DNA of 64,000 nucleotides from Oscillibacter sp. GTDB taxonomy: Bacteria; Bacillota; Clostridia; Oscillospirales; Oscillospiraceae. The stretch lies in the NCBI GenBank assembly GCA_017937405.1, contig JAGBDS010000011.1:16728-80727 (forward strand), read 5' to 3'. Each line of letters starts with the position of its first letter. The first letter of the stretch is position 1. The translations under genes and the position numbers were made by a program. Below, piece by piece: positions 1 to 64,000 of this stretch. The notes under the pieces are model-generated. The model saw nothing but the letters and a program-made list of their open reading frames with translations, was not told where the DNA came from and searched no databases.

Positions 1-56
1 TTCGACATTTTTACCAGTATCAGGAAAGCATTTTTGGAAGGAGCGCGAGGAGACCT

Positions 57-1067
57 ATGGAGAAACAGGTCAAACGTATCGGCGTTCTCACCAGCGGCGG
101 AGACGCCCCTGGCATGAACGCGGCTGTCCGCGCCGTGGTGCGCACGGCCATCAGCCAGGGCATTGAATGTGTCGGTATCCGCCGGGGCTGGAACGGCCTC
201 ATCAACAGCGATTTCACCCACATGAGCGCCACCAGCGTCAGCCATATCATCAACAAGGGCGGCACCATGCTCTACACCGCCCGCAGTGAGGAGTTCCGGG
301 AGCCCTCCGGTCGGGCCAAGGCCCTGTCCACCTGCAAGCTCCTGGGTCTGGACGGCATCGTCGCCGTCGGCGGTGACGGCACCTTCCGGGGTGCGCTGGC
401 CCTCAGCCGTCAGGCTGCGGAGGCAGGCATGGCCCTGCAGGTGGTGGGCATCCCCGCCACCATCGACAACGACATCGGCTGTTCCCACTACACCATCGGC
501 TTCGACACCGCCTGCAACACGGCCGTGGAGTGCATCGATAAGCTGCGGGACACCATGCAGTCCCACGAGCGCTGCTCCGTGGTGGAGGTCATGGGCCGCC
601 ACGCGGGGTATCTGGCCCTGTACGTCGGCATCGCCGTGGGCGCTACCGCCGTTCTCATCCCCGAGCGGGAGCTGAACTTCGAGCAGGATATCGTAGAAAA
701 GATCCGCCGCGCCCGGCTGGCCGGCACCACCCACTACATGATCGTGGTGGCCGAGGGCGCCGGCAGCGCCATGGACATCGCCAAGCGCATCCACGACGAG
801 ATCGGCATGGACCCCCGGGTCACCGTTCTGGGTCACATCCAGCGGGGCGGCTCCCCCACCGCCCGGGACCGGGAGACCGCCAGCCGCATGGGCTACCGGG
901 CCGTCATGTCCCTGATGGAGGGCCGGGGCAACCGGGTGGTGGTCACCCAGGACGGCCGCGTCACCGACATGGAGATGGAGGAGGCCCTCCAGATGGTGAA
1001 GCCCTTCCCCATGGAGCGGTATCAAATCCTGGAATCCCTCACCTGCCGCCAGCCCAGCCTGTTCTGA
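57..1067 (+). CDS. pfkA: ATP-dependent 6-phosphofructokinase
   Basis: Phosphorylates fructose 6-phosphate to fructose 1,6-bisphosphate in cytoplasmic glycolysis. The 336-residue protein shows the nucleotide-binding GGDAPGMNAA segment at residues 14-23, the GGDGT motif at 105-109 and the catalytic TIDND segment at 135-139. A glycine rather than aspartate at the fourth place of GGDGT fits ATP use, not pyrophosphate use (family knowledge). Length is usual for bacterial PfkA (about 320). ATG at 57 follows a GAGGAG ribosome binding site. It is followed by a strong hairpin terminator. The 56 bases before it hold no complete gene. Confidence 0.95.
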   Translation: MEKQVKRIGVLTSGGDAPGMNAAVRAVVRTAISQGIECVGIRRGWNGLINSDFTHMSATSVSHIINKGGTMLYTARSEEFREPSGRAKALSTCKLLGLDGIVAVGGDGTFRGALALSRQAAEAGMALQVVGIPATIDNDIGCSHYTIGFDTACNTAVECIDKLRDTMQSHERCSVVEVMGRHAGYLALYVGIAVGATAVLIPERELNFEQDIVEKIRRARLAGTTHYMIVVAEGAGSAMDIAKRIHDEIGMDPRVTVLGHIQRGGSPTARDRETASRMGYRAVMSLMEGRGNRVVVTQDGRVTDMEMEEALQMVKPFPMERYQILESLTCRQPSLF

Positions 1068-1087
1068 CATAGGACATACATAAAAAG

Positions 1088-1122
1088 GATTCCCCGGAGC
1101 GATGCTCCGGGGAATCTTTTTT
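1088..1122. terminator. Bidirectional terminator between pfkA and trkH
   Basis: A 13 bp perfect stem (1088-1100 with 1104-1116) with a GAT loop is followed by TTTTTT on the plus strand and preceded by an A run. It can end pfkA from the left and trkH from the right. Confidence 0.9.
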
Positions 1123-1124
1123 GT

Positions 1125-2594
1125 TTACAGGGTGGGTTTCCGGGTAATGAGCCGCCGCTTCCAGATGGAGGGGGCGAACAGCAGCAGCATGGGGAATATC
1201 TCCAGACGGCCCACCAGCATATCAAAAGCCAGCAGCAGCTTGGAAGCCGGGGAGAAGGCGGAGAAATTGCCCATGGGGCCCACTACCTCCAAACCGGGGC
1301 CGATGTTGTTGATGCAGGATGCCACGGCGGTGAAGGTGGTCACCAGGTCGAACCGCTCCAGAGACAGCAGCAGCACGGAGACGGTAAAAATCAGGATATA
1401 CACGGTCAGAAACAGGTGGACGCCCCGGATGTTCCGGTCCGTCAGGGGCTTGCCCTCGAACCGGACAGTGGTGACGGCGTTGGGATGAAGCATCTTCCGC
1501 ATATCGCCCAGGGAGGTCTTGCACAGGATGACCACCCGCGCCACCTTGATGCCGCCGCCGGTGGAACCGGCGCAGGCGCCGATAAACATCAAGGTCACCA
1601 GAATGGCCCGGGAAAACTCCGGCCAGGCGTTGAAATCCGCTGTGGCGTAGCCGGTGGTGGTGATGATGGAGGCCACCTGGAAGAAGGAATACCGCAGGCT
1701 CTGGGCCACCGAGCCATAGATGTGCACGATGTCAGCCGCGATGGCAGCCACCGCCGTCCCCACGATCAGCAGGTAGGCCCGCAGCTCCTCAGAATGGAAC
1801 ACATCCCGGAAGCGCTTGATGAGCAGGAAGTAGTACAGGTTGAAGTTCACGCCGAACAGCAGCATGAACACGCCGATCACGATGTCAAAATAGGCGCTGT
1901 CATAGGCGCCCACGCTGAGGTTCCGGCAGCTGAAGCCGCCGGTGCCGGCAGTGCCGAAGGCGTGGATGCAGGCGTCGAACAGGGGCATCCCACCCAGCAG
2001 CAGGAGGACGATCTCGATGACCGTCATCACCAGGTAGATGCCGTACAGGATCTTCGCCGTGTCGCCCATACGGCTCACCAGCTTGCCCACGGAGGGGCCA
2101 GGCACTTCCGCCCGCATTAGGTGCATCCCGTGGCCGTCGCCGCTGCTCAAAGGCAGGATGGCCATAACGAACACCAGCACGCCCATGCCACCCACCCAAT
2201 GGGTGAAGCTGCGCCAGAACAGCACGCCCCGGCCCAGGGGCTCGATCTCAGTCAGGATGCTGGCGCCGGTGGTGGTGAAGCCGGAGACCGTCTCAAAAAA
2301 GGCGTCCACAAAATGGGGGATGTCCCCGGAGAGGACAAAGGGCAGGGCGCCGAACACACTCATCAGCACCCAGGCCAGGGCCACCACGGCAAAGCCGTCC
2401 CTGGCGTACAGGTTGGACCGCTTGGGGGCCTTCAGCCCCAGCGCAAGGCCGATGACAGCCAGCAGCAGGGCCGGTATCAAAAAAGGAAGCGCCGCCTCGC
2501 CATAGGCCACCGCCACCACCATGGGCAGCACCAGCAGCACCGCCTCCGTCAGCAGGATGCGGCCAATGACGAAACCGATCATTCGATAATTCAA
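1125..2594 (-). CDS. trkH: Trk/Ktr potassium uptake membrane subunit, TrkH family
   Basis: Potassium channel-like subunit of a Trk-type uptake system in the cytoplasmic membrane. The 489-residue protein is very hydrophobic and has the repeated membrane-pore-membrane layout of the family, with pore-type glycine segments such as SGFTTTGAS (near residues 84-92), GTAGTGGFS, TTTGYAT and NNIGPG. TrkH proteins of Firmicutes are usually 450-490 residues. It lies 14 bases downstream of trkA, so the two are probably one operon. The trkH/ktrB distinction is not certain from motifs alone. Confidence 0.92.
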   Translation of the reverse strand: MNYRMIGFVIGRILLTEAVLLVLPMVVAVAYGEAALPFLIPALLLAVIGLALGLKAPKRSNLYARDGFAVVALAWVLMSVFGALPFVLSGDIPHFVDAFFETVSGFTTTGASILTEIEPLGRGVLFWRSFTHWVGGMGVLVFVMAILPLSSGDGHGMHLMRAEVPGPSVGKLVSRMGDTAKILYGIYLVMTVIEIVLLLLGGMPLFDACIHAFGTAGTGGFSCRNLSVGAYDSAYFDIVIGVFMLLFGVNFNLYYFLLIKRFRDVFHSEELRAYLLIVGTAVAAIAADIVHIYGSVAQSLRYSFFQVASIITTTGYATADFNAWPEFSRAILVTLMFIGACAGSTGGGIKVARVVILCKTSLGDMRKMLHPNAVTTVRFEGKPLTDRNIRGVHLFLTVYILIFTVSVLLLSLERFDLVTTFTAVASCINNIGPGLEVVGPMGNFSAFSPASKLLLAFDMLVGRLEIFPMLLLFAPSIWKRRLITRKPTL

Positions 2595-2608
2595 GCCTCA
2601 GCCCGCCT

Positions 2609-3973
2609 TTACTCAGAAATGATATCGTGGATATCCTGGAGAGTCGTGTCCGTGGTGACCACGATGACGTCGTCATGGACATGGAGCTCGTCATTGCCGG
2701 AGGGAATGACGATGCGGCCGTTCTGCCGCACGATGCCCGCCAGCAGGATGCCGCTTTTCAGCTTCAGGTTCTTCAAAGGCACCCCCACGAAGGGCACCTC
2801 CTCCGTCACGCCGAATTCCAAGGCTTCCACCGCGCCGTCCACCAGCCGGTGGAGGGTCTTGACCCGGGCGCCGGAGGCGCTCTGCATGGCCCGGACGTAC
2901 TGGACGATGAGCTCCGTGGTGACGGAGCGGGCGGAGACGATGCTGTCGATCATGCTGGCGTCGGACACCAGGTCCACCAGGGAGCGGCGGTTGATCTTCG
3001 CCACCACCTTGCAGTTCCCGGACTGCCTGGCGGCGCACATGGACATGAGGATATTGGCCTCGTCGATGCCGGTGATGGCTATGAAAGCATCGGTCTGCTC
3101 GATGCCCTCCTCGTGGAGCAGCTCGCTGTCGGTGCCGTCGCCCACGATGACCAGGGCGCCGGGGAGCCGTTCGCTCATCTGGACGCACCGCTGCTCGCTC
3201 TGGTCGATGATCTTCACGCTCATGCCCATCTCCAGCAGCTCGGAGGCCAGATAGTAACAAATTTTGCTGGCGCCCACGATCATCACGCTGGACGCCCGGC
3301 CCCGGAACACACCCAGGTGCCGGAAGAACTGGGAGAGCTGGTCCGGCGAGGCAGTCAGGTAGATCTTATCCCCCGAGCGCAGCTCGAAATCGCCGGAGGG
3401 GATGATGGTCTCGCCGCGCCTAGACACGGCGCAGATCAGCACCCGGACCCGGATGTTCTTATAGAGGTCCAGCAGCTTCATGCCGTGGAGGGCGGAATCC
3501 TCCGGCAGGCGGTATTCCACCAGCTCCAGGCGGCCCTTGGAAAAGGACTCCAGCTTCATGGCCGCCGGGAACCGCAGCACACGGGCGATCTCCCGGGCGG
3601 TGGCTTTCTCCGGATTGATGGCCATGGAGAGGCCCAGCTCCTCCCGCATGAAGCGGAGCTGCGTCTCATACTCCGGGTTGCGGATGCGGGCGATGGTATG
3701 GCGCACCCCCAGCTTCTTCGCCACCAGGCACGCCAGAATGTTGATCTCGTCGCTGGAGGCCGTGGCGATCAGCAGGTCGGCCCGGCCCGCCTCCGCCTCC
3801 TTCTGCACCTCATAGCTGGCGCCATTGCCGCAGACGCCCATCACGTCGTAGATATTGATGATGTTTTCAATGAGCTGCTGGCTCTCGTCGATGACCGTCA
3901 CCCGGTTCTCGGTGGAGAGCTGCTGCGTCAGCGCAAGCCCCACCTTACCGGCGCCCACGATAATGATATTCAT
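2609..3973 (-). CDS. trkA: Trk potassium transporter peripheral NAD-binding subunit TrkA
   Basis: Cytoplasmic regulatory subunit that binds nucleotides and gates the TrkH channel. The 454-residue protein has two RCK repeats: a first Rossmann motif VGAGKVG near residues 6-12 and a second, less perfect one (VGASKICYY) near residue 233, each followed by a TrkA-C-like domain. The length matches full two-repeat TrkA (about 450) rather than the single-repeat KtrA (about 220). It is the first gene of the trkA-trkH pair and diverges from the fatty acid operon. Confidence 0.95.
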   Translation of the reverse strand: MNIIIVGAGKVGLALTQQLSTENRVTVIDESQQLIENIINIYDVMGVCGNGASYEVQKEAEAGRADLLIATASSDEINILACLVAKKLGVRHTIARIRNPEYETQLRFMREELGLSMAINPEKATAREIARVLRFPAAMKLESFSKGRLELVEYRLPEDSALHGMKLLDLYKNIRVRVLICAVSRRGETIIPSGDFELRSGDKIYLTASPDQLSQFFRHLGVFRGRASSVMIVGASKICYYLASELLEMGMSVKIIDQSEQRCVQMSERLPGALVIVGDGTDSELLHEEGIEQTDAFIAITGIDEANILMSMCAARQSGNCKVVAKINRRSLVDLVSDASMIDSIVSARSVTTELIVQYVRAMQSASGARVKTLHRLVDGAVEALEFGVTEEVPFVGVPLKNLKLKSGILLAGIVRQNGRIVIPSGNDELHVHDDVIVVTTDTTLQDIHDIISE

Positions 3974-4143
3974 AGACTCTTCTCCCGACAGTAAATTGCT
4001 GTCTTCCTTCTATATGATGCCGTCCTCATTTTATAGCAAGGCAGGCTCCCGTTTGTATAAAGGAATTATAAAGGAAGTTGCGGAAAAAAGGAATACCCTT
4101 CCCCCTGCCCGGTGAAATTTTTTTGCTGTCCCTGATTTTCCAC

Positions 4144-4172
4144 TTGACAAACAGCATCCGCTTGCGTAAAAT
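4144..4172 (+). promoter_or_regulatory. Promoter of the fatty acid operon
   Basis: A perfect -35 box TTGACA (4144-4149), a 17-base spacer and a -10 box TAAAAT (4167-4172) lie 71 bases before the acpP start codon. Nothing else in the trkA-acpP gap fits as well on this strand. Confidence 0.85.
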
Positions 4173-4178
4173 ATGTTC

Positions 4179-4214
4179 AATTATTTTAGTTAAATTATTT
4201 TAATTAAAATAATT
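4179..4214. promoter_or_regulatory. Repeated AT-rich boxes just downstream of the acpP promoter, candidate operator
   Basis: The box AATTATTTTA occurs at 4179-4188 and 4193-4202, and its reverse complement at 4205-4214. The last two form a perfect 22 bp palindrome (4193-4214). The boxes start 6 bases after the -10 box, so a bound protein would block RNA polymerase. The MarR-type regulator at the end of the operon is the obvious candidate binder; this is inference. Confidence 0.6.
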
Positions 4215-4242
4215 GATATTTCGACATACAAGGAGAACTGTT

Positions 4243-4473
4243 ATGGAATTCGAGAAAGTGCGCGACATTATCGTGGAGACTCTGGGCTGCGACGCCGAGG
4301 AAGTGACGCCCGAGGCCTCCCTGTCCGATGATTTGGGCGCCGATTCCCTGGCCGCCGTGGAGCTGGTGATGGCTCTGGAGGAGGCCACCGGCCTGTCCAT
4401 CGCCGAGGAGGACGCCGCGAACCTCAAGACCGTGGGCGACATCCTGACCTATCTGGCCGCTCACAAGGACTAA
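4243..4473 (+). CDS. acpP: Acyl carrier protein
   Basis: Carries growing acyl chains as thioesters on a 4'-phosphopantetheine arm in type II fatty acid synthesis. The 76-residue acidic protein has the attachment motif DSL with Ser35 inside [16 protein letters not shown]. The ATG at 4243 is chosen because AAGGAGA lies seven bases before it and the product then has the normal ACP length; an upstream in-frame start would add an unrelated tail. It is the first gene of the operon, directly behind a consensus promoter and repeated AT-rich boxes. Confidence 0.95.
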
Positions 4474-4545
4474 ATTGATATTCCGCCCCCGCCGGAGGGA
4501 TGCGTCTCTCCGGCGGGCCAATTTCCCACCGTGAAAGGAATTTCC

Positions 4546-4962
4546 ATGACCAATCAAGAAATCAAGGAATTGATCTCCTGCTTTGAAAACAGCTCCCTCC
4601 AGACCATGAAGCTGTCCACGCAGGAATTTACCATAGAGATGAACCGGGGCGGTGCCCCAGCTTCCGCTGCCCCTGCCGCGGCCCCCGCCGCGCCTGCCCC
4701 CTCTCCCGCTCCGGCGTCGGAGGGCAACACCGTGACGGCGCCGCTGGTGGGCACTTTCTACGATGCCCCCGCCCCGGAGAAGCCTCCCTTTGTTCAGGTG
4801 GGCGACCGGGTGAAAAAGGGCGACACCCTCTGTCTCATTGAGGCCATGAAAATGATGAGCGAGATCCCCGCCCCCTGCGACTGCGTCATCGAAGCGGTGC
4901 TGAAAACCAGCGGCGACCTGGTGTCCTTCGGCGAGCCGCTGCTGCGCTACAAGCCATGCTGA
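4546..4962 (+). CDS. accB: Biotin carboxyl carrier protein of acetyl-CoA carboxylase
   Basis: Carries carboxylated biotin between the biotin carboxylase and the carboxyltransferase. The 138-residue protein has an N-terminal helix-rich part, an Ala/Pro-rich flexible linker (about residues 37-58) and a C-terminal biotinyl domain with the motif EAMKMM, biotinylated on Lys102. Start ATG 4546 follows AAAGGAA. The end overlaps accC by 7 bases, which suggests coupled translation. Length is a little short of E. coli AccB (156), mainly in the linker. Confidence 0.95.
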   Translation: MTNQEIKELISCFENSSLQTMKLSTQEFTIEMNRGGAPASAAPAAAPAAPAPSPAPASEGNTVTAPLVGTFYDAPAPEKPPFVQVGDRVKKGDTLCLIEAMKMMSEIPAPCDCVIEAVLKTSGDLVSFGEPLLRYKPC

Positions 4963-6347
4963 AGCGGGTTTTGATCGCCAACCGGGGCGAGATCGCCCTG
5001 CGGGTGCTGCGGGCTTGCCGGGAGATGGAGATTGAGACGGTGGCCGTCTACTCCACAGCGGACGCGGAGGCCCTCCACGTCCAGCTTGCCACCCAGGCCG
5101 TCTGCATCGGCCCCGCCAGGGCCGCCGACAGCTACCTGAACCGGGACGCCCTGTTGACCGTGGCCCAGGCCACCGGCTGCGACGGCCTCCACCCCGGCTA
5201 CGGCTTTTTGTCCGAAAGTCCGGATTTTGCCGACGCGTGCGCCCGGGCGGGTATTACTTTCATCGGCCCCTCCAGGGATGCCATCCGCAAGGCGGGCTCC
5301 AAATCCGCTGCCCGGGAATTGATGAAAGAGGCGGGAGTCCCCGTCACCCCCGGCTCCGACGGCCCTGTGTCCTCGGTGGAGGACGCCCTGGCGGCAGCGG
5401 AGCGGGTGGGGTATCCCGTGCTGCTGAAGGCCAGCGCCGGAGGCGGTGGCCGGGGCATCCGCCGGTGCGACAATGCGGAAGCGCTTCCTGCCGCCTACGC
5501 CGAGGCGAAAGCAGAGGCCAAGGCCTGCTTCGGGAACGACGAGATGTACCTGGAAAAGCTGGTACTGCGGCCCCGGCACATCGAGTTTCAAATCCTGGCG
5601 GACCGGCAGGGCCACGTCATCCACCTGGGTGACCGGGACTGCTCCGTCCAGCGGCGGAACCAGAAGCTCATTGAGGAGGCCCCCGCCCGGTGCTTGTCCC
5701 CCGCGCTGCGCCAGGCCATGGGCGAAGCTGCCGTCCGGGCGGCACAGGCCGTGGGCTACGAGGGCGCCGGGACGGTGGAATTCCTGCTGGACAGCGACGG
5801 GGAGCATTTCTATTTCATGGAGATGAACACCCGCATCCAGGTGGAGCACGGCGTCACGGAGCTGGTGACCGGGGCAGATTTGGTGCGCCAGCAGCTCCGG
5901 GTGGCCTCCGGGCTGTCCCTGGACATCGCCCAGGAGGATGTGCATCTCACCGGACACGCCATCGAGTGCCGGGTGAACGCGGAGGACCCGGCGGCGGGCT
6001 TCCGCCCCTGCCCCGGGAAGGTGGAATTTCTCCACTTCCCCGGCGGGGCGGGCGTCCGGGTGGACTCCGCCCTGTACAACGGCTGCACTCTCTCCCCCTA
6101 CTACGACTCTCTGGCGGCCAAGCTGATGGTCCACGCCCCCACCCGGCTGGAGGCCATCCGCAAGATGCGCCGCTGCCTGGAGGAGTTCGCCCTGGAGGGC
6201 TTCCCCACCAACGCGGAGCTCTCCCACGAGATCATGTTCCATCCCACCTTTGTCCGGGGCGGCTGCACCACGGCCTTCCTGGAAGAGAGCCTGCCCGAGC
6301 TGCTGGATTTCAGCCGCCGGGCGGGAGAACAGGACGGTGACGCATGA
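4956..6347 (+). CDS. accC: Acetyl-CoA carboxylase, biotin carboxylase subunit
   Basis: Uses ATP and bicarbonate to carboxylate biotin on AccB, the first step of malonyl-CoA formation. The 463-residue protein shows the N-terminal carbamoyl-phosphate synthase-like domain (LIANRGEIALRV), the ATP-grasp glycine loop KASAGGGGRG near residue 159 and the catalytic MEMNTRIQVEH segment near 288-298. Usual length for AccC is about 450. It overlaps accB by 7 bases and accD by 4 bases (ATGA). Confidence 0.97.
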   Translation: MLKRVLIANRGEIALRVLRACREMEIETVAVYSTADAEALHVQLATQAVCIGPARAADSYLNRDALLTVAQATGCDGLHPGYGFLSESPDFADACARAGITFIGPSRDAIRKAGSKSAARELMKEAGVPVTPGSDGPVSSVEDALAAAERVGYPVLLKASAGGGGRGIRRCDNAEALPAAYAEAKAEAKACFGNDEMYLEKLVLRPRHIEFQILADRQGHVIHLGDRDCSVQRRNQKLIEEAPARCLSPALRQAMGEAAVRAAQAVGYEGAGTVEFLLDSDGEHFYFMEMNTRIQVEHGVTELVTGADLVRQQLRVASGLSLDIAQEDVHLTGHAIECRVNAEDPAAGFRPCPGKVEFLHFPGGAGVRVDSALYNGCTLSPYYDSLAAKLMVHAPTRLEAIRKMRRCLEEFALEGFPTNAELSHEIMFHPTFVRGGCTTAFLEESLPELLDFSRRAGEQDGDA

Positions 6348-7201
6348 ACGATATTTTTGCCAAGCGCCGGGCCCGGCTGCTGGCTATGAAGGCCATGCGG
6401 GACAACTACATCCCCGGCGACAAGCTGGTAACTTGTCCCAAATGCGGGCGGGAAAGTGAAAAGAAAGCGGTAGCGGGGGGGCTGTCCGTCTGTCCCCTCT
6501 GCGGCTACCATTTCCCCATCGGCGCCTACTACCGGCTCAGCACCGTGCTGGATTCCGGCACCTTCCGGGAGCTGAACGCAAAGCTCTCCGCCGCCGACCC
6601 GCTGGCTTTCCCCGGCTATGGCACCAAGCCGGCCCTGGCCCAACGGAAAACCGGGCTGACGGAGGCCGCCGTCACCGCCACAGGCGCCATCGGCGGCAGC
6701 AAGTGTGTGGTTGGCGTGCTGGACAGCCGCTTCCTCATGGGCAGCATGAGCGCCGCCGTGGGGGAAAAAATCACCCTCGCCATTGAGTATGCAACAAAGA
6801 ACAAGCTGCCCCTCATTCTCTTCGCCGCCAGCGGCGGCGCCCGGATGCAGGAGGGTATCCTGTCCCTCATGCAGATGGCGAAAACCAGCGCCGCCCTGGC
6901 CCGGTTTTCGGAAAAGAGCCTGCTGTACATCTCCGTCCTGACGGACCCCACCACCGGCGGCGTTACCGCCAGCTTCGCCTCCCTGGGCGACATCATTCTG
7001 GCGGAGCCGGGAGCCCTCATCGGCTTTGCCGGGCCCCGGGTCATTCAGCAGACCATCGGCGAGACCCTGCCGAAGGGCTTCCAGACGGCGGAGTTCCAGA
7101 TGGAGCACGGCTTCGTGGACGCGGTGGTGCCCCGTGCTGAGATGCGGGACACCCTCATCAAGCTGCTGCGGCTCCACGGGAAAGGAGGCCGCCATGCATG
7201 A
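6344..7201 (+). CDS. accD: Acetyl-CoA carboxylase carboxyltransferase beta subunit
   Basis: With AccA forms the carboxyltransferase that moves the carboxyl group from biotin to acetyl-CoA. The 285-residue protein has the N-terminal four-cysteine zinc finger (Cys31, Cys34, Cys50, Cys53) and a crotonase-like core with the oxyanion-hole glycine run SGGARMQEG. Its start overlaps the accC stop as ATGA and its end overlaps accA by 8 bases, so the Acc subunits are translationally coupled. Confidence 0.97.
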   Translation: MNDIFAKRRARLLAMKAMRDNYIPGDKLVTCPKCGRESEKKAVAGGLSVCPLCGYHFPIGAYYRLSTVLDSGTFRELNAKLSAADPLAFPGYGTKPALAQRKTGLTEAAVTATGAIGGSKCVVGVLDSRFLMGSMSAAVGEKITLAIEYATKNKLPLILFAASGGARMQEGILSLMQMAKTSAALARFSEKSLLYISVLTDPTTGGVTASFASLGDIILAEPGALIGFAGPRVIQQTIGETLPKGFQTAEFQMEHGFVDAVVPRAEMRDTLIKLLRLHGKGGRHA

Positions 7202-8003
7202 AGTAACTGCCGCTGAGCGTCTGGCCATTGCCCGCCATCCCCAGCGGCCCAATATCACGGATTACATCAATGCCCTGTTCACCGACTTTTTTGAACAGAG
7301 GGGCGACCGGGCCTGCCGGGAGGATGCCGCCATCCTGGGCGGCGTGGCACTGTTCCACGGACAGCCCATTACCGTCATCGGCACCCGGAAGGGCAAGACG
7401 CTGGAGGAAAATCTCAAATGCAACTTCGGGATGCCGGGGCCGGAGGGCTACCGCAAAGCCCTGCGGCTGATGAAACAAGCGGAAAAATTTCGCCGCCCCA
7501 TTTTCACCTTCATCGACACCTCCGGTGCCTACCCCGGCCTGGAGGCCGAGGAGCGGGGCCAGGGCGAGGCCATCGCCCGGAACCTCTTTGAAATGAGCCG
7601 CCTGACGGTGCCGGTCATCGCCGTGGTCACCGGAGAGGGCAACAGCGGCGGCGCGTTGGCGCTGGCCGTGGCCGACCGGGTGCTGATGCTGGAGAACGCG
7701 GTGTACGCCATCCTCTCCCCGGAGGGCTTCGCCTCCATTTTGTGGAAGGACGCCCAGCGCTCCGGCGAGGCCGCCGGGCTGATGAAGCTCACCGCCCCGG
7801 AGCTGCTGGCCTTAGGCGTCATCGACGACATCATCCCCGAGCCGGAGGGCGGCGCCCACATGGCTCCCGCCCAGGCCATCCGGGAGGTGGACCGGGCACT
7901 GCGGCGGCACCTGGCCGTTCTCTCCAAGGAGAGCGGCGCGGCGCTGGCAAACCAGCGGTATCAAAAATTCCGGCGGATGGGCGCCGGGAAGGAGGAAGCA
8001 TGA
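7194..8003 (+). CDS. accA: Acetyl-CoA carboxylase carboxyltransferase alpha subunit
   Basis: Partner of AccD in the carboxyltransferase. The ATG at 7194 follows AAAGGAGG and gives 269 residues that begin close to the conserved RPNITDYINALF segment; a longer frame upstream overlaps accD and has no family sequence. The protein is shorter than E. coli AccA (319) and lacks part of its N-terminal helical region, as in streptococcal AccA. The conserved DTSGAYPG and GEGNSGGALA motifs are intact. It overlaps fabH by 4 bases. Confidence 0.95.
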   Translation: MHEVTAAERLAIARHPQRPNITDYINALFTDFFEQRGDRACREDAAILGGVALFHGQPITVIGTRKGKTLEENLKCNFGMPGPEGYRKALRLMKQAEKFRRPIFTFIDTSGAYPGLEAEERGQGEAIARNLFEMSRLTVPVIAVVTGEGNSGGALALAVADRVLMLENAVYAILSPEGFASILWKDAQRSGEAAGLMKLTAPELLALGVIDDIIPEPEGGAHMAPAQAIREVDRALRRHLAVLSKESGAALANQRYQKFRRMGAGKEEA

Positions 8004-8947
8004 ACGGTATCAAGCTCCGCGGCACCGGCCGCGCCGTCCCGGCGGGGGTGGTCACCAACGATGACCTTGCCCGGATGATGGACACCAGCGACGAGTGGAT
8101 CACCTCCCGCACCGGCATCAAGCAACGCTACCGCTGCGCCGCCGAGACCCACACCGACCTCTGCGTCCGGGCAGCGAGAGCCGCTCTGGAGCGAGCCGGA
8201 ATTTCCCCGGCGGATATCGGCGCCTGCATCGTGGCGACGGTCACGCCGGACACCGTCGTCCCCTCCGCCGCCTGTATACTCCAGCGGGCGCTGGGCCTGC
8301 CCACGGACATTCCCTGCTTCGACCTGAACGCCGCCTGCACCAGCTTTGTCTACGCCCTCCACACCATGGAGTGCCTGCTGAACGCCTCTCCCCGGAAATT
8401 CGGGCTAGTGGTGGGAGCGGAGGCCCTGAGCCGCATCGTGGACTGGACCGACCGGAGCACCTGCATTCTCTTCGGCGACGGCGCCGGGGCGGCAGTGGTG
8501 GAGTGCCGGGAGGGCTGGCCATCCATCGGCGCGGTGCTGGGCAGCCGGGGCGACGACGAGCTGCTGCACCTGCCGGGACTGGGCATGGGAGAGGCCAATT
8601 TCCTCTCCATGGAGGGCACGAAAGTGTTCAAATTCGCGGTGGAAGTGGTCCCCGCCTGCATCGACGCGGTGCTGGACAAGGCGGGGATGACGGCGGAGGA
8701 TGTAGATTTCTTCGTCTTCCACCAGGCCAACGCCCGCATCATTGATTTGGCGGTGCGGAAGTACCATATCCCACCTGAAAAATACTGCAAAAATATTGAA
8801 AACTATGGAAATACCGCCGCCGCCAGCGTGCCGCTGGTGCTCAGCGAGCTGGAGGAGCAGGGCCGTATCGGCCCCGGCAGCCGGATGCTGGTGGTCGCCT
8901 TCGGCGGAGGCCTCACCTGGGGCGGGGCGATGATAGAGTTCGCGTGA
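8000..8947 (+). CDS. fabH: Beta-ketoacyl-ACP synthase III
   Basis: Starts fatty acid synthesis by condensing acetyl-CoA or branched acyl-CoA with malonyl-ACP. The 315-residue protein carries the Cys-His-Asn triad: Cys113 in NAACTSF, the His of FVFHQAN and the Asn of ENYGNTAAAS. ATG 8000 follows GGAGGAAGC and overlaps the accA stop. The length matches FabH (about 317). It is followed by a 77-base gap with a long hairpin before fabF. Confidence 0.96.
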   Translation: MNGIKLRGTGRAVPAGVVTNDDLARMMDTSDEWITSRTGIKQRYRCAAETHTDLCVRAARAALERAGISPADIGACIVATVTPDTVVPSAACILQRALGLPTDIPCFDLNAACTSFVYALHTMECLLNASPRKFGLVVGAEALSRIVDWTDRSTCILFGDGAGAAVVECREGWPSIGAVLGSRGDDELLHLPGLGMGEANFLSMEGTKVFKFAVEVVPACIDAVLDKAGMTAEDVDFFVFHQANARIIDLAVRKYHIPPEKYCKNIENYGNTAAASVPLVLSELEEQGRIGPGSRMLVVAFGGGLTWGGAMIEFA

Positions 8948-8949
8948 GC

Positions 8950-9004
8950 GTGTCCCCAGACTGGAGGACGGGGGATGCCCCCCGTCCCCCAGTCTGGGGG
9001 ACAC
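8950..9004 (+). promoter_or_regulatory. Long hairpin between fabH and fabF
   Basis: An outer stem (GTGTCCCC-AGACTGG at 8950-8963 with its complement at 8989-9004) encloses an inner stem (GACGGGGG with CCCCCCGTC) closed by an ATG loop. No U tract follows, so it is not a classical terminator. It is the only sizeable gap inside the acpP-fabZ operon, and may set mRNA stability or the fabH/fabF ratio (inference). Confidence 0.6.
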
Positions 9005-9024
9005 CACAACAAGGAGGTATTTCC

Positions 9025-10266
9025 ATGAACCGACGCAGAGTCGTTATCACCGGCCTGGGGGCCGTGACCCCCATCGGCCTGACCGCGCAGGAGAGCTGGC
9101 AGGCCGTGAAAGACGGCGTGTGCGGCATCGCCCCCATCACCCAGTTCGACGCCTCCGGCCTGAAGGTCCGGCTGGCCGCCGAGGTCAAGGGCTTCGACCC
9201 CGTCAACTATATGACCCGGCCGGAATCTAAGCACATGGGCCGCTTCACCCAATTCGCCGTGGCCTGTGCAAAAGGAGCCCTGGCGGACGCCGACTTTGAC
9301 CCCGCCCAGGCGGACCTGGACCGCTGCGGCGTCATCGTCTCCAGCGGTATCGGCGGGCTGTCCATCACCGAGGCAGAGCACGACAAGGGTAAGGAAAAGA
9401 GCTGGGACCGGGTGTCCCCCTTCTATATTCCCATGGGCATCTGCAACATGGCCGCCGGACAGGTTGCCATCACCAGCGGCTTCCGGGGGATGTGTATCTG
9501 CCCTGTCACCGCCTGCGCCGGCGGCACCAACGCCGTGGGCGACGCCTTCCACTACATCCGGGACGGCTATGCCGACGCCATGCTCTGCGGCGGCACCGAG
9601 GCGGCAATTACGCCCCTTGCCATCGGCGGTTTCTCCTCCATGAAGGCCCTCAGCCAGGCGGAGGACCCTGACCGGGCGTCCATCCCCTTTGACGCGGAGC
9701 GGAGCGGCTTCGTCATGGGCGAGGGCGCGGGCATCCTGCTGCTGGAGGAGCTGGAGCACGCTCAGAAGCGGGGCGCAAAAATTTACGCCGAGGTGGTGGG
9801 CTACGGCGCCACCTGTGACGCCTACCACATGACCGCTCCCCTGCCCGACGGCTCCGGCGGCGCCAAGGCCATGGCCCTGGCCCTGGCGGACGGCGGCGCC
9901 GCCCCGGAGGAGGTGGGCTACATCAACGCCCACGGCACCTCCACCCACTTAAACGACGCCGGAGAGACCGCCGCCGTCAAGTCCGTGTTCGGCGCTCACG
10001 CCCACAAGCTCGCCATGAGCTCCACCAAGTCCATGACCGGCCACATGCTGGGCGCCGCCGGGGCTGCGGAGGCCATCTTCACCGCCCTGAGCCTCCACGA
10101 CGGCTTCCTGCCCGCCACCATCAACTACCGCACGCCGGACCCGGCCTGCGACCTGGATGTGGTCCTCAATGAGGGTCGCAAGGCGGACATCCGCTTCGCC
10201 ATGAGCAATTCTCTGGGCTTCGGCGGACACAACGGCAGCTTGCTGCTGAAAAAGTGGGAGGCGTGA
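9025..10266 (+). CDS. fabF: Beta-ketoacyl-ACP synthase II
   Basis: Elongates acyl-ACP with malonyl-ACP. The 413-residue protein has the Cys-His-His triad of the KAS I/II group: Cys164 in VTACAGGTNA, His in NAHGTSTHLND and His in MTGHMLGAAG. ATG 9025 is behind a strong AAGGAGG; reading further upstream would translate through the intergenic hairpin. One base separates its stop from fabZ. Confidence 0.96.
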   Translation: MNRRRVVITGLGAVTPIGLTAQESWQAVKDGVCGIAPITQFDASGLKVRLAAEVKGFDPVNYMTRPESKHMGRFTQFAVACAKGALADADFDPAQADLDRCGVIVSSGIGGLSITEAEHDKGKEKSWDRVSPFYIPMGICNMAAGQVAITSGFRGMCICPVTACAGGTNAVGDAFHYIRDGYADAMLCGGTEAAITPLAIGGFSSMKALSQAEDPDRASIPFDAERSGFVMGEGAGILLLEELEHAQKRGAKIYAEVVGYGATCDAYHMTAPLPDGSGGAKAMALALADGGAAPEEVGYINAHGTSTHLNDAGETAAVKSVFGAHAHKLAMSSTKSMTGHMLGAAGAAEAIFTALSLHDGFLPATINYRTPDPACDLDVVLNEGRKADIRFAMSNSLGFGGHNGSLLLKKWEA

Positions 10267-10267
10267 C

Positions 10268-10699
10268 ATGGAGCTGAATTCCAATCAGATTGCGGAGATC
10301 CTGCCCCACCGCTACCCCTTCGCCCTGGTGGACCGCATCACGGACTACGAGCCGGGCCAGTGGGCCAAGGGCATCAAGTGCGTCAGCGTGGGGGAGCCGT
10401 ATTTTTGCGGCCACTTCCCCCAGCAGCACGTCATGCCCGGCGTGCTGATTTTGGAGGCCATGGCCCAGGTGGGCGCCATCGTCATTCTCTCCCTGCCGGA
10501 GAACAAGGGAAAAATCGCCCTGTTCGGCGGCGTGAAAAACGCCCGGTTCAAGCGGCAGGTCATTCCCGGCGACGTACTGGAGATGGAGTGTGAGCTGACA
10601 AAGCGCCGTGGGCCGGTGGGCATCGGCACCTGCAAAGCCACCGTAAACGGCGAGACAGCCTGCACGGCGGAGCTGATCTTCGCCGTCCAGGCGGGATAA
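10268..10699 (+). CDS. fabZ: 3-hydroxyacyl-ACP dehydratase
   Basis: Dehydrates 3-hydroxyacyl-ACP in each elongation round. The 143-residue hot-dog fold protein begins with LPHRYPFALVDR and has the catalytic GHFP..HVMPGVLILEAMAQ block with His49 and Glu63. Length is normal. It starts one base after fabF and is the last biosynthetic gene of this operon. The malonyl transferase (fabD), ketoacyl reductase (fabG) and enoyl reductase are not in this window. Confidence 0.96.
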   Translation: MELNSNQIAEILPHRYPFALVDRITDYEPGQWAKGIKCVSVGEPYFCGHFPQQHVMPGVLILEAMAQVGAIVILSLPENKGKIALFGGVKNARFKRQVIPGDVLEMECELTKRRGPVGIGTCKATVNGETACTAELIFAVQAG

Positions 10700-10702
10700 C
10701 AG

Positions 10703-10731
10703 TTGCCTTTTTCCGCCGGAGTTGCTATACT
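10703..10731 (+). promoter_or_regulatory. Internal promoter before the MarR-type regulator
   Basis: TTGCCT (10703-10708), a 17-base spacer and TATACT (10726-10731) lie 35 bases before the likely start. This would allow the regulator to be made independently of the fab operon. Confidence 0.6.
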
Positions 10732-10765
10732 GATTTTCACAGAAACCAACGGAAAAGGGGCGGTC

Positions 10766-11230
10766 ATTACGCTGGAAATCGCTTTTAACGAGGTATACAC
10801 CAAATTCAAGCTGCATTTTTATCAGGAGATCTTCCGGCGGTTCCAGGACCGGGAGGCCAGCCTCACCACAGTGGAGACCTTCTGTATGGAGAGCATCATG
10901 GCCCTAGGCAGCCCCACGGTGAATGAGTTCGCCACCTTCATGCGCATCTCCCCGCCCAACGCCGCCTACAAGGTCAACAGTCTGGTGAAAAAGGGGTATA
11001 TCCGAAAGGTCCAGTCTCCGGATGACCGCCGGGAGTACCACCTGGAGGTCACCCAGAAGTATATCGACTACTACAACATCTCCGCCGCCTACACCACCGA
11101 GGTGGTTGCCCGGGCCAACCAACGCTTCTCCCCGGAGGACTGCGCCAAGCTGGAGGAGATGCTCACCATCGTCAGCCGGGAGCTGATGCCGGAGGTCATT
11201 CTCCCGGAGCGGCGGACAGCGGAATCATAA
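10766..11230 (+). CDS. MarR-family regulator, probable fatty acid synthesis repressor (FabT-like)
   Basis: A winged-helix regulator of about 154 residues: a first helix region (LEIAFNEVYTKFKLHFYQEIF), a helix-turn-helix (SPTVNEFATFMRISPPNAAYKVNSLVKKGYIRK) and a wing with the family signature DDRREYHLEVT. The reading frame has no ATG near the expected N-terminus. A TTG at 10703 lies inside the -35 box, so the real start is probably ATT at 10766, five bases behind GGGG, or CTG at 10772. Position at the end of the fab operon suggests it controls that operon, as FabT does in streptococci; this is inference. Confidence 0.8.
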   Translation: MTLEIAFNEVYTKFKLHFYQEIFRRFQDREASLTTVETFCMESIMALGSPTVNEFATFMRISPPNAAYKVNSLVKKGYIRKVQSPDDRREYHLEVTQKYIDYYNISAAYTTEVVARANQRFSPEDCAKLEEMLTIVSRELMPEVILPERRTAES

Positions 11231-11231
11231 A

Positions 11232-11267
11232 AAAGAGACACGGACCTGAAAAAGTCCGTGTCTCTTT
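11232..11267. terminator. Bidirectional terminator between the regulator and gluQ
   Basis: A 14 bp perfect stem (11232-11245 with 11254-11267) starts with an A run and ends with a T run, with an eight-base loop. It serves both converging genes. Confidence 0.9.
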
Positions 11268-11271
11268 CTGT

Positions 11272-12213
11272 TCAAAACAGCCCCTCCGGGATGCGGATGT
11301 CCTCCGTGGGAACTTTGTCCCAGTCAAAATCCTTCAGTAATTCCTCCGCCGTTTTCGGCGCCGCCGAGGGATTAAAGCCCGCGAGATACGCCAGCTTTCC
11401 CAAAATCTCCGCCGCTGTGGAACGGTCCCGCAGCACGTCCAGCCCCGCGTCGGCGTTCCGCTTGGAGAGCCGCCGCCCGTCGGAAGTCAGCAGCAGCGGG
11501 AAGTGGTAAAATACCGGCGGCGTCAGGCCCAGCAGGTCGTACAGGTAGAGCTGCCGGGGGGTGGAGTCCAGCAGGTCGGCGCCCCGGACCACCTCCGTCA
11601 CGCCCATGGCAGCGTCGTCCACCACCACGGCCAGCTGGTAGGCAAACATCCCGTCGGACCGCCGCAGCAGAAAGTCGCCGCAGTCCCGGGCCAGATGTTC
11701 CTCATACGGCCCCATATGGCCGTCCGTAAAGCCCCATACTTTCTCCGGAACCCGCAGCCGCAGAGCCGGGGGCCGCTTTTTCGCCTTTTCCGCCGCTTCC
11801 TCCTGCGTCAGAGTCCGGCAGGTGCCGGCGTAGACCACCTGGCCGTCCTCCCGGTGGGGGGCGCTGGCGGCGTGGAGCTCCGCCCGGGTGCAGAAGCATG
11901 GATAGACCAGGCCCTTTTGCTCCAATTTTTCCAGCGCCGCCTGATAGAGCGCCGTTCTTTCGCTCTGGTAATACGGCCCGTCCGGGCCGCCCACACCGGG
12001 GCCCTCGTCCCAGCTAAGACCCAGCCACCGCAGATCGTCCTCCATCTGGTCCGCGTACCGCCGGGGACAGCGGGCGGTGTCCAGGTCCTCGATGCGCAGG
12101 ACCACCTTTCCGCCCTTCTGCCGGGCGCTGAGCCACACCAGCAGCGCGCACAGGATATTGCCCAGGTGGATGCGTCCGCTGGGCGACGGCGCGAACCGTC
12201 CCACAGTTTCCAT
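11272..12213 (-). CDS. gluQ: Glutamyl-Q tRNA(Asp) synthetase
   Basis: Attaches glutamate to the queuosine base of tRNA(Asp). It is a truncated class I glutamyl-tRNA synthetase of 313 residues without an anticodon-binding domain. It has the HIGH-like motif (SGRIHLGN), a KMSKS-like RLSKRN, and the zinc-binding pattern of this group: CFC, then a Tyr and a Cys in VYAGTC. Start at METVGRFAPSPSG (12213) is chosen because this is where family homology begins; a longer frame adds unrelated residues. Its promoter diverges from that of the methyltransferase gene. Confidence 0.93.
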   Translation of the reverse strand: METVGRFAPSPSGRIHLGNILCALLVWLSARQKGGKVVLRIEDLDTARCPRRYADQMEDDLRWLGLSWDEGPGVGGPDGPYYQSERTALYQAALEKLEQKGLVYPCFCTRAELHAASAPHREDGQVVYAGTCRTLTQEEAAEKAKKRPPALRLRVPEKVWGFTDGHMGPYEEHLARDCGDFLLRRSDGMFAYQLAVVVDDAAMGVTEVVRGADLLDSTPRQLYLYDLLGLTPPVFYHFPLLLTSDGRRLSKRNADAGLDVLRDRSTAAEILGKLAYLAGFNPSAAPKTAEELLKDFDWDKVPTEDIRIPEGLF

Positions 12214-12249
12214 GTCCCCTGCCCCCTTTCGACGGAAATTTTCCTCCCC

Positions 12250-12278
12250 ATTATACCCGCCGGGAGCCGCCGGGTCAA
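12250..12278 (-). promoter_or_regulatory. Promoter of gluQ
   Basis: On the minus strand TTGACC (12278-12273), a 17-base spacer and TATAAT (12255-12250) stand 37 bases before the gluQ start codon. Confidence 0.8.
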
Positions 12279-12292
12279 CCGCCGTCCCCATC

Positions 12293-12321
12293 TTGCACTC
12301 CCGGACCATTTCCGCTATAAT
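12293..12321 (+). promoter_or_regulatory. Promoter of the trmN6-rsmI pair
   Basis: TTGCAC (12293-12298), a 17-base spacer and TATAAT (12316-12321) lie 30 bases before the methyltransferase start. Confidence 0.8.
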
Positions 12322-12350
12322 AATACCATCTTTTTTCAGGGAGGCGGCTT

Positions 12351-13085
12351 ATGGAACACTGGGAAGCCCTCTGCCCCGGCGGATACCGCTTCGTCTACGA
12401 CGACGCCCTGTTCCGCCCCGGCACGGACACGTTCCTTCTCTCCTCCCTGCCCCGGCTGAAGCCCGGCCTGCGGATGATGGACCTAGGCTGCGGCACCGGG
12501 CTGCTGGGACTTCTGTTGCTGCAAAGGCAGCCGGGACTCGCCATCACCGGCGTCGACATCCAGCCCGCCGCCATCCGGCTTGCGGAAAAAGCGGCGGTGG
12601 AAAACGGCCTGACGGACCGCCTCTCCTTTCTCGCCGCCGACCTGCGGAACGTGAAAGCCCTGTTCCCCACCGGCAGCTTTGACCTTGCGGTCTGCAACCC
12701 GCCCTACTACCCTTGCGCCAGCGGCGCATTGTCCGGCGACAGCGCCCGCCGCACCGCACGCAGCGAGGTGGACTGTAGCCTGGAGGACATCTGCCGTGCC
12801 GCGTCACACCTGCTCCGCTGGGGCGGCAGCTTCTGTCTGGTCCACAAGCCGGAGCGGCTGACGGACCTGCTGTGCGCCCTGCGGGAACACGGGCTGGAGC
12901 CCAAGCGGCTGCGCTTCGTCTGCAAAACGGCGGGCAGCGCCCCCTCCCTGGTGCTGGCGGAGGCCCGCCGGGGCGGCAGGCCGGGACTTACCATTGAAGA
13001 ACCTCTGATTTTACAGACAGCGGACGGCGCTCCCTCCGCCGAGGTGGACGCCATCTATTTCAGACAACAGGAGGAAACGCCATGA
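12351..13085 (+). CDS. tRNA1(Val) (adenine-N6)-methyltransferase family protein
   Basis: A 244-residue SAM-dependent methyltransferase. The SAM-binding motif MDLGCGTGLLGLLL is near residues 43-56 and the N6-adenine methylase signature CNPPYY near 117-122. Size, motifs and the pairing with rsmI fit the YfiC/TrmN6 family, which modifies A37 of tRNA1(Val) in E. coli; the clostridial substrate is inferred. The start ATG follows AGGGAGGC. The end overlaps rsmI by 4 bases. Confidence 0.88.
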   Translation: MEHWEALCPGGYRFVYDDALFRPGTDTFLLSSLPRLKPGLRMMDLGCGTGLLGLLLLQRQPGLAITGVDIQPAAIRLAEKAAVENGLTDRLSFLAADLRNVKALFPTGSFDLAVCNPPYYPCASGALSGDSARRTARSEVDCSLEDICRAASHLLRWGGSFCLVHKPERLTDLLCALREHGLEPKRLRFVCKTAGSAPSLVLAEARRGGRPGLTIEEPLILQTADGAPSAEVDAIYFRQQEETP

Positions 13086-13912
13086 GCGGCACGCTCTATC
13101 TGGTCGCCACGCCCATCGGCAATCTGGGGGACTTCTCTCCCCGGGCCGTGGAGACGCTGGAGGCCGCGGACTTCATCGCGGCGGAGGACACCCGGGTGTC
13201 CGTGAAGCTGCTGAACCACTTCAATATCAAAAAGCCCCTGGTCAGCTACCATGAGCACAACCACGTCACCGCCGGGCAGGCCATCCTTGCCCGCCTGCTG
13301 GCGGGAGAGTCCTGCGCCTTGGTGACAGACGCCGGGACCCCCGCCATCTCAGACCCCGGCGAGGACCTGGTGCGGCTGTGCGCCGAAAACGGCGTGGAGG
13401 TACTGTCCATCCCCGGCTGCTGCGCGGCGGTGAACGCCCTGGCGGTCAGCGGCCTGCCCACCGGGCGGTTCACCTTTGAGGGCTTCCTGACGGTCAACAA
13501 AAAAAGCCGCCGGGAGCGGCTGGAGAACCTGAAAGATGAAGAGCGGACCATGATATTCCACGAGGCGCCCCACAAGCTGCGGACGACGCTGGAGGACCTG
13601 TGCGCCGCCTTCGGCCCGGAGCGGCGCATCTCCCTGTGCCGGGAGCTGACGAAGCTCCACGAGGAGACCGTCCGCACCACCCTGGGCGAGGCCGTGGCGT
13701 ATTACGCCGAGAACACCCCCAAAGGGGAATATGTGCTGGTGGTGGCCGGCGCGGAGTCGGCGGAGGCCCCGGCTGTCACCCTGGAGGACGCCGTGGCCCA
13801 GGTGCTGGCCCTGAAGGAGCAGGGCATGCGCCTGAAAGACGCCGCAAAAGAAGTCGCAGAACACACGGGACTTTCCAAAAACGAGCTCTACGCCGCCGCG
13901 CTGGAGCAGTAA
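13082..13912 (+). CDS. rsmI: 16S rRNA (cytidine(1402)-2'-O)-methyltransferase
   Basis: Methylates the ribose of C1402 in 16S rRNA. The 276-residue tetrapyrrole-methylase fold protein starts with the family signature LYLVATPIGNLGDFSPRA and contains AEDTR and VTDAGTPAISDPG (SAM-binding region). Usual length is about 280. It overlaps the preceding methyltransferase gene as ATGA and ends at a hairpin terminator. Confidence 0.96.
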   Translation: MSGTLYLVATPIGNLGDFSPRAVETLEAADFIAAEDTRVSVKLLNHFNIKKPLVSYHEHNHVTAGQAILARLLAGESCALVTDAGTPAISDPGEDLVRLCAENGVEVLSIPGCCAAVNALAVSGLPTGRFTFEGFLTVNKKSRRERLENLKDEERTMIFHEAPHKLRTTLEDLCAAFGPERRISLCRELTKLHEETVRTTLGEAVAYYAENTPKGEYVLVVAGAESAEAPAVTLEDAVAQVLALKEQGMRLKDAAKEVAEHTGLSKNELYAAALEQ

Positions 13913-13917
13913 AAAAC

Positions 13918-13948
13918 AACACGGGAAGCAGCGACCGCTTCCCGTGTT
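13918..13948. terminator. Terminator shared by rsmI and the XRE regulator
   Basis: A 12 bp stem (13918-13929 with 13937-13948) with a seven-base loop. On the minus strand the T run is GTTGTTTTTT; on the plus strand a shorter TTTT follows. The stop codon of the XRE gene lies in the stem. Confidence 0.8.
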
Positions 13949-14153
13949 ATGTTTTGTCAGGAGTAAATTGGATAATATCCGAAATATCACATTGCAGCAT
14001 ATTGCAGAGGTCATTCAGCGTATTCAGTGTGACACTCCGGTTTTTCCGCAGTGCGTCCAGTGTCCCTGTGCTGACCCCATACTCTTTGATCAAAGCGTAT
14101 TGGGATATGTTTTTTCGTTTTAAAGTCTCCCACAGTGGTTCAAACGTAATCAT
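13947..14153 (-). CDS. Small XRE-type (Cro/CI) transcriptional regulator
   Basis: A 68-residue single-domain helix-turn-helix protein of the type LWETLKRKNISQYALIKEYGVSTGTLDALRKNRSV, common in Firmicutes. The start at 14153 is chosen because the conserved domain begins with MITFEPLW; the longer frame reaches into other genes. It diverges from the small gene at 14256 and from a perfect palindrome in that promoter, which may be its operator (inference). Confidence 0.88.
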   Translation of the reverse strand: MITFEPLWETLKRKNISQYALIKEYGVSTGTLDALRKNRSVTLNTLNDLCNMLQCDISDIIQFTPDKT

Positions 14154-14196
14154 ACCCACACCTGCCTTGCATTTAGCATATCCGAAAATGCAAGTC

Positions 14197-14225
14197 TTGA
14201 ATAATGCCGAATATTCGGCTATAAT
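14197..14225 (+). promoter_or_regulatory. Promoter with a palindromic operator candidate
   Basis: TTGAAT (14197-14202), a 17-base spacer and TATAAT (14220-14225). The spacer holds the perfect palindrome GCCGAATATTCGGC (14206-14219), well placed for a repressor, most simply the divergent XRE protein. Confidence 0.65.
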
Positions 14226-14255
14226 CATTGAAAAAGCAGGAAAGGGAAAAGGACC

Positions 14256-14441
14256 ATGCCAGACTATCAGGAAATGTACCTGCACCTGATGCGGGAGACG
14301 GAAAAAGCCATCCGCATCCTGGTGAAAGCCCAGCAGGACTGCGAAGAGCTGTACCTTCGGGAGAGCGGTCCGGCTCTGCGGGTCCTCCCGTCGGTCGGTG
14401 GGCACACAGAACACCCGGAAAAATCCACTTCGGCGGAATAA
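14256..14441 (+). CDS. Small hypothetical protein, 61 residues
   Basis: The frame begins MPDYQEMYLHLMRETEKAIRI and has a consensus promoter upstream (14197-14225) and a purine-rich ribosome binding site (GGAAAGGGAAAAGG) before its ATG. The first 40 residues look like an amphipathic helical pair; the tail is polar. No known domain is recognised. It is probably real because promoter, binding site and frame agree. The divergent XRE gene may control it. Confidence 0.6.
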   Translation: MPDYQEMYLHLMRETEKAIRILVKAQQDCEELYLRESGPALRVLPSVGGHTEHPEKSTSAE

Positions 14442-14508
14442 CACACCGCTCATAATTTTCCTGTTTGCGGACACCCTATGGACAACCCACAAAAGCGAGG
14501 TGTCCTCC

Positions 14509-15525
14509 ATGAACGAAAAACGTGTCGGCAAACGCACCATCGCCCTGTCCCATCCCCCCTCCGTCATCTCCTACGCCAACATCGGCGGCAACCAGGAGAG
14601 CAAGGGGCCCCTGTCCTCCTACTTCGATGAGCTGTCTGAGGATTCCTTCTTCGGTGAAAAGACCTGGGAGAAGGCGGAGTCCACCATGCAGAAAAAGGTG
14701 GTCCAGCGGGCCATGGACCAGGCCAGGCTGAAGCCCGGCGACCTGGACTATATCTGCGCCGGGGACCTGCTGAACCAGTGCATCGGCTCCTCCTTCGGCC
14801 TGCGGGACTTCGGCATCCCCTTTTACGGCCTGTACGGCGCCTGCTCCACCATGGGCGAGTCGCTGTCCCTGGCGGCCATGCTCATCGACGGCGGCTACGC
14901 CAGCAGGGTCGCCGCCGTCACCAGCTCCCATTTCTGCACCGCCGAGCGGCAGTACCGGATGCCGGTGCCCTACGGCAACCAGCGGCCTCCCACGGCCCAG
15001 TGGACCGCCACCGCCGCCGGATGCACCATCCTGGCAGAGGACGGCCCCGGACCCTATATCACCCACGTCACCTGCGGCAAGATCGTGGACCGGGGCGTCA
15101 GCGACGTGAACAACATGGGGGCGGCCATGGCCCCCGCCGCCTACGATACCCTCTCCGCCTTTTTCCGGGACACAGGGACAAAGCCCCAGGACTATGACCT
15201 GGTGGTCACCGGCGACCTGGGGGAGCTGGGCCACGCCATCGTCCGGGACTTCTTCTCCCGGGACGGCGTGGACCTGGGGGAGAATTTCCAGGACTGCGGA
15301 TTGCTGCTCTACGACCGCCAGGCCCAGGATATGCACGCCGGAGCCTCCGGCTGTGGCTGCTCCGCCTCGGTGCTCAACGGCTACCTCCTCTCCGGCCTGC
15401 GGTCCGGGCGGTGGAAGCGCATCGTCTTCGCCCCCACCGGGGCGCTGCTGTCCCCCACCTCCAGTTTCCAGGGGGAGTCCATCCCCGGTATCTGCCATGC
15501 GGTCTGTATCTCCACCGAAAAATAA
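14509..15525 (+). CDS. spoVAD: Stage V sporulation protein AD
   Basis: Thiolase-fold protein that binds dipicolinic acid and takes part in its movement across the inner spore membrane. The 338-residue product has the family start (KRTIALSHPPSVISYANIGG...) and the segments CAGDLLNQCIGSSFGLR, YGACSTMGESL and SSHFCTAERQYR. ATG 14509 is used because the homologous N-terminus starts there. spoVAC and spoVAE are not adjacent; spoVAE is 10.7 kb away, beyond the nitrogen genes. Confidence 0.95.
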   Translation: MNEKRVGKRTIALSHPPSVISYANIGGNQESKGPLSSYFDELSEDSFFGEKTWEKAESTMQKKVVQRAMDQARLKPGDLDYICAGDLLNQCIGSSFGLRDFGIPFYGLYGACSTMGESLSLAAMLIDGGYASRVAAVTSSHFCTAERQYRMPVPYGNQRPPTAQWTATAAGCTILAEDGPGPYITHVTCGKIVDRGVSDVNNMGAAMAPAAYDTLSAFFRDTGTKPQDYDLVVTGDLGELGHAIVRDFFSRDGVDLGENFQDCGLLLYDRQAQDMHAGASGCGCSASVLNGYLLSGLRSGRWKRIVFAPTGALLSPTSSFQGESIPGICHAVCISTEK

Positions 15526-15650
15526 TGTGCGCCTAAGAAAAACAACCGTTTCCCGTATGGAAATTGCACAAAGGTTTTTTTCCTGCACGAACCGCATTTA
15601 GAAGAGTTCCCGAAATCTGCCGAAAGCCCGCCCTTCCACGGTCAAAACCG

Positions 15651-15680
15651 TTGACAGGACGGGTTTTTTGCACGTATAAT
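15651..15680 (+). promoter_or_regulatory. Promoter of glnA
   Basis: A perfect TTGACA (15651-15656), an 18-base spacer and a perfect TATAAT (15675-15680). The transcript would have a leader of about 110 bases with a T run near 15730; no recognisable riboswitch was found. The rest of the 275-base spoVAD-glnA gap shows no gene. Confidence 0.85.
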
Positions 15681-15800
15681 TCGAAAGTAGAGAGAGCAAA
15701 GGCGCCCCCTCTTGGGTCGTCCGCGCTCATTTTTTGTACCCTTTTCTAATATGCTTTAAAGTAATAAATTACAGATTTCCATACGGAAAGGAGACTGTTC

Positions 15801-17132
15801 ATGGGCAGATACACCAAGGAGGACATCCTCCGCCTGGTCGAAGACGAGGACATCCAGTTCATCCGGATGCAGTTCACCGATATTTTCGGCCAGCTCAAAA
15901 ACGTGGCCATCACCGCCTCCCAGATCCAGCGGGCGCTGGACAATGAGATCATGATGGACGGCAGCTCCATCGAGGGCTTCGTCCGCATCGAGGAATCCGA
16001 CCAGTACCTCTACCCTGACCTGGACACCTTCGCCATCCTGCCTTGGCGGCCCCAGTACGGCAAGGTGGCCCGGCTCATCTGCGAGGTCCACAACCCCGAC
16101 GGCACCCCCTTTGCCGGCGATCCCCGGAACGTGCTGAAGCGGGTGCTGAAGCGGGCCGAGGATATGGGCTACACCTTCAACGCCGGCCCGGAGCTGGAGT
16201 TCTTCCTGTTCCAGACGGACGAGGACGGCCGCCCCACCACCCGCACCAGCGACGAGGCGGGCTATTTCGATCTGGGCCCCCTGGACCACGGCGAGAGCAC
16301 CCGCCGGGAGATCTGCCTCTCCCTGGAGGAGATGGGCTTTGAGATCGAGGCCAGTCACCACGAGGTAGCCGCCGGACAGCACGAGATCGACTTCAAGTAT
16401 GCCGACGCCCTCCGGGCCGCCGACAACATCATGACCTTCAAGCTGGCGGTCAAGACCCTGGCCCAGAAAAACGGCCTCCACGCCACCTTCATGCCCAAGC
16501 CCGTGCCCGGCACGGCAGGAAGCGGTATGCACATCAACATGTCGCTGTTCAAGGACGGGAAAAACGCCTTCTTTGACCCCGGCGCCCCCAGCCAGCTCTC
16601 CCCCCTGGCCTACCAGTTCATTGCGGGCCTGCTGGCCCACGTCCAGGGCTTCTGCGCCCTGACCAATCCCCTGGTGAACTCCTACAAGCGGCTGGTGCCG
16701 GGCTATGAGGCCCCCTGCTACGCCGCCTGGTCCTCCTCCAACCGCTCCGCCCTCATCCGCATCCCGGCCCCCCGGGGCCAGGGCACCCGGGTGGAGCTGC
16801 GGAGCCCGGACCCCTCCTGCAACCCCTACCTGGTGTTCGCCGCCTGCCTGGCCGCCGGACTGGACGGCATCGAGCGGGGGCTGACCCCGCCGCCGGAGAT
16901 CGCGGAGAACATCTATGCCATGACTCCCGACGCCCGGGCCGCCCGGGGCATTGAGAGCCTGCCCGGCACCCTGGTGGCCGCCATCCGGGCCATGGAGGCG
17001 GACAGCGTGGTACTGGACGCCCTGGGTCCCCACACCTCCGCCCAGTATATCAACGGCAAGCTGCGGGAGTGGGAGGAATACCGCACCCAGGTCTCCCAGT
17101 GGGAGCTGGAGAAATACCTGGTGACCTACTAA
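15801..17132 (+). CDS. glnA: Glutamine synthetase, type I
   Basis: Makes glutamine from glutamate, ammonia and ATP. The 443-residue protein has the beta-grasp N-terminus ([23 protein letters not shown]), the metal-binding GPELEFFLF segment, the ATP motif [17 protein letters not shown] and the [24 protein letters not shown] block. Length matches the GSI-alpha form of Firmicutes (about 444). ATG 15801 follows AAAGGAGAC. It heads a nitrogen assimilation block with an ANTAR regulator, GOGAT and Amt-PII. Confidence 0.97.
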
Positions 17133-17290
17133 AAGCGTTTCAGGCAGGCGATTCTCATGCGGGGCCCCCGCCGGAACCCAGCGAAAGCGGTTCCGGTGGG
17201 GAGAGGAAAAAAGCGCATGGGAGAATAAGGCACGTCGCGCCTACGGCGGGCCGTTTCGGACAGGCGATTTTTGACGAGGAGTGAAGCCAT

Positions 17291-17830
17291 ATGGACAGGA
17301 TCGTGGTAGCCTTTGCCAATGAAGAGGCCCAGCGCCGCATCCTGCGCCTGCTGGTATCCGACGGCTGGGAGCCCGCCGCCTGCTGTACCTCCGGCGCCGA
17401 GGCCATCCGGGCCTGCCGGAAGCTGGGCAGCGCCATCGTGGTCTGCGGCTTCAAGTTCCGGGACATGACCGCCACGGACCTAGCCGCCGACCTGCGGGGC
17501 ACCGCCGTGCTGCTGGTGGTGTCCTCCGCCGTGAACCTGGACATGTGCGAGGGGGAAAACCTCTACAAGCTGGCGACCCCCGCCGCCCGGTCCGACTTCT
17601 TCGCAAGCCTCGATATGCTCCGGCGGTTCGAGGAAAAGAACCTCCACCACCCGCCTCCCAAACGGAAAGAGGAGGAGCAGAAGCTCATCCGCACCGCCAA
17701 GGAACTGCTGATGGACGTCAACCGCATGACGGAGGCGGAAGCCCACCGCTTTTTGCAAAAGCGCAGCATGGACAGCGGTATGAAGCTGGCGGAAATGGCC
17801 CAATACATCATCGACTCCTATACGAAGTAA
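17291..17830 (+). CDS. ANTAR-domain response regulator (putative antiterminator)
   Basis: A 179-residue protein with an N-terminal receiver-like domain (about 1-115) and a C-terminal ANTAR helix bundle (about 125-179: KLIRTAKELLMDVNRMTEAEAHRFLQKRSMDSGMKLAEMAQYII). ANTAR proteins bind paired hexaloop RNA hairpins and prevent transcription termination (family knowledge). The receiver region lacks an obvious acidic pocket, so phosphorylation is doubtful. Its position between glnA and gltB suggests control of nitrogen genes. A hairpin (about 17162-17199) lies in the gap after glnA. Confidence 0.88.
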   Translation: MDRIVVAFANEEAQRRILRLLVSDGWEPAACCTSGAEAIRACRKLGSAIVVCGFKFRDMTATDLAADLRGTAVLLVVSSAVNLDMCEGENLYKLATPAARSDFFASLDMLRRFEEKNLHHPPPKRKEEEQKLIRTAKELLMDVNRMTEAEAHRFLQKRSMDSGMKLAEMAQYIIDSYTK

Positions 17831-17844
17831 AGAGGGGACTGCGC

Positions 17845-18017
17845 CCCCCCTTTCCCCGCAAGGGGGACGCCGCATCCGTAAAGCAGCAAAGCTGCTAACG
17901 GCTGCGCAGTAGATCCCCCTCACCAGTGACATCGGTCACTGGTGAACGCCGCCCCTGGATAGCCGTTGGCGCTTCAGCGCCTTACGGATATCGCGTGCCC
18001 CTTGCGGGCAAAGGCGG
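17845..18017. repeat. Imperfect inverted repeat element before gltB
   Basis: Part of a 365-base gap without genes. The left arm (17845-17903) and the right arm (17961-18017) are imperfect inverted copies that share CCGCAAGGGG, ATCCGTAA and AACGGCT. Each arm also holds its own small hairpin with different bases. In the centre is the palindrome TCACCAGTGAC-ATCG-GTCACTGGTGA (17920-17945). The design resembles a small non-autonomous repeat element. No coding frame is convincing. Confidence 0.6.
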
Positions 18018-18029
18018 CTGAGTCAAAGC

Positions 18030-18105
18030 ATTTTTGTCAGGCACACGCCCCAGGGCGACTTCTCTTGCCGCTTTGCGGCAATTCACCTTCTGTCCTGACA
18101 AAAAT
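18030..18105. repeat. Second inverted repeat in the gltB leader
   Basis: ATTTTTGTCAGG (18030-18041) and CCTGACAAAAAT (18094-18105) pair around internal hairpins, including TTGCCGC-TTT-GCGGCAA. A very similar pair (ATTTTCGGCAGG/CCTGCCGAAAAT) occurs at 33834-33864, which suggests a repeat family. Confidence 0.55.
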
Positions 18106-18115
18106 AATTGAAATC

Positions 18116-18180
18116 AATTCGCCTACGGCGAATTACCACTAACTCCTACCTCCTACTTCCTAGTTCCTAATTCCTAATTG
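18116..18180. repeat. Palindrome followed by CCTA-type short tandem repeats
   Basis: AATTCGCC-TAC-GGCGAATT (18116-18134) is followed by pyrimidine-rich tandem units of the kind CCTACTTCCTA and CCTAATTCCTA up to 18180, just before the gltB ribosome binding site GGAGTGA (18184-18190). Confidence 0.55.
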
Positions 18181-18195
18181 ATTGGAGTGATTCCC

Positions 18196-22728
<4,533 letters not shown>

Positions 22729-22746
22729 GAAAGGAGGGCGAATCAT

Positions 22747-24144
22747 ATGGGAAAGACTACCGGATTTTTGGAATACATCCGCAAAGATGAAGCGCACCGC
22801 CCTCCCCAGAAGCGGGTGCATGACTGGGAGGAGTTCCGCCTCCCCCTGCCCGATGAATACCGGGCCCAGCAGGGCGGACGCTGCATGAACTGCGGCGTGC
22901 CCTACTGTCAGGCGGGCATCATCTACGAGGGCAAGCCCTTCGGCTGCCCCCTGCACAACCTCATCCCCGAGTGGAACGACATGATCTACGCGGGCAACCG
23001 GGCCCATGCCCTGAGCCGCCTGCTGAAAACCAACAACTTCCCGGAGTTCACCGGGCGGGTGTGCCCCGCTCCCTGCGAGCGGGCCTGCATCTGCGGCATT
23101 TACGGCAGCCCCGTCACCGTCCGGGACAACGAGCTGTGCGTCATTGAGGAGGCTTTCGCCAACAAGTCTATGAAGCGCCGCCGTCCGCCCCAGTGGTCGG
23201 GGAAGAAGGTGGCCGTCATCGGCTCCGGCCCGGCGGGCCTTGCCGCGGCGGACCAGCTGAACCACCGGGGCCACTCCGTCACCGTCATTGAAAAGGAGGA
23301 CCGCCCCGGCGGATTGCTGACCTTCGGCATCCCCAACATGAAGCTGCCCAAGAGCATCGTGAAGCGCCGGGTGGAGCTGATGACCGACGAGGGCGTCAGC
23401 TTCGTCTGCGGCGTGGACGCGGCGGAGCCCCAGACCGCCCAGCGGCTGCTGCGGGAATACGACGCCGTCATCCTCTGCTGCGGCGCCGGGAAGCCCCGGC
23501 CCTTGGGCCTGGACACCGAAGGCGTCAGCGGCGTGTACTTCGGCACGGAATACCTCCGGGCCGCCGTCCAGCGCCACCAGTTCGGCCAGTCTCCCGCTGT
23601 TCCCACGACGGAGGGCCGGGATGTGGTCATCATCGGCACCGGAGACACCGCCAGCGACTGCTTGGCCACCGCCCTGCGGGAGGGGGCCTCCTCCGTGACC
23701 CAGCTGGTGCGCCGCCCGGAGAGCGATTACCTGCAAAACGGCCAGCTCCCCATGGACTACGCCCATGAGGAGGCCCTGGCCGTCACCGGCCATGACCCCC
23801 GCCGCTTCGGCGTGCAGGTCCGGGAGCTGGTGAAGGACGAAAACGGGAACCTCACCGGGGTCGTCACCACGGAGGGCGACACCCTCCCCTGCCAGCTTCT
23901 CATCGGCGCCACCGGCTTTGCCGGGTGCCGGGAGGACGTGTGCGCCGCCTTCGGCGTGGAGGCAAATAAGACCGTCACCACAGCGGAGGGCAGCTTTGCC
24001 GCCAGCGTGGAGAAGGTCTTCGCGGCGGGCGATATGCGCCGGGGCCAGTCCCTGGTGGTGTGGGCTATCGCCGAGGGCCGGGCCGTGGCCGCCGAGGTGG
24101 ATGAGTACCTCACCGGCTATACGAACCTGGTACGGACCATCTGA
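22747..24144 (+). CDS. gltD: Glutamate synthase small subunit
   Basis: Passes electrons from NAD(P)H through FAD and iron-sulfur clusters to GltB. The 465-residue protein has N-terminal cluster cysteines (CMNCGVPYC and [12 protein letters not shown]), the FAD-binding motif [11 protein letters not shown] near residues 158-168 and the NAD(P)H motif [14 protein letters not shown] 22747 follows AAAGGAGGGC. It ends at a terminator-like hairpin. Confidence 0.96.
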
Positions 24145-24155
24145 TACAAAACTTT

Positions 24156-24183
24156 GGGCGATGCGGCGGAAGCCGCATCGCCC
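24156..24183 (+). terminator. Hairpin after gltD
   Basis: A 12 bp perfect GC-rich stem (24156-24167 with 24172-24183) closed by a GGAA tetraloop. The following GTTGTTAATTT is a weak U tract, so termination may be partial. Confidence 0.7.
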
Positions 24184-24252
24184 GTTGTTAATTTATATAA
24201 GTTTTTGAGAAGTTTTTAGTCAAAAACGCGAAAGCCTTGTCAAAACCGCCCA

Positions 24253-24282
24253 TTGACGAAATACGCTTTGCAGTGGTAAAGT
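24253..24282 (+). promoter_or_regulatory. Promoter of the ammonium transporter gene
   Basis: TTGACG (24253-24258), an 18-base spacer and TAAAGT (24277-24282). The transcript would begin just before a large hairpin. Confidence 0.6.
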
Positions 24283-24294
24283 CATACCATTGTT

Positions 24295-24341
24295 AAGGCA
24301 AGGGCGCCTGAGAGAGTCAAACTCTCCGGCGCCCTTGCCTT
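24295..24341 (+). promoter_or_regulatory. Large hairpin in the amt leader
   Basis: A 14 bp perfect outer stem (24295-24308 with 24328-24341) and a 6 bp inner stem (24312-24317 with 24321-24326) with loop CAA. Only ATTTGTGTG separates it from the ribosome binding site TAAGGAGG. There is no long U tract. It may act as an attenuator or a target for the ANTAR protein, but the typical double hexaloop is not seen. Confidence 0.6.
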
Positions 24342-24365
24342 ATTTGTGTGTAAGGAGGAAACATT

Positions 24366-26081
24366 ATGTATTCAGCAGTCAACACGATTTGGGTCCTGTT
24401 AGGCGCGGCCCTGGTCTTCTTCATGCAGGCCGGCTTCGCCATGTGTGAGGCGGGCTTCACCCGTGCCAAGAACACCGGCAATATCCTGATGAAGAACCTG
24501 ATGGATTTCTGCATTGGCACCCCCACCTATTGGATCCTGGGCTTCGGCCTCATGTTCGGCGGCGCCGGCGCCATCATCGGCGGCTTTGACCCCTTCGTTC
24601 TGGGCGACTACGCCGACGTGCTCCCCTCCGGCGTACCTCTGTTCGCGTTCCTGATCTTCCAGACCGTCTTCTGCGCCACCGCCGCCACCATCGTCTCCGG
24701 CTCCATGGCGGAGCGCACCAAGTTCATCTCCTACTGCATCTACTCTTTCTGCATCTCCGCTTTCATCTATCCCATCTCCGGCCACTGGATCTGGGGCGGC
24801 GGCTGGCTGAGCCAGCTGGGCTTCCATGATTTCGCCGGTTCCACCGCGGTCCATATGGTGGGCGGTGTGTGCGCCTGCATCGGCGCCGCCATCCTGGGCC
24901 CCCGCATCGGCAAGTACGACAAGGATGGCAAGCCCCGGGCCATCATCGGCCACAACCTGTCCCTGGGCGCTCTGGGCGTGTTCATCCTGTGGTTCTGCTG
25001 GTTCGGCTTCAACGGTTGCTCCACCGTGGCCATGGACAGCGACGAGGCCATGGTCTCCGCCGGCCTCATCTTCGTCAACACCAATATGGCTGCCGCTGTG
25101 GCCTCCTGCGTCACCATGCTCTACACCTGGCTGCGCTATAAGAAGCCTGATGTAGGCATGACTCTCAACGCCGCTCTGGCTGGCCTGGTGGCCATCACCG
25201 CCGGCTGCGACGCCGTTTCTCCCGTGGGCGCCGCCATCATCGGCATCGTGGCGGGCCTGGTCCTCCCCATCTCCGTCAACTTCTTCGATTCCGTGGTAAA
25301 GATCGACGACCCTGTGGGCGCTATCTCCGTGCACGGCGTCTGCGGCGCCATGGGCACCATCCTCACCGGCCTGCTGGCCGTGGACGGCGGCGTGTTCTAC
25401 GGCGGCGGTTTCCACTTCTTCCTGGTCCAGTGCCTGGGCGTGCTGGCTACCGCTGCCTGGGCCGGCGTGATGATCACCATTGTCTTCGTTATCATCAAGC
25501 GCACCATCGGCCTCCGAGTCTCCGCTGAGGAGGAGCTGAAGGGCCTGGATATCACCGAGCACGGCCTTCCCTCCGCATACGGCGGCTTCGCCTTCGTCTA
25601 CGATGACACCCCCGCTGACCTCATCGCCCAGGCCACCGGCGACGTCCCTGTCAAGGAGGCCGTTCCCGTGGAGGTCGCCGCCTCCGCCGTGGAGTCCTCC
25701 GCTCCCGTGGGCGGCGTGAAGATGACCAAGATCGACATCCTGTGCAAGATGGAGCGGTTCGACGCGCTGAAGCGGGCCATGTTCGACATCGGCATCACCG
25801 GCATGACCGCCACCAACGTCATGGGCTGCGGCGAGCAGCGGGGCAAGACCGAGGGCTACTTCCGCGGTGCCAAGGTGGAAGCCACCATGCTGCCCAGCCT
25901 GCAGGTGTCCATTGTAGTCAGCAAGCTGCCCGTCTCCCTGGTGGTCAACACCGCCCGCAAGGTCCTCTACACCGGCAACATCGGCGACGGCAAGATCTTC
26001 ATCTCCAACGTGGAGAACGTCATCAAGGTCCGTACCGGCGAGCAGGGCTACGACGCCCTCCAGGACGAGGCCGCCCAGTAA
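24366..26081 (+). CDS. Ammonium transporter with fused C-terminal PII domain
   Basis: Membrane channel for ammonium joined to its own PII regulator. Residues 1-405 or so form the Amt channel with eleven hydrophobic segments, FCATAATIVSGSMAERTKF and WIWGGGWL near the pore. After a linker of about 45 residues, a complete PII (GlnK) domain fills 453-571: MTKIDILCKMERF, a T-loop GEQRGKTEGYFRGAKVE and the nucleotide segment TGNIGDGKIF. Tyr51 of PII, uridylylated in proteobacteria, is absent. Separate Amt proteins are about 400-450 residues and PII about 112. It closes the nitrogen block. Confidence 0.95.
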   Translation: MYSAVNTIWVLLGAALVFFMQAGFAMCEAGFTRAKNTGNILMKNLMDFCIGTPTYWILGFGLMFGGAGAIIGGFDPFVLGDYADVLPSGVPLFAFLIFQTVFCATAATIVSGSMAERTKFISYCIYSFCISAFIYPISGHWIWGGGWLSQLGFHDFAGSTAVHMVGGVCACIGAAILGPRIGKYDKDGKPRAIIGHNLSLGALGVFILWFCWFGFNGCSTVAMDSDEAMVSAGLIFVNTNMAAAVASCVTMLYTWLRYKKPDVGMTLNAALAGLVAITAGCDAVSPVGAAIIGIVAGLVLPISVNFFDSVVKIDDPVGAISVHGVCGAMGTILTGLLAVDGGVFYGGGFHFFLVQCLGVLATAAWAGVMITIVFVIIKRTIGLRVSAEEELKGLDITEHGLPSAYGGFAFVYDDTPADLIAQATGDVPVKEAVPVEVAASAVESSAPVGGVKMTKIDILCKMERFDALKRAMFDIGITGMTATNVMGCGEQRGKTEGYFRGAKVEATMLPSLQVSIVVSKLPVSLVVNTARKVLYTGNIGDGKIFISNVENVIKVRTGEQGYDALQDEAAQ

Positions 26082-26111
26082 ATTTGCTCTTCTCTTTTCT
26101 CCCTTCATATA

Positions 26112-26143
26112 GAGGACGCCCGGCCGAAAGGCCGGGCATCCTC
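26112..26143 (+). terminator. Terminator after the Amt-PII gene
   Basis: GAGGACGCCCGGCC and its complement (one G-T pair) with a GAAA loop, then GTTTTTG. Confidence 0.9.
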
Positions 26144-26205
26144 GTTTTTGCATACTTCTGCCTTTTGCGGGAAAACTGACCGCAGAAATCATTGGAGGTG
26201 TCTCT

Positions 26206-26562
26206 ATGGACTATCTCAACGCATTCCTCTGCGGCGGCGTTCTCTGCGCCATCGGACAGATCCTGATCGATAAGACGAAGCTCACCCCCGCCCGCATCCT
26301 AACGGGCTATGTGGTGGCGGGCGTCATTCTCAGCGCCCTGGGCGTGTACCAGCCCATCGCCGACTGGGGCGGCGCCGGGGCCACGGTTCCTCTGACAGGC
26401 TTTGGTCACGCCTTGGCGAAGGGCGTTTCCAAGGCCGTGGCGGAAAAGGGCTGGCTGGGCGTCCTCACCGGAGGCCTTACCGCCACCGCCGGCGGCATTT
26501 CGGCGGCGGTGGTCTTCGGCGTTCTCATGGCGCTGATTTTCAAGCCGGGAGAGAAGCGGTGA
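26206..26562 (+). CDS. spoVAE: Stage V sporulation protein AE
   Basis: Small integral membrane protein of the SpoVA channel that moves dipicolinic acid into the forespore. The 118-residue protein has hydrophobic segments at about 5-20, 29-48 and 88-112 and the family pattern FLCGGVLCAIGQILIDKTKLTPARIL. ATG 26206 follows TTGGAGGTG. It stands alone between the Amt-PII terminator and its own terminator, away from spoVAD. Confidence 0.93.
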   Translation: MDYLNAFLCGGVLCAIGQILIDKTKLTPARILTGYVVAGVILSALGVYQPIADWGGAGATVPLTGFGHALAKGVSKAVAEKGWLGVLTGGLTATAGGISAAVVFGVLMALIFKPGEKR

Positions 26563-26590
26563 AAAACGGGCGGCTGTGCCGCCCGTTTTT
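26562..26590 (+). terminator. Terminator after spoVAE
   Basis: A 13 bp stem (26562-26574 with 26578-26590) with loop TGT and a T run; the first arm overlaps the stop codon. Confidence 0.9.
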
Positions 26591-26673
26591 TGTAATCCTT
26601 TTGTTCTTCTTTTTCGTCGAAGGACCTGCTATACTGATTGGTATAAAATAACCGACAGAAAGGAACTGTACAT

Positions 26674-27939
26674 ATGCGCCGTATCACCAGCCTGCTTTTC
26701 GCTTTGCTCCTGCTGCTGAGCCTGACGGCCTGCGGAAGCCCCGCCCCTGCCTCTCCCGGCTCCAGCGGTCCCTCCCAGCCGGAGGAGCCATCCGTGGAAG
26801 CCCCGGAGGCTGACGCTCCTGCCGAGCCGGAGCCGGAACCGGAGCCCTACACCATTCTGGACCCCACTGTCCAGCCTGAGGGCGGCATCCGGGACGGCGT
26901 GACCTACGTTGCCTACGACGGCGTGGTGGAGCACCTGTTCTTCCATCCCGTGGTGGCCTACCCGGAGCTGGCCTTTGACGGCGACTACAAATCCGACGGC
27001 ATCGACGACTGGATGGTCACCGCCGGGGAGTACCTGAAAATTTTGCAGAGCGTCTACGACAAGGGCTACGTTCTGGTGGACATCGCGGACTGCTGGAGTG
27101 AGCAGACCAATGAGGCCGGGGAGACCCGCATGGTGAAAAACACCCTGTACCTCCCCGAGGGCAAAAAGCCCCTGATCTTCTCCTACGACGATGTGAATTA
27201 CTATGAGTACATGTTGGAAAATGGCTTCACCTATAAATTGGTCATCGGGGAGGACGGGAAGCTCTGGTCCTGGGGCCTGGACCCCCAGGGCAACGAGGTC
27301 CTCAGCCGGGACTTAGACGCCGTGACCATCCTGGACAAATTCGTGGAGGAGCACCCCGACTTCTCTCCTTTCGGTGCCAAGGGCTGCCTGAGCCTGACGG
27401 GCTATGAGGGCATCCTGGGCTACCGCACCCAGACGGACCGTGAAAACTGGACACCGGAGCGGGAGGCTGACCGCCAGAAGGAGATCGAAGCGGTGAAGCC
27501 CATCGTGGCGGAGTTGAAGCGCACCGGCTGGACCTTCGGCAGCCACACTTGGGGCCACATCAGCCTGAACACCCGCACGGTGGAAACAGTGACGGCGGAT
27601 ATGCAGAAGTGGTTTGACGAGGTTGGCTCCCTGGTGGGCGAGACCCCCGTGCTGTTCTACCCCTTCGGCGGCCGTCTGGACGGCGACGACGTGAAGCAGT
27701 CCGGCCCCGCTTTCCAGTGGATGCAGCAGCACGGCTTCCGTATCTTCTGCTCCGTGGGCATCGACTCCTGGTCCAAGTGTAAGAGCGACATCAGCGCCGT
27801 CATCTGCGACCGGCTCCACCCCGACGGCACTACCCTCCGCTCCGCCAAAAGCCGGGAGCGGTACATGAAATTCTATGACGCCAAGGACATCATCGACCTG
27901 TCTGTGAGACCTCAGAGAGAGGTCGGCTGGCTGTCGTAA
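26674..27939 (+). CDS. Polysaccharide deacetylase-like lipoprotein
   Basis: A 421-residue exported lipoprotein: signal peptide with lipobox LTAC (lipidated Cys20), then a Ser/Pro/Glu-rich spacer (about 21-58). The NodB-type fold is suggested by FSYDDVNYYEY near residue 170 (metal-binding Asp pair) and FGSHTWGHISL near 288 (His-x3-His). The two motifs are about 118 residues apart, more than in typical deacetylases, so there is an insertion. Likely substrate is cell wall glycan, but none can be named. ATG 26674 follows AAAGGAAC. A perfect palindrome AAGGACGCGTCCTT (27938-27951) overlaps its stop codon. Confidence 0.8.
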   Translation: MRRITSLLFALLLLLSLTACGSPAPASPGSSGPSQPEEPSVEAPEADAPAEPEPEPEPYTILDPTVQPEGGIRDGVTYVAYDGVVEHLFFHPVVAYPELAFDGDYKSDGIDDWMVTAGEYLKILQSVYDKGYVLVDIADCWSEQTNEAGETRMVKNTLYLPEGKKPLIFSYDDVNYYEYMLENGFTYKLVIGEDGKLWSWGLDPQGNEVLSRDLDAVTILDKFVEEHPDFSPFGAKGCLSLTGYEGILGYRTQTDRENWTPEREADRQKEIEAVKPIVAELKRTGWTFGSHTWGHISLNTRTVETVTADMQKWFDEVGSLVGETPVLFYPFGGRLDGDDVKQSGPAFQWMQQHGFRIFCSVGIDSWSKCKSDISAVICDRLHPDGTTLRSAKSRERYMKFYDAKDIIDLSVRPQREVGWLS

Positions 27940-28075
27940 GGACGCGTCCTTGCGGAACGAATGCCCGCTGTGTCCGGAGCGGATATTCTTATCCTTGCGG
28001 ACGGTCCTTACTCTTTCGCGCCGCACCTGCTTTGCTGGGCTGCGCCGCGAGATAAGACGAACAGGAGGAATCGCC

Positions 28076-28468
28076 ATGACCCGTGAAGAATTGAAGGCCG
28101 CGGCCGTCGCCATGCTGGACCGGGCCTACTGCCCCTACTCCCACTTTGCCGTGGGCGCTGCCCTGGAGTGCGCCGACGGCACGGTATTCACTGGCTGCAA
28201 CATCGAAAACGCCGCCTTCTCCCCCACCATCTGCGCCGAGCGCACCGCCGTTGCCAAGGCCGTCAGTGAGGGCCACACCGACTTTGTGCGCATCGCCGTG
28301 GCGGGCCGGTGTGAGGATTTCTGCGTCCCCTGCGCCGTCTGCCGCCAGGTGCTGCGGGAATTTGCCCCCAACATCGAGGTCATCTGCCTCAACGGCAAGG
28401 GAGAGGAACAGGTCTTTACCCTGTCCGAACTGCTCCCCCACAGCTTCGGCCCGGAGTTCCTGGCATGA
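28076..28468 (+). CDS. cdd: Cytidine deaminase
   Basis: Deaminates cytidine and deoxycytidine to uridine forms in pyrimidine salvage. The 130-residue protein has the zinc-binding signature CAERTA (Cys and catalytic Glu) and PCAVCRQVL, with CNIENAAF before it. The ATG at 28076 follows AGGAGGAA; the frame upstream has no family sequence. It overlaps the next small gene by 4 bases. Confidence 0.96.
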   Translation: MTREELKAAAVAMLDRAYCPYSHFAVGAALECADGTVFTGCNIENAAFSPTICAERTAVAKAVSEGHTDFVRIAVAGRCEDFCVPCAVCRQVLREFAPNIEVICLNGKGEEQVFTLSELLPHSFGPEFLA

Positions 28469-28707
28469 GACTGACGGACGAAGAGGTGGCGGCCCGCATC
28501 GCCGCCGCGCCAGGACACGACGTGTGCGTCCTGCGCATCGAGGATGGAGACTTCGGCTGCGAGGAACACCGGGAGTCCGCGCCGCTGTGGCTGCTGTGCC
28601 AGACCGCCGATGGGCAGAAGTTCTCTCTGGACATTCCGGAGACCCGGGTGGAGGCTCTGGGCCTCACCGAGGGCTGCACCTGCCGCCGGGCGGACTTACA
28701 TCCATGA
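28465..28707 (+). CDS. Small hypothetical protein, 80 residues
   Basis: The start overlaps the cdd stop (ATGA), so it is translationally coupled. The product begins MRLTDEEVAARIAAAPGHDVCVLR and contains four cysteines but no recognised motif; the composition is soluble and acidic. A strong terminator follows immediately, which supports a real two-gene unit with cdd. Function unknown. Confidence 0.7.
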   Translation: MRLTDEEVAARIAAAPGHDVCVLRIEDGDFGCEEHRESAPLWLLCQTADGQKFSLDIPETRVEALGLTEGCTCRRADLHP

Positions 28708-28709
28708 AC

Positions 28710-28747
28710 AAAAAATCAGCAGTGGAAGGTTCCACTGCTGATTTTTT
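28710..28747. terminator. Bidirectional terminator after the cdd unit
   Basis: A 12 bp stem (28716-28727 with 28730-28741) is flanked by AAAAAA and TTTTTT, so it works for both the cdd unit and the converging DUF2156-GNAT gene. Confidence 0.9.
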
Positions 28748-30149
28748 AAACCAATTTTTCAAAGTAGAAGAACGTCTCGTCCTCGCCGTTTTTCCGCATG
28801 CAGGAGGACAGCATTTTGTAGGACGCCTGGTTCTCCTTGAAGCACTTGGCCACCACCCGGGTCAGGTGGACCTTATACAGCGCCCATTCCGCCACGGCGG
28901 TGAACGCCTCGGTGCCGTAGCCGTGCCCGGCGTAGGCGCCGTCGATGCGGCAGCCCAGCTCCGCGCCGCCCCGGCAGTCGAAGCGGTACAGCACCGCCTC
29001 GCCGATGAGCTTTCCATCCAGCCGGACGGCGAAATTCACCGCCTGCCGGTTCTCGAAGTCCTTCCGGGCCACGTCGAAGAAGCTCCGCTCCTCCACCGGA
29101 CCGCCCAGGCCGCCCACGTCGTCATAGCCCCACCAGCGGTTTCGGTCTCCGTCCAGCACCAGGGCGTTGTAGGCGGGAATGTCCGCCTCCGTCAGGGCCG
29201 ACAGCGTCAGCCGCTCCGTTTTCAGCTCCGGGATGGCGTTCACGTGCCGGAGCAGCTCGCTTTGCGGCTCGAAGCAGTATTTGGGCGCCAGCTTGGCGGG
29301 CCCGTACTGCAATTTGGAAGTCCGCAGGCCCCGGTCGGCGGCGTCATCCTCCCGGTTGATCCACCGGCAGCCGTCGCCGCAGGCATCGGCAAAGGCCTGG
29401 ACCATGGCGGGATACACGCCGGTGTAAGAATACAGCGCCTTTTCGATGTGGATGATGAGGGTGTCCCCGCACTTCTCCGCCAGGGCCAGCGCCACCAGCT
29501 TTTCGCCGTCGAACATCCCGCCGCCGATAAACCAGGGCTTGTTCACCAGCCGCAGCATCTTCTTCGCCAGCTCCAGCTCATCCCGGGCCTTGGCGTTGTC
29601 TCCCTTGGGGAACTCCGCCTCATAGTCGGCCCAGAACTGCCGGACCGCCGCTTCATCCGCACTCGTCAGGCGGCGGAACTCCGCGTCCGGGCAAAGGGCG
29701 CGGAACTTCTTAATGTGGTTCCGCTGACCGGAATACCGCCGTCCGGCAAAGAGCTGCAGGTCCTCCCGGTAGTATACATAGTCCCGCCAGGTGCGGATAT
29801 CGCTGACCCGGACGTAGGGATACCGGGCCAGCAGCCGGGCGGCCTTGCACTCCGGTACCACAGAGATCACCGGGGCCGCCCCCTGCTCCAGGCAGTATTG
29901 CTCGATGGCGGTCAGAGCGGCGTCTTCGTCCCCCTCGGGGCCGGGCACCGGGTAGTCGAATACCCAGTGGCCGTCATGCTCGTTCCGCACCACCAGGCAC
30001 CCGGCGATCTCCGCCCAGGCGGGATGCAGCACGGGCCGCCACATCAGCTTTGTGCCCACAGAATACTCGCAGAGGCCGTACTGACAGTCCTTGTAATATT
30101 TGCGCAGCTTTCCGCCGTCCTGCTGGGTCACTGCCTTGAATTGAATCAT
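28746..30149 (-). CDS. DUF2156-GNAT fusion protein (two acyltransferase-type domains)
   Basis: A 467-residue soluble protein. Residues 1-300 or so look like a DUF2156 / phosphatidylglycerol lysyltransferase-type catalytic region (RRYSGQRNHIKKFRA, KPWFIGGGMFDGEKLVALALAEKCGDTLIIHIEKAL, RWINREDDAADRGLRTSK). Residues 308-467 form a RimJ-type GNAT domain (ELKTERLTLSALTEADIPAYN, GYGTEAFTAVAEWAL). No membrane segments are present, unlike MprF. Substrate is unknown. It diverges from the sodium-coupled transporter gene. Confidence 0.8.
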   Translation of the reverse strand: MIQFKAVTQQDGGKLRKYYKDCQYGLCEYSVGTKLMWRPVLHPAWAEIAGCLVVRNEHDGHWVFDYPVPGPEGDEDAALTAIEQYCLEQGAAPVISVVPECKAARLLARYPYVRVSDIRTWRDYVYYREDLQLFAGRRYSGQRNHIKKFRALCPDAEFRRLTSADEAAVRQFWADYEAEFPKGDNAKARDELELAKKMLRLVNKPWFIGGGMFDGEKLVALALAEKCGDTLIIHIEKALYSYTGVYPAMVQAFADACGDGCRWINREDDAADRGLRTSKLQYGPAKLAPKYCFEPQSELLRHVNAIPELKTERLTLSALTEADIPAYNALVLDGDRNRWWGYDDVGGLGGPVEERSFFDVARKDFENRQAVNFAVRLDGKLIGEAVLYRFDCRGGAELGCRIDGAYAGHGYGTEAFTAVAEWALYKVHLTRVVAKCFKENQASYKMLSSCMRKNGEDETFFYFEKLV

Positions 30150-30229
30150 AATCTCATCCTTTTCTTTTGTTTGTGAAAGTTTTGTCGTTCTTTTGCGGAC
30201 AAACTCCCTAAAATTGTTTTTATACGCTC

Positions 30230-30258
30230 TTGACGGGCAGAGGGAAATATCGTATCAT
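30230..30258 (+). promoter_or_regulatory. Promoter of the sodium-coupled transporter gene
   Basis: TTGACG (30230-30235), a 17-base spacer and TATCAT (30253-30258). Confidence 0.75.
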
Positions 30259-30314
30259 ATATGAAGGAACTTAATGTTAGGTATGAGTTTTTTGAATGGG
30301 AAAGAGGGGTTTTT

Positions 30315-31772
30315 ATGTCAAATGAACGTGGTTCTTGGGGAAGCAATATCGGCTTCCTGCTGGCGGCCATCGGCTCTGCCGTAGGCCTGGGCAACATCTG
30401 GGGCTTCCCGTACAAAATGGGCAAATCCGGCGGCTTCACCTTCCTGCTGATCTACCTGCTGCTGGCGGTATTCGTGGGCTTCGTCATTATGATGGGCGAG
30501 CTTGCCATGGGCCGCAAAACCGGAAAGGGCACTGTTGGTGCCTATCACCTTTTGTCCAAGAAGTTCAAATGGGTAGGCTGGCTGGCCGTGTTCTCTCCCT
30601 TTGTCATCATGAGCTTCTACTCCGTTCTGGGCGGCTACTGCATTGAGTACATGGCCCTGAACCTGAGCAACCTGGCCTTTGCCGGTGCGGAGATCAAGAC
30701 CGGCGCCGACCTGTTCGGCGCCATGCTGACCAATCCCTTCGGCTGCGTGGCCTTCACTCTGCTGTTCCTCATCATCTGCTACCTCATCAACCGGGGCGGC
30801 GTGTCCGGCGGCATTGAGAAGTTCAACAAGGTGGGTATGCCCGCCCTGTTCGTCATGCTGGTCATCATTATCATCCGCTCCCTGACCCTGCCCGGCGCCA
30901 TGGAGGGCTTGAAGTTCATGTTCGTCCCCGGCTACGCCGTGAAGGCGGGCTTTATCGCCGCGGAACCCAACTTCGCCACCGTCCTCGCCACCGCCGGCGG
31001 TCAGATGTTCTTCTCCCTGTCCCTGGCCATGGGCGTTATGATTACTTACGGCTCCTATCTGGATAAGAAAGAAAACCTTGTGAAAAACTCCGCCGTCATC
31101 GTGGTGGCGGACACCATCGTCGCCACCATGGCCGGCATCGCCGTCATTCCCGCTGCCGTGGCCAACGGCATCCAGAGCGGCATTCCCCTGAACGAGATCA
31201 AGCTGGGCGGCCCCAGCCTGCTGTTCATCACCCTGCAGGATGTGTTCCATGCCATGGGCACCATCGGCCCCCTGTTCGGCGTCATCTTCTACCTGCTGGT
31301 GCTCATCGCCGCCATCTCCTCCGCCATCTCCCTGGTGGAAGTGGTCGCCACCTTCTTCATGGACCGCGCCGCCGCCAAGGGCAAGGAGGGCAACCGCCCC
31401 CGCATCGTCCTGCTGGTGTGCCTGGCCATCATGGTGGAGGCCGCGCTGGTGGCTGTGGATGGCCTGGGCAGCAACGGCATCTGGGTCCCCGGTCAGGCTA
31501 CCTTCGGCATCCACGGCTGGAACGACTGCTGGCTGGACTTCATGGATATGATGTCCGAGGGCGTCGCCATGCCTCTGGGCGCCCTGCTCATGAGCATCAT
31601 GGTGGGCTGGGAGATCAAGCCCAAGACGCTGCTGGACGAGATCCACAGCGGAGCCTCCAGCAAGATCGACGGCTTCTTCAGCTTCTGCATCAAGTTCATC
31701 GTGCCGCTGGGCATGGCGCTGATCCTGCTGGGCCAGATCAACGATTTCTTCGGCCTCGGCATTTTCGGCTGA
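30315..31772 (+). CDS. Sodium-dependent transporter, NSS (LeuT) family
   Basis: Sodium-coupled uptake of an amino acid or amine across the cytoplasmic membrane. The 485-residue protein has the family signature AAIGSAVGLGNIWGFPY in the first helix and about eleven hydrophobic segments. ATG 30315 follows GAGGGG; an upstream in-frame ATG would place the -10 region in the coding sequence. The exact substrate cannot be read from the sequence. Confidence 0.92.
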   Translation: MSNERGSWGSNIGFLLAAIGSAVGLGNIWGFPYKMGKSGGFTFLLIYLLLAVFVGFVIMMGELAMGRKTGKGTVGAYHLLSKKFKWVGWLAVFSPFVIMSFYSVLGGYCIEYMALNLSNLAFAGAEIKTGADLFGAMLTNPFGCVAFTLLFLIICYLINRGGVSGGIEKFNKVGMPALFVMLVIIIIRSLTLPGAMEGLKFMFVPGYAVKAGFIAAEPNFATVLATAGGQMFFSLSLAMGVMITYGSYLDKKENLVKNSAVIVVADTIVATMAGIAVIPAAVANGIQSGIPLNEIKLGGPSLLFITLQDVFHAMGTIGPLFGVIFYLLVLIAAISSAISLVEVVATFFMDRAAAKGKEGNRPRIVLLVCLAIMVEAALVAVDGLGSNGIWVPGQATFGIHGWNDCWLDFMDMMSEGVAMPLGALLMSIMVGWEIKPKTLLDEIHSGASSKIDGFFSFCIKFIVPLGMALILLGQINDFFGLGIFG

Positions 31773-31831
31773 GTTCAGGATTCCCTGACAGGATACACCT
31801 GATACAGGTTCCATACAGTCGTTTTCGCAAC

Positions 31832-32055
31832 AGGAAGCAGAACCGAAAGGTTCTGCTTCCGTCAGCTTGTCGAAAAAGTCTTTTCGACAAGCTGCTGCAA
31901 GTTTTTCTGAACTTGAAAAGCTCAGAAAAACTTATGATTGAAAACGAAAGACACCCCTCCTGGGTTTCTTTCGTAACTATCTTCCTTCCCGTCGCGCAGG
32001 TCTTGCGGGTTTATCGCCAGACTGAGGAAGCAGAACCGAGAGGTTCTGCTTCCGT
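31832..32055. repeat. Array of hairpins bounded by two copies of one hairpin
   Basis: Two direct copies of a 31-base hairpin unit (31832-31862 and 32025-32055) differ only in the loop, GAAA versus GAGA. Between them lie a 14 bp stem (31863-31876 with 31881-31894), a 12 bp stem (31899-31910 with 31922-31933) and a weaker one (31944-31974). The second copy is followed by TTTTCTTATTTT and can terminate the transporter transcript. No gene is present in this gap. Confidence 0.8.
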
Positions 32056-32059
32056 TTTC

Positions 32060-32902
32060 TTATTTTAAGCCAATATAGGCCAGACCGTAGCACCCCGGCC
32101 CGGCGTGGGTGCCGATGACGGCGCCCAGCTCGTCCCAGGTGTGGTCCCGGATGCCCAGAGCCTCCGTCACCTTGTCCCGGTAGGCCTCCATGGTCTCCTG
32201 ACAGCGGGAGTGTCCGAACACCACACAGTGGCGGGTATCCACGGGATACTCTCTGGCAAAATCCAGGGTGTAGGCCAAAATTTTCTGGCTGCCCCGCAGC
32301 TTGCCCACGGCCTTTACCTCGCCTTCCACCACGGCCACCACCGGGGAGATGTGGAGCATGGTGCCCAGCGCCGCCGTGGAGGCGGAGATACGGCCGCCCA
32401 TTTTTAAGTATTTCAAGGTGCCCACAAAGGCGATGAACCGCACCCGGCCCCGCAGGTCCTCCAGCGCCGCCGCAATGTCGGCGGCGGACTTACCTGCGTC
32501 CCGGAGCCGCGCTGCCTCCCGGACCAGCAGTCCCTCGCCCAGAGTGGCGTTCAGGGAGTCCACCAGATGGAGCCGCTCACCGCCCTCCAGCATTTCTTTT
32601 GCGATGCAGGCAGACTGGAAGGAGCCGGACAGCTTGGAGGACACCAGGATGGCCACCACCTCATCTCCATCCTCCAGCAACGGCTGGAAGGCGTCGCAGT
32701 ATTCCTGGGGGTTCAGCTGGGTGGTCTTGGGAAGGACCTTGGCCTCCGCCTGCTTGGCGTAGAACTCCTCCTTGGTGATGTCCACACCGTCGGTGTACAC
32801 GCCGTCCTCAAAAATGACCCGCATATGGATCAGCCGAACGTTCAGCGCCTCGGCCTCCTGGACCGTCAGGTCGCTGGTGGAATCGGTAATGATGTGGACC
32901 AT
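32060..32902 (-). CDS. DegV family fatty acid-binding protein
   Basis: DegV (FakB-type) proteins bind a fatty acid and present it to a kinase for incorporation into phospholipid (family knowledge). The 280-residue protein begins HIITDSTSDL, the usual DegV N-terminus, and has VKVLPKTTQLNP-like and LVSSKLSGSFQSA segments around the lipid head group. Length is normal. No fakA kinase is adjacent. Confidence 0.93.
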   Translation of the reverse strand: MVHIITDSTSDLTVQEAEALNVRLIHMRVIFEDGVYTDGVDITKEEFYAKQAEAKVLPKTTQLNPQEYCDAFQPLLEDGDEVVAILVSSKLSGSFQSACIAKEMLEGGERLHLVDSLNATLGEGLLVREAARLRDAGKSAADIAAALEDLRGRVRFIAFVGTLKYLKMGGRISASTAALGTMLHISPVVAVVEGEVKAVGKLRGSQKILAYTLDFAREYPVDTRHCVVFGHSRCQETMEAYRDKVTEALGIRDHTWDELGAVIGTHAGPGCYGLAYIGLK

Positions 32903-32955
32903 GGCATCCTCCTCCGGCGGCGGAGCCGCCTGAAAAATTTGCGAAATACAGCGGT

Positions 32956-32984
32956 ATTATACCGAAATCCATCGTAAAAAGCAA
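32956..32984 (-). promoter_or_regulatory. Promoter of the degV gene
   Basis: On the minus strand TTGCTT (32984-32979), a 17-base spacer and TATAAT (32961-32956). Confidence 0.75.
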
Positions 32985-32996
32985 GGGATTTCCCCA

Positions 32997-33025
32997 TTGC
33001 TCCCGCCGCCTCGATATGGTATGCT
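32997..33025 (+). promoter_or_regulatory. Promoter of the acetyltransferase gene
   Basis: TTGCTC (32997-33002), a 17-base spacer and TATGCT (33020-33025), divergent from the degV promoter. Confidence 0.7.
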
Positions 33026-33050
33026 CTTCCCATCAGAAGGAGATGATTAC

Positions 33051-33668
33051 ATGACAGAGCTGGAACGAATGCGCTCCGGCAGACTATACCATCCGGGAGA
33101 TGATGCATTGTCCGAAGCCCGGAACCAGGCGAAACGGCTGACTTGGCGTTACAACCAGCTGGACCCCACTGACTGGGCGGGCCGGACGGCCCTCCTGGAG
33201 GAACTGCTGGGACACCTGGGGGAAGACAGCTGGATCGAGCCCTCCTTCCGCTGTGACTATGGCGTGAACATCACCGTTGGAGACGCGGTCTTCATCAATT
33301 ACGACTGCGTTTTTCTGGACGTGGCCCCTATTTCCATCGGCGACCGGGTCCTCATCGGTCCCCGGACGGGCCTTTACACCGCCGGACACCCCATTGTCCC
33401 GGAGGTCCGGGACACAGGTTTGGAATACGGCCTGCCCATCACGCTGGAGGACAGCGTCTGGCTGGGCGGCAGCGTGACGGTATGCCCCGGCGTGGCTATC
33501 GGCCAGAACAGCATCGTCGCCGCGGGCTCCGTAGTGACAAAGGACATCCCGCCCAACGTCATCGCCGCCGGGAACCCCTGCCGCGTCCTGCGCCCCATTA
33601 CTGATGACGACCGGGCAAAATGGGAAGCCCAGCGCCGGGAATACCTGCAATCCCAGGAGAGGGGCTAG
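33051..33668 (+). CDS. Sugar O-acetyltransferase (maltose/galactoside acetyltransferase family)
   Basis: Transfers acetyl from acetyl-CoA to a sugar hydroxyl. The 205-residue protein has the N-terminal Mac domain (MRSGRLYHPGDDAL...) and left-handed beta-helix hexapeptide repeats (ITVGDAVFINYDCVFLDV, WLGGSVTVCPGVAIGQNSIVAAGSVVTKDIPPNVIAAGNPCRVLR). The catalytic histidine is in YTAGHP. ATG 33051 follows AGAAGGAG. It is a stand-alone gene; the sugar is unknown. Confidence 0.92.
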   Translation: MTELERMRSGRLYHPGDDALSEARNQAKRLTWRYNQLDPTDWAGRTALLEELLGHLGEDSWIEPSFRCDYGVNITVGDAVFINYDCVFLDVAPISIGDRVLIGPRTGLYTAGHPIVPEVRDTGLEYGLPITLEDSVWLGGSVTVCPGVAIGQNSIVAAGSVVTKDIPPNVIAAGNPCRVLRPITDDDRAKWEAQRREYLQSQERG

Positions 33669-34004
33669 GGGGAACCTTTGGTTAACACCGTTGCGGCATT
33701 ACGATTCCCGGCTCCTGTCAGAGCCGCCAATCGTGCCGCTGCCTCGAAAGCGGCTCGCTTTATCCGCCGCAGGCAGCGCTTCGCCGCTTTCCCCCTGGTT
33801 CATTCGCCCAAGGCGAATGAAGAAAATAAAATCATTTTCGGCAGGACATGTACCTGCCGAAAATACATTGACCCCAGCCGCCCTGGGCAGCGACACCAGT
33901 CCGCAGACTGGTGGTGGGGGTCAGCAAACGGATAAAGAGAACGGAGCCAAAAGGCTCCGTTCTCTTTATCCGTTTGCGTCTAGGGGAGCCTGCTCCCCCT
34001 GGAT
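33669..34004. repeat. Hairpin-rich noncoding gap before mreB
   Basis: 336 bases without a gene. It holds the inverted pair ATTTTCGGCAGG/CCTGCCGAAAAT (33834-33845 and 33853-33864), related to the pair at 18030-18105, the hairpin CATTCGCC-CAA-GGCGAATG, and a 25 bp perfect stem with loop AAAA (33924-33948 with 33953-33977). The last has no U tract, but lies where both the acetyltransferase and mreB transcripts should end. Confidence 0.65.
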
Positions 34005-35030
34005 TTAGTTCATCTGCTTCCGCCGGGAGAGGTTCATGGTACCGTCCTGCATGTTGTTCAGGGAATCCAGGCTCTTGCCGGTACCCAGGGCCACGCAGGA
34101 AATGGCGTCCTCCGCGATGACGGTCTGAATGCCGGTACGGGCCGCCACCAGCTTGTCGAAGCCGGAGACCAGGCTGCCGCCGCCGGTCATCACGATGCCG
34201 TTGGTGGAGATGTCCGCCACCAACTCGGGGGGCGTCCGCTCCAGTACGGAGTGGATGGCCTCCATGATGCGCTCCACAGGCTCCTCAAAGGCGTCCATCA
34301 TTTCGGTGGAAGACACAGTGACCACCTTGGGCAGGCCGGTGAGCAGGCAGCGGCCCTTCACGTCCATGGTCTCCTCCTCGTCCTTGGGGAACACGCAGCC
34401 GATCTGCTTCTTCATCTCCTCGGCGGTGCGCTCGCCCACCAGCAGGTTGTGGGTCCGGCGCATATACTTCACCACAGCCTCGTTGAGCTGGTCGCCGGCG
34501 ATCTTGATGGAGGCGCTCTCCACCACACCGCTGAGGGAGATGACGGCGATGTCGGCGGTACCGCCGCCGATGTCCACCACCATATGGCCGTCGGGCTTGG
34601 CGATGTCGATGCCGGCGCCGATGGCGGCGGCCACAGGCTCCTCGATCAGGTACACCTTCCGGGCGCCGGCCTGGATACCCGCGTCGATGACGGCACGCTC
34701 CTCGACCTCGGTGATGCCGGAGGGCACGCAGATGATGACCCGGGGCTTGAAGAAGGAGACCCCGGCCACCTTATGAATGAATTCCTTCAGCATCCGCTCC
34801 GTCATATCGTAGTCGGAGATAACACCCTCCCGCAGGGGACGGATGGCGACGATGTTGCCGGGGGTACGGCCCAGCATCGCCTGGGCGTCAGTGCCCACCT
34901 TCAGCAGCTTGCCGGTGTTCTTGTCCAGCGCCACCACAGAGGGCTCGTTCAGCACGATGCCCTTGCCCTTCACATAAACCAGAACCGACGCGGTACCCAA
35001 ATCGATACCGATATCCTTAGCCATAGGCAT
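34005..35030 (-). CDS. mreB: Rod shape-determining actin-like protein MreB/Mbl
   Basis: Filament-forming actin homologue that guides cell wall synthesis along the cell length. The 341-residue protein has the phosphate 1 motif IGIDLGTASVLVYVKGKGIVLNEPS, the phosphate 2 motif VDIGGGTADIAVISL and the adenosine segment MTGGGSLVSGFDKL. Usual length is about 335-345. No mreC or mreD follows, which is more typical of a stand-alone mbl or mreBH paralogue, so the exact name is uncertain. A TATAAT box lies at 35061-35066 on the minus strand. Confidence 0.93.
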   Translation of the reverse strand: MPMAKDIGIDLGTASVLVYVKGKGIVLNEPSVVALDKNTGKLLKVGTDAQAMLGRTPGNIVAIRPLREGVISDYDMTERMLKEFIHKVAGVSFFKPRVIICVPSGITEVEERAVIDAGIQAGARKVYLIEEPVAAAIGAGIDIAKPDGHMVVDIGGGTADIAVISLSGVVESASIKIAGDQLNEAVVKYMRRTHNLLVGERTAEEMKKQIGCVFPKDEEETMDVKGRCLLTGLPKVVTVSSTEMMDAFEEPVERIMEAIHSVLERTPPELVADISTNGIVMTGGGSLVSGFDKLVAARTGIQTVIAEDAISCVALGTGKSLDSLNNMQDGTMNLSRRKQMN

Positions 35031-35130
35031 AAATCCACCTCATTTGATCTTTCTATCGTTATTATAAACGGTTTTTCCGTGCGCAATCATACAGCGTATA
35101 TTATACCGATAGTTTCCCGGGAATGCAACA

Positions 35131-35787
35131 CTATTTTTTGAACTTTTCCCGGGTTTTCGACACAGTGGCGCAGACCACACTCTCCGCCCCGGCGTCCTTC
35201 AGCACCCGGGCGCACTCCGACAGGGTGGCCCCGGTGGTGCAGATGTCGTCGATGAGCAGGACGCGCTTCCCCGCCGCGCCCCCGCACACCTCATAGACGC
35301 CCAGCACATTGGCCCGGCGGGCGGCGGCATCGGAGATGCCGGACTGGGCGGGATTGTCCACAGACTTGTTCAAAAGGCGCACCGGCTCCGTGTCCCACAG
35401 GCGGCAAGCAGCCCGGGCCAGCAGCTCCGCCTGGTCGTAACCCCGCTTCCGCAGACGCTTTCGGCTGACAGGCACCCAGGTCACTGTATCAAACTCCCCG
35501 GAAAATTGCTCGGCGGCGCAGCGGGCTATCAGCTCGCCCAAGGCCGTGGCCGAAGCGGACGCCCCCTGGAATTTGAAGCGCAGGATACCATCCCGGGCCA
35601 GGTCCTCGTACCATAAGGGCGCGGCGCACCGCAGAGCGCCGGAGAGGTTCCAGCAGGCGTCGTTCTCCGCCGTCCAGGGCAGGGCTTTTTCACATGCCGG
35701 GCAGATGCCGCCATGCTCCCGCACCCGGCCGCAGAAGGGGCACTTGGGCGGGAACAGGAGGTCCAGGATACGGTCCAGCAGCGTCAT
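35131..35787 (-). CDS. comFC: ComF family protein (phosphoribosyltransferase-like)
   Basis: Predicted late competence-type protein. The 218-residue protein has an N-terminal zinc-ribbon (CPFCGRVREHGGICPACE) and a type I phosphoribosyltransferase domain with the PRPP loop VLLIDDICTTGATLSECA. In competence systems ComFC works with the ComFA helicase, which is absent here. It overlaps the XRE gene by 4 bases (ATGA), so they share a transcript. Confidence 0.9.
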   Translation of the reverse strand: MTLLDRILDLLFPPKCPFCGRVREHGGICPACEKALPWTAENDACWNLSGALRCAAPLWYEDLARDGILRFKFQGASASATALGELIARCAAEQFSGEFDTVTWVPVSRKRLRKRGYDQAELLARAACRLWDTEPVRLLNKSVDNPAQSGISDAAARRANVLGVYEVCGGAAGKRVLLIDDICTTGATLSECARVLKDAGAESVVCATVSKTREKFKK

Positions 35788-36026
35788 TTCTTCTTGCGAG
35801 GATACGGCGTCGGCTCGTCCGTCAGACCCACCAGATAATCTACGCTGACGCCGTAGAACTCCGCCAACTGAACGACTGCATCCAACGGGTAATTGACAAT
35901 GCCGATCTCATATTGGCAATAGGTATTCTGCTTCACATTGAGGATTTTTGCCACATCTTCCTGCGTCAAGCCTTTGTCAATGCGCAAATCCCGAATCCTG
36001 CCATACTTTAGAATTTCCGTTCTCAT
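35784..36026 (-). CDS. XRE-family transcriptional regulator
   Basis: An 80-residue single-domain regulator: helix-turn-helix KGLTQEDVAKILNVKQNTYCQYEIG, then a helical tail ending in LVGLTDEPTPYPRKKK. The start at 36026 (MRTEILKYGRIRDLR) is chosen because AGGTGATG precedes it; the longer frame upstream runs into an intergenic repeat. An inverted repeat covers its start, suggesting autoregulation. It overlaps comFC. Confidence 0.88.
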   Translation of the reverse strand: MRTEILKYGRIRDLRIDKGLTQEDVAKILNVKQNTYCQYEIGIVNYPLDAVVQLAEFYGVSVDYLVGLTDEPTPYPRKKK

Positions 36027-36052
36027 ATACTCATCACCTAACGTGAGTATAT
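36025..36052 (-). promoter_or_regulatory. Inverted repeat over the start of the XRE gene
   Basis: ATATACTCA (36025-36033) and TGAGTATAT (36044-36052) are perfect inverted arms separated by ten bases and overlap the ribosome binding site and start codon. A self-binding operator is the simplest reading. Confidence 0.55.
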
Positions 36053-36127
36053 GTATCTCAAATTCAGATAAATCCAAAAATTCTGAAATACAGATAATTG
36101 CGGATTTCGTGGGTACCCCACGGGGGA

Positions 36128-36697
36128 GGCGCCCCCCATTCTTTTTCGTCTTGCCGAAAAAGAATGCGCCGCGCCCGGTGGAAGAAAAAGGCGCTTGGCG
36201 CAAAACCGGCGCCGTTGGCGCCTCATTTGCTTAAAACGTGGGGTCCCAACAGGAGACATTGGTGGTTGAAGTAAGCTCCAGCGTTGGGCGCGGGCACGAC
36301 TTTGCTAAAACTTGTAGGCGTGTAGCCCGCGACCGGGAATTGCAAAGTCGGGGTGCAAAACCGATTTGACTTTCTCCTACCCGCCGCTGCCGCTCTGCCG
36401 ACCTTGAATCGGCCAGCGCTAAGCGAAGCGGGGAGCGCGAAAAAAGAAGCAGGGGCCATACGATAACCCCCCCGAAAGCCCCACCCAATCCCCAAAATGC
36501 GGGGAAGCACCCTCTCTGTTCCCCAAGGCCCAAGCGCACCCGGCACAAGCTCTCCAAGTTTCCACCGCGCCGTCTCGCACGACCCCCGTTCTTGTCCAAA
36601 CCTGCCCAAAGGGCAGGATTTGGACACAAAAGCGTTTTTCTTTTGGACCGGGCGCGGCCCGTTTTCTTTGGCAAGACCAAAGAAAATGGGGGGCGCC
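36128..36697. repeat. 570 bp noncoding element with 67-68 bp inverted terminal hairpins
   Basis: The left end (36128-36195) and the right end (36631-36697) are inverted copies of one sequence. Each contains a hairpin with the same GCAAGA loop (reverse strand on the left), but the stems differ by paired changes that keep base pairing (at least three compensatory pairs). The inside (36196-36630) has another hairpin at 36597-36622 and no convincing gene. It occupies most of the 868-base gap between the XRE regulator and recD2; the remainder, 36698-36894, contains further GC-rich small hairpins (for example 36703-36719) but no gene. Confidence 0.7.
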
Positions 36698-36894
36698 TTT
36701 CCGCGCCGCAAAGCGGCGCACACCCCCGTCCCGGCCCGTGGGCCGGCTACCCCGTCCCCGCCCGCAGGCGACCCCCCTTCGCCCCCTCCGAAAGAGAAAG
36801 ATCCTCGTGCCGCCCAGCGGCCCATCGTCCCGCGCCCGTTGGGCGCGTCGGCCCCGCATTCTGGCAGAAAAAGAGGGGTGCCCCCTCTCTGGGT

Positions 36895-39099
36895 TCACCC
36901 CTCGCTGTGTGCCAATCTCCACCGTAGCCCGGAATACCGCTTCTGCTGCTTGTCGTTTGCCGCCATGGCCCGGATGGCCGCGTCATCGCCCACCACGATC
37001 AGCAGCTCCCGCGCCCGGGTCAGGGCGGTGTACAGCACCCCCCGCACCATCAGGGACTGGGCCGCAGGCATGGCCGCCATCACCACGCAGCGGTACTCGC
37101 TTCCCTGTGCCTTGTGGACCGTCATGGCGTAGGCCAGGTCGATCTCGTTCAGCATCTCCACGCCGTAGGTGGCAGCCCGGCCGTCGAACTCCACCGCCAG
37201 CCACTCACCGGAGGGGTCGATCTGCAAAATTTTCCCCACGTCGCCGTTGAAAATCCCGGTGCCGATGGTGCCGTCCTCCCGGCCCCAGACCACGTTGTAG
37301 TCGTTCCGGGTCTGCATGATGCGGTCGCCCTCCCGGAACAGCCTGTCTCCCCATTGGATTTCTTTTTTGTCCGGTCCGGCGGGGTTCAGCGCCGCCTGCA
37401 GGCAGCGGTTCAGGTTGATGGTGCCGCTGGCCCCCTTCCGGGTAGGGGTCAATACCTGTATCTGGTCCGCCGGAATGCCCATTTTCTCCGGCAGGCGGGT
37501 CTTGCACAGCTCCACGATGGTGGAGACCGTCCGCTCGCCGTCCCGGCGGCACATGAAGAAAAAGTCCCCCTGATTGTTGGTCAGCTGGGGCGGCTCCCCC
37601 ATGTTGACGGCGTGGGCGTTGCGGATGATGGCGGACTGCTCCGCCTGGCGGAACACCTCCCGAAGGAAAACCGTCTCCACCCGCCCGCTGCGGATGAGGT
37701 CGGAAAACACGTTCCCCGCCCCCACGGAGGGAAGCTGATCCGCGTCGCCCACCAGCACCAGCCGGGTGCCGGGCCGCAGGGCCCGCAGCAAGGCGGAGAA
37801 CAGCGTCAGGTCCACCATGCTCATCTCGTCCACGATGACAGCGTCGGTCTCCAGCGGCTCCTTTTCCGTCTTGGTGAACGCTACCTGCTGGGTGGCCTCA
37901 TTCCAGCTCATGCCCAGCAGTCGGTGGACGGTCTGGGCCTCCCGGCCCGTCAGCTCGCTCATGCGTTTCGCCGCCCGCCCGGTGGGGGCCGCCAGCACAA
38001 TATCCAGCCCCATCTTCTCAAAGAGCGCCACGATGCCCCGGACGGTGGTGGTCTTGCCAGTGCCGGGGCCGCCGGTGAGGATGACCACCCCAGTCTTGGC
38101 CGCCAGCTCCACCGCCTGCCTCTGCTGGGGCGCGTAGGTGATGCCCTGCTCCGCCTCGATCTCCGAAACGGTCTTGTCCGCCTGGCGGCTCTCGTCGGCC
38201 TCCACCGCCAGCAGGCCGTTCAGCCGCACACAGGCAGACACCTCCGCTTCCCACAGCCGCCGGAGGTAGCAGGCCTCCACGTTCGCCACCGGCTCCTGCA
38301 CCACAGCCCGGCGCTCGATCAGGTCGTCCAGAGCGCCTTCCACCAGCTCTTCGGAACAGTCCAGAAGCTGGCAGGTGGCCGCCACCAGCTTAGGCCGGGG
38401 CAGGAACACATGGCCGTTGTTCTCGTTGTGGCTCAATTCAAAGGTCACCGCCGCCCGCAGCCGCTCGCCGCAGTCGGAGGCAAAGCCCATGCTCATGGCG
38501 ATCTCGTCTGTGGCGGAAAACTCCACGCCGCAGTCGTCGGAGGACAAAAGGTACGGATTCTCCCGCACCTTTTCCAGTGCCGCGTCGCCGTAGACCTGCC
38601 GCAGCCGCATCGCCAGCACCGGGGGCAGCTGGTACTGGGCCAAGAAGGCCATCAGCCGCCGCAGGCCCATTGCCTGCCGGAAGCTGGCGGCGATTTCCTG
38701 GGCCTTTTTCTCCGTGATGCCTTTTATCAGGCTCAGCCGTCCCGGGTCCTGTTCCAGAATGTCCAGCGTCTCAGGGCCGAAGCGGTCCACAATGCGCCGG
38801 GCGGTGGCGGGGCCCACGCCCTTGCACACACCGGAGGACAGGTAGTCGAAGATCTCCTCCTCGTCCTCCGGCAGGCTCCGCTCCAGCTCCACCACCCGCA
38901 GCTGTTCGCCGTGCTGGGGATGGGTCTCCCACACGCCGGAGACCGTCAGATGCTCTCCCGGCGCGGCGCAGGGAATGCACCCCACCACCGTGACCACCTC
39001 GCCCTCCCCGGTGAGGAGGCGGAGCACCGTATAGCCGTTTTCGGCGTTTTGAAAAATAACGCTATGTACTGTGCCCTCCCAGGTGACCAGTTCTTCCAT
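36895..39099 (-). CDS. recD2: ATP-dependent DNA helicase RecD2
   Basis: 5'-3' SF1B helicase of the RecD2 type, which acts without RecB and RecC. The 734-residue protein has the long N-terminal region of RecD2 (OB-like strand VTWEGTVHSVIFQNAENGYTV and tandem helix-hairpin-helix sites near 95-150), Walker A GGPGTGKTTTVRG near residue 342, the Walker B-type VDEMSMVD and the motif YAMTVHKAQGSEY near the C-terminus. Length matches RecD2 (about 730). It follows a small membrane protein gene with 9 bases between. Confidence 0.95.
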   Translation of the reverse strand: MEELVTWEGTVHSVIFQNAENGYTVLRLLTGEGEVVTVVGCIPCAAPGEHLTVSGVWETHPQHGEQLRVVELERSLPEDEEEIFDYLSSGVCKGVGPATARRIVDRFGPETLDILEQDPGRLSLIKGITEKKAQEIAASFRQAMGLRRLMAFLAQYQLPPVLAMRLRQVYGDAALEKVRENPYLLSSDDCGVEFSATDEIAMSMGFASDCGERLRAAVTFELSHNENNGHVFLPRPKLVAATCQLLDCSEELVEGALDDLIERRAVVQEPVANVEACYLRRLWEAEVSACVRLNGLLAVEADESRQADKTVSEIEAEQGITYAPQQRQAVELAAKTGVVILTGGPGTGKTTTVRGIVALFEKMGLDIVLAAPTGRAAKRMSELTGREAQTVHRLLGMSWNEATQQVAFTKTEKEPLETDAVIVDEMSMVDLTLFSALLRALRPGTRLVLVGDADQLPSVGAGNVFSDLIRSGRVETVFLREVFRQAEQSAIIRNAHAVNMGEPPQLTNNQGDFFFMCRRDGERTVSTIVELCKTRLPEKMGIPADQIQVLTPTRKGASGTINLNRCLQAALNPAGPDKKEIQWGDRLFREGDRIMQTRNDYNVVWGREDGTIGTGIFNGDVGKILQIDPSGEWLAVEFDGRAATYGVEMLNEIDLAYAMTVHKAQGSEYRCVVMAAMPAAQSLMVRGVLYTALTRARELLIVVGDDAAIRAMAANDKQQKRYSGLRWRLAHSEG

Positions 39100-39108
39100 G
39101 TTTCCATC

Positions 39109-39432
39109 CTACTTTACTTGAAATTCTTTCGCGTCTACCAGTTCCGCGTTTTTCTCCCGCTCCGCCAGATAGACCGCCAACTCCCGGGCGTCCTCCGTCA
39201 TGCCGCAGTCCGCCAGCACGATCTCCGCCCCCGGCAGCCGCCCCTGGACCCGCCGCAGCTCCCGCACGTCGTTCTCCATGGCCAGGGCCTCCCCCTTCAG
39301 GGGCAGCACCAGCAGCAGTCCCGGCACTGTGGGCCGCCCGGCGTGGAGCAAGGCCCCTGCCAGCATCCAGACCACGGTGGTCATTCCTACTGCCGAGAAA
39401 AAGGCCAGGATGCCGTCTTGCAGCAATGTCAT
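39109..39432 (-). CDS. Hypothetical protein with one membrane segment
   Basis: A 107-residue protein with a hydrophobic helix at about 8-30 and a soluble C-terminal part (GEALAMENDVRELRRVQGRLPGAEIVLADCGMTEDARELAVYLAERE). The soluble part resembles a small alpha/beta domain, but the family was not recognised. It lies 9 bases upstream of recD2 in the same direction and is probably co-transcribed. Confidence 0.75.
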   Translation of the reverse strand: MTLLQDGILAFFSAVGMTTVVWMLAGALLHAGRPTVPGLLLVLPLKGEALAMENDVRELRRVQGRLPGAEIVLADCGMTEDARELAVYLAEREKNAELVDAKEFQVK

Positions 39433-39497
39433 TCCGCATCACCTCGGGATAGTGTATGCGGCTTTGAAGACAGGGGTTCCTCCTGTCAGGGACAAGT

Positions 39498-39707
39498 TTA
39501 CTTCTGAGACTCTTTCTCTTCCAGCAGCTTGTCCAGCTTCTTTTCCACCCTGTCCAACTTTATCAAATTGTATATTGCCAAAGCTGTCAGGACCGCGATT
39601 GGCAAAATGTTCAAAATGCGCTGAACCGGCCCTAAGTCCGAAAAAAGCAGCAAAAGTAATATCGCCGCAGCAGCAATGCCGATCCAGGTCACAACGCAGC
39701 TTTTCAT
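39498..39707 (-). CDS. Small membrane protein, 69 residues
   Basis: The start at 39707 follows AGGGGGCC; upstream residues in the same frame overlap ybeY in another frame and are unlikely. Two hydrophobic segments (about 6-22 and 27-43) are followed by a charged helix (LDRVEKKLDKLLEEKESQK) that may be a coiled coil. It sits 13 bases after ybeY, probably in the same operon. Function unknown. Confidence 0.75.
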   Translation of the reverse strand: MKSCVVTWIGIAAAAILLLLLFSDLGPVQRILNILPIAVLTALAIYNLIKLDRVEKKLDKLLEEKESQK

Positions 39708-39720
39708 TGATAGGCCCCCT

Positions 39721-40221
39721 TCAGTCCTCCCGGGTGATACCCAGCTCCGCCAGGATGGCTTCCTCCCGCGCCCGCATCTGTTTCTTCTGCGGCCCCTCGT
39801 CCAGGTGGTCATACCCCAACAGGTGCAGCACGGAATGGGTCACTAAGTACGCCAGCTCCCGGCGCTGGGAGTGGCCGTATTCCTTGGCCTGGGCCGCCAC
39901 ATGCTCCATGGAGATGACCATGTCCCCCAGGGGCACCAGCCCGGTGCCGGGGTCCGCGTCCTCCGCCGAGGGCAGCTCGCCGGGGGTGAGGTCGAACTCC
40001 GGGAAGCTCAGCACATCGGTAGCCCGGTCCACCTCCCGCATGTCGCGGTTGATGGCATGGATATTCTCGTCGTCGGTCAGCAGCACGTCCACCTCGCAGG
40101 GGCAATCCACGCCCTCCGCCGCCAAAGCGGTGCGGATGACCTTGCGGATAAAGGCGCAGCGGCTGGCGCTGTCCGCGCCGGGCACGTCCGAAGTGATTGG
40201 TATATAATGCTTTTTAGCCAT
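39721..40221 (-). CDS. ybeY: rRNA maturation endoribonuclease YbeY
   Basis: Zinc-dependent endoribonuclease for 16S rRNA 3'-end maturation and ribosome quality control. The 166-residue protein shows the zinc motif HSVLHLLGYDH (His-x3-His-x5-His) and the conserved ADRATDVLSFPEF-like segment (VDRATDVLSFPEF). It shares its last base region with the phoH gene stop, as in the usual phoH-ybeY order of Firmicutes. Confidence 0.95.
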   Translation of the reverse strand: MAKKHYIPITSDVPGADSASRCAFIRKVIRTALAAEGVDCPCEVDVLLTDDENIHAINRDMREVDRATDVLSFPEFDLTPGELPSAEDADPGTGLVPLGDMVISMEHVAAQAKEYGHSQRRELAYLVTHSVLHLLGYDHLDEGPQKKQMRAREEAILAELGITRED

Positions 40222-41192
40222 TATTTTGTCCCTTTCCCATTTTTCCGGTTGGCATCCCGCTCGTAGGCCTCCACGATGCGCTGGACCATGACATGGCGCA
40301 CCACATCGGCGTTAGTCAGCTCACAGATGCCGATACCCTCCACGTTTTTCAACACCCGCATGGCCTCCCGCAATCCGGAGGGCTTGCCGTCGGGCAGGTC
40401 GATCTGGGTCACGTCGCCGGTAATGACGATTTTGGAGCCGAAGCCCAACCGGGTCAGGAACATCTTCATCTGCTCCCGGGAGGTATTCTGGGCCTCGTCC
40501 AGAATGATGAAGCTGTCGTCCAGGGTCCGGCCACGCATATAGGCCAGGGGGGCCACTTCGATGTTGCCCCGCTCCAGGTATTTCTGGTAGGTCTCCGCCC
40601 CCAGCATGTCAAACAGGGCGTCGTACAAAGGCCGCAGGTACGGGTCTACCTTGCTCTGCAGATCACCGGGCAGGAAGCCCAGCCGCTCGCCGGCCTCCAC
40701 CGCCGGGCGGGTCAGAATGATGCGGTTCACCTGTTTGTCCCGGAAGGCCTGCACGGCGGCGGCCACGGCAAGGTAGGTCTTGCCGGTGCCCGCCGGGCCC
40801 ACGCCGATGGTGACGGTGTTTTTCAGCACGGATTTGATATATTCCTTCTGGCCGATGGTCTTGGGCTTCACGGGCCGGCCCTTGGCGGAGATGCACAGCA
40901 CGTCGCCGGTCAGCTCCGTGATCTGCTCCTCCTTACCCGCCCGGACCAATCCGATGACGTAGCGCACGTTCTGCTCGCCGATGGCCTCCCCCCGGCTGGA
41001 CAGGGTCAGCAGGGCCTGGATTGCCTTGCAGGCCAACATGGTATCCTCCGCGTCGCCGTCCACCCGCAGTTCGCCGTCCCGGTTCACCACGGTGACGTTG
41101 AATTCCTGCTCCAAAAGCCGGATATTCTCGTCAAACGAGCCAAAAATGTTCACGGCCTGTTCCAGCCGCTCAATACTGATCCTCTGTTCCAA
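40221..41192 (-). CDS. PhoH family ATPase (PhoH-like protein)
   Basis: P-loop ATPase of the PhoH/YlaK group, often linked to RNA metabolism. Walker A is GPAGTGKTYLA and Walker B DDSFIILDEAQNT; the SVTQIDLPDGKPSGL-like segment VTQIDLPDGKPSGL is also present. The likely start is TTG at 41192, behind AGGAGTGAGG, giving 323 residues that begin at the usual point (LEQRISIERLEQ). An ATG at 41237 would add 15 residues and overlap yqfD by 17 bases; this cannot be excluded. Confidence 0.92.
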   Translation of the reverse strand: MEQRISIERLEQAVNIFGSFDENIRLLEQEFNVTVVNRDGELRVDGDAEDTMLACKAIQALLTLSSRGEAIGEQNVRYVIGLVRAGKEEQITELTGDVLCISAKGRPVKPKTIGQKEYIKSVLKNTVTIGVGPAGTGKTYLAVAAAVQAFRDKQVNRIILTRPAVEAGERLGFLPGDLQSKVDPYLRPLYDALFDMLGAETYQKYLERGNIEVAPLAYMRGRTLDDSFIILDEAQNTSREQMKMFLTRLGFGSKIVITGDVTQIDLPDGKPSGLREAMRVLKNVEGIGICELTNADVVRHVMVQRIVEAYERDANRKNGKGTK

Positions 41193-41220
41193 AACTGCCT
41201 CACTCCTGTTTATACGGGCG

Positions 41221-42414
41221 TCACGCGCCCGATTCATCCGTATAAATGGGAACGCTCTCCCCGATTTCTTCCTCGCACTCCGCCGTCAGGGTGACAGTCA
41301 GGGTGTCCCCCCGCTGGCGGGAGGAGCACAGTGTGGACCGTACGGTGCCGTAGGGCTCCACCATGCACTGAAGCTGCTCCGTCAGCACCTGCTCCGCCGC
41401 CCGCTCCGTCTCCACAAGGGACCGGGCCTGGGACCCCGTCTCATAAAAGCGGCAGGTTTCCGTCACCAGCGTCACCGGCAGGGGAATGTCAAAAAGGGAC
41501 CAGGGATGCCTTTTGGTTATTTTATCATATTTCTCCCCTTCGATGCTACTGTTTCGGAAGAATTTTACGCGGTGGGTCCCCAGTACCAGAGAGATGCAGG
41601 TCTTTTCCCTGCCCGTGTACTGTTTTGCCGCGGCAGTCAATGGCACCTCGGTGGTCAGACTGTACCAGGTCCTGGCCCGGACCTTGCCCATTCCCGCCAG
41701 GATGCGGGCGCCAAAGGTGTCCGTGTCCGCCACGCCGGAGATGAGGAGCTGCCCCTGCTCCACGGAAGTCCCCGGCAGCACGCAGGTCACGCCGTCCAGG
41801 GCCCGGACCTCCAGCACCAGTCCCGGCCGCCGGGCCACCACGTTGCTGGGGGTCTTTTCGTCCACGATCTCCGGTGGCAGCACCCGCTCCCGCACCTGGA
41901 CATGGGCACGGCAGCCGGACACGTTCACTGCCACCCAGCTCAGCTCCGGGATGTCCAGCAGGACATGGTTGCGGATGTCCTCCCCGTCCAGGGACAAGCC
42001 GAAAGACCCCAGTCCCACGCCGTTTTTCTCCAGCGCCCGGAGGATGCGCTCGGTTGACACCGTCTCGTTGCCCTCCACCTGGTAGTCCCACACGAAAAAG
42101 GAGCCTACGAACAGCCCCAACCCGCAGGCCACCAGCCCCGTCACCAGTGCCGTCCGGTGCCGGAACCGCCGGAGGAAAAAGGGCGCCCCCTCCCGGCCCA
42201 CCACCGTCAGCTCGCAGTCCAGCTTTTCCGCCGCCCGGCGGAGCTTTCCGTAGTCGCTCCGGCTCAGGCGGCAGGTAAAGGCGGTGGGGGACTCCCACTC
42301 CAGGTCCCAGAAAGCCAGGTCCCTGGCGCCGCACAGGTTCAGCACCCGCTCCGGGAAGGCGCACTCCACCCGGACGCGCACCTGTCCCCGGATTCGGTTG
42401 ATGAGTTCCTTCAT
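41221..42414 (-). CDS. yqfD: Sporulation protein YqfD
   Basis: Membrane-anchored sporulation protein, sigma-E dependent in Bacillus (family knowledge). The 397-residue product has a soluble N-terminal domain, one hydrophobic segment near 85-105 (ALVTGLVACGLGLFVGSFFVW) and an extracytoplasmic C-terminal part with WVAVNVSGCRAHVQV. It starts as ATGA at the end of yqfC. The yqfC-yqfD-phoH-ybeY order is conserved in many spore formers. Confidence 0.93.
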   Translation of the reverse strand: MKELINRIRGQVRVRVECAFPERVLNLCGARDLAFWDLEWESPTAFTCRLSRSDYGKLRRAAEKLDCELTVVGREGAPFFLRRFRHRTALVTGLVACGLGLFVGSFFVWDYQVEGNETVSTERILRALEKNGVGLGSFGLSLDGEDIRNHVLLDIPELSWVAVNVSGCRAHVQVRERVLPPEIVDEKTPSNVVARRPGLVLEVRALDGVTCVLPGTSVEQGQLLISGVADTDTFGARILAGMGKVRARTWYSLTTEVPLTAAAKQYTGREKTCISLVLGTHRVKFFRNSSIEGEKYDKITKRHPWSLFDIPLPVTLVTETCRFYETGSQARSLVETERAAEQVLTEQLQCMVEPYGTVRSTLCSSRQRGDTLTVTLTAECEEEIGESVPIYTDESGA

Positions 42415-42710
42415 CTGTCCGCCCCCAGCCACTCCACAACGTCGATGTGCCCGCCGATTCGCAGTTCTCCCGCCGTCATGGCCAGCAAGGTCAAATCCGT
42501 TCCCCGGATGCGAAGCACCCCGGCGGAGGTATTGGCGTCCACCTGCTCCTGGCTGTACGCCAGAATGCCGGTGTGGTGCTCCAGATAGAGCTGACGGCTA
42601 CCCACCATCTCCAGCCGGGGCAGCCCCGCCACCACGTCCGCCGGAAGGTCAAATAGCTCCGCCACGGTGCTGAGGACGCCGCCCTCCCGGTCCTTTCGGT
42701 TTCGTTCCAT
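42411..42710 (-). CDS. yqfC: Sporulation protein YqfC
   Basis: A 99-residue protein that matches YqfC in size and in the pattern LFDLPADVVAGLPRLEMVGSRQLYLEHHTGILAYS, with a GELRIGGHIDVVEW end. Start at 42710 follows AGAGGTGAAG. It diverges from ylbJ, another sporulation gene, with about 80 bases between, which suggests shared timing. Confidence 0.92.
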   Translation of the reverse strand: MERNRKDREGGVLSTVAELFDLPADVVAGLPRLEMVGSRQLYLEHHTGILAYSQEQVDANTSAGVLRIRGTDLTLLAMTAGELRIGGHIDVVEWLGADR

Positions 42711-42791
42711 ATTCTTCACCTCTGCTGCAACTCTATGACGCGAAAGTCCTAAACTTGCCCCGTGGCGCATAGAAATCTGGCGGTGATGTAT

Positions 42792-43709
42792 ATGAAAAAC
42801 CATTGGCGGCGGGACGCCTGTCTGGTGCTGTGCGGCGTGCTGCTGTGGCTCCTTCGGGACGCCCAGACGGTCCGGGCCGCGGCAGTCCGGGCCCTGTCCC
42901 TCTGCGCGGGGACAGTCATTCCCTCCCTGTTCCCCTTTCTGGTGATCTCCAGTCTCCTGATTGCCCTGGGCTTCGGGGAGTGGCTGGCCCCCCATTTTTC
43001 GGGGCTGATGACGCCCCTGTTCCGCCTGCCGGGGCAGGCCAGCGGCCCGCTGCTGCTGGGACTGGTGGGCGGCTACCCCATCGGCGCCCAGTCGGCGGCG
43101 GAGCTCTACCAGCAGGGACTGTTGACAAAGGATGAGACGGAGCGGCTGCTAACCTTCTGCAACAACTCCAATCCAGTGTTCCTCATCAGCGTCCTGGGCA
43201 GTGGTGTGTTCGGCAGCGTCCGGGCGGGGGTGTGGCTGTGGCTCATCCACCTGCTCTCCGCCCTGCTGACGGGCCTCCTGTTCCGGGGAACCAAATCTTC
43301 CGCCCGCCGGAGGACGGTGCGGCCTATCTCTTACCGGGCCGTGTCCCTGCCTGCCGCGGTGGTATCCTCCGTCCGCTCCGCCGCCAACGGGATGCTGTCC
43401 GTCTGCGCCTTCGTGACGCTCTTTTATGTCCTCATCAGCCCTCTGGCGGGCCGGAGCGGCCTCCTGCCCACGGCGCTGGTGGGATTGGTGGAGCTGTTCT
43501 CCCTGACCCCGCTGCTGACGCCGGACGTCCCCGGCTTCGTGCTGGCCGCCGCCTGCGCGGGCTGGGGCGGCCTGTCGGTCCTGTGCCAGACGGCGGCGGT
43601 GCTGGACGGCACTGGCCTGCGCCTGATCCCCTGCGTCTGGGGAAAGCTCCTCCAAGCCCTCCTCTCCGTAGCTCTGGCCCTGGCCGTCTCCGGCTTTGTT
43701 TTGGTCTAA
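42792..43709 (+). CDS. ylbJ: Sporulation integral membrane protein YlbJ
   Basis: A 305-residue polytopic membrane protein with nucleoside-recognition (Gate)-type repeats. Typical pieces are TVIPSLFPFLVISSLLI, GLVGGYPIGAQSAAELYQQGLLTKDETERLLTFCNNSNPVF and the C-terminal helices. YlbJ is needed for spore cortex formation in Bacillus (family knowledge). ATG 42792 follows GGTGATG with normal spacing; ATG 42786 and 42762 are alternatives. Confidence 0.9.
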   Translation: MKNHWRRDACLVLCGVLLWLLRDAQTVRAAAVRALSLCAGTVIPSLFPFLVISSLLIALGFGEWLAPHFSGLMTPLFRLPGQASGPLLLGLVGGYPIGAQSAAELYQQGLLTKDETERLLTFCNNSNPVFLISVLGSGVFGSVRAGVWLWLIHLLSALLTGLLFRGTKSSARRRTVRPISYRAVSLPAAVVSSVRSAANGMLSVCAFVTLFYVLISPLAGRSGLLPTALVGLVELFSLTPLLTPDVPGFVLAAACAGWGGLSVLCQTAAVLDGTGLRLIPCVWGKLLQALLSVALALAVSGFVLV

Positions 43710-43752
43710 AAAATACCCTCTGTCGCCATTCCTGACAACAGAGGGTATTTTT
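43709..43752. terminator. Bidirectional terminator between ylbJ and the nucleoside locus
   Basis: AAAATACCCTCTGT pairs with ACAGAGGGTATTTT around a 14-base loop, with A and T runs at the two ends. Confidence 0.85.
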
Positions 43753-43763
43753 GATTGTGCAGT

Positions 43764-44402
43764 TTACACCTTGGAATAGCCGAAGCTGTTCACCACCGCG
43801 TCCAGTGGGGTCCCCTGCCGGCAAAGCGGGCAGGCCTCGGCGGGATAGCTGGCGTAATCCGGCAGGTCGGCATAGTCGAACAGGGCCGACACCGCAACAC
43901 CGTCCAGCTCCGTCCGGTGGCTGTAAATGGCGGCGATGCCCGCCACGCTGCCGCCGTAGTAGCGGATGCACTCCATGCCCCGTCGGGCAGTCCCGCCGGT
44001 GGTCAAGGAGGCCGCCAGGATCAGCACGTTCTTCCCCTCGATCATAAACCGGGCGTTGTCCCGGAACAGGATCTTGCCATTGGTGTCCAGCTCCGCCCGG
44101 AGGACGTAGATATCCTGCTCCTCATTGATGAAACGGTGGCCCGCCTGGGTGAGCTGCCGGGCCAGGCAAGTGCCGATGACCCGGGTGCCGTCCAGGCACA
44201 GGATGGTGTCCACCATGGTGTTGGACAAATGCCGCTCCGCCAGCTGCTGGGCCACGGCCTCGGCCTCCCGCAGGCTGGCCTTCTGGGCCGTCACATCGAT
44301 GAAGTAGTTGGTATGGCTGTGGCTGGTGGCAAAGTGGCCCTTGGCCACATTCAGCGTCACATCACCCACACAGACGGGAAGCTTAAAAAATTTCGGTTCC
44401 AT
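43764..44402 (-). CDS. Phosphoribosyltransferase, orotate/purine-type
   Basis: A 212-residue type I phosphoribosyltransferase-like protein with a PRPP-loop-like segment VLILAASLTTGGTARRG near residues 125-141 (the usual two acidic residues before TTGGT are replaced by AS). Its place as the last gene of a nucleoside uptake and phosphorolysis operon suggests salvage of a released base. Annotations such as PyrE-like are possible, but specificity is not readable. Confidence 0.8.
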   Translation of the reverse strand: MEPKFFKLPVCVGDVTLNVAKGHFATSHSHTNYFIDVTAQKASLREAEAVAQQLAERHLSNTMVDTILCLDGTRVIGTCLARQLTQAGHRFINEEQDIYVLRAELDTNGKILFRDNARFMIEGKNVLILAASLTTGGTARRGMECIRYYGGSVAGIAAIYSHRTELDGVAVSALFDYADLPDYASYPAEACPLCRQGTPLDAVVNSFGYSKV

Positions 44403-44423
44403 AAACGGCTCCTTCCTTTTTTC

Positions 44424-45455
44424 TCAGCGCTGTCCCTTATCGTAGGGGATACCCTCGGCCTTGGGCGCCCGGGATTTCTTGGAGGTGAAGGCCAGCACCA
44501 CCAGCGTGATGATGTACGGCAGCATCCGGTAGAAATGGGGGCTGATACCGATATCCGCCAGGGCAAACACGCCGTCGCCGTTGATGTCGATGCTGGAGTA
44601 GGAGGCGGCCACGCACTTGAACAGTCCAAACAGCAGCGACGCGCCCGCGATGTTCAGGGGCTTCCAGTTGCCGAAGATCATGACTGCCAAGGCCAGGAAG
44701 CCGAAGCCCGCCACGTCGCCGTTGGAGGTGCAGTTGGCGGTGGTCAGGGCATAGACGAAGCCGCCCATGCCCGCCAGGGCGCCGGAGATGGTGGTACCCG
44801 CGTAGCGCATTTTGTACACATTGATGCCCAGGGAGTCCGCCGCCTGGGGATTTTCACCGCAGGCCCGGAGCCGCAGGCCGAACCGGGTCTTGTACAGGAT
44901 GATGGACAGCACCACAAACAGGATGATGCAAACATAGGTAGCGAGGTAGACCTTGTGGAGGAAGGTAGTGCCCAGGAAGCCCAGGTCCGCCGTCTTGCTG
45001 AAGCCCAGGGTGGTCTTTTTGATCATGAACCAGCTGGCGGCATCGCCCTCAGCCATCTGCAGGGTGTTCTGGTTGGACAGGATGCGGATAAGGAACAGCA
45101 CCAGGGCGGGGGCCATCAGGTTCAGGGCCGTGCCGCCGATGGTCTGGTCCGCCTTCAGGTTCACGGAGGCGAAGGACAGCAGCAGGGAGAACAGGGCGCC
45201 CATCAGCGCCGACACCAGCATCGCCAGCAGCTCCAGGCCCTGAAGCGCCAGCCAGTTGCCGGACTCCTTGGCGGCGGAAAAGGTCCCCGCCAGCTGCATA
45301 TAGCGGACGAAGTACACGCCCACAAATGCGCCGAAGATCATAATACCTTCCAGCGCCAGGTTGATGATACCGCTGCGCTCAGCGAACACGCCTGCCAGCG
45401 CCACGATCATCAGGGGGATGGCATAGATCAGCGTTTGCTGCACCAGAAACGTCAT
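44424..45455 (-). CDS. Nucleoside ABC transporter permease (second)
   Basis: A 343-residue membrane permease of the BPD_transp_2 group (NupQ/YufQ-like), with about eight to ten hydrophobic segments and the typical ERSGIINLALEGIMIFGAFVG, GGTALNLMAP and RACGENPQAADSLGINVYKMRY blocks. Start 45455 lies inside the end of the first permease gene (4-base overlap). Confidence 0.92.
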   Translation of the reverse strand: MTFLVQQTLIYAIPLMIVALAGVFAERSGIINLALEGIMIFGAFVGVYFVRYMQLAGTFSAAKESGNWLALQGLELLAMLVSALMGALFSLLLSFASVNLKADQTIGGTALNLMAPALVLFLIRILSNQNTLQMAEGDAASWFMIKKTTLGFSKTADLGFLGTTFLHKVYLATYVCIILFVVLSIILYKTRFGLRLRACGENPQAADSLGINVYKMRYAGTTISGALAGMGGFVYALTTANCTSNGDVAGFGFLALAVMIFGNWKPLNIAGASLLFGLFKCVAASYSSIDINGDGVFALADIGISPHFYRMLPYIITLVVLAFTSKKSRAPKAEGIPYDKGQR

Positions 45456-46702
45456 GCTTCCCCGCCTCCTTTCTCCACCTTTTCCGCATCGGGCGGCGCC
45501 GGTTCCTTGTCCGCCGCTTTGACATCGACCGCAGCGGGCCGCTTCTTTCTCCGGCCGCTGAGCAGCATCCGGATCACCAGGGAGAAGGCGCTGAGGTACA
45601 CGATGGCGGCAATGATGACGTCGGTAATGTACTCGTTGTAAGCCGTCAGGTTGGTGAGCTGCAGGCCCACGATGTCCAGCATAGACATGAAGCAGCCGGT
45701 GAAGATCACCGCGATGGGGTTGTTCACCGCCAGCAGGGCCACGGGGATGCCGTTGAAGCCGATGGCGGGCAGGGATTGGTAGGTGGACCAGAAGAACTCG
45801 GTGTTGCCGGACAGGTAGTACAGCGACGCCGCCGCGCCCGCCAGGCACCCGGCGATGGCCATGGACAGCACGATGTTCCGCTTGTCGTTGATGCCCGCGT
45901 ACCGGGCGGCGTGGCGGTTGCTGCCGCAGGCCTTCAGCTCATAGCCCAGGGTGGTCTTGGTCATCAGGATGTACACCAGTACCGCCAGCAGGATGGCGAT
46001 GAGGATGCCTCCGTTGATCTGGGAGCCGGGGAACAGCTTGTCCAGCCCCAGCTTCGGCGTCTGCACGCCGTTGTAGGAGGTCTTGTAGATGTAGCCGCTC
46101 TTGGTGTTCTCCACCAGGTTGCGGTAATTGCTGCCGTCAAAGACCCAGGTCACCAGGTTGGCGGCGATCCAGTTGGTCATGATGCAGGCCAGCACCTCGT
46201 TGATGTTCAAAAACGCCTTCACCAGACCGGGGATGCAGCCCCAGAGGGCGCCCGCCAGGCAGCCGCCCAGGAACGCCAGCACCCAGATCAGTCCCGCCGG
46301 GACCTGATCCGAGGGGATGCCCAGGGCGATGATGAGGGTAGCGGCAGTGCCCATGAGGTACTGTCCCGGCGCGCCGATATTGAACAGGCCGGTCTTAAAG
46401 GCCACGGAGACGGAGAGGCCCGTCAAGATCAGGGGCGTGGCCCGGAAGAGCATGTTGCCGATGTTCTGGGGATTGAAGCCCCAGGTCAGTGTGCCCGCCG
46501 CGTTGCGGCCGGTGGAGAAGATGCCGCCGAATACCAGGCGGATGCCCTCCCATGCGCTGGACAGCCCCAGGGACTTGTTGCCCAGGCCCACCAGCAGAAT
46601 GATGACGCTGCCCACCGTCATGCCGATGAGGATGGAGATGAGGGAGGACAGCACCGCCTTGGTGCCATCCTTGCCGTACAGGGTGGAAAGCTTTTCTCTC
46701 AT
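45452..46702 (-). CDS. Nucleoside ABC transporter permease (first)
   Basis: A 416-residue membrane permease of the same family (NupP/YufP-like), with ACGSNRHAARYAGINDKRNIVL and GFNGIPVALLAVNNP segments. The last 30 residues are charged and proline-rich. It overlaps the ATPase gene by 4 bases and the second permease by 4 bases. Confidence 0.92.
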   Translation of the reverse strand: MREKLSTLYGKDGTKAVLSSLISILIGMTVGSVIILLVGLGNKSLGLSSAWEGIRLVFGGIFSTGRNAAGTLTWGFNPQNIGNMLFRATPLILTGLSVSVAFKTGLFNIGAPGQYLMGTAATLIIALGIPSDQVPAGLIWVLAFLGGCLAGALWGCIPGLVKAFLNINEVLACIMTNWIAANLVTWVFDGSNYRNLVENTKSGYIYKTSYNGVQTPKLGLDKLFPGSQINGGILIAILLAVLVYILMTKTTLGYELKACGSNRHAARYAGINDKRNIVLSMAIAGCLAGAAASLYYLSGNTEFFWSTYQSLPAIGFNGIPVALLAVNNPIAVIFTGCFMSMLDIVGLQLTNLTAYNEYITDVIIAAIVYLSAFSLVIRMLLSGRRKKRPAAVDVKAADKEPAPPDAEKVEKGGGEA

Positions 46703-48237
46703 GCGGGCTCACCCTCCTTCTTCGTGCGTTTCGCGCCGGCCATGTAGAGGCCCAGCTCCTGGACCGTGGTGGCCTTGGGGTCCAACTCGCCCACGATCTC
46801 ACCCTCGTAAAGCACCAGGATGCGGTCGGACAGGCTCATGACCTCGTCCAACTCCAGGCTCACCAGCAGGACGGCTTTGCCCTTGTCCCGCTCGGCCACC
46901 AGCTGGCTGTGGATGTACTCGATGGCGCCCACGTCCAGGCCGCGGGTGGGCTGCACCGCCACGATCAGAAGCAGGTCCCGGTCCACCTCACGGGCGATGA
47001 TGGCCTTCTGCTGGTTGCCGCCGGACATGCTCCGGGCAACGGTAATGGGGCCTTGGCCGCTGCGGACGTCATACTGTTCAATGAGGTTCTCGGCGTAGGA
47101 GCGTACCTCGCCGCTGTTGATAAAGCCCATATGCTGGAAGCGGGGCTCCCGGTAGCGCTGAAGCACCATGTTCTGCTCCAGGGTGAAGTCCAGCACCAGG
47201 CCGTGCTTGTGGCGGTCCTCGGGAATGTGGCTCATCTGCTGGTTCCGCTGGCGGATGGAAGCGTGGGAGATGTCCTTTCCGCACAGTGTCACGGTGCCGG
47301 TGCTCTTGTCCAGGCCGGTGAGGCCGTGGATCAGCTCCGTCTGGCCGTTGCCGTCGATGCCCGCCAGGCACACGATCTCACCCGCCCGCACATCGAAGGA
47401 AACGCCGTTCACGGCATTGCGCTTGTGGGTCTTGGAGGGCACCGTCAACCCCTCCACATGGAGAACCACGTCCTTGGGCTGGGCAGGCTCCTTCACGACC
47501 TCCAGCTGCACCGGGCGGCCCACCATCATGTTGGACAGGGACTGCTTGTCCGTGTCCTTGGTCTCCACTGTGCCCACGCACTTGCCCTTGCGCAGCACCG
47601 TCACCCGGTCCGCCACGGCCATGATCTCGTTGAGCTTGTGGGAGATGAACAGAATGGACTTGCCCTCCTTGGCGAACTCCCGCATGGTGGCCATCAGCTC
47701 CTCGATCTCCTGGGGCGTCAGAACGGCGGTGGGCTCGTCGAAGATCAGGATCTCGTTGTCCCGGTAGAGCATCTTCAAAATCTCCACCCGCTGCTGCATG
47801 CCCACGCTGATGTTCTCCACCTTGGCGTCCAGGTCCACCTTCATGCCGTACCGCTCCGACAGGGCCAGTACTTTTTCGCGGGCGGCTTTCTTCTGCAAAA
47901 AGCCCATTTTGGTGGTCTCGGCGCCCAGGATGATGTTGTCCAGCACCGTGAACACGTCAATGAGCTTGAAATGCTGGTGGACCATGCCGATGCCCAGGGC
48001 GGTGGCGTCGTTGGGGTCGTTGATCCGGACCTCCTGGCCGTTCTTTTTGATCACGCCGGCCTCCGGCTGGTACAGGCCGAACAGCACGCTCATCAGCGTG
48101 GATTTGCCGGCGCCGTTCTCCCCCAGAAGGGCATGGATCTCCCCCCGCCGCAGCTGGAGCGTGATGTCATCGTTGGCGATGATGCCGGGAAACTCCTTGG
48201 TGATGTGAAGCATCTCGATAATGTTCTCAGACTGCAT
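46699..48237 (-). CDS. Nucleoside ABC transporter ATP-binding protein
   Basis: A 512-residue ATPase with two fused ABC domains, as in the sugar and nucleoside type uptake systems (NupO-like). The first has Walker A GENGAGKST near 37, signature ISVGMQQRVEI and Walker B ILIFDEPTAVLTP. The second lacks a canonical Walker A (AGIDGNGQTE) but keeps the signature MSGGNQQKAIIAREV. This asymmetry is normal for the family. It is separated from bmpA by a terminator. Confidence 0.94.
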   Translation of the reverse strand: MQSENIIEMLHITKEFPGIIANDDITLQLRRGEIHALLGENGAGKSTLMSVLFGLYQPEAGVIKKNGQEVRINDPNDATALGIGMVHQHFKLIDVFTVLDNIILGAETTKMGFLQKKAAREKVLALSERYGMKVDLDAKVENISVGMQQRVEILKMLYRDNEILIFDEPTAVLTPQEIEELMATMREFAKEGKSILFISHKLNEIMAVADRVTVLRKGKCVGTVETKDTDKQSLSNMMVGRPVQLEVVKEPAQPKDVVLHVEGLTVPSKTHKRNAVNGVSFDVRAGEIVCLAGIDGNGQTELIHGLTGLDKSTGTVTLCGKDISHASIRQRNQQMSHIPEDRHKHGLVLDFTLEQNMVLQRYREPRFQHMGFINSGEVRSYAENLIEQYDVRSGQGPITVARSMSGGNQQKAIIAREVDRDLLLIVAVQPTRGLDVGAIEYIHSQLVAERDKGKAVLLVSLELDEVMSLSDRILVLYEGEIVGELDPKATTVQELGLYMAGAKRTKKEGEPA

Positions 48238-48306
48238 GATTCTCGCCCGCTTCCTGTCATGTAATTACAAATATTATAGTATACTAGCCTGCGGAGTGCA
48301 AGAAAA

Positions 48307-48340
48307 AAAGGAAAGGGATGCGTCGGCATCCCTTTCCTTT
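48307..48340 (-). terminator. Terminator between bmpA and the ABC ATPase gene
   Basis: On the minus strand a 15 bp stem (AAAGGAAAGGGATGC with its complement) is followed by a long T run. It should reduce transcription into the ATPase and permeases, giving more binding protein than membrane parts. Confidence 0.9.
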
Positions 48341-48351
48341 GAGTATCGCTA

Positions 48352-49527
48352 TCAGATGATGTTCAGGGTCAGGTTGGAGTAATCCTGCTCCAGGTTGTTG
48401 AAATCGGCGTCGATGACCAGCTTGCCGGAAACCACATCGGCGAACTGAGCCTCGTACTCCTCGACGGAGTAGTTCTCCAGGCACCAGGTCTCGGTGGGGA
48501 TACCGGTGGAACCCTCGGCAGCGCCCAGGCTGACAGCCTGACCACCGATCTCGCTCCAACTGCCGTCAAAGGCCTTGGTGCAAGCCCACTGGGCAGCATC
48601 GGACAGGCCCTTCATAGCAGAGGTGATGACGGTGTCGGACTCGCTGGACTGGTCCACGTCAACGCCGACCACATAGCCGTCGTTGGCGGAAGCGGCAGCG
48701 GCGATGGACTGGAACATGGAGCCGCCGCAGGCGAAGATGACTTCGGTGCCGGACTCATACCAGCCGCTGGCCATGGCCTGCAGCTCGGGAGAAGCGGAGA
48801 AGCTGGCGCCGTACTGCCAGGAGTAATTCATGGCGACGTTCACGCCCATCTCAGCGGCAGCCGCGTTGGCGCCCTGGACGAAGCCGTAGCCATAACGGCA
48901 GCAGGCGTCATTGGTGCCGCCGCCACCGCCGGAGAAGCCCAGCTTGGTGAAGCCTTCCTTCACGACAGCGTAGCCGGCGAAGTAGCCGCACTGCTCTTCC
49001 TTGAACGCGATGCCGGTGACGTTGTCCAGACCCAGGGACCAGCCGTCGATGAAGACGAACTTGGTGTCGGTGAACTCCTTGGCGGCACGCTCCAGAGCGC
49101 CGCCCTGCATGAAGCCGGCGCAGACAACGACCTCGGCGCCGCCCTCGACGGCAGCCTTCATGGCGTCATAGCGGTCATCGTCGGTGGCCTGGTCGCCGTT
49201 GGCGGGCTGATAATACTTGTAGGACAGGCCGTTCTGATAGGCGTACAGCTTGACACCGTCGTAAGTACCCTGGTTGAAGGACTTATCCTTCAGCTGGCCG
49301 ACGTCGGTGATGAAAGCCACCTGATACTTGCCGTCGGCGGAGGTCATGTTATCCTCGATGTCGTCAGCGGTGAGCTCGGCGGGCGCAGCGGGCTCAGTGG
49401 GGGCAGCGGGCTGCTCGGTCTGAGCGGGCTTTTCCTCAGCAGGCTTCTGCTCGGTCTTGGAACCGCCGCAGGCGACCAGAGACAGGGACATGACCAATGC
49501 CAGAATCATCGCAAGAAACTTCTTCAT
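48352..49527 (-). CDS. BmpA/Med family nucleoside-binding lipoprotein
   Basis: Extracellular substrate-binding lipoprotein for the ABC transporter. The 391-residue protein has a signal peptide with lipobox LVAC (Cys at position 20), a Lys/Glu/Pro-rich linker and a BMP-type core (VAFITDVGQLKDKSFNQGTYDGVKLYA). Good promoter upstream and a terminator downstream indicate strong separate expression. It is placed between deoD and the ATPase gene. Confidence 0.95.
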   Translation of the reverse strand: MKKFLAMILALVMSLSLVACGGSKTEQKPAEEKPAQTEQPAAPTEPAAPAELTADDIEDNMTSADGKYQVAFITDVGQLKDKSFNQGTYDGVKLYAYQNGLSYKYYQPANGDQATDDDRYDAMKAAVEGGAEVVVCAGFMQGGALERAAKEFTDTKFVFIDGWSLGLDNVTGIAFKEEQCGYFAGYAVVKEGFTKLGFSGGGGGTNDACCRYGYGFVQGANAAAAEMGVNVAMNYSWQYGASFSASPELQAMASGWYESGTEVIFACGGSMFQSIAAAASANDGYVVGVDVDQSSESDTVITSAMKGLSDAAQWACTKAFDGSWSEIGGQAVSLGAAEGSTGIPTETWCLENYSVEEYEAQFADVVSGKLVIDADFNNLEQDYSNLTLNII

Positions 49528-49598
49528 TGGGATCTACCTTCCTTCAAAAATGATATGCTCCGGCGCTGCCGGAGACGTGACCCCGAAAGGTCGAAGCC

Positions 49599-49627
49599 AT
49601 TATATCAATTCTATACGCCGATTTCAA
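49599..49627 (-). promoter_or_regulatory. Promoter of bmpA
   Basis: On the minus strand TTGAAA (49627-49622), a 17-base spacer and TATAAT (49604-49599). The leader holds two short hairpins. Confidence 0.75.
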
Positions 49628-49668
49628 CAGGATTTCAGGAATGTTTTCCCTTTTTTCATAGTTTCAGA

Positions 49669-49696
49669 AAAACGAGGGCTTTTCAGCCCCCGTTTT
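49669..49696 (-). terminator. Terminator after deoD
   Basis: A 12 bp stem (49669-49680 with 49685-49696, one G-T pair) with a four-base loop. Confidence 0.8.
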
Positions 49697-49705
49697 GCTC
49701 CTTTT

Positions 49706-50419
49706 TCACTTTGCCATTTCCACCGCCGTCTCCAGCGCAATGGCCATCATCTGCGTAAATGTGCTCTGCCGGTCGGCGGGAGGCAGCTCCTCGCCGGTGA
49801 CCAGGCTGTCGGAGATGGTACAGATGGTCAAAGCCCGCTTGCCCGCCTCTGCGGCGTTGCAGTACAGGGCGGCGGTCTCCATCTCGATGGCCAGCACGCC
49901 CATGGCGCCCCAGTCCAGCGTCCGCCCCGCCTTGTTGTAGAAGGCGTCGGAGGAAAACAGGTTCCCCACCGGCGGCTCCACGCCCATCCGCCGGGCCACA
50001 GCCACGGCGGTCTCCAGCAGCTTGAAGTCCGCAATGGGCGCAAAGGTGCCGGGCAGGCCGTACTGTTTGGCGTAGTCGGAATCGGTGCAGGCGGCCTGGG
50101 CCATCACCACATCCCGCAGCTTCAGCTTGGGAGAGATAGCGCCGGCGCTGCCCACCCGGATGATGTTGTCCACATCGTAGAAGTGGAACAGCTCATAGGA
50201 ATAGATGCCGATGCTTGGAATGCCCATGCCGGAGGCCATGACGGACACCGGGGTGCCCTTGTAGGTGCCGGTATAGCCCTGGATGCCCCGGACATTGTTC
50301 ACCAGCTTCGCGTCCTCCAGAAAGGTCTCCGCGATGAATTTGGCCCGCAGGGGGTCGCCGGGCATCAGGACGGTCTTGGCAAACGCGCCGGGCGCGGCTT
50401 CATTGTGCGGCGTTCCCAT
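49706..50419 (-). CDS. deoD: Purine-nucleoside phosphorylase, DeoD type
   Basis: Cleaves purine (deoxy)nucleosides with phosphate to base and (deoxy)ribose 1-phosphate. The 237-residue hexameric-type enzyme begins MGTPHNEAAPGAFAKTVLMPGDPLRAK, the DeoD start, and has VGSAGAI, the segment VLAIEMETAALY and the DSL near the C-terminus. It lies downstream of deoC in a deoxynucleoside breakdown unit. Confidence 0.96.
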   Translation of the reverse strand: MGTPHNEAAPGAFAKTVLMPGDPLRAKFIAETFLEDAKLVNNVRGIQGYTGTYKGTPVSVMASGMGIPSIGIYSYELFHFYDVDNIIRVGSAGAISPKLKLRDVVMAQAACTDSDYAKQYGLPGTFAPIADFKLLETAVAVARRMGVEPPVGNLFSSDAFYNKAGRTLDWGAMGVLAIEMETAALYCNAAEAGKRALTICTISDSLVTGEELPPADRQSTFTQMMAIALETAVEMAK

Positions 50420-50552
50420 AAATCTTCAACCTCCATACATAAATTCCTACCATTGGAATTCGTTTTCCGCCGTGACATGCGCGTGGCGGAAAACACCTCT
50501 CCGTCTGCAAGTGTGCGAGCATAGCGAGTGCGCGCAGCAGACTGAATCCTTC

Positions 50553-50574
50553 AAAAAAGTGCTTGCACTTTTTT
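50553..50574 (-). terminator. Terminator after deoC
   Basis: AAAAAAGTGC-TT-GCACTTTTTT, symmetric, four bases after the deoC stop. Further into the deoC-deoD gap is a second hairpin-rich stretch (about 50465-50545). Confidence 0.8.
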
Positions 50575-50578
50575 GATT

Positions 50579-51232
50579 TTACTCCATAGCCTTAACGGCC
50601 TTCACGATGCGGCTGGTGCCCAGGCGGGAGGCACCCAGGTTGATGAAATCCTCCGCGTCCTTCAAGTCGGCGATACCGCCGGCGGCCTTGATCTTCACGT
50701 TGGGGCCGACGTGCTTTGCGAACAGGGCCACATCCTCCCGGGTGGCTCCGCCGCCGCCGAAGCCGGTGGAAGTCTTGATGTAATCCGCGCCGGAGGCGGT
50801 GACGATCTCGCACATCTTCACCTTCTCCTCGTCGGTGAGGAAGCAGCACTCGATGATGACTTTCAACAGCTTGCCCTTGCAGGCATCCTTGACAGCCTTG
50901 ATCTCCGAGAGCAGGTCGTCCCACTTCTTGTCCTTCACCCAGCCGATGTTGATGACCATGTCCACTTCTTCCGCGCCGTTCTCCACGGCGTCGGTGGCCA
51001 TGAAGCACTTGGCGGCGGTGGTGTCATAGCCGTTGGGGAAACCGATAACGGTGCAGATGGGCAGCTTGCCGTCCACATACGCCGCGGCCTGCTTCACATA
51101 GGAGGCGGGGATGCACACGCTGGCACAGCCGTACTTCATGCCGTCGTCGCAGATGACCTTGATCTCGTCCCAGGTGGCTGTCTGGGCCAGCAGGGTATGG
51201 TCGCACTTGCTCAAAATGTCTTTCAGTTCCAT
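50579..51232 (-). CDS. deoC: Deoxyribose-phosphate aldolase
   Basis: Splits 2-deoxyribose 5-phosphate into glyceraldehyde 3-phosphate and acetaldehyde. The 217-residue protein has the Schiff-base lysine Lys153 ([10 protein letters not shown]), Asp91 and the second catalytic Lys182 (VKIKAAGG). The start at 51232 follows AAAGGAGAG. It comes first in the nucleoside locus with its own promoter and terminator. Confidence 0.96.
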
Positions 51233-51290
51233 TTGAGGTCTCTCCTTTATCATAAAATAACAGGTTTGGCACGGTATCTTTCTGAACGAA

Positions 51291-51319
51291 ATTATAGCAG
51301 ACCTTCTCCCCGCTGTCCA
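51291..51319 (-). promoter_or_regulatory. Promoter of deoC
   Basis: On the minus strand TGGACA (51319-51314), a 17-base spacer and TATAAT (51296-51291). Confidence 0.75.
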
Positions 51320-51340
51320 GCGGGAGGAAGGCTTCCGGCC

Positions 51341-51370
51341 TTGCCAAGTTCCCCCCGGTGGTGTTAAAAT
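51341..51370 (+). promoter_or_regulatory. Promoter of the serine protease gene
   Basis: TTGCCA (51341-51346), an 18-base spacer and TAAAAT (51365-51370). Confidence 0.65.
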
Positions 51371-51402
51371 AGCGCTATCAATATACTTTTGGAGGCATCC
51401 CC

Positions 51403-52695
51403 ATGAAAAACCGTCTATTTGCCCTGCTGTGTGGCCTGGTCCTGCTGGTGAGCGCCATTCCCGCCGCCTCCGCTCTGGAGGGAGAGTCCGCCCGCGCCGC
51501 CGACACCTTGGCCGCTTTGAATATTGTTCGGGGCGGCTACGCGCTGGACGCGCCTGCCACCCGGGCCCACGCCGCGGTGCTCCTGGTCCGGCTGGCCGGC
51601 GCTGAACAGGAAGCCGCCCGGCAGACTGTCACCACCCGCTCTCCCTATTACGCCGCGCCCGCTTACGCCCGTTCCGCCATTGCCTATGCCGCTTCCCAGG
51701 GCTGGACCACCAGCCTCTCCGCCCAGTCTTACCGCCCCGACGCCCCCATCACCGCCGACGCCTGGTGCACCATGCTGCTGCGGATGCTTGGATACAGCGA
51801 CAAGGCCGGGGATTTCACCGCCTCCGGCGCGGCGGTCTTTGCCCAGCGCATCGGCCTCCTCTCCCAGCCCTTCTCCGGCGAGCTGACCCGGGGCCAGCTT
51901 TTCCAGTCCATCCGGGACGCCCTGACCTTCTCCTACAAGGACGACTCCGCCACCGTGGCGGAACGGCTGGTGGCACGCGGTGCCGCTTCCCAGCCCACTG
52001 TCAGCGCCCTGGGCCTGCTGGACCAGGAGCTGACCGCCCGGCAGGTGGCGGACCGCCACATGGCCGCCGTGTTCTGTCTGGATGAATACGATACACAAGA
52101 GGAAGTTGACGAAGGAACGCCCTCCGGCAACGCCAGCGGCTTCTTCATCTCCTCCGACGGTCTGGCCGTCACCAATTACCACTCCATTGAGGACGGCATC
52201 TATGCCACCGCCACCCTCTCCACCGGGGAGACCTTCCCCGTGGAATCCGTGGTCTGGTATGACCCGGACATCGACCTGGCGGTCCTCCGCGTCTCCCGCA
52301 CCGCCGTCTCCGGCAAGTCTACCTCCGCCTTTGCTTACCTGGAGCTGGCTGGTACGGCAGACATCCGTTCCGGCGACACGGTGTACACCCTGGGCAATCC
52401 CCTGGGCCTGGGCCTGGCGGTCAGCTCCGGCATCATCAGTTCTCCGGCCCGGGATGTGGAGCGGTACGCCCTGCCCTGCGTCATGAACACCGCCGATATC
52501 TCCAGGGGCAGCAGCGGCGGTGCCCTGCTGAACGTCTATGGCCGCGTCATTGCCGTCACCTCCGGCGCCTATACATACGGCAACAACATGTATCTGGCCG
52601 TCCCGGTGGCCCCGGTGCTGGAAGCCGACCTCACTGCCCCCGGCCTGACGCTGGAGGAGGTCGTAGAAATCGAATCTGAGAAAGCGGAAGATTAA
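51403..52695 (+). CDS. Secreted trypsin-like serine protease with N-terminal SLH-like region
   Basis: A 430-residue exported protein. Residues 1-24 are a signal peptide. Residues 30-190 contain two or three degenerate SLH-type repeats (cell-wall binding in related proteins). Residues 240-415 form an HtrA-like protease with His260 (VTNYHS), Asp291 (DIDLAV) and Ser371 (RGSSGGAL). No PDZ domain and no transmembrane anchor are present, unlike HtrA/DegP. ATG 51403 follows TGGAGGC. Confidence 0.85.
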
Positions 52696-52697
52696 AC

Positions 52698-52729
52698 AAG
52701 AAGGGCGTCCCATCCGGGACGCCCTTCTT
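52698..52729. terminator. Bidirectional terminator after the protease gene
   Basis: A 14 bp perfect stem AAGAAGGGCGTCCC with its complement around ATCC. Confidence 0.85.
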
Positions 52730-52734
52730 ATACC

Positions 52735-53391
52735 TCAATGGTTTACAATAAACTGTTCCAGTTCCTCCGCCGTCTGCACCACCGCCACGGCGCCGGCTTC
52801 CGCCAGTTCGCCGGGGGCGGCGTAACCGAAGAACTCCACGCCCACGCAGTCGATGCCGCACTCTCTGGCGCCCAGCACGTCGAACTTCCGGTCCCCCACC
52901 ATCAGAATGGAGGGCTTGTCATCCTCTGTCAGGCCCAGGCGGCGCATGGTCTCCCGGATGACATCCACCTTTTCCCAGTCCCCCACAGGCGGGCTGCCGG
53001 TGATGGTCTCCATAGAAGGCGCGAACCCGAACTTCTCGCAGATGGGCACGCACATCTCCTCCGGCTTGGAGGAAGCCAGGGCCAGCACATAGCCTTTTTC
53101 CTTCAAACGCCCACACAGCTCCGGCATCCCCGGCGCGGCGGCGTTTTCGAATTTACCGATGGGCGCGTACCGCTCCCGAAACAGCTCAATACCACGGATG
53201 GCCTTGACCTCGTCAAAGCCGCAGAAACGCATGAAGGAATCCTGCAGCGGCGGGCCAATAAACTTGATGAGGGTGCTCTCCGGCGGTGCCGGCTCTCCCA
53301 GCTTTTCAAAGGCATACCGCAGGCAGTTGAGGATGCCCTCCTTGGAATCGGTCAGTGTGCCGTCCAAATCAAAGAAAATGTAATGATACAT
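52735..53391 (-). CDS. HAD-family hydrolase, phosphoglycolate phosphatase-like
   Basis: A 218-residue HAD phosphatase with the nucleophile motif DLDGTLTDS at residues 8-16, a helical cap, motif II near ALASSKPE and the acidic motif MVGDRKFDVLGA near the C-terminus. Likely a Gph/PpaX-like phosphatase of small phosphoesters; substrate is not defined. The start at 53391 gives the usual HAD N-terminus; the longer frame has no family sequence. Confidence 0.88.
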   Translation of the reverse strand: MYHYIFFDLDGTLTDSKEGILNCLRYAFEKLGEPAPPESTLIKFIGPPLQDSFMRFCGFDEVKAIRGIELFRERYAPIGKFENAAAPGMPELCGRLKEKGYVLALASSKPEEMCVPICEKFGFAPSMETITGSPPVGDWEKVDVIRETMRRLGLTEDDKPSILMVGDRKFDVLGARECGIDCVGVEFFGYAAPGELAEAGAVAVVQTAEELEQFIVNH

Positions 53392-53426
53392 GATGATTCT
53401 CCCTTTCTGTCGGGGAAATTTTATCA

Positions 53427-54365
53427 TCATTCGCCGTCTTTCGCAAGAGTCCGCCGGGCATTTTTCCACAGCCATGTCAAAGCCAATACGATCCCTGTGA
53501 CCCAGAGGATACCCAGCGCCGCTTCATCCAAGTTCATATGGGCATACAGCAGCTCCATTCTCCGCCTGCCTTGATAATAGGAGTTGAGGCTCAAATACGC
53601 CCACCACTTCGGCACCTCCAGACACCACCGCAGCACGCACAGCCCCGCGGAAGCGCACCAGCCCGCCAGCGTGATGCCAAAATACGGGCGGGGCAGCAGC
53701 GGCTCTTTCTCCCCACACCGTTTCAACAGCAGCCGCAGTATCCCGTACAGCATCATCAGCAGCACGAGCCAAAGGCTCCACCTGCCCCGTTCTTTGAGGA
53801 CCTGATAGAGTTCAAAATACGGCTCGGCATACATCTGTTTTTTCCACAGCAGATTTCCCAGCCGGTTGAAGCTGACAAAGTGCCAAACCGCCGCATACAG
53901 CAGGGCGGCTCCCACAGGCAGCAAAAGCCGCAGTCTCGGCGCCAAGCGGTATCCGCCGTTGCTCCACCCCACCCAGACCGCCAGCAGGCTGGCCGTCATC
54001 AGCAGTGGGCAAAGCGTCCCATCGCCCCGGTACCATACCGCGGCCATAGCGCAAACCATCGCCATTGCAGCCCCCAGCCGGAACCGGAACTCGTCCCGGC
54101 GCTCCAGGTACTTCTGTACCTCCGTGGGGCCGTCGCTCTCCGTCTGTGCTCCTTTCAGCTTCTCCCCCGCCAGGATGTCATCGGCAGTCACGCCGTAAAG
54201 CTCCGCCAGGGCGGGCAGCACCGTGATGTCCGGGAACCCGCCGCCGGATTCCCATTTGCTGACGGTCTTGTTGGACACACCCAGTCGGTCGGCAGCCTCC
54301 TGCTGGGTCATTCCCCTCACCTTTCGCAGCATCGCCAGATAGGCCCCTGTCTTTTGGGCGTCCAT
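53427..54365 (-). CDS. XRE regulator with C-terminal membrane domain
   Basis: A 312-residue protein: an N-terminal helix-turn-helix (GMTQQEAADRLGVSNKTVSKWESGGGFPDITVLPALAELYGVTADDIL) followed by a linker and five or so hydrophobic segments from about residue 100. Such membrane-attached XRE regulators are known in Firmicutes. Target and signal are unknown. Confidence 0.85.
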   Translation of the reverse strand: MDAQKTGAYLAMLRKVRGMTQQEAADRLGVSNKTVSKWESGGGFPDITVLPALAELYGVTADDILAGEKLKGAQTESDGPTEVQKYLERRDEFRFRLGAAMAMVCAMAAVWYRGDGTLCPLLMTASLLAVWVGWSNGGYRLAPRLRLLLPVGAALLYAAVWHFVSFNRLGNLLWKKQMYAEPYFELYQVLKERGRWSLWLVLLMMLYGILRLLLKRCGEKEPLLPRPYFGITLAGWCASAGLCVLRWCLEVPKWWAYLSLNSYYQGRRRMELLYAHMNLDEAALGILWVTGIVLALTWLWKNARRTLAKDGE

Positions 54366-54538
54366 AGCTCCACGCTCCTCTCAACTCTGCTGCGTTCAGA
54401 ATACCACAGGCCGCCGGATTCTTCCATCCCTGCCTTTTGGATTTTGTCTGCGGAGCGTAGATATGCCGAAAAAGAGGGCAGGACTTCCGTCCTGCCCTCG
54501 TCATGTACCTTTTGTAAATCGAGATCATCCATTTTCAT
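54317..54538 (-). CDS. Possible small protein overlapping a terminator and the next gene
   Basis: A 73-residue frame that starts MKMDDLDLQKVHDEG behind a very good binding site (GGAGG with seven bases spacing) and a TATAAT box near 54562 on the minus strand. It contains a perfect terminator hairpin (54473-54498, then a T run) within its coding region and overlaps the XRE gene start. Either a short leader peptide, a truncated gene or noncoding. Low confidence. Confidence 0.35.
   Translation of the reverse strand: MKMDDLDLQKVHDEGRTEVLPSFSAYLRSADKIQKAGMEESGGLWYSERSRVERSVELWTPKRQGPIWRCCER
54473..54498 (-). terminator. Terminator upstream of the membrane XRE gene
   Basis: GAGGGCAGGAC-TTCC-GTCCTGCCCTC, followed on the minus strand by CTTTTTC. 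It lies about 40 bases behind the start of the small frame. Confidence 0.7.
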
Positions 54539-54590
54539 ATACTATCCTCCCACGCCGTTTTACGATTATACCACGCCAGCAGGAAAGAAA

Positions 54591-54613
54591 AAAGGGCAGG
54601 ATCACCCTGCCCT
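54591..54613 (-). terminator. Terminator after the 78-residue XRE gene
   Basis: AAGGGCAGG pairs with CCTGCCCTT around an ATCAC-type loop; the minus strand then has TTTTTTC. Confidence 0.75.
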
Positions 54614-54850
54614 TCAAGTATGATTTTCAATCTCTTCTTCTATCCTGGCGACCAGTTCGCTGGGACGAATATCAAGAGCCAATGCGATTTTCCACAGCGT
54701 TTCAAAATTTGCCTGTTTCGTCCCATTTTCGATCATTGTCAGGTGGGTACGTGCAATTCCCGCAAAGCCGCTCAACACATCTTGGGAAATTCCCTTTTCT
54801 TTGCGGAGGTCTCTAATAGCCTTTCCAACAGCAAAGTTATCGAACTGCAC
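54614..54850 (-). CDS. XRE-family transcriptional regulator, 78 residues
   Basis: Single helix-turn-helix domain (GKAIRDLRKEKGISQDVLSGFAGIARTHLTMIENGTKQANFETLWKIALALDIRPSELV). The base composition is richer in A and T than the surrounding chromosome. It diverges from the SLH protein gene, and an 8+8 inverted repeat overlaps that gene's -35 box, so mutual control is likely (inference). Confidence 0.9.
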   Translation of the reverse strand: MQFDNFAVGKAIRDLRKEKGISQDVLSGFAGIARTHLTMIENGTKQANFETLWKIALALDIRPSELVARIEEEIENHT

Positions 54851-54897
54851 ACAATCACCTCTTTCTTCTTTAACAGTTTAAGAGAAAAAGAAATGTT

Positions 54898-54941
54898 TAA
54901 TGTCTTCGATAGTAGACATTATTTGGAAAATATGCTATCAT
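54898..54941 (+). promoter_or_regulatory. Promoter with an overlapping operator candidate
   Basis: TAGACA (54913-54918), a 17-base spacer and TATCAT (54936-54941). The inverted repeat TAATGTCT (54898-54905) and AGACATTA (54914-54921) covers the -35 box. Confidence 0.65.
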
Positions 54942-54971
54942 ACTGTTTATATCAAAATAGGAGGGTTCGCC

Positions 54972-56177
54972 ATGAAAAAAAGAGTATTGTGCTTGATTCT
55001 TACCCTGGTTATGATTTTCGCCCTCGTTCCCTCTGCGGCTGCCGCAAGTGATGAGGCTACCGAGGCGGCGGAGGCCCTGTATGAACTGGGTCTTTTCAAA
55101 GGAACTGGCACCAATCCCGACGGAACACCCATCTTTGACCTGGACAAGACGCCCACCCGGAACCAGGCCATCATCATGCTGGTGCGGCTGTTAGGCAAAG
55201 AGGAAGAGGCAAAAGCCGGAACGTGGAATATTCCCTTTACAGATGTTTCCGATAGCATGAAGCCTTACATCGGCTACGCCTACACCAACGGCCTCACAAA
55301 CGGCTATACTGCCACAACCTACTGCGGTGGCAATCCCATCCGTGCCAACCAATACATCGCTTTTGTTCTGCGGGCTCTGGGATATGTTTCCGGGAAGGAC
55401 TTCCAGGTAAGCACCTCTTGGAAACTGGCGGACGAACTTGGTATCACTCATGGGGAATACGCAAACGCTACCTCCTTTACCCGTGGCGATGTGGCTAAAA
55501 TTTCCCTGAAAGCCCATAAGATTCAAGAAGCCACTGCTAAATTCACCGAACGGCAGTATGCGGACGAAGAATTACAAGCCTTTGTGGATGAAAACCTATC
55601 TTTCCGGGATGCTTGCGACAAACTCTCCACTATCTCGGATGTTGTCCGGTATCTCTATCTGCGAGGCTACCATTTTGAACCGGATAACGCTGGCGTAGAG
55701 GCATCTACCCGCTATCGCCTGAACAGCGGAGCTTGTGTTGGTGGGTCGGCTCTACTCAATGCCCTGCTGGAAGGTGATTATGATGAACAGGGCTATGTAT
55801 ACATTTTCTACGCTCGCGGAGAGCACGTGTTCGATTACTTTGTAAAAGATGGCGTCTATTTTTACTGCGATCTTGTTCCTCTGTTTCACGATAGTGGAAC
55901 ATATCCCCAGAGAGACCCTGTTTGCCACATCACAACCGATCCCAGCACACTCTACGATGCTTGGCTACAATTGGAACCGCATGATTTGAATGACAGTAGC
56001 AGCGATATGTATCTGGCGGCCATGTACACGACGGCTTACTGTGGAAATCCCACCATGCCGGCCATTTGGCTGAGAGACTCCTCGACGGGAAAGTATTCCC
56101 GTATTCCCCTCAGCCCTGCTGAGAAAAAGAGCCAGCAGATTCTGTTTTTGCGGGATGGCTATACCTTTGAGTTTTGA
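54972..56177 (+). CDS. Secreted SLH-like protein with transglutaminase-like core
   Basis: A 401-residue exported protein. Signal peptide at 1-25; SLH-type repeats over about 30-185; then a papain-fold, transglutaminase-like region with Cys255 (SGACVGGSALLNALL), His285 (GEHVFDYF) and Asp300 (YFYCDLVPLF), in the right order and spacing for a Cys-His-Asp triad. ATG 54972 follows AGGAGG. Codon use is AT-richer than in neighbours, suggesting transfer. Possible roles are protein crosslinking or peptidase activity at the cell wall. Confidence 0.75.
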   Translation: MKKRVLCLILTLVMIFALVPSAAAASDEATEAAEALYELGLFKGTGTNPDGTPIFDLDKTPTRNQAIIMLVRLLGKEEEAKAGTWNIPFTDVSDSMKPYIGYAYTNGLTNGYTATTYCGGNPIRANQYIAFVLRALGYVSGKDFQVSTSWKLADELGITHGEYANATSFTRGDVAKISLKAHKIQEATAKFTERQYADEELQAFVDENLSFRDACDKLSTISDVVRYLYLRGYHFEPDNAGVEASTRYRLNSGACVGGSALLNALLEGDYDEQGYVYIFYARGEHVFDYFVKDGVYFYCDLVPLFHDSGTYPQRDPVCHITTDPSTLYDAWLQLEPHDLNDSSSDMYLAAMYTTAYCGNPTMPAIWLRDSSTGKYSRIPLSPAEKKSQQILFLRDGYTFEF

Positions 56178-56241
56178 CCACCTCGCTAAAAGGCCGACTA
56201 ATACACAAAACAGGGAGCCGATTTTCGGTTCCCTGTTTCCT

Positions 56242-56508
56242 TTACTCTTCCAGAAGGTCAATGTATTTATAAACCGTCGTTCTGCTTAAATCGCACACCC
56301 TCGCCAACTCAGACACATTCAACTGTTTCTTCTTGTAGGCAGGATAGTGGCGAAGGAACACGGCGGGAATATCGTCTGCCGTTGCCTGCGGTCTGCCGAT
56401 CTTGGCTCCTTTGGCCTTGGCGTTTGCCATTCCAGAACGGACACGCTCACGGATGATACGCAACTCCAATTCGGCAAACACCCCGGACATCTGGATAAAG
56501 GCATTAGT
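56242..56508 (-). pseudogene. Remnant of a serine recombinase (resolvase/invertase)
   Basis: Only the C-terminal part of a resolvase remains: TNAFIQMSGVFAELELRIIRERV, the RPQ hinge and a helix-turn-helix (NVSELARVCDLSRTTVYKYIDLL). The N-terminal catalytic domain with its nucleophilic serine is absent; a stop codon (56509-56511) precedes the fragment. It marks a former mobile element next to the AT-rich SLH gene. Confidence 0.8.
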
Positions 56509-56547
56509 TCAAACATCTGGTTTCCTGAACACCTGAAAGTGTATAAT

Positions 56548-56590
56548 CCCAATATCCACTTTTCTAATATCCACTTTTGGCTGTTTGGAA
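56548..56590. repeat. Short direct repeats beside the resolvase remnant
   Basis: AATATCCACTTTT occurs twice in tandem (within 56551-56577), and AAATATCCACC again near 56620. These could be remains of a recombination site. Confidence 0.4.
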
Positions 56591-56650
56591 GGCGGGAGCG
56601 GGCGGCGGCATCCGCCCAAATATCCACCCCACCCGGCGGAGAACGCAAAA

Positions 56651-56680
56651 AAGAGGAGACCACTTTCGTGGTCTCCTCTT
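56651..56680. terminator. Terminator after the rubrerythrin gene
   Basis: A 13 bp stem (56651-56663 with 56668-56680) and TTTC loop; the minus strand continues with TTTTTTG. Confidence 0.85.
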
Positions 56681-56715
56681 GGATAAATCCTTGATATATC
56701 AGGGATTTCAGCCGA

Positions 56716-57279
56716 TTAGAAGTACCGCTTCAGCAGACCGGCGAAAGCCTTGCCGTGACGGGCCTCGTCGCGGGCCATCTCGTGAACGGTGTCATGGATA
56801 GCGTCCAGGTTATACTTCTTGGCCAGCTTAGCCAGCTCGAACTTGCCGGCGGTAGCGCCGTTCTCAGCCTCGACGCGCATCTCCAGGTTCTTCTTGGTGG
56901 AGTCGGTCAGAACATCGCCCAGCAGCTCAGCGAACTTGGCAGCGTGCTCGGCCTCTTCCAGAGCGGCGCGGCGCCAATACTCACCGATCTCGGGATAGCC
57001 CTCGCGGTGAGCGACACGGGCCATGGCCAGATACATACCGACCTCAGTGCACTCGCCCATGAAGTTGGCGTTCAGGCCGTCGATGATCTCCTTCTGGACC
57101 TCCTCGGGCACGTCAGCGCCGAAGGACTTGCCCACGCCCAGGACGTGCTCGGCAGCCCAGCTCATCTCGCCCTTCTGCTCAGTGAACTTAGAGGCGGGAA
57201 CACCGCACTGGGGGCACTTCTCGGGAGGAGTCTCGCCCTCCCAAACATAACCGCAAACCTGGCAAACCCACTTTTTCAT
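56716..57279 (-). CDS. Reverse rubrerythrin (rubredoxin domain first)
   Basis: Peroxide-reducing diiron protein for oxygen defence in anaerobes. The 187-residue protein starts with a rubredoxin-type domain ([21 protein letters not shown], four Fe-binding Cys), followed by a ferritin-like four-helix domain with ExxH-type ligands ([28 protein letters not shown]). Classical rubrerythrin has the opposite order, so this is the reverse type described in Clostridium. It is a single-gene unit; a GTTGC-TTAT-GCAAC inverted repeat (57371-57384) lies in its upstream region. Confidence 0.94.
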
Positions 57280-57404
57280 AGTTGTATCCTCCTTATGTTG
57301 AATATATTGAAATCAATTTATGTCCCTTTTGGGATGTTATGATTATAGCAGACTAACTTTGTTTCCGCTAGTTGCTTATGCAACATATTAAAATTTTTTT
57401 CTGG

Positions 57405-57435
57405 AAAACCCGGGGAGCTGAACTCCCCGGGTTTT
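57405..57435. terminator. Terminator downstream of the duplicated EF-G tail
   Basis: A 13 bp stem AAAACCCGGGGAG with its complement around CTGAA. On the minus strand the T run ends transcription that comes from the EF-G gene. Confidence 0.85.
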
Positions 57436-57444
57436 TTGGCAATT

Positions 57445-57486
57445 TTACTCCTGCTCAGCCAGAGCCTTCGCCTCGGCGATAGCCTT
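57445..57486 (-). pseudogene. Second copy of the last 13 codons and stop of the EF-G-like gene
   Basis: This 42-base piece reads KAIAEAKALAEQE-stop and matches the true gene end (57636-57677, KAIAEAKALAEKE-stop) with three base differences, two of them silent. It lies directly before the terminator, where the normal gene end would be expected. The 149 bases between the two copies (57487-57635) are noncoding and hairpin-rich. Confidence 0.8.
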
Positions 57487-57635
57487 GCCCCACAAAATCT
57501 CCGATTTTGCGGGGGCCCCGCATTTGACTCAAATCGCCGGGAATAAATTCCGTCGATCTCGAGGTTTTGCCTGCGGCAAAACTCTCGCACGCGTCACTCG
57601 GCGTGGCGGCCCAAGCCAATGCAGCGGAAATCAGA
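57487..57635. repeat. 149 bp hairpin-rich insert behind the EF-G stop codon
   Basis: It contains several small palindromes, such as CAAAATC-TCC-GATTTTG, GGAATAAATTCC and GTTTTGCC-TGC-GGCAAAAC, and no open frame. It separates the EF-G stop from its duplicated tail and terminator, as an inserted repeat element would. Confidence 0.6.
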
Positions 57636-59711
57636 TTACTCCTTCTCTGCCAGCGCCTTCGCCTCGGCGATAGCCTTCTCCTGGGCCGCAGGGGGGCAAT
57701 CCTCGTAGCGGGCGAAGTGGAAGGTGAAGCTGCCGCGGCTCTGGGTCATAGCCCGCAGGTCGATGGCGTAGCTGCCCATCTCGCCCATGGGCACCTCGGC
57801 GGTGATGACCTGGTCGCCGTCGCCGGTGGGGTCCATGCCCATGACGCGGCCCCGGCGCTTATTCAGGTCGCCGATGACGTCGCCCATGTAGCTGTCGGGC
57901 ACGGTGACCTTCAGCTCGCCCACGGGCTCCAGCAGAACGGGGTTGGCCTCGGGCAGAGCGGCCTTGTAGGCCAGCTGGGCTGCGGTCTTGAAGGCGATTT
58001 CGGAGGAGTCCACAGGGTGATAGGAGCCATCGTACAGGACAGCCTTCAGATTCACCACGGGATAGCCGGCCAGAGGACCGTGGACGCAGGCCTCACGCAG
58101 GCCCTTTTCCACGGCGGGGAAGAAGTTCTTGGGCACGGAGCCGCCGAACACTTCCTCGGCGAAAATCATGTCGTCCTGCTCGGTCTGGGGCTCGAAGCGG
58201 ATCCACACGTCACCGAACTGGCCGCTGCCGCCGGTCTGCTTCTTGTGGCGGCCCTGCTTCTGGACGGTCTTGCGGATCTTCTCACGGTAGGGCACGCGGA
58301 CGGGCTTCAGTTCGGCCTCCACATTGAAGCGGGTCTTCAGCTTGGAGATCAGCACATCCACCTGCATATCGCCGGCGCCGGAGAGGACCATCTGATGGGT
58401 CTCGGCGTTGTTGGTCACGGAGAAGGAGGGGTCCTCCTCGTTCAGGCGGGTGAGACCCTGGGCGATCTTGTCTTCCTGTCCACGGGTCTTGGGAGAGATA
58501 GCCACGGAGTAGCAGGGCTCGGCGAAGGGGATGTTCTTCAGAGCCACGACCTTGCGCTGGTCGCACAGGGTATCGCCGGTCTTGACCTTGTCCATCTTGG
58601 CGATGGCGCCGATGTCACCGCAGGTCAGCTCCTTGACCTCAGTGGCCTTCTTGCCCCGCATGGTGTACAGGCGACCCAGCTTCTCAGCGGAGCCGGTGCG
58701 GGCGTTGACCAGGGACATATCGGGGGTGATGGAGCCGGAGAGCACCTTCACGAAGGAATACTTGCCGTACTGGTCGGAGACGGTCTTGAACACGAACGCG
58801 GCAGGCACGCCGCCGGGGGAGACCACGAACTCCTCGGTCTCGCCATCGGCGCGGGTGGCCTTGTGGTAGTTGCCCTCCATGGGGTTGGGCAGCAGGTCCA
58901 CCATGTAGTCCATCAGCATCAGGCTGCCCATGCAGTTGACGGCGGAGCCGCACAGCACGGGGAACAGGCTCAGCTCCCGGACGCCCTGGCGCAGGCCCTG
59001 GATCATCTCGGCGTAGGTGAAGTCCTCGCCGCCGAAGAACTTGTCCATGAACTCCTCGCTGGTCTCAGCCACGGACTCCTTCAGGGCGTCATTGAACTCG
59101 GTGATGACGGCCATCTTGTCTTCGGGGACCTCGATCTCCACGCGCTTGAGGTTCTGCATCTCATAGGCGCGCTTGTTCAGCACGTCGATGATGCCGGTGA
59201 CCTTCTTGTTCTCGTCCCAGATGGGGACCACCAGGGGAGCGATCTTCTTGCCGAAGTGCTCACGCAGGGCGTCGAAGGTGGCGTTGTAGTCACTGTTGTC
59301 CTCGTCGGTCTTGGAGATATAGATAAAGCGGGGCATATTCCGCTCCTCGCAGTATTTCCAGGCCTTCTCCAGGCCCACGGAAACGCCGTCCTTGGCGGAG
59401 CAGACGATGACGGCGGCGTCGGCGGCCCGCAGGGCCTCCATGACCTCGCCGGAGAAATCGAAAGCGCCCGGGGTGTCCAGCACGTTGATGCGGCAGCCCG
59501 TGAACTCCAGGGGCGCCACAGAGGTGGACAGGGATATCTGCCGCTTGGTCTCCTCGGGATCATAATCGCAGACGGTGTTGCCGTCCGCCACACGGCCCAT
59601 CCGGTCGATGGCGCCGGTCATATAAAGCAGGCTCTCCGCCAGGGCGGTCTTACCACTGCCGCTGTGGCCCAGCAGGCAGACGTTGCGGATGTTCTGTACT
59701 GAATAGCTCAT
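57636..59711 (-). CDS. Elongation factor G-like GTPase (EF-G2 type)
   Basis: A 691-residue translational GTPase with all five EF-G domains. G1 is GHSGSGKT (15-22), G3 DTPG (79-82) and G4 SKTD (133-136), instead of the usual NKMD of canonical EF-G. This, and the GHSGSGKTAL start, place it with the EF-G-like paralogues found next to a canonical fusA elsewhere in many genomes. Its exact role (ribosome recycling or a ribosome rescue-type role) is unknown. It has a consensus promoter with repeated upstream boxes, and an odd 3' end with a duplicated tail. Confidence 0.9.
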   Translation of the reverse strand: MSYSVQNIRNVCLLGHSGSGKTALAESLLYMTGAIDRMGRVADGNTVCDYDPEETKRQISLSTSVAPLEFTGCRINVLDTPGAFDFSGEVMEALRAADAAVIVCSAKDGVSVGLEKAWKYCEERNMPRFIYISKTDEDNSDYNATFDALREHFGKKIAPLVVPIWDENKKVTGIIDVLNKRAYEMQNLKRVEIEVPEDKMAVITEFNDALKESVAETSEEFMDKFFGGEDFTYAEMIQGLRQGVRELSLFPVLCGSAVNCMGSLMLMDYMVDLLPNPMEGNYHKATRADGETEEFVVSPGGVPAAFVFKTVSDQYGKYSFVKVLSGSITPDMSLVNARTGSAEKLGRLYTMRGKKATEVKELTCGDIGAIAKMDKVKTGDTLCDQRKVVALKNIPFAEPCYSVAISPKTRGQEDKIAQGLTRLNEEDPSFSVTNNAETHQMVLSGAGDMQVDVLISKLKTRFNVEAELKPVRVPYREKIRKTVQKQGRHKKQTGGSGQFGDVWIRFEPQTEQDDMIFAEEVFGGSVPKNFFPAVEKGLREACVHGPLAGYPVVNLKAVLYDGSYHPVDSSEIAFKTAAQLAYKAALPEANPVLLEPVGELKVTVPDSYMGDVIGDLNKRRGRVMGMDPTGDGDQVITAEVPMGEMGSYAIDLRAMTQSRGSFTFHFARYEDCPPAAQEKAIAEAKALAEKE

Positions 59712-59783
59712 TGTTCATTCCACTCCTTATGTTGTGCTGTGGTCCGCGGCGGCGCCGCCGGCGCCGCCAGCCCTAATGTAGAA

Positions 59784-59812
59784 ATTATACAACGTTCCCC
59801 TGCCCAATACAA
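59784..59812 (-). promoter_or_regulatory. Promoter of the EF-G-like gene
   Basis: On the minus strand TTGTAT (59812-59807), a 17-base spacer and TATAAT (59789-59784). Confidence 0.75.
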
Positions 59813-59846
59813 CATAAATTTTGGCAGGTTCAACATTTTGGGCAGG
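59799..59846. promoter_or_regulatory. Three related boxes around the EF-G promoter
   Basis: TTTTGGCAGG (59819-59828) and TTTTGGGCAGG (59836-59846) are direct copies, each preceded by CAACAT, and CCTGCCCAATA (59799-59809) is an inverted copy that overlaps the -35 box. They may bind a regulator. Confidence 0.5.
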
Positions 59847-59884
59847 AGGGAGAAAAAACGCCCTGAATTTTTGGCAAGGGGGTC

Positions 59885-59925
59885 AAAAAAAGAGGAGAGA
59901 TGGATGTCCATCTCTCCTCTTTTTT
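59885..59925. terminator. Terminator after the P-type ATPase-like gene
   Basis: A stem of at least 19 bp (59886-59904 with 59907-59925) has an A run on one side and a T run on the other. Confidence 0.9.
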
Positions 59926-59928
59926 CAT

Positions 59929-62022
59929 TCAAACCAGCAGCACCGGGACCAGCCACAGCAGCAGGAACACCACCAGCGACAGCGGCGTCAGCAGCTCGTA
60001 GGCGCCCAGGAACACCAGGTAGAACGCCAGCAGCGTGCCGGCGGCGCTTCCCAACAGGGCCAGCGCCGACGAGCGCCGGACGGACTTGCACAGCTTCCGG
60101 CTGCCCGTCACCGTCTCCGCGTAGGGCAGCAGGCCCTCCCTGAACAGCAGTGCCCGGGGCAGGTCCCGGTCGTGCTCCGCCTCGCTGAGGGCCACCCGGC
60201 TGGTGAGGTCGGGGAATTCCACCTTCACGCCCTTGTGGAACTTGCGCTTCAAAAGCGCCGGGGTGATGTTAGGGTCCCGGGAGGCCAGAATGGGGGTGAT
60301 GCGGCTGCGGCGCATCATCCGCAGGGCGTAGTCCACATTCTCCGCCGGCTGGTACTTCACCGCGAAGATGGCGATGAGCTGGCGGTCCACCGCCAGGAAC
60401 ACCCCGGTCTTGAGGTTCACGTCTCCCGGCAGCCGCACGGTCATTTTCCGCATGAAGGAGGCAGTGCCCATCAGCACGGACTCCCCGTGGATGGCGGCGG
60501 ACCAGCCGCCCTCCTCGAAGAAGCTGAAGTCGTCCACCTTCTCATAACGGCCGTTCTCCTCCCGCAGCAGGGAGCCAAACAGCCGCTCCAGGCCGCTGCC
60601 CGCGCCCCGGGCCATGGAGGCGGCATAGGCCACCGCCTTCCTCCGCTCCTCGCCGTAGAACCGCTCGCCGTTGAGCTGCAGTGTCCCCGGCGGGAACAGG
60701 TCGCCGTCCGTCACGATCATAGTCCGACGGCGGCTGATCTTCTCCGCGCCGGCCCAGCCCGCCACGGCGCAGCCGGTCTGCTGCAAGTGGCGGGACAGCC
60801 GGGACCAGGGCAAACTCCAGCACAGCGGCAGGGCGAAGGTGGCCCCTGCCGCCAGGATGGCGGACCAGTTCAGCAGGAAGTCCTTCCCCCGTCCCTGGCC
60901 TAAAGAACTCAAGCCGGCGAACACTACCGTCCCCACCAGCACCAGCGGCAGCAGGGCCGTCTGCCAGAGGGCGGCGGCGTTGTCCTTCATGGCGGTGGTG
61001 TAGAACCCCGGCACGGCGCCCCGCTGCTTGCAGGCGCCCCGGTCGGTGTCCGTCACCAGATAGGGCGGCTCGTCGTCCAGAGACGCCGCCCGGAACATAT
61101 CGTACATGCCCCGGCACTCCCGGCTGACGCCCCACTGGGCGAAGGCCAGGGCCAGGCAGGCCGCGCCGCCGTAGGGCGGCACCGCCGTCCGCCCCTCCAG
61201 CAGCAGGCAGGCGGCGCAGTCCGCCGCCGCCGCTAGGGCAGAAATTGAAATCAATAATTCACCGACACACCGCTTCCGGGCCGCCATGGAAAAGCCCTTC
61301 ACGAACACGCCCCGGCACAGCAGGATGTTCAGCGCCAGACAAGTCAGCACCACGATGCTCTGGAAACGGATGTCGCCGCTCCACACGGGCACTGTGATGC
61401 CGTATTTTTCGACAGCGGCCAATATGGTGGGTACCAGACCGATGAACAGTGCCGGCACCACCGTGCCCCGCCGGGCCTGATACCGCTCCCGCCAGTCCGC
61501 CGCCGCGTTGCACAGGTCCTCCTCCGGGCCGATGGGCTCCGGGTCAGGTTCCGGCTCCGGCTCCGGCGGACCGTACAACGACTCCGTCTCCTCCAGAGGC
61601 CGCCGGGAGAACAGTCCCCGTCTCGGCTTCAAAAGAGGCTCCTGATTCTCCTCCATCACCGCGTCCACGGTGCTGCCCACCACTTCCTCCAGGGAAACAG
61701 GCCTGGGCGGCTTTGGCAATTCCTTTTCCAGCTTCTCCAGGTCCACCGCCTGAGCCAGCAGCTTGTCCCGGGCCTCCTGCCGAGCCAGCTCCGCCGCCTG
61801 GGCAGGCTTTGGTTCGGGCTCTGGCTTTGTTTTCGGTTCCGGTTTCAGCTTGGGTTTTGGTTCGGGCTTCGGTTCCGGCTTCGGCTCCTCCGTCAGGAGC
61901 TTCGGCTCCCTCTGGGTGCTGAACTCCGCCAGGATCTCCTCCAGGGAGTAGTCCTCCCCCTCCGGCGGCACATCGGTCAGCAGGGTGTCGTCCAGCCGCA
62001 GGTCATCTTTCTTGTCAGCCAT
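59929..62022 (-). CDS. P-type ATPase-like membrane protein without catalytic motifs
   Basis: A 697-residue protein. Residues 1-180 are a charged Pro/Glu/Lys-rich cytoplasmic tail, with KPEPKPEP repeats near 46-73. Hydrophobic helices follow at about 188-205, 222-240, 254-276, 283-298, 352-374 and 385-404, and two at the end (650-697). Residues 398-450 align by eye with the stretch of metal P-type ATPases that leads to the phosphorylation site, but DKTGT is replaced by DGDLF (Asp439). Residues 497-595 resemble the N and P domain joint (GGWSAAIHGESVLMGT; ITPILASRD in place of the TGD motif). Not a working pump by sequence; function unknown. rlmB lies 15 bases upstream. Confidence 0.7.
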   Translation of the reverse strand: MADKKDDLRLDDTLLTDVPPEGEDYSLEEILAEFSTQREPKLLTEEPKPEPKPEPKPKLKPEPKTKPEPEPKPAQAAELARQEARDKLLAQAVDLEKLEKELPKPPRPVSLEEVVGSTVDAVMEENQEPLLKPRRGLFSRRPLEETESLYGPPEPEPEPDPEPIGPEEDLCNAAADWRERYQARRGTVVPALFIGLVPTILAAVEKYGITVPVWSGDIRFQSIVVLTCLALNILLCRGVFVKGFSMAARKRCVGELLISISALAAAADCAACLLLEGRTAVPPYGGAACLALAFAQWGVSRECRGMYDMFRAASLDDEPPYLVTDTDRGACKQRGAVPGFYTTAMKDNAAALWQTALLPLVLVGTVVFAGLSSLGQGRGKDFLLNWSAILAAGATFALPLCWSLPWSRLSRHLQQTGCAVAGWAGAEKISRRRTMIVTDGDLFPPGTLQLNGERFYGEERRKAVAYAASMARGAGSGLERLFGSLLREENGRYEKVDDFSFFEEGGWSAAIHGESVLMGTASFMRKMTVRLPGDVNLKTGVFLAVDRQLIAIFAVKYQPAENVDYALRMMRRSRITPILASRDPNITPALLKRKFHKGVKVEFPDLTSRVALSEAEHDRDLPRALLFREGLLPYAETVTGSRKLCKSVRRSSALALLGSAAGTLLAFYLVFLGAYELLTPLSLVVFLLLWLVPVLLV

Positions 62023-62037
62023 GACACGCTCTCCCGC

Positions 62038-62805
62038 TCATCCCCGCTGCCGCACGGCCTCGTACAGCAAAATGGCCGCGGCGGCGGAGGCGTTCAGGGA
62101 ATTCAGTTTCCCCCGCATGGGGATGCTGACGAGAAAATCGCAGTTCTCGGCAGCCAGCCGGGTCATGCCCTCGCCCTCGCTGCCGATGACGATGGCGGCA
62201 GGGCCCTTCAGGTCCGCGTCATACAGGCTGGTGGTGCCGTCCGCCGCCGTGCCGAAGACCCACACGCCCTGCTTTTTCAGGTCCTTCAGCAACGCGGGGA
62301 TGTTGGGCACCCGGGCCACGGGCACATGGGCCACCGCTCCGGCGGAGGTCTTTGCCACCACGGCGGTCAGTCCCGCGCTGCGGCGCTTGGGGATGACGAC
62401 GCCGTGGGCTCCGGCGCACTCGGCGGTACGGATGATGGCGCCCAGGTTGTGGGGGTCGGAGATCTCGTCGCAGATGACCAGCAGGGGCTTCTCCCCCTTG
62501 GCGGCTGCGCCTTCCAGGATGCTCTCCACGCTGACGTACTCCCGCACCGCCGCCAGGGCGATGACGCCCTGGTGGGCGTGGGTACGGCTCATGTTGTCCA
62601 GTTTTCGCTTGTCCGCGTCCACCACCACGATGCCGGCGGCCCGTGCCTTGGAGGCGATGTGCCCCAGGGTCTTGTCCGTCTCGCCCTTCAGGATATAAAT
62701 TTTATCAATGCTCTCCCCCGCCCGCAGGGCCTCGATGACGGCGTTGCGTCCCTCGATGACGCCGTCGGCCTCGGCGGTCAGCGCGTTTTTCTTCTGTTCG
62801 TCCAT
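62038..62805 (-). CDS. rlmB: 23S rRNA (guanosine(2251)-2'-O)-methyltransferase RlmB
   Basis: SPOUT-class methyltransferase of the TrmH family. The 255-residue protein has an N-terminal substrate-binding domain (VIEGRNAVIEALRAG) and the three SPOUT motifs: DEISDPHNLGAIIRTAECAG, VIGSEGEGM and SIPMRGKLNSLNASAAAAILLYE. Length matches RlmB (about 245). Probably co-transcribed with the P-type ATPase-like gene downstream. Confidence 0.93.
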   Translation of the reverse strand: MDEQKKNALTAEADGVIEGRNAVIEALRAGESIDKIYILKGETDKTLGHIASKARAAGIVVVDADKRKLDNMSRTHAHQGVIALAAVREYVSVESILEGAAAKGEKPLLVICDEISDPHNLGAIIRTAECAGAHGVVIPKRRSAGLTAVVAKTSAGAVAHVPVARVPNIPALLKDLKKQGVWVFGTAADGTTSLYDADLKGPAAIVIGSEGEGMTRLAAENCDFLVSIPMRGKLNSLNASAAAAILLYEAVRQRG

Positions 62806-62918
62806 ATCGGTAACCTCGCAGTCAAAATTTTGTCATATTTCCGTGTTAGTATATCACAGCAGGCGGATACAATAAAGCTAAATTTACAGAAACTTCATGA
62901 AAAAAGGTGCCGCCGTCC

Positions 62919-62947
62919 TTGTGACCCCGTTCCCTTTGTGTTATACT
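62919..62947 (+). promoter_or_regulatory. Promoter of ftsH
   Basis: TTGTGA (62919-62924), a 17-base spacer and TATACT (62942-62947). Confidence 0.75.
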
Positions 62948-62980
62948 GCAACATAATTGAAAATAGGACTGTGACCCTGA

Positions 62981-64000
<1,020 letters not shown>

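Follow-up and report, generated by a model that had tools for sequence, protein, structure and literature searches.

The aspartyl-phosphate cycle is the defining feature of P-type ATPases, and the motifs TGE, TGD and CPC have roles in the pump cycle and in metal transport of the P1B type. The locus described here raises the question of what kind of protein results when the build of such a pump is encoded without these motifs, and what this protein may do. It lies within a stretch of 64,000 nucleotides of Oscillibacter sp. DNA, the whole of which is referred to as the window. The open reading frame singled out by the original prediction occupies positions 59929-62022 of the minus strand and encodes 697 residues; it is called the pseudo-pump gene in the following.

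Parts of the protein and relationship to P1B metal ATPases

The gene, its parts and its neighbours are as follows, with the evidence given in brackets.

59929..62022, minus strand: putative P1B-ATPase-derived pseudoenzyme, 697 residues (open reading frame, profile and motif comparisons)
61471..62022, minus strand: low-complexity N-terminal tail, residues 1-184 (residues 37-80 are 70% Pro/Glu/Lys)
61921..61950, minus strand: conserved tail motif YSLEEILAEF, residues 25-34, a putative docking helix (motif profile)
61120..61470, minus strand: four transmembrane helices, residues 185-301 (family-averaged hydropathy; aligned with LpCopA residues 80-217)
60976..61119, minus strand: shrunken A-domain remnant without TGE, residues 302-349 (profile alignments, hydropathy)
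60802..60975, minus strand: helices 5-6 without the CPC metal site, residues 350-407 (CPC count, hydropathy)
60691..60711, minus strand: replaced phosphorylation motif T438-D-G-D-L-F-P444, compared with DKTGTLT (hmmsearch, hhalign, MAFFT)
60325..60660, minus strand: N-domain equivalent, residues 455-566 (N-domain profile match, column counts)
60274..60282, minus strand: degenerate TGD motif, S-R-D, residues 581-583 (hhalign alignment, column counts)
59932..60087, minus strand: last two helices, residues 646-697, the preceding GDGxND segment being absent (profile alignments, hydropathy)
62038..62805, minus strand: rlmB (23S rRNA methyltransferase), upstream neighbour (TIGR00186, 246.9 bits)
57636..59711, minus strand: EF-G-like translational GTPase, located downstream in some bacterial families of the order (NF009381, 890.8 bits)

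Hydropathy revealed a helix plan of 4 + 2 + 2 around the A and P/N insertions, whereby the helices at residues 185-301 are taken to be the equivalents of MA, MB, M1 and M2, and residues 350-407 presumably hold those of M3 and M4. By analogy with the P1B topology, the N-terminal tail is expected to be cytosolic. A promoter and terminator scan at the gene identified no promoter-like site on its strand and no more terminator-like sites nearby than in shuffled sequences.

Searched alone, the 697-residue protein gave weak matches to P1B-ATPase models of NCBIfam (best TIGR01525, E 0.015; 14.2 bits, i.e., below the curated cut-off of 346.25), its core alone gave no match at E 0.01 in Pfam or NCBIfam, and a single-sequence search of the PDB returned no P-type ATPase. 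The sole Pfam match of the full protein, to a trypanosome repeat protein, was rejected as a low-complexity match resting on composition only. The profile search against P-type ATPases that the original prediction had proposed gave significant similarity along the core once homologues were pooled. A profile of 55 members matched Legionella CopA (PDB 3rfu; E 6.6e-29), the matching stretches being collinear and comprising helices 1-4 (i-Evalue 5e-4) and helices 5-6 together with the P/N region (1e-24), the stretch of helices 7-8 not being significant by itself; below 1e-4, every PDB match of this profile is an ATPase for copper, zinc or cadmium or carries a generic cation ATPase name. Comparison by hhalign with 14 real P1B pumps of relatives yielded a probability of 99.9% (E 1.3e-33, 493 columns), with values of 99.5% for the soluble part alone (E 2.2e-21; 99.1% and E 8.7e-19 under other settings) and 99.0% for the N domain alone (E 5.3e-17), and 20 column-shuffled and 2 reversed controls reached 0-0.3%. 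As the soluble part and the N domain match by themselves, the similarity to P1B ATPases is not merely one of hydrophobicity. When the 55 cores were scanned singly at E 0.01, 26 matched TIGR01525 (best 1.2e-12) and 23 the CopA model; NCBIfam matches were to metal pumps only, apart from one stray, and no Pfam family matched any of the cores at this threshold.

When profiles were searched against PDB and NCBIfam, P1B ATPases of the CopA and ZntA type thus matched best, and the pseudo-pump family shares with them the eight-helix plan, the order of parts and the P/N regions. The spacing from motif I to TGD is likewise similar, with a family median of 144 residues compared with 145-154 in the real P1B pumps (measurable in 8/14). 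In a tree of 78 rows, including 22 P1B rows and a single P2 row, the pseudo-pump family (100/99) and the P1B ATPases (100/95) are each split off by a branch, the P2 row lying between them; many pseudo-pump branches are long, and the place of the family among P-type ATPases is unresolved. AlphaFold2, run on residues 185-697 and on the P/N region, each with six close sequences, returned two low-confidence models (mean pLDDT 37.1 and 37.2), which were not used. As structure prediction gave no usable model, the statement that the fold was kept rests on profile comparison. Judged on this basis, the pseudo-pump family is a homologue of the P1B metal ATPases with eight predicted helices and the P/N region kept, which confirms the originally proposed plan of a P-type ATPase without catalytic motifs, including a nucleotide-binding part that is still recognisable.

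Motifs lost and residues newly conserved

DKTGT is named as the signature motif of P-type ATPases in a published report (PMC10654040). Among the 85 aligned family members that underlie the motif and column counts, not one contains it. The three alignment methods (hmmsearch, hhalign and MAFFT) agree that the catalytic Asp of DKTGT aligns with T438, one residue before a conserved Asp. The original prediction was therefore right in that the motif is replaced, but its register, which opposed DGDLF to DKTGT, does not hold, the motif reading T438-D-G-D-L442 instead. The catalytic Asp column is occupied by Thr in 48/85 members and by Asp in 5/85 (5/55 rows in the MAFFT alignment). Likewise, DKTGT was absent from all 14 full-length members found in genomes without a spoIVA match, as opposed to its presence in 16/16 weaker P-type matches of the same search.

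The remaining motifs are affected to different extents. CPC is found in 0/85 members, as compared with 14/14 real P1B pumps, and [SC]P[CH] anywhere in the sequence in three. The A-domain stretch, 119 residues in LpCopA, is represented by about 41 profile positions, and TGE[SAP] occurs anywhere in two members. GD..ND is found in none and GDG..D in one, and the stretch bearing GDGxND is reduced from 46 in LpCopA to 14 in the family profile. TGD reads SRD in the protein of the window, its Gly column (582) holding Arg in 69/85 members and its Asp (583) being kept in 82/85; TGD anywhere in the sequence was counted in 15/85. The earlier statement that neither TGD nor GDGxND is intact hence stands, with the correction that the GDGxND segment is deleted rather than mutated and that TGD retains its Asp. 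In the N domain, the P1B ATP-site Glu and His are those described for the Wilson protein; at the columns aligned with them by hhalign, neither Glu nor His is among the six commonest residues. Two N-domain glycines are kept (506 in 84/85, 519 in 85/85).

A family stripped of its acceptor motif, of the Mg2+ loop, of the metal site and of the larger part of the actuator very probably lacks P-type catalysis, whereby inactivity, including the lack of ATP hydrolysis and ion transport, is inferred from motif loss only. With this qualification, the family would meet the definition of a pseudoenzyme, i.e., a conserved homologue of an enzyme without its catalytic residues.

Next to these losses, new columns are conserved: D439 (76/85), D441 (75/85), F443 and P444 (79/85 each), Y557 (83/85) and N585 (77/85). 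Distant bacterial families mostly keep the F-P pair and vary D439 and D441. Considering the P-type fold, D439, D441 and D583 should lie near one pocket, which is our assumption.

The tail in front of helix 1, 184 residues long here, varies in length among members. Its Pro/Glu/Lys-rich character had been recognised originally, and a conserved motif near its start, [FY]SLEEILAE[FY], has to be added. After omission of 5 tails shorter than 40 residues, 61/80 tails scored 8 bits or more for this motif and 19 less; among tails not used for profile building, 35/54 carried it, and ten shuffled tail sets gave no match. As open frames of only 553-564 residues are found in one bacterial family (f10; L072 and others), tail and motif are almost absent there. 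Within its own genome the pseudo-pump alone carries the motif, and the strict pattern occurred in no other open reading frame of at least 100 codons in 890 kb comprising the window and the sampled loci. The motif was also considered as a common tag, and this was rejected: a search of 8 genomes gave 12 matches, 7 being family members and the other 5 having E-values of 0.02-3.2. A single PDB match (E 1.3) is at chance level.

Distribution, selection and gene neighbourhood

The term order refers to the order of the genome collection used for sampling, which we take to be Oscillospirales; the NCBI lineage of Oscillibacter valericigenes gives Eubacteriales and Oscillospiraceae. With a one-protein query, one match was found in the own genome, and matches were found in 137/150 genomes of the same bacterial family (95/96 good ones) and in 184/197 genomes of the order (148/154 good ones), in most of them a single one. 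When the 13 genomes of the order that had given no match were searched again by profile, one (G306) was added, giving 185/197, and the 13 misses at the level of the bacterial family still yielded no full-length member. Among the 12 order genomes without a member, four are at least 95% complete (G209, G234, G247, G274). Since some misses are nearly complete (these four and G131), such genomes may truly have lost the gene or may carry a strongly diverged copy. In genus g151, two nearly complete genomes (G209, G274) are without a member and a third (G318) has one, possibly a recent loss.

No members were seen outside the order in a class sample of 291 and a phylum sample of 398 genomes, which overlap. 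In the former, 12 listed order genomes exceeded 240 bits, the best score of any other genome being 122 and 71 genomes without a match not being listed by name; in the latter, 7 genomes matched at 1e-36, all of the order. The best matches outside the order were fetched and all 18 contain DKTGT. The family is hence order-wide with usually one gene per genome, and the conserved set of Clostridia homologues sharing the replaced motif, named originally as supporting a distinct family, exists.

Selection on the core is purifying, with dN/dS values of 0.11, 0.14, 0.18, 0.26, 0.43 and 0.15 in six pairs. Lower values, between 0.01 and 0.11, were obtained for the neighbouring genes rlmB and EF-G, and the pseudo-pump core thus evolves faster than these. 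The loss of the hallmark motifs would by itself also be expected of a P-type ATPase gene in decay, but the best match is without internal stop in all 137 genomes of the same bacterial family, and intact frames, purifying selection, new conserved motifs and presence in most of the order rule this explanation out, leaving it practically no probability. The originally proposed view that the family kept the fold and lost ion pumping is supported accordingly, the loss of pumping being inferred from the motifs.

The pseudo-pump gene starts 15 bases past the end of rlmB, the EF-G-like gene follows 217 bases after the end of the pseudo-pump gene, and ftsH begins at 62996 on the opposite strand. The neighbourhood comparison that had been suggested identified rlmB directly upstream and on the same strand in 43/45 loci and in 19/20 sampled bacterial families; one exception reaches its contig end (L095) and the other has no rlmB match in 8 kb upstream (L066). 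The EF-G-like gene, whose product reaches 609.6 bits with the canonical EF-G model and thus misses the cut-off of 659.4, was found in 17/45 loci, in 15 of them on the same strand and no more than 300 bases downstream, in part of the order only (bacterial families f1, f13, f15, f18 and f19). On the other strand ftsH is found in 22/45 loci, close by in 21. Further neighbour clusters did not exceed 8/45 loci, antisense shadow frames (judged by eye) aside, and no co-encoded transporter is conserved across the 45 loci. Outside the order, none of 28 fetched rlmB loci had a pseudo-pump member within flanks of about 1.5 kb. As the EF-G-like gene is present in 17/45 loci only and rlmB in 58/60 genomes of the class, the neighbourhood says little on function.

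Three further observations concern this side of the window. A 711-codon open frame (57567-59702, plus strand) runs antisense to the EF-G-like gene and is probably a codon-use shadow, not a gene. An open reading frame of 82 residues (56242-56490, minus strand) resembles by eye the C-terminal end of a serine recombinase or resolvase without the catalytic part, possibly a mobile-element relic. At 54900-56177 (plus strand) a secreted-looking protein is encoded, with S-layer-homology-like repeats and a transglutaminase-like C-terminal part (by eye).

Proposed function and competing explanations

The best explanation at present, to which we assign a probability of about one half, is that the pseudo-pump serves as a membrane-anchored scaffold or adaptor, a role inferred from what is conserved, namely the body in the membrane, the surface of the headpiece and a tail that looks suited to docking. 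An ancestral P-type pump would have kept its eight-helix body and the P and N regions and lost what the phosphorylation cycle and P1B metal transport require, the loss being documented by sequence. The body is inferred to sit in the membrane, and the long flexible tail may present the docking helix and thereby capture a cytosolic partner, none of which is known. The rebuilt pocket of D439, D441 and D583 may stabilise the headpiece or sense a ligand. The scaffold reading has to face that 19 of the 80 tails lack a convincing motif and that one bacterial family is almost tail-less, that the core evolves faster than its neighbours, that neither AlphaFold2 model was usable and that 12/197 order genomes do without a member. 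The earlier idea of a sensor, scaffold or chaperone remains an inference.

The acidic pocket could also be read in terms of a ligand-sensing regulator, the headpiece of which binds Mg2+ or nucleotide and signals via helices or tail to another transporter. The conservation of its three aspartates, the two retained N-domain glycines and the report that human TMEM94 binds AMPPCP with micromolar affinity without ATPase activity (PMC12134183) are compatible with this, but the ATP-site Glu and His positions are changed, D439 and D441 vary in divergent bacterial families and no transporter is consistently co-encoded, rendering such a regulator a rather doubtful, though the next best, candidate. Less likely still is a cryptic transporter or channel, moving an ion or lipid passively or by unusual chemistry. 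Its precedent is TMEM94/ERMA, a human ER protein that also combines P-type architecture with defective motifs, i.e., DKQGI for DKTGT, GSSANL for GDGVND and no TGES (PMC12134183, PMC13322241). One group claims that ERMA is a Mg2+ pump dependent on its Asp, with D427N abolishing uptake (PMC13322241), which likewise cautions against the pseudoenzyme reading; the other found no ATPase activity or Mg2+ binding of TMEM94 under the conditions used and left the matter open (PMC12134183). All eight helices are kept in the pseudo-pump, but most members are without even the catalytic Asp of ERMA, the A domain and the GDGxND segment are cut and CPC is gone. TMEM94/ERMA furthermore differs in being eukaryotic, in having ten helices and in keeping an A-like domain and the Asp-Lys pair, whereby no sequence comparison underlies these statements.

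A link to sporulation was hinted at originally, and a sporulation-specific membrane protein is a further rival reading. With spoIVA as sole sporulation marker and 396 order genomes (95% completeness floor, own genome added), marker and pseudo-pump were found to co-occur widely, spoIVA being present in 380. However, a full-length member is carried by all but two (G274 and G740) of the 16 genomes that lack a spoIVA match, 11 of these 14 with an rlmB-like open reading frame in the locus, and spoIVA is present in 6 of the 13 genomes of the order that the one-protein query had missed. Assembly gaps may account for the absence of spoIVA in some of the 16, but hardly in G125 (2 contigs, 100% complete) and G780 (30 contigs, 100%), the former being among the carriers. 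Sporulation as sole role is thus not supported and is considered very improbable.

Returning to the scaffold or adaptor, the rlmB and EF-G-like setting weakly hints at a housekeeping function in the vicinity of translation or of the synthesis of membrane proteins, which is no more than a tentative inference. Equally speculative is the extended idea that in this protein, as a core protein of the order, the P-type fold has been given a second, non-catalytic use: a membrane platform to which the tail peptide docks a cytosolic machine, within a translation-linked cluster of rlmB, pseudo-pump and EF-G-like gene.

Compared with P1B ATPases, the pseudo-pump is without DKTGT, CPC and GDGxND, its A domain is shrunk and it has its own Pro/Glu/Lys-rich, motif-bearing tail. 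Apicomplexan guanylate cyclases with a P4-ATPase-like domain are likewise reported to place a P-type-like module in a signalling protein, but these are eukaryotic fusions and, going by the title of one report, the activity of the ATPase domain is essential. Among the matches listed from the open-access PMC literature, and as far as their titles and abstract openings go, no bacterial P-type pseudo-ATPase family is described.

Whether the fold can survive without the aspartyl-phosphate cycle is disputed for human TMEM94/ERMA (PMC12134183, PMC13322241), and a bacterial family that has lost acceptor motif, Mg2+ loop and metal site together with the bulk of the actuator renders this question testable. 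The gene is unnamed, most of the order genomes sampled carry it, and since its only NCBIfam matches, one stray aside, are metal pumps, automatic annotation could mislead. For asking whether it is essential, a 0.9-Mb genome (G843, locus L215; 97% complete, no spoIVA match) that keeps the gene with an rlmB-like open reading frame in the locus is useful. If the extended idea of a docking platform holds true, this would be a bacterial family of dedicated P-type pseudo-ATPases, which this lineage may have made essential for the synthesis of membrane proteins or for the positioning of ribosomes.
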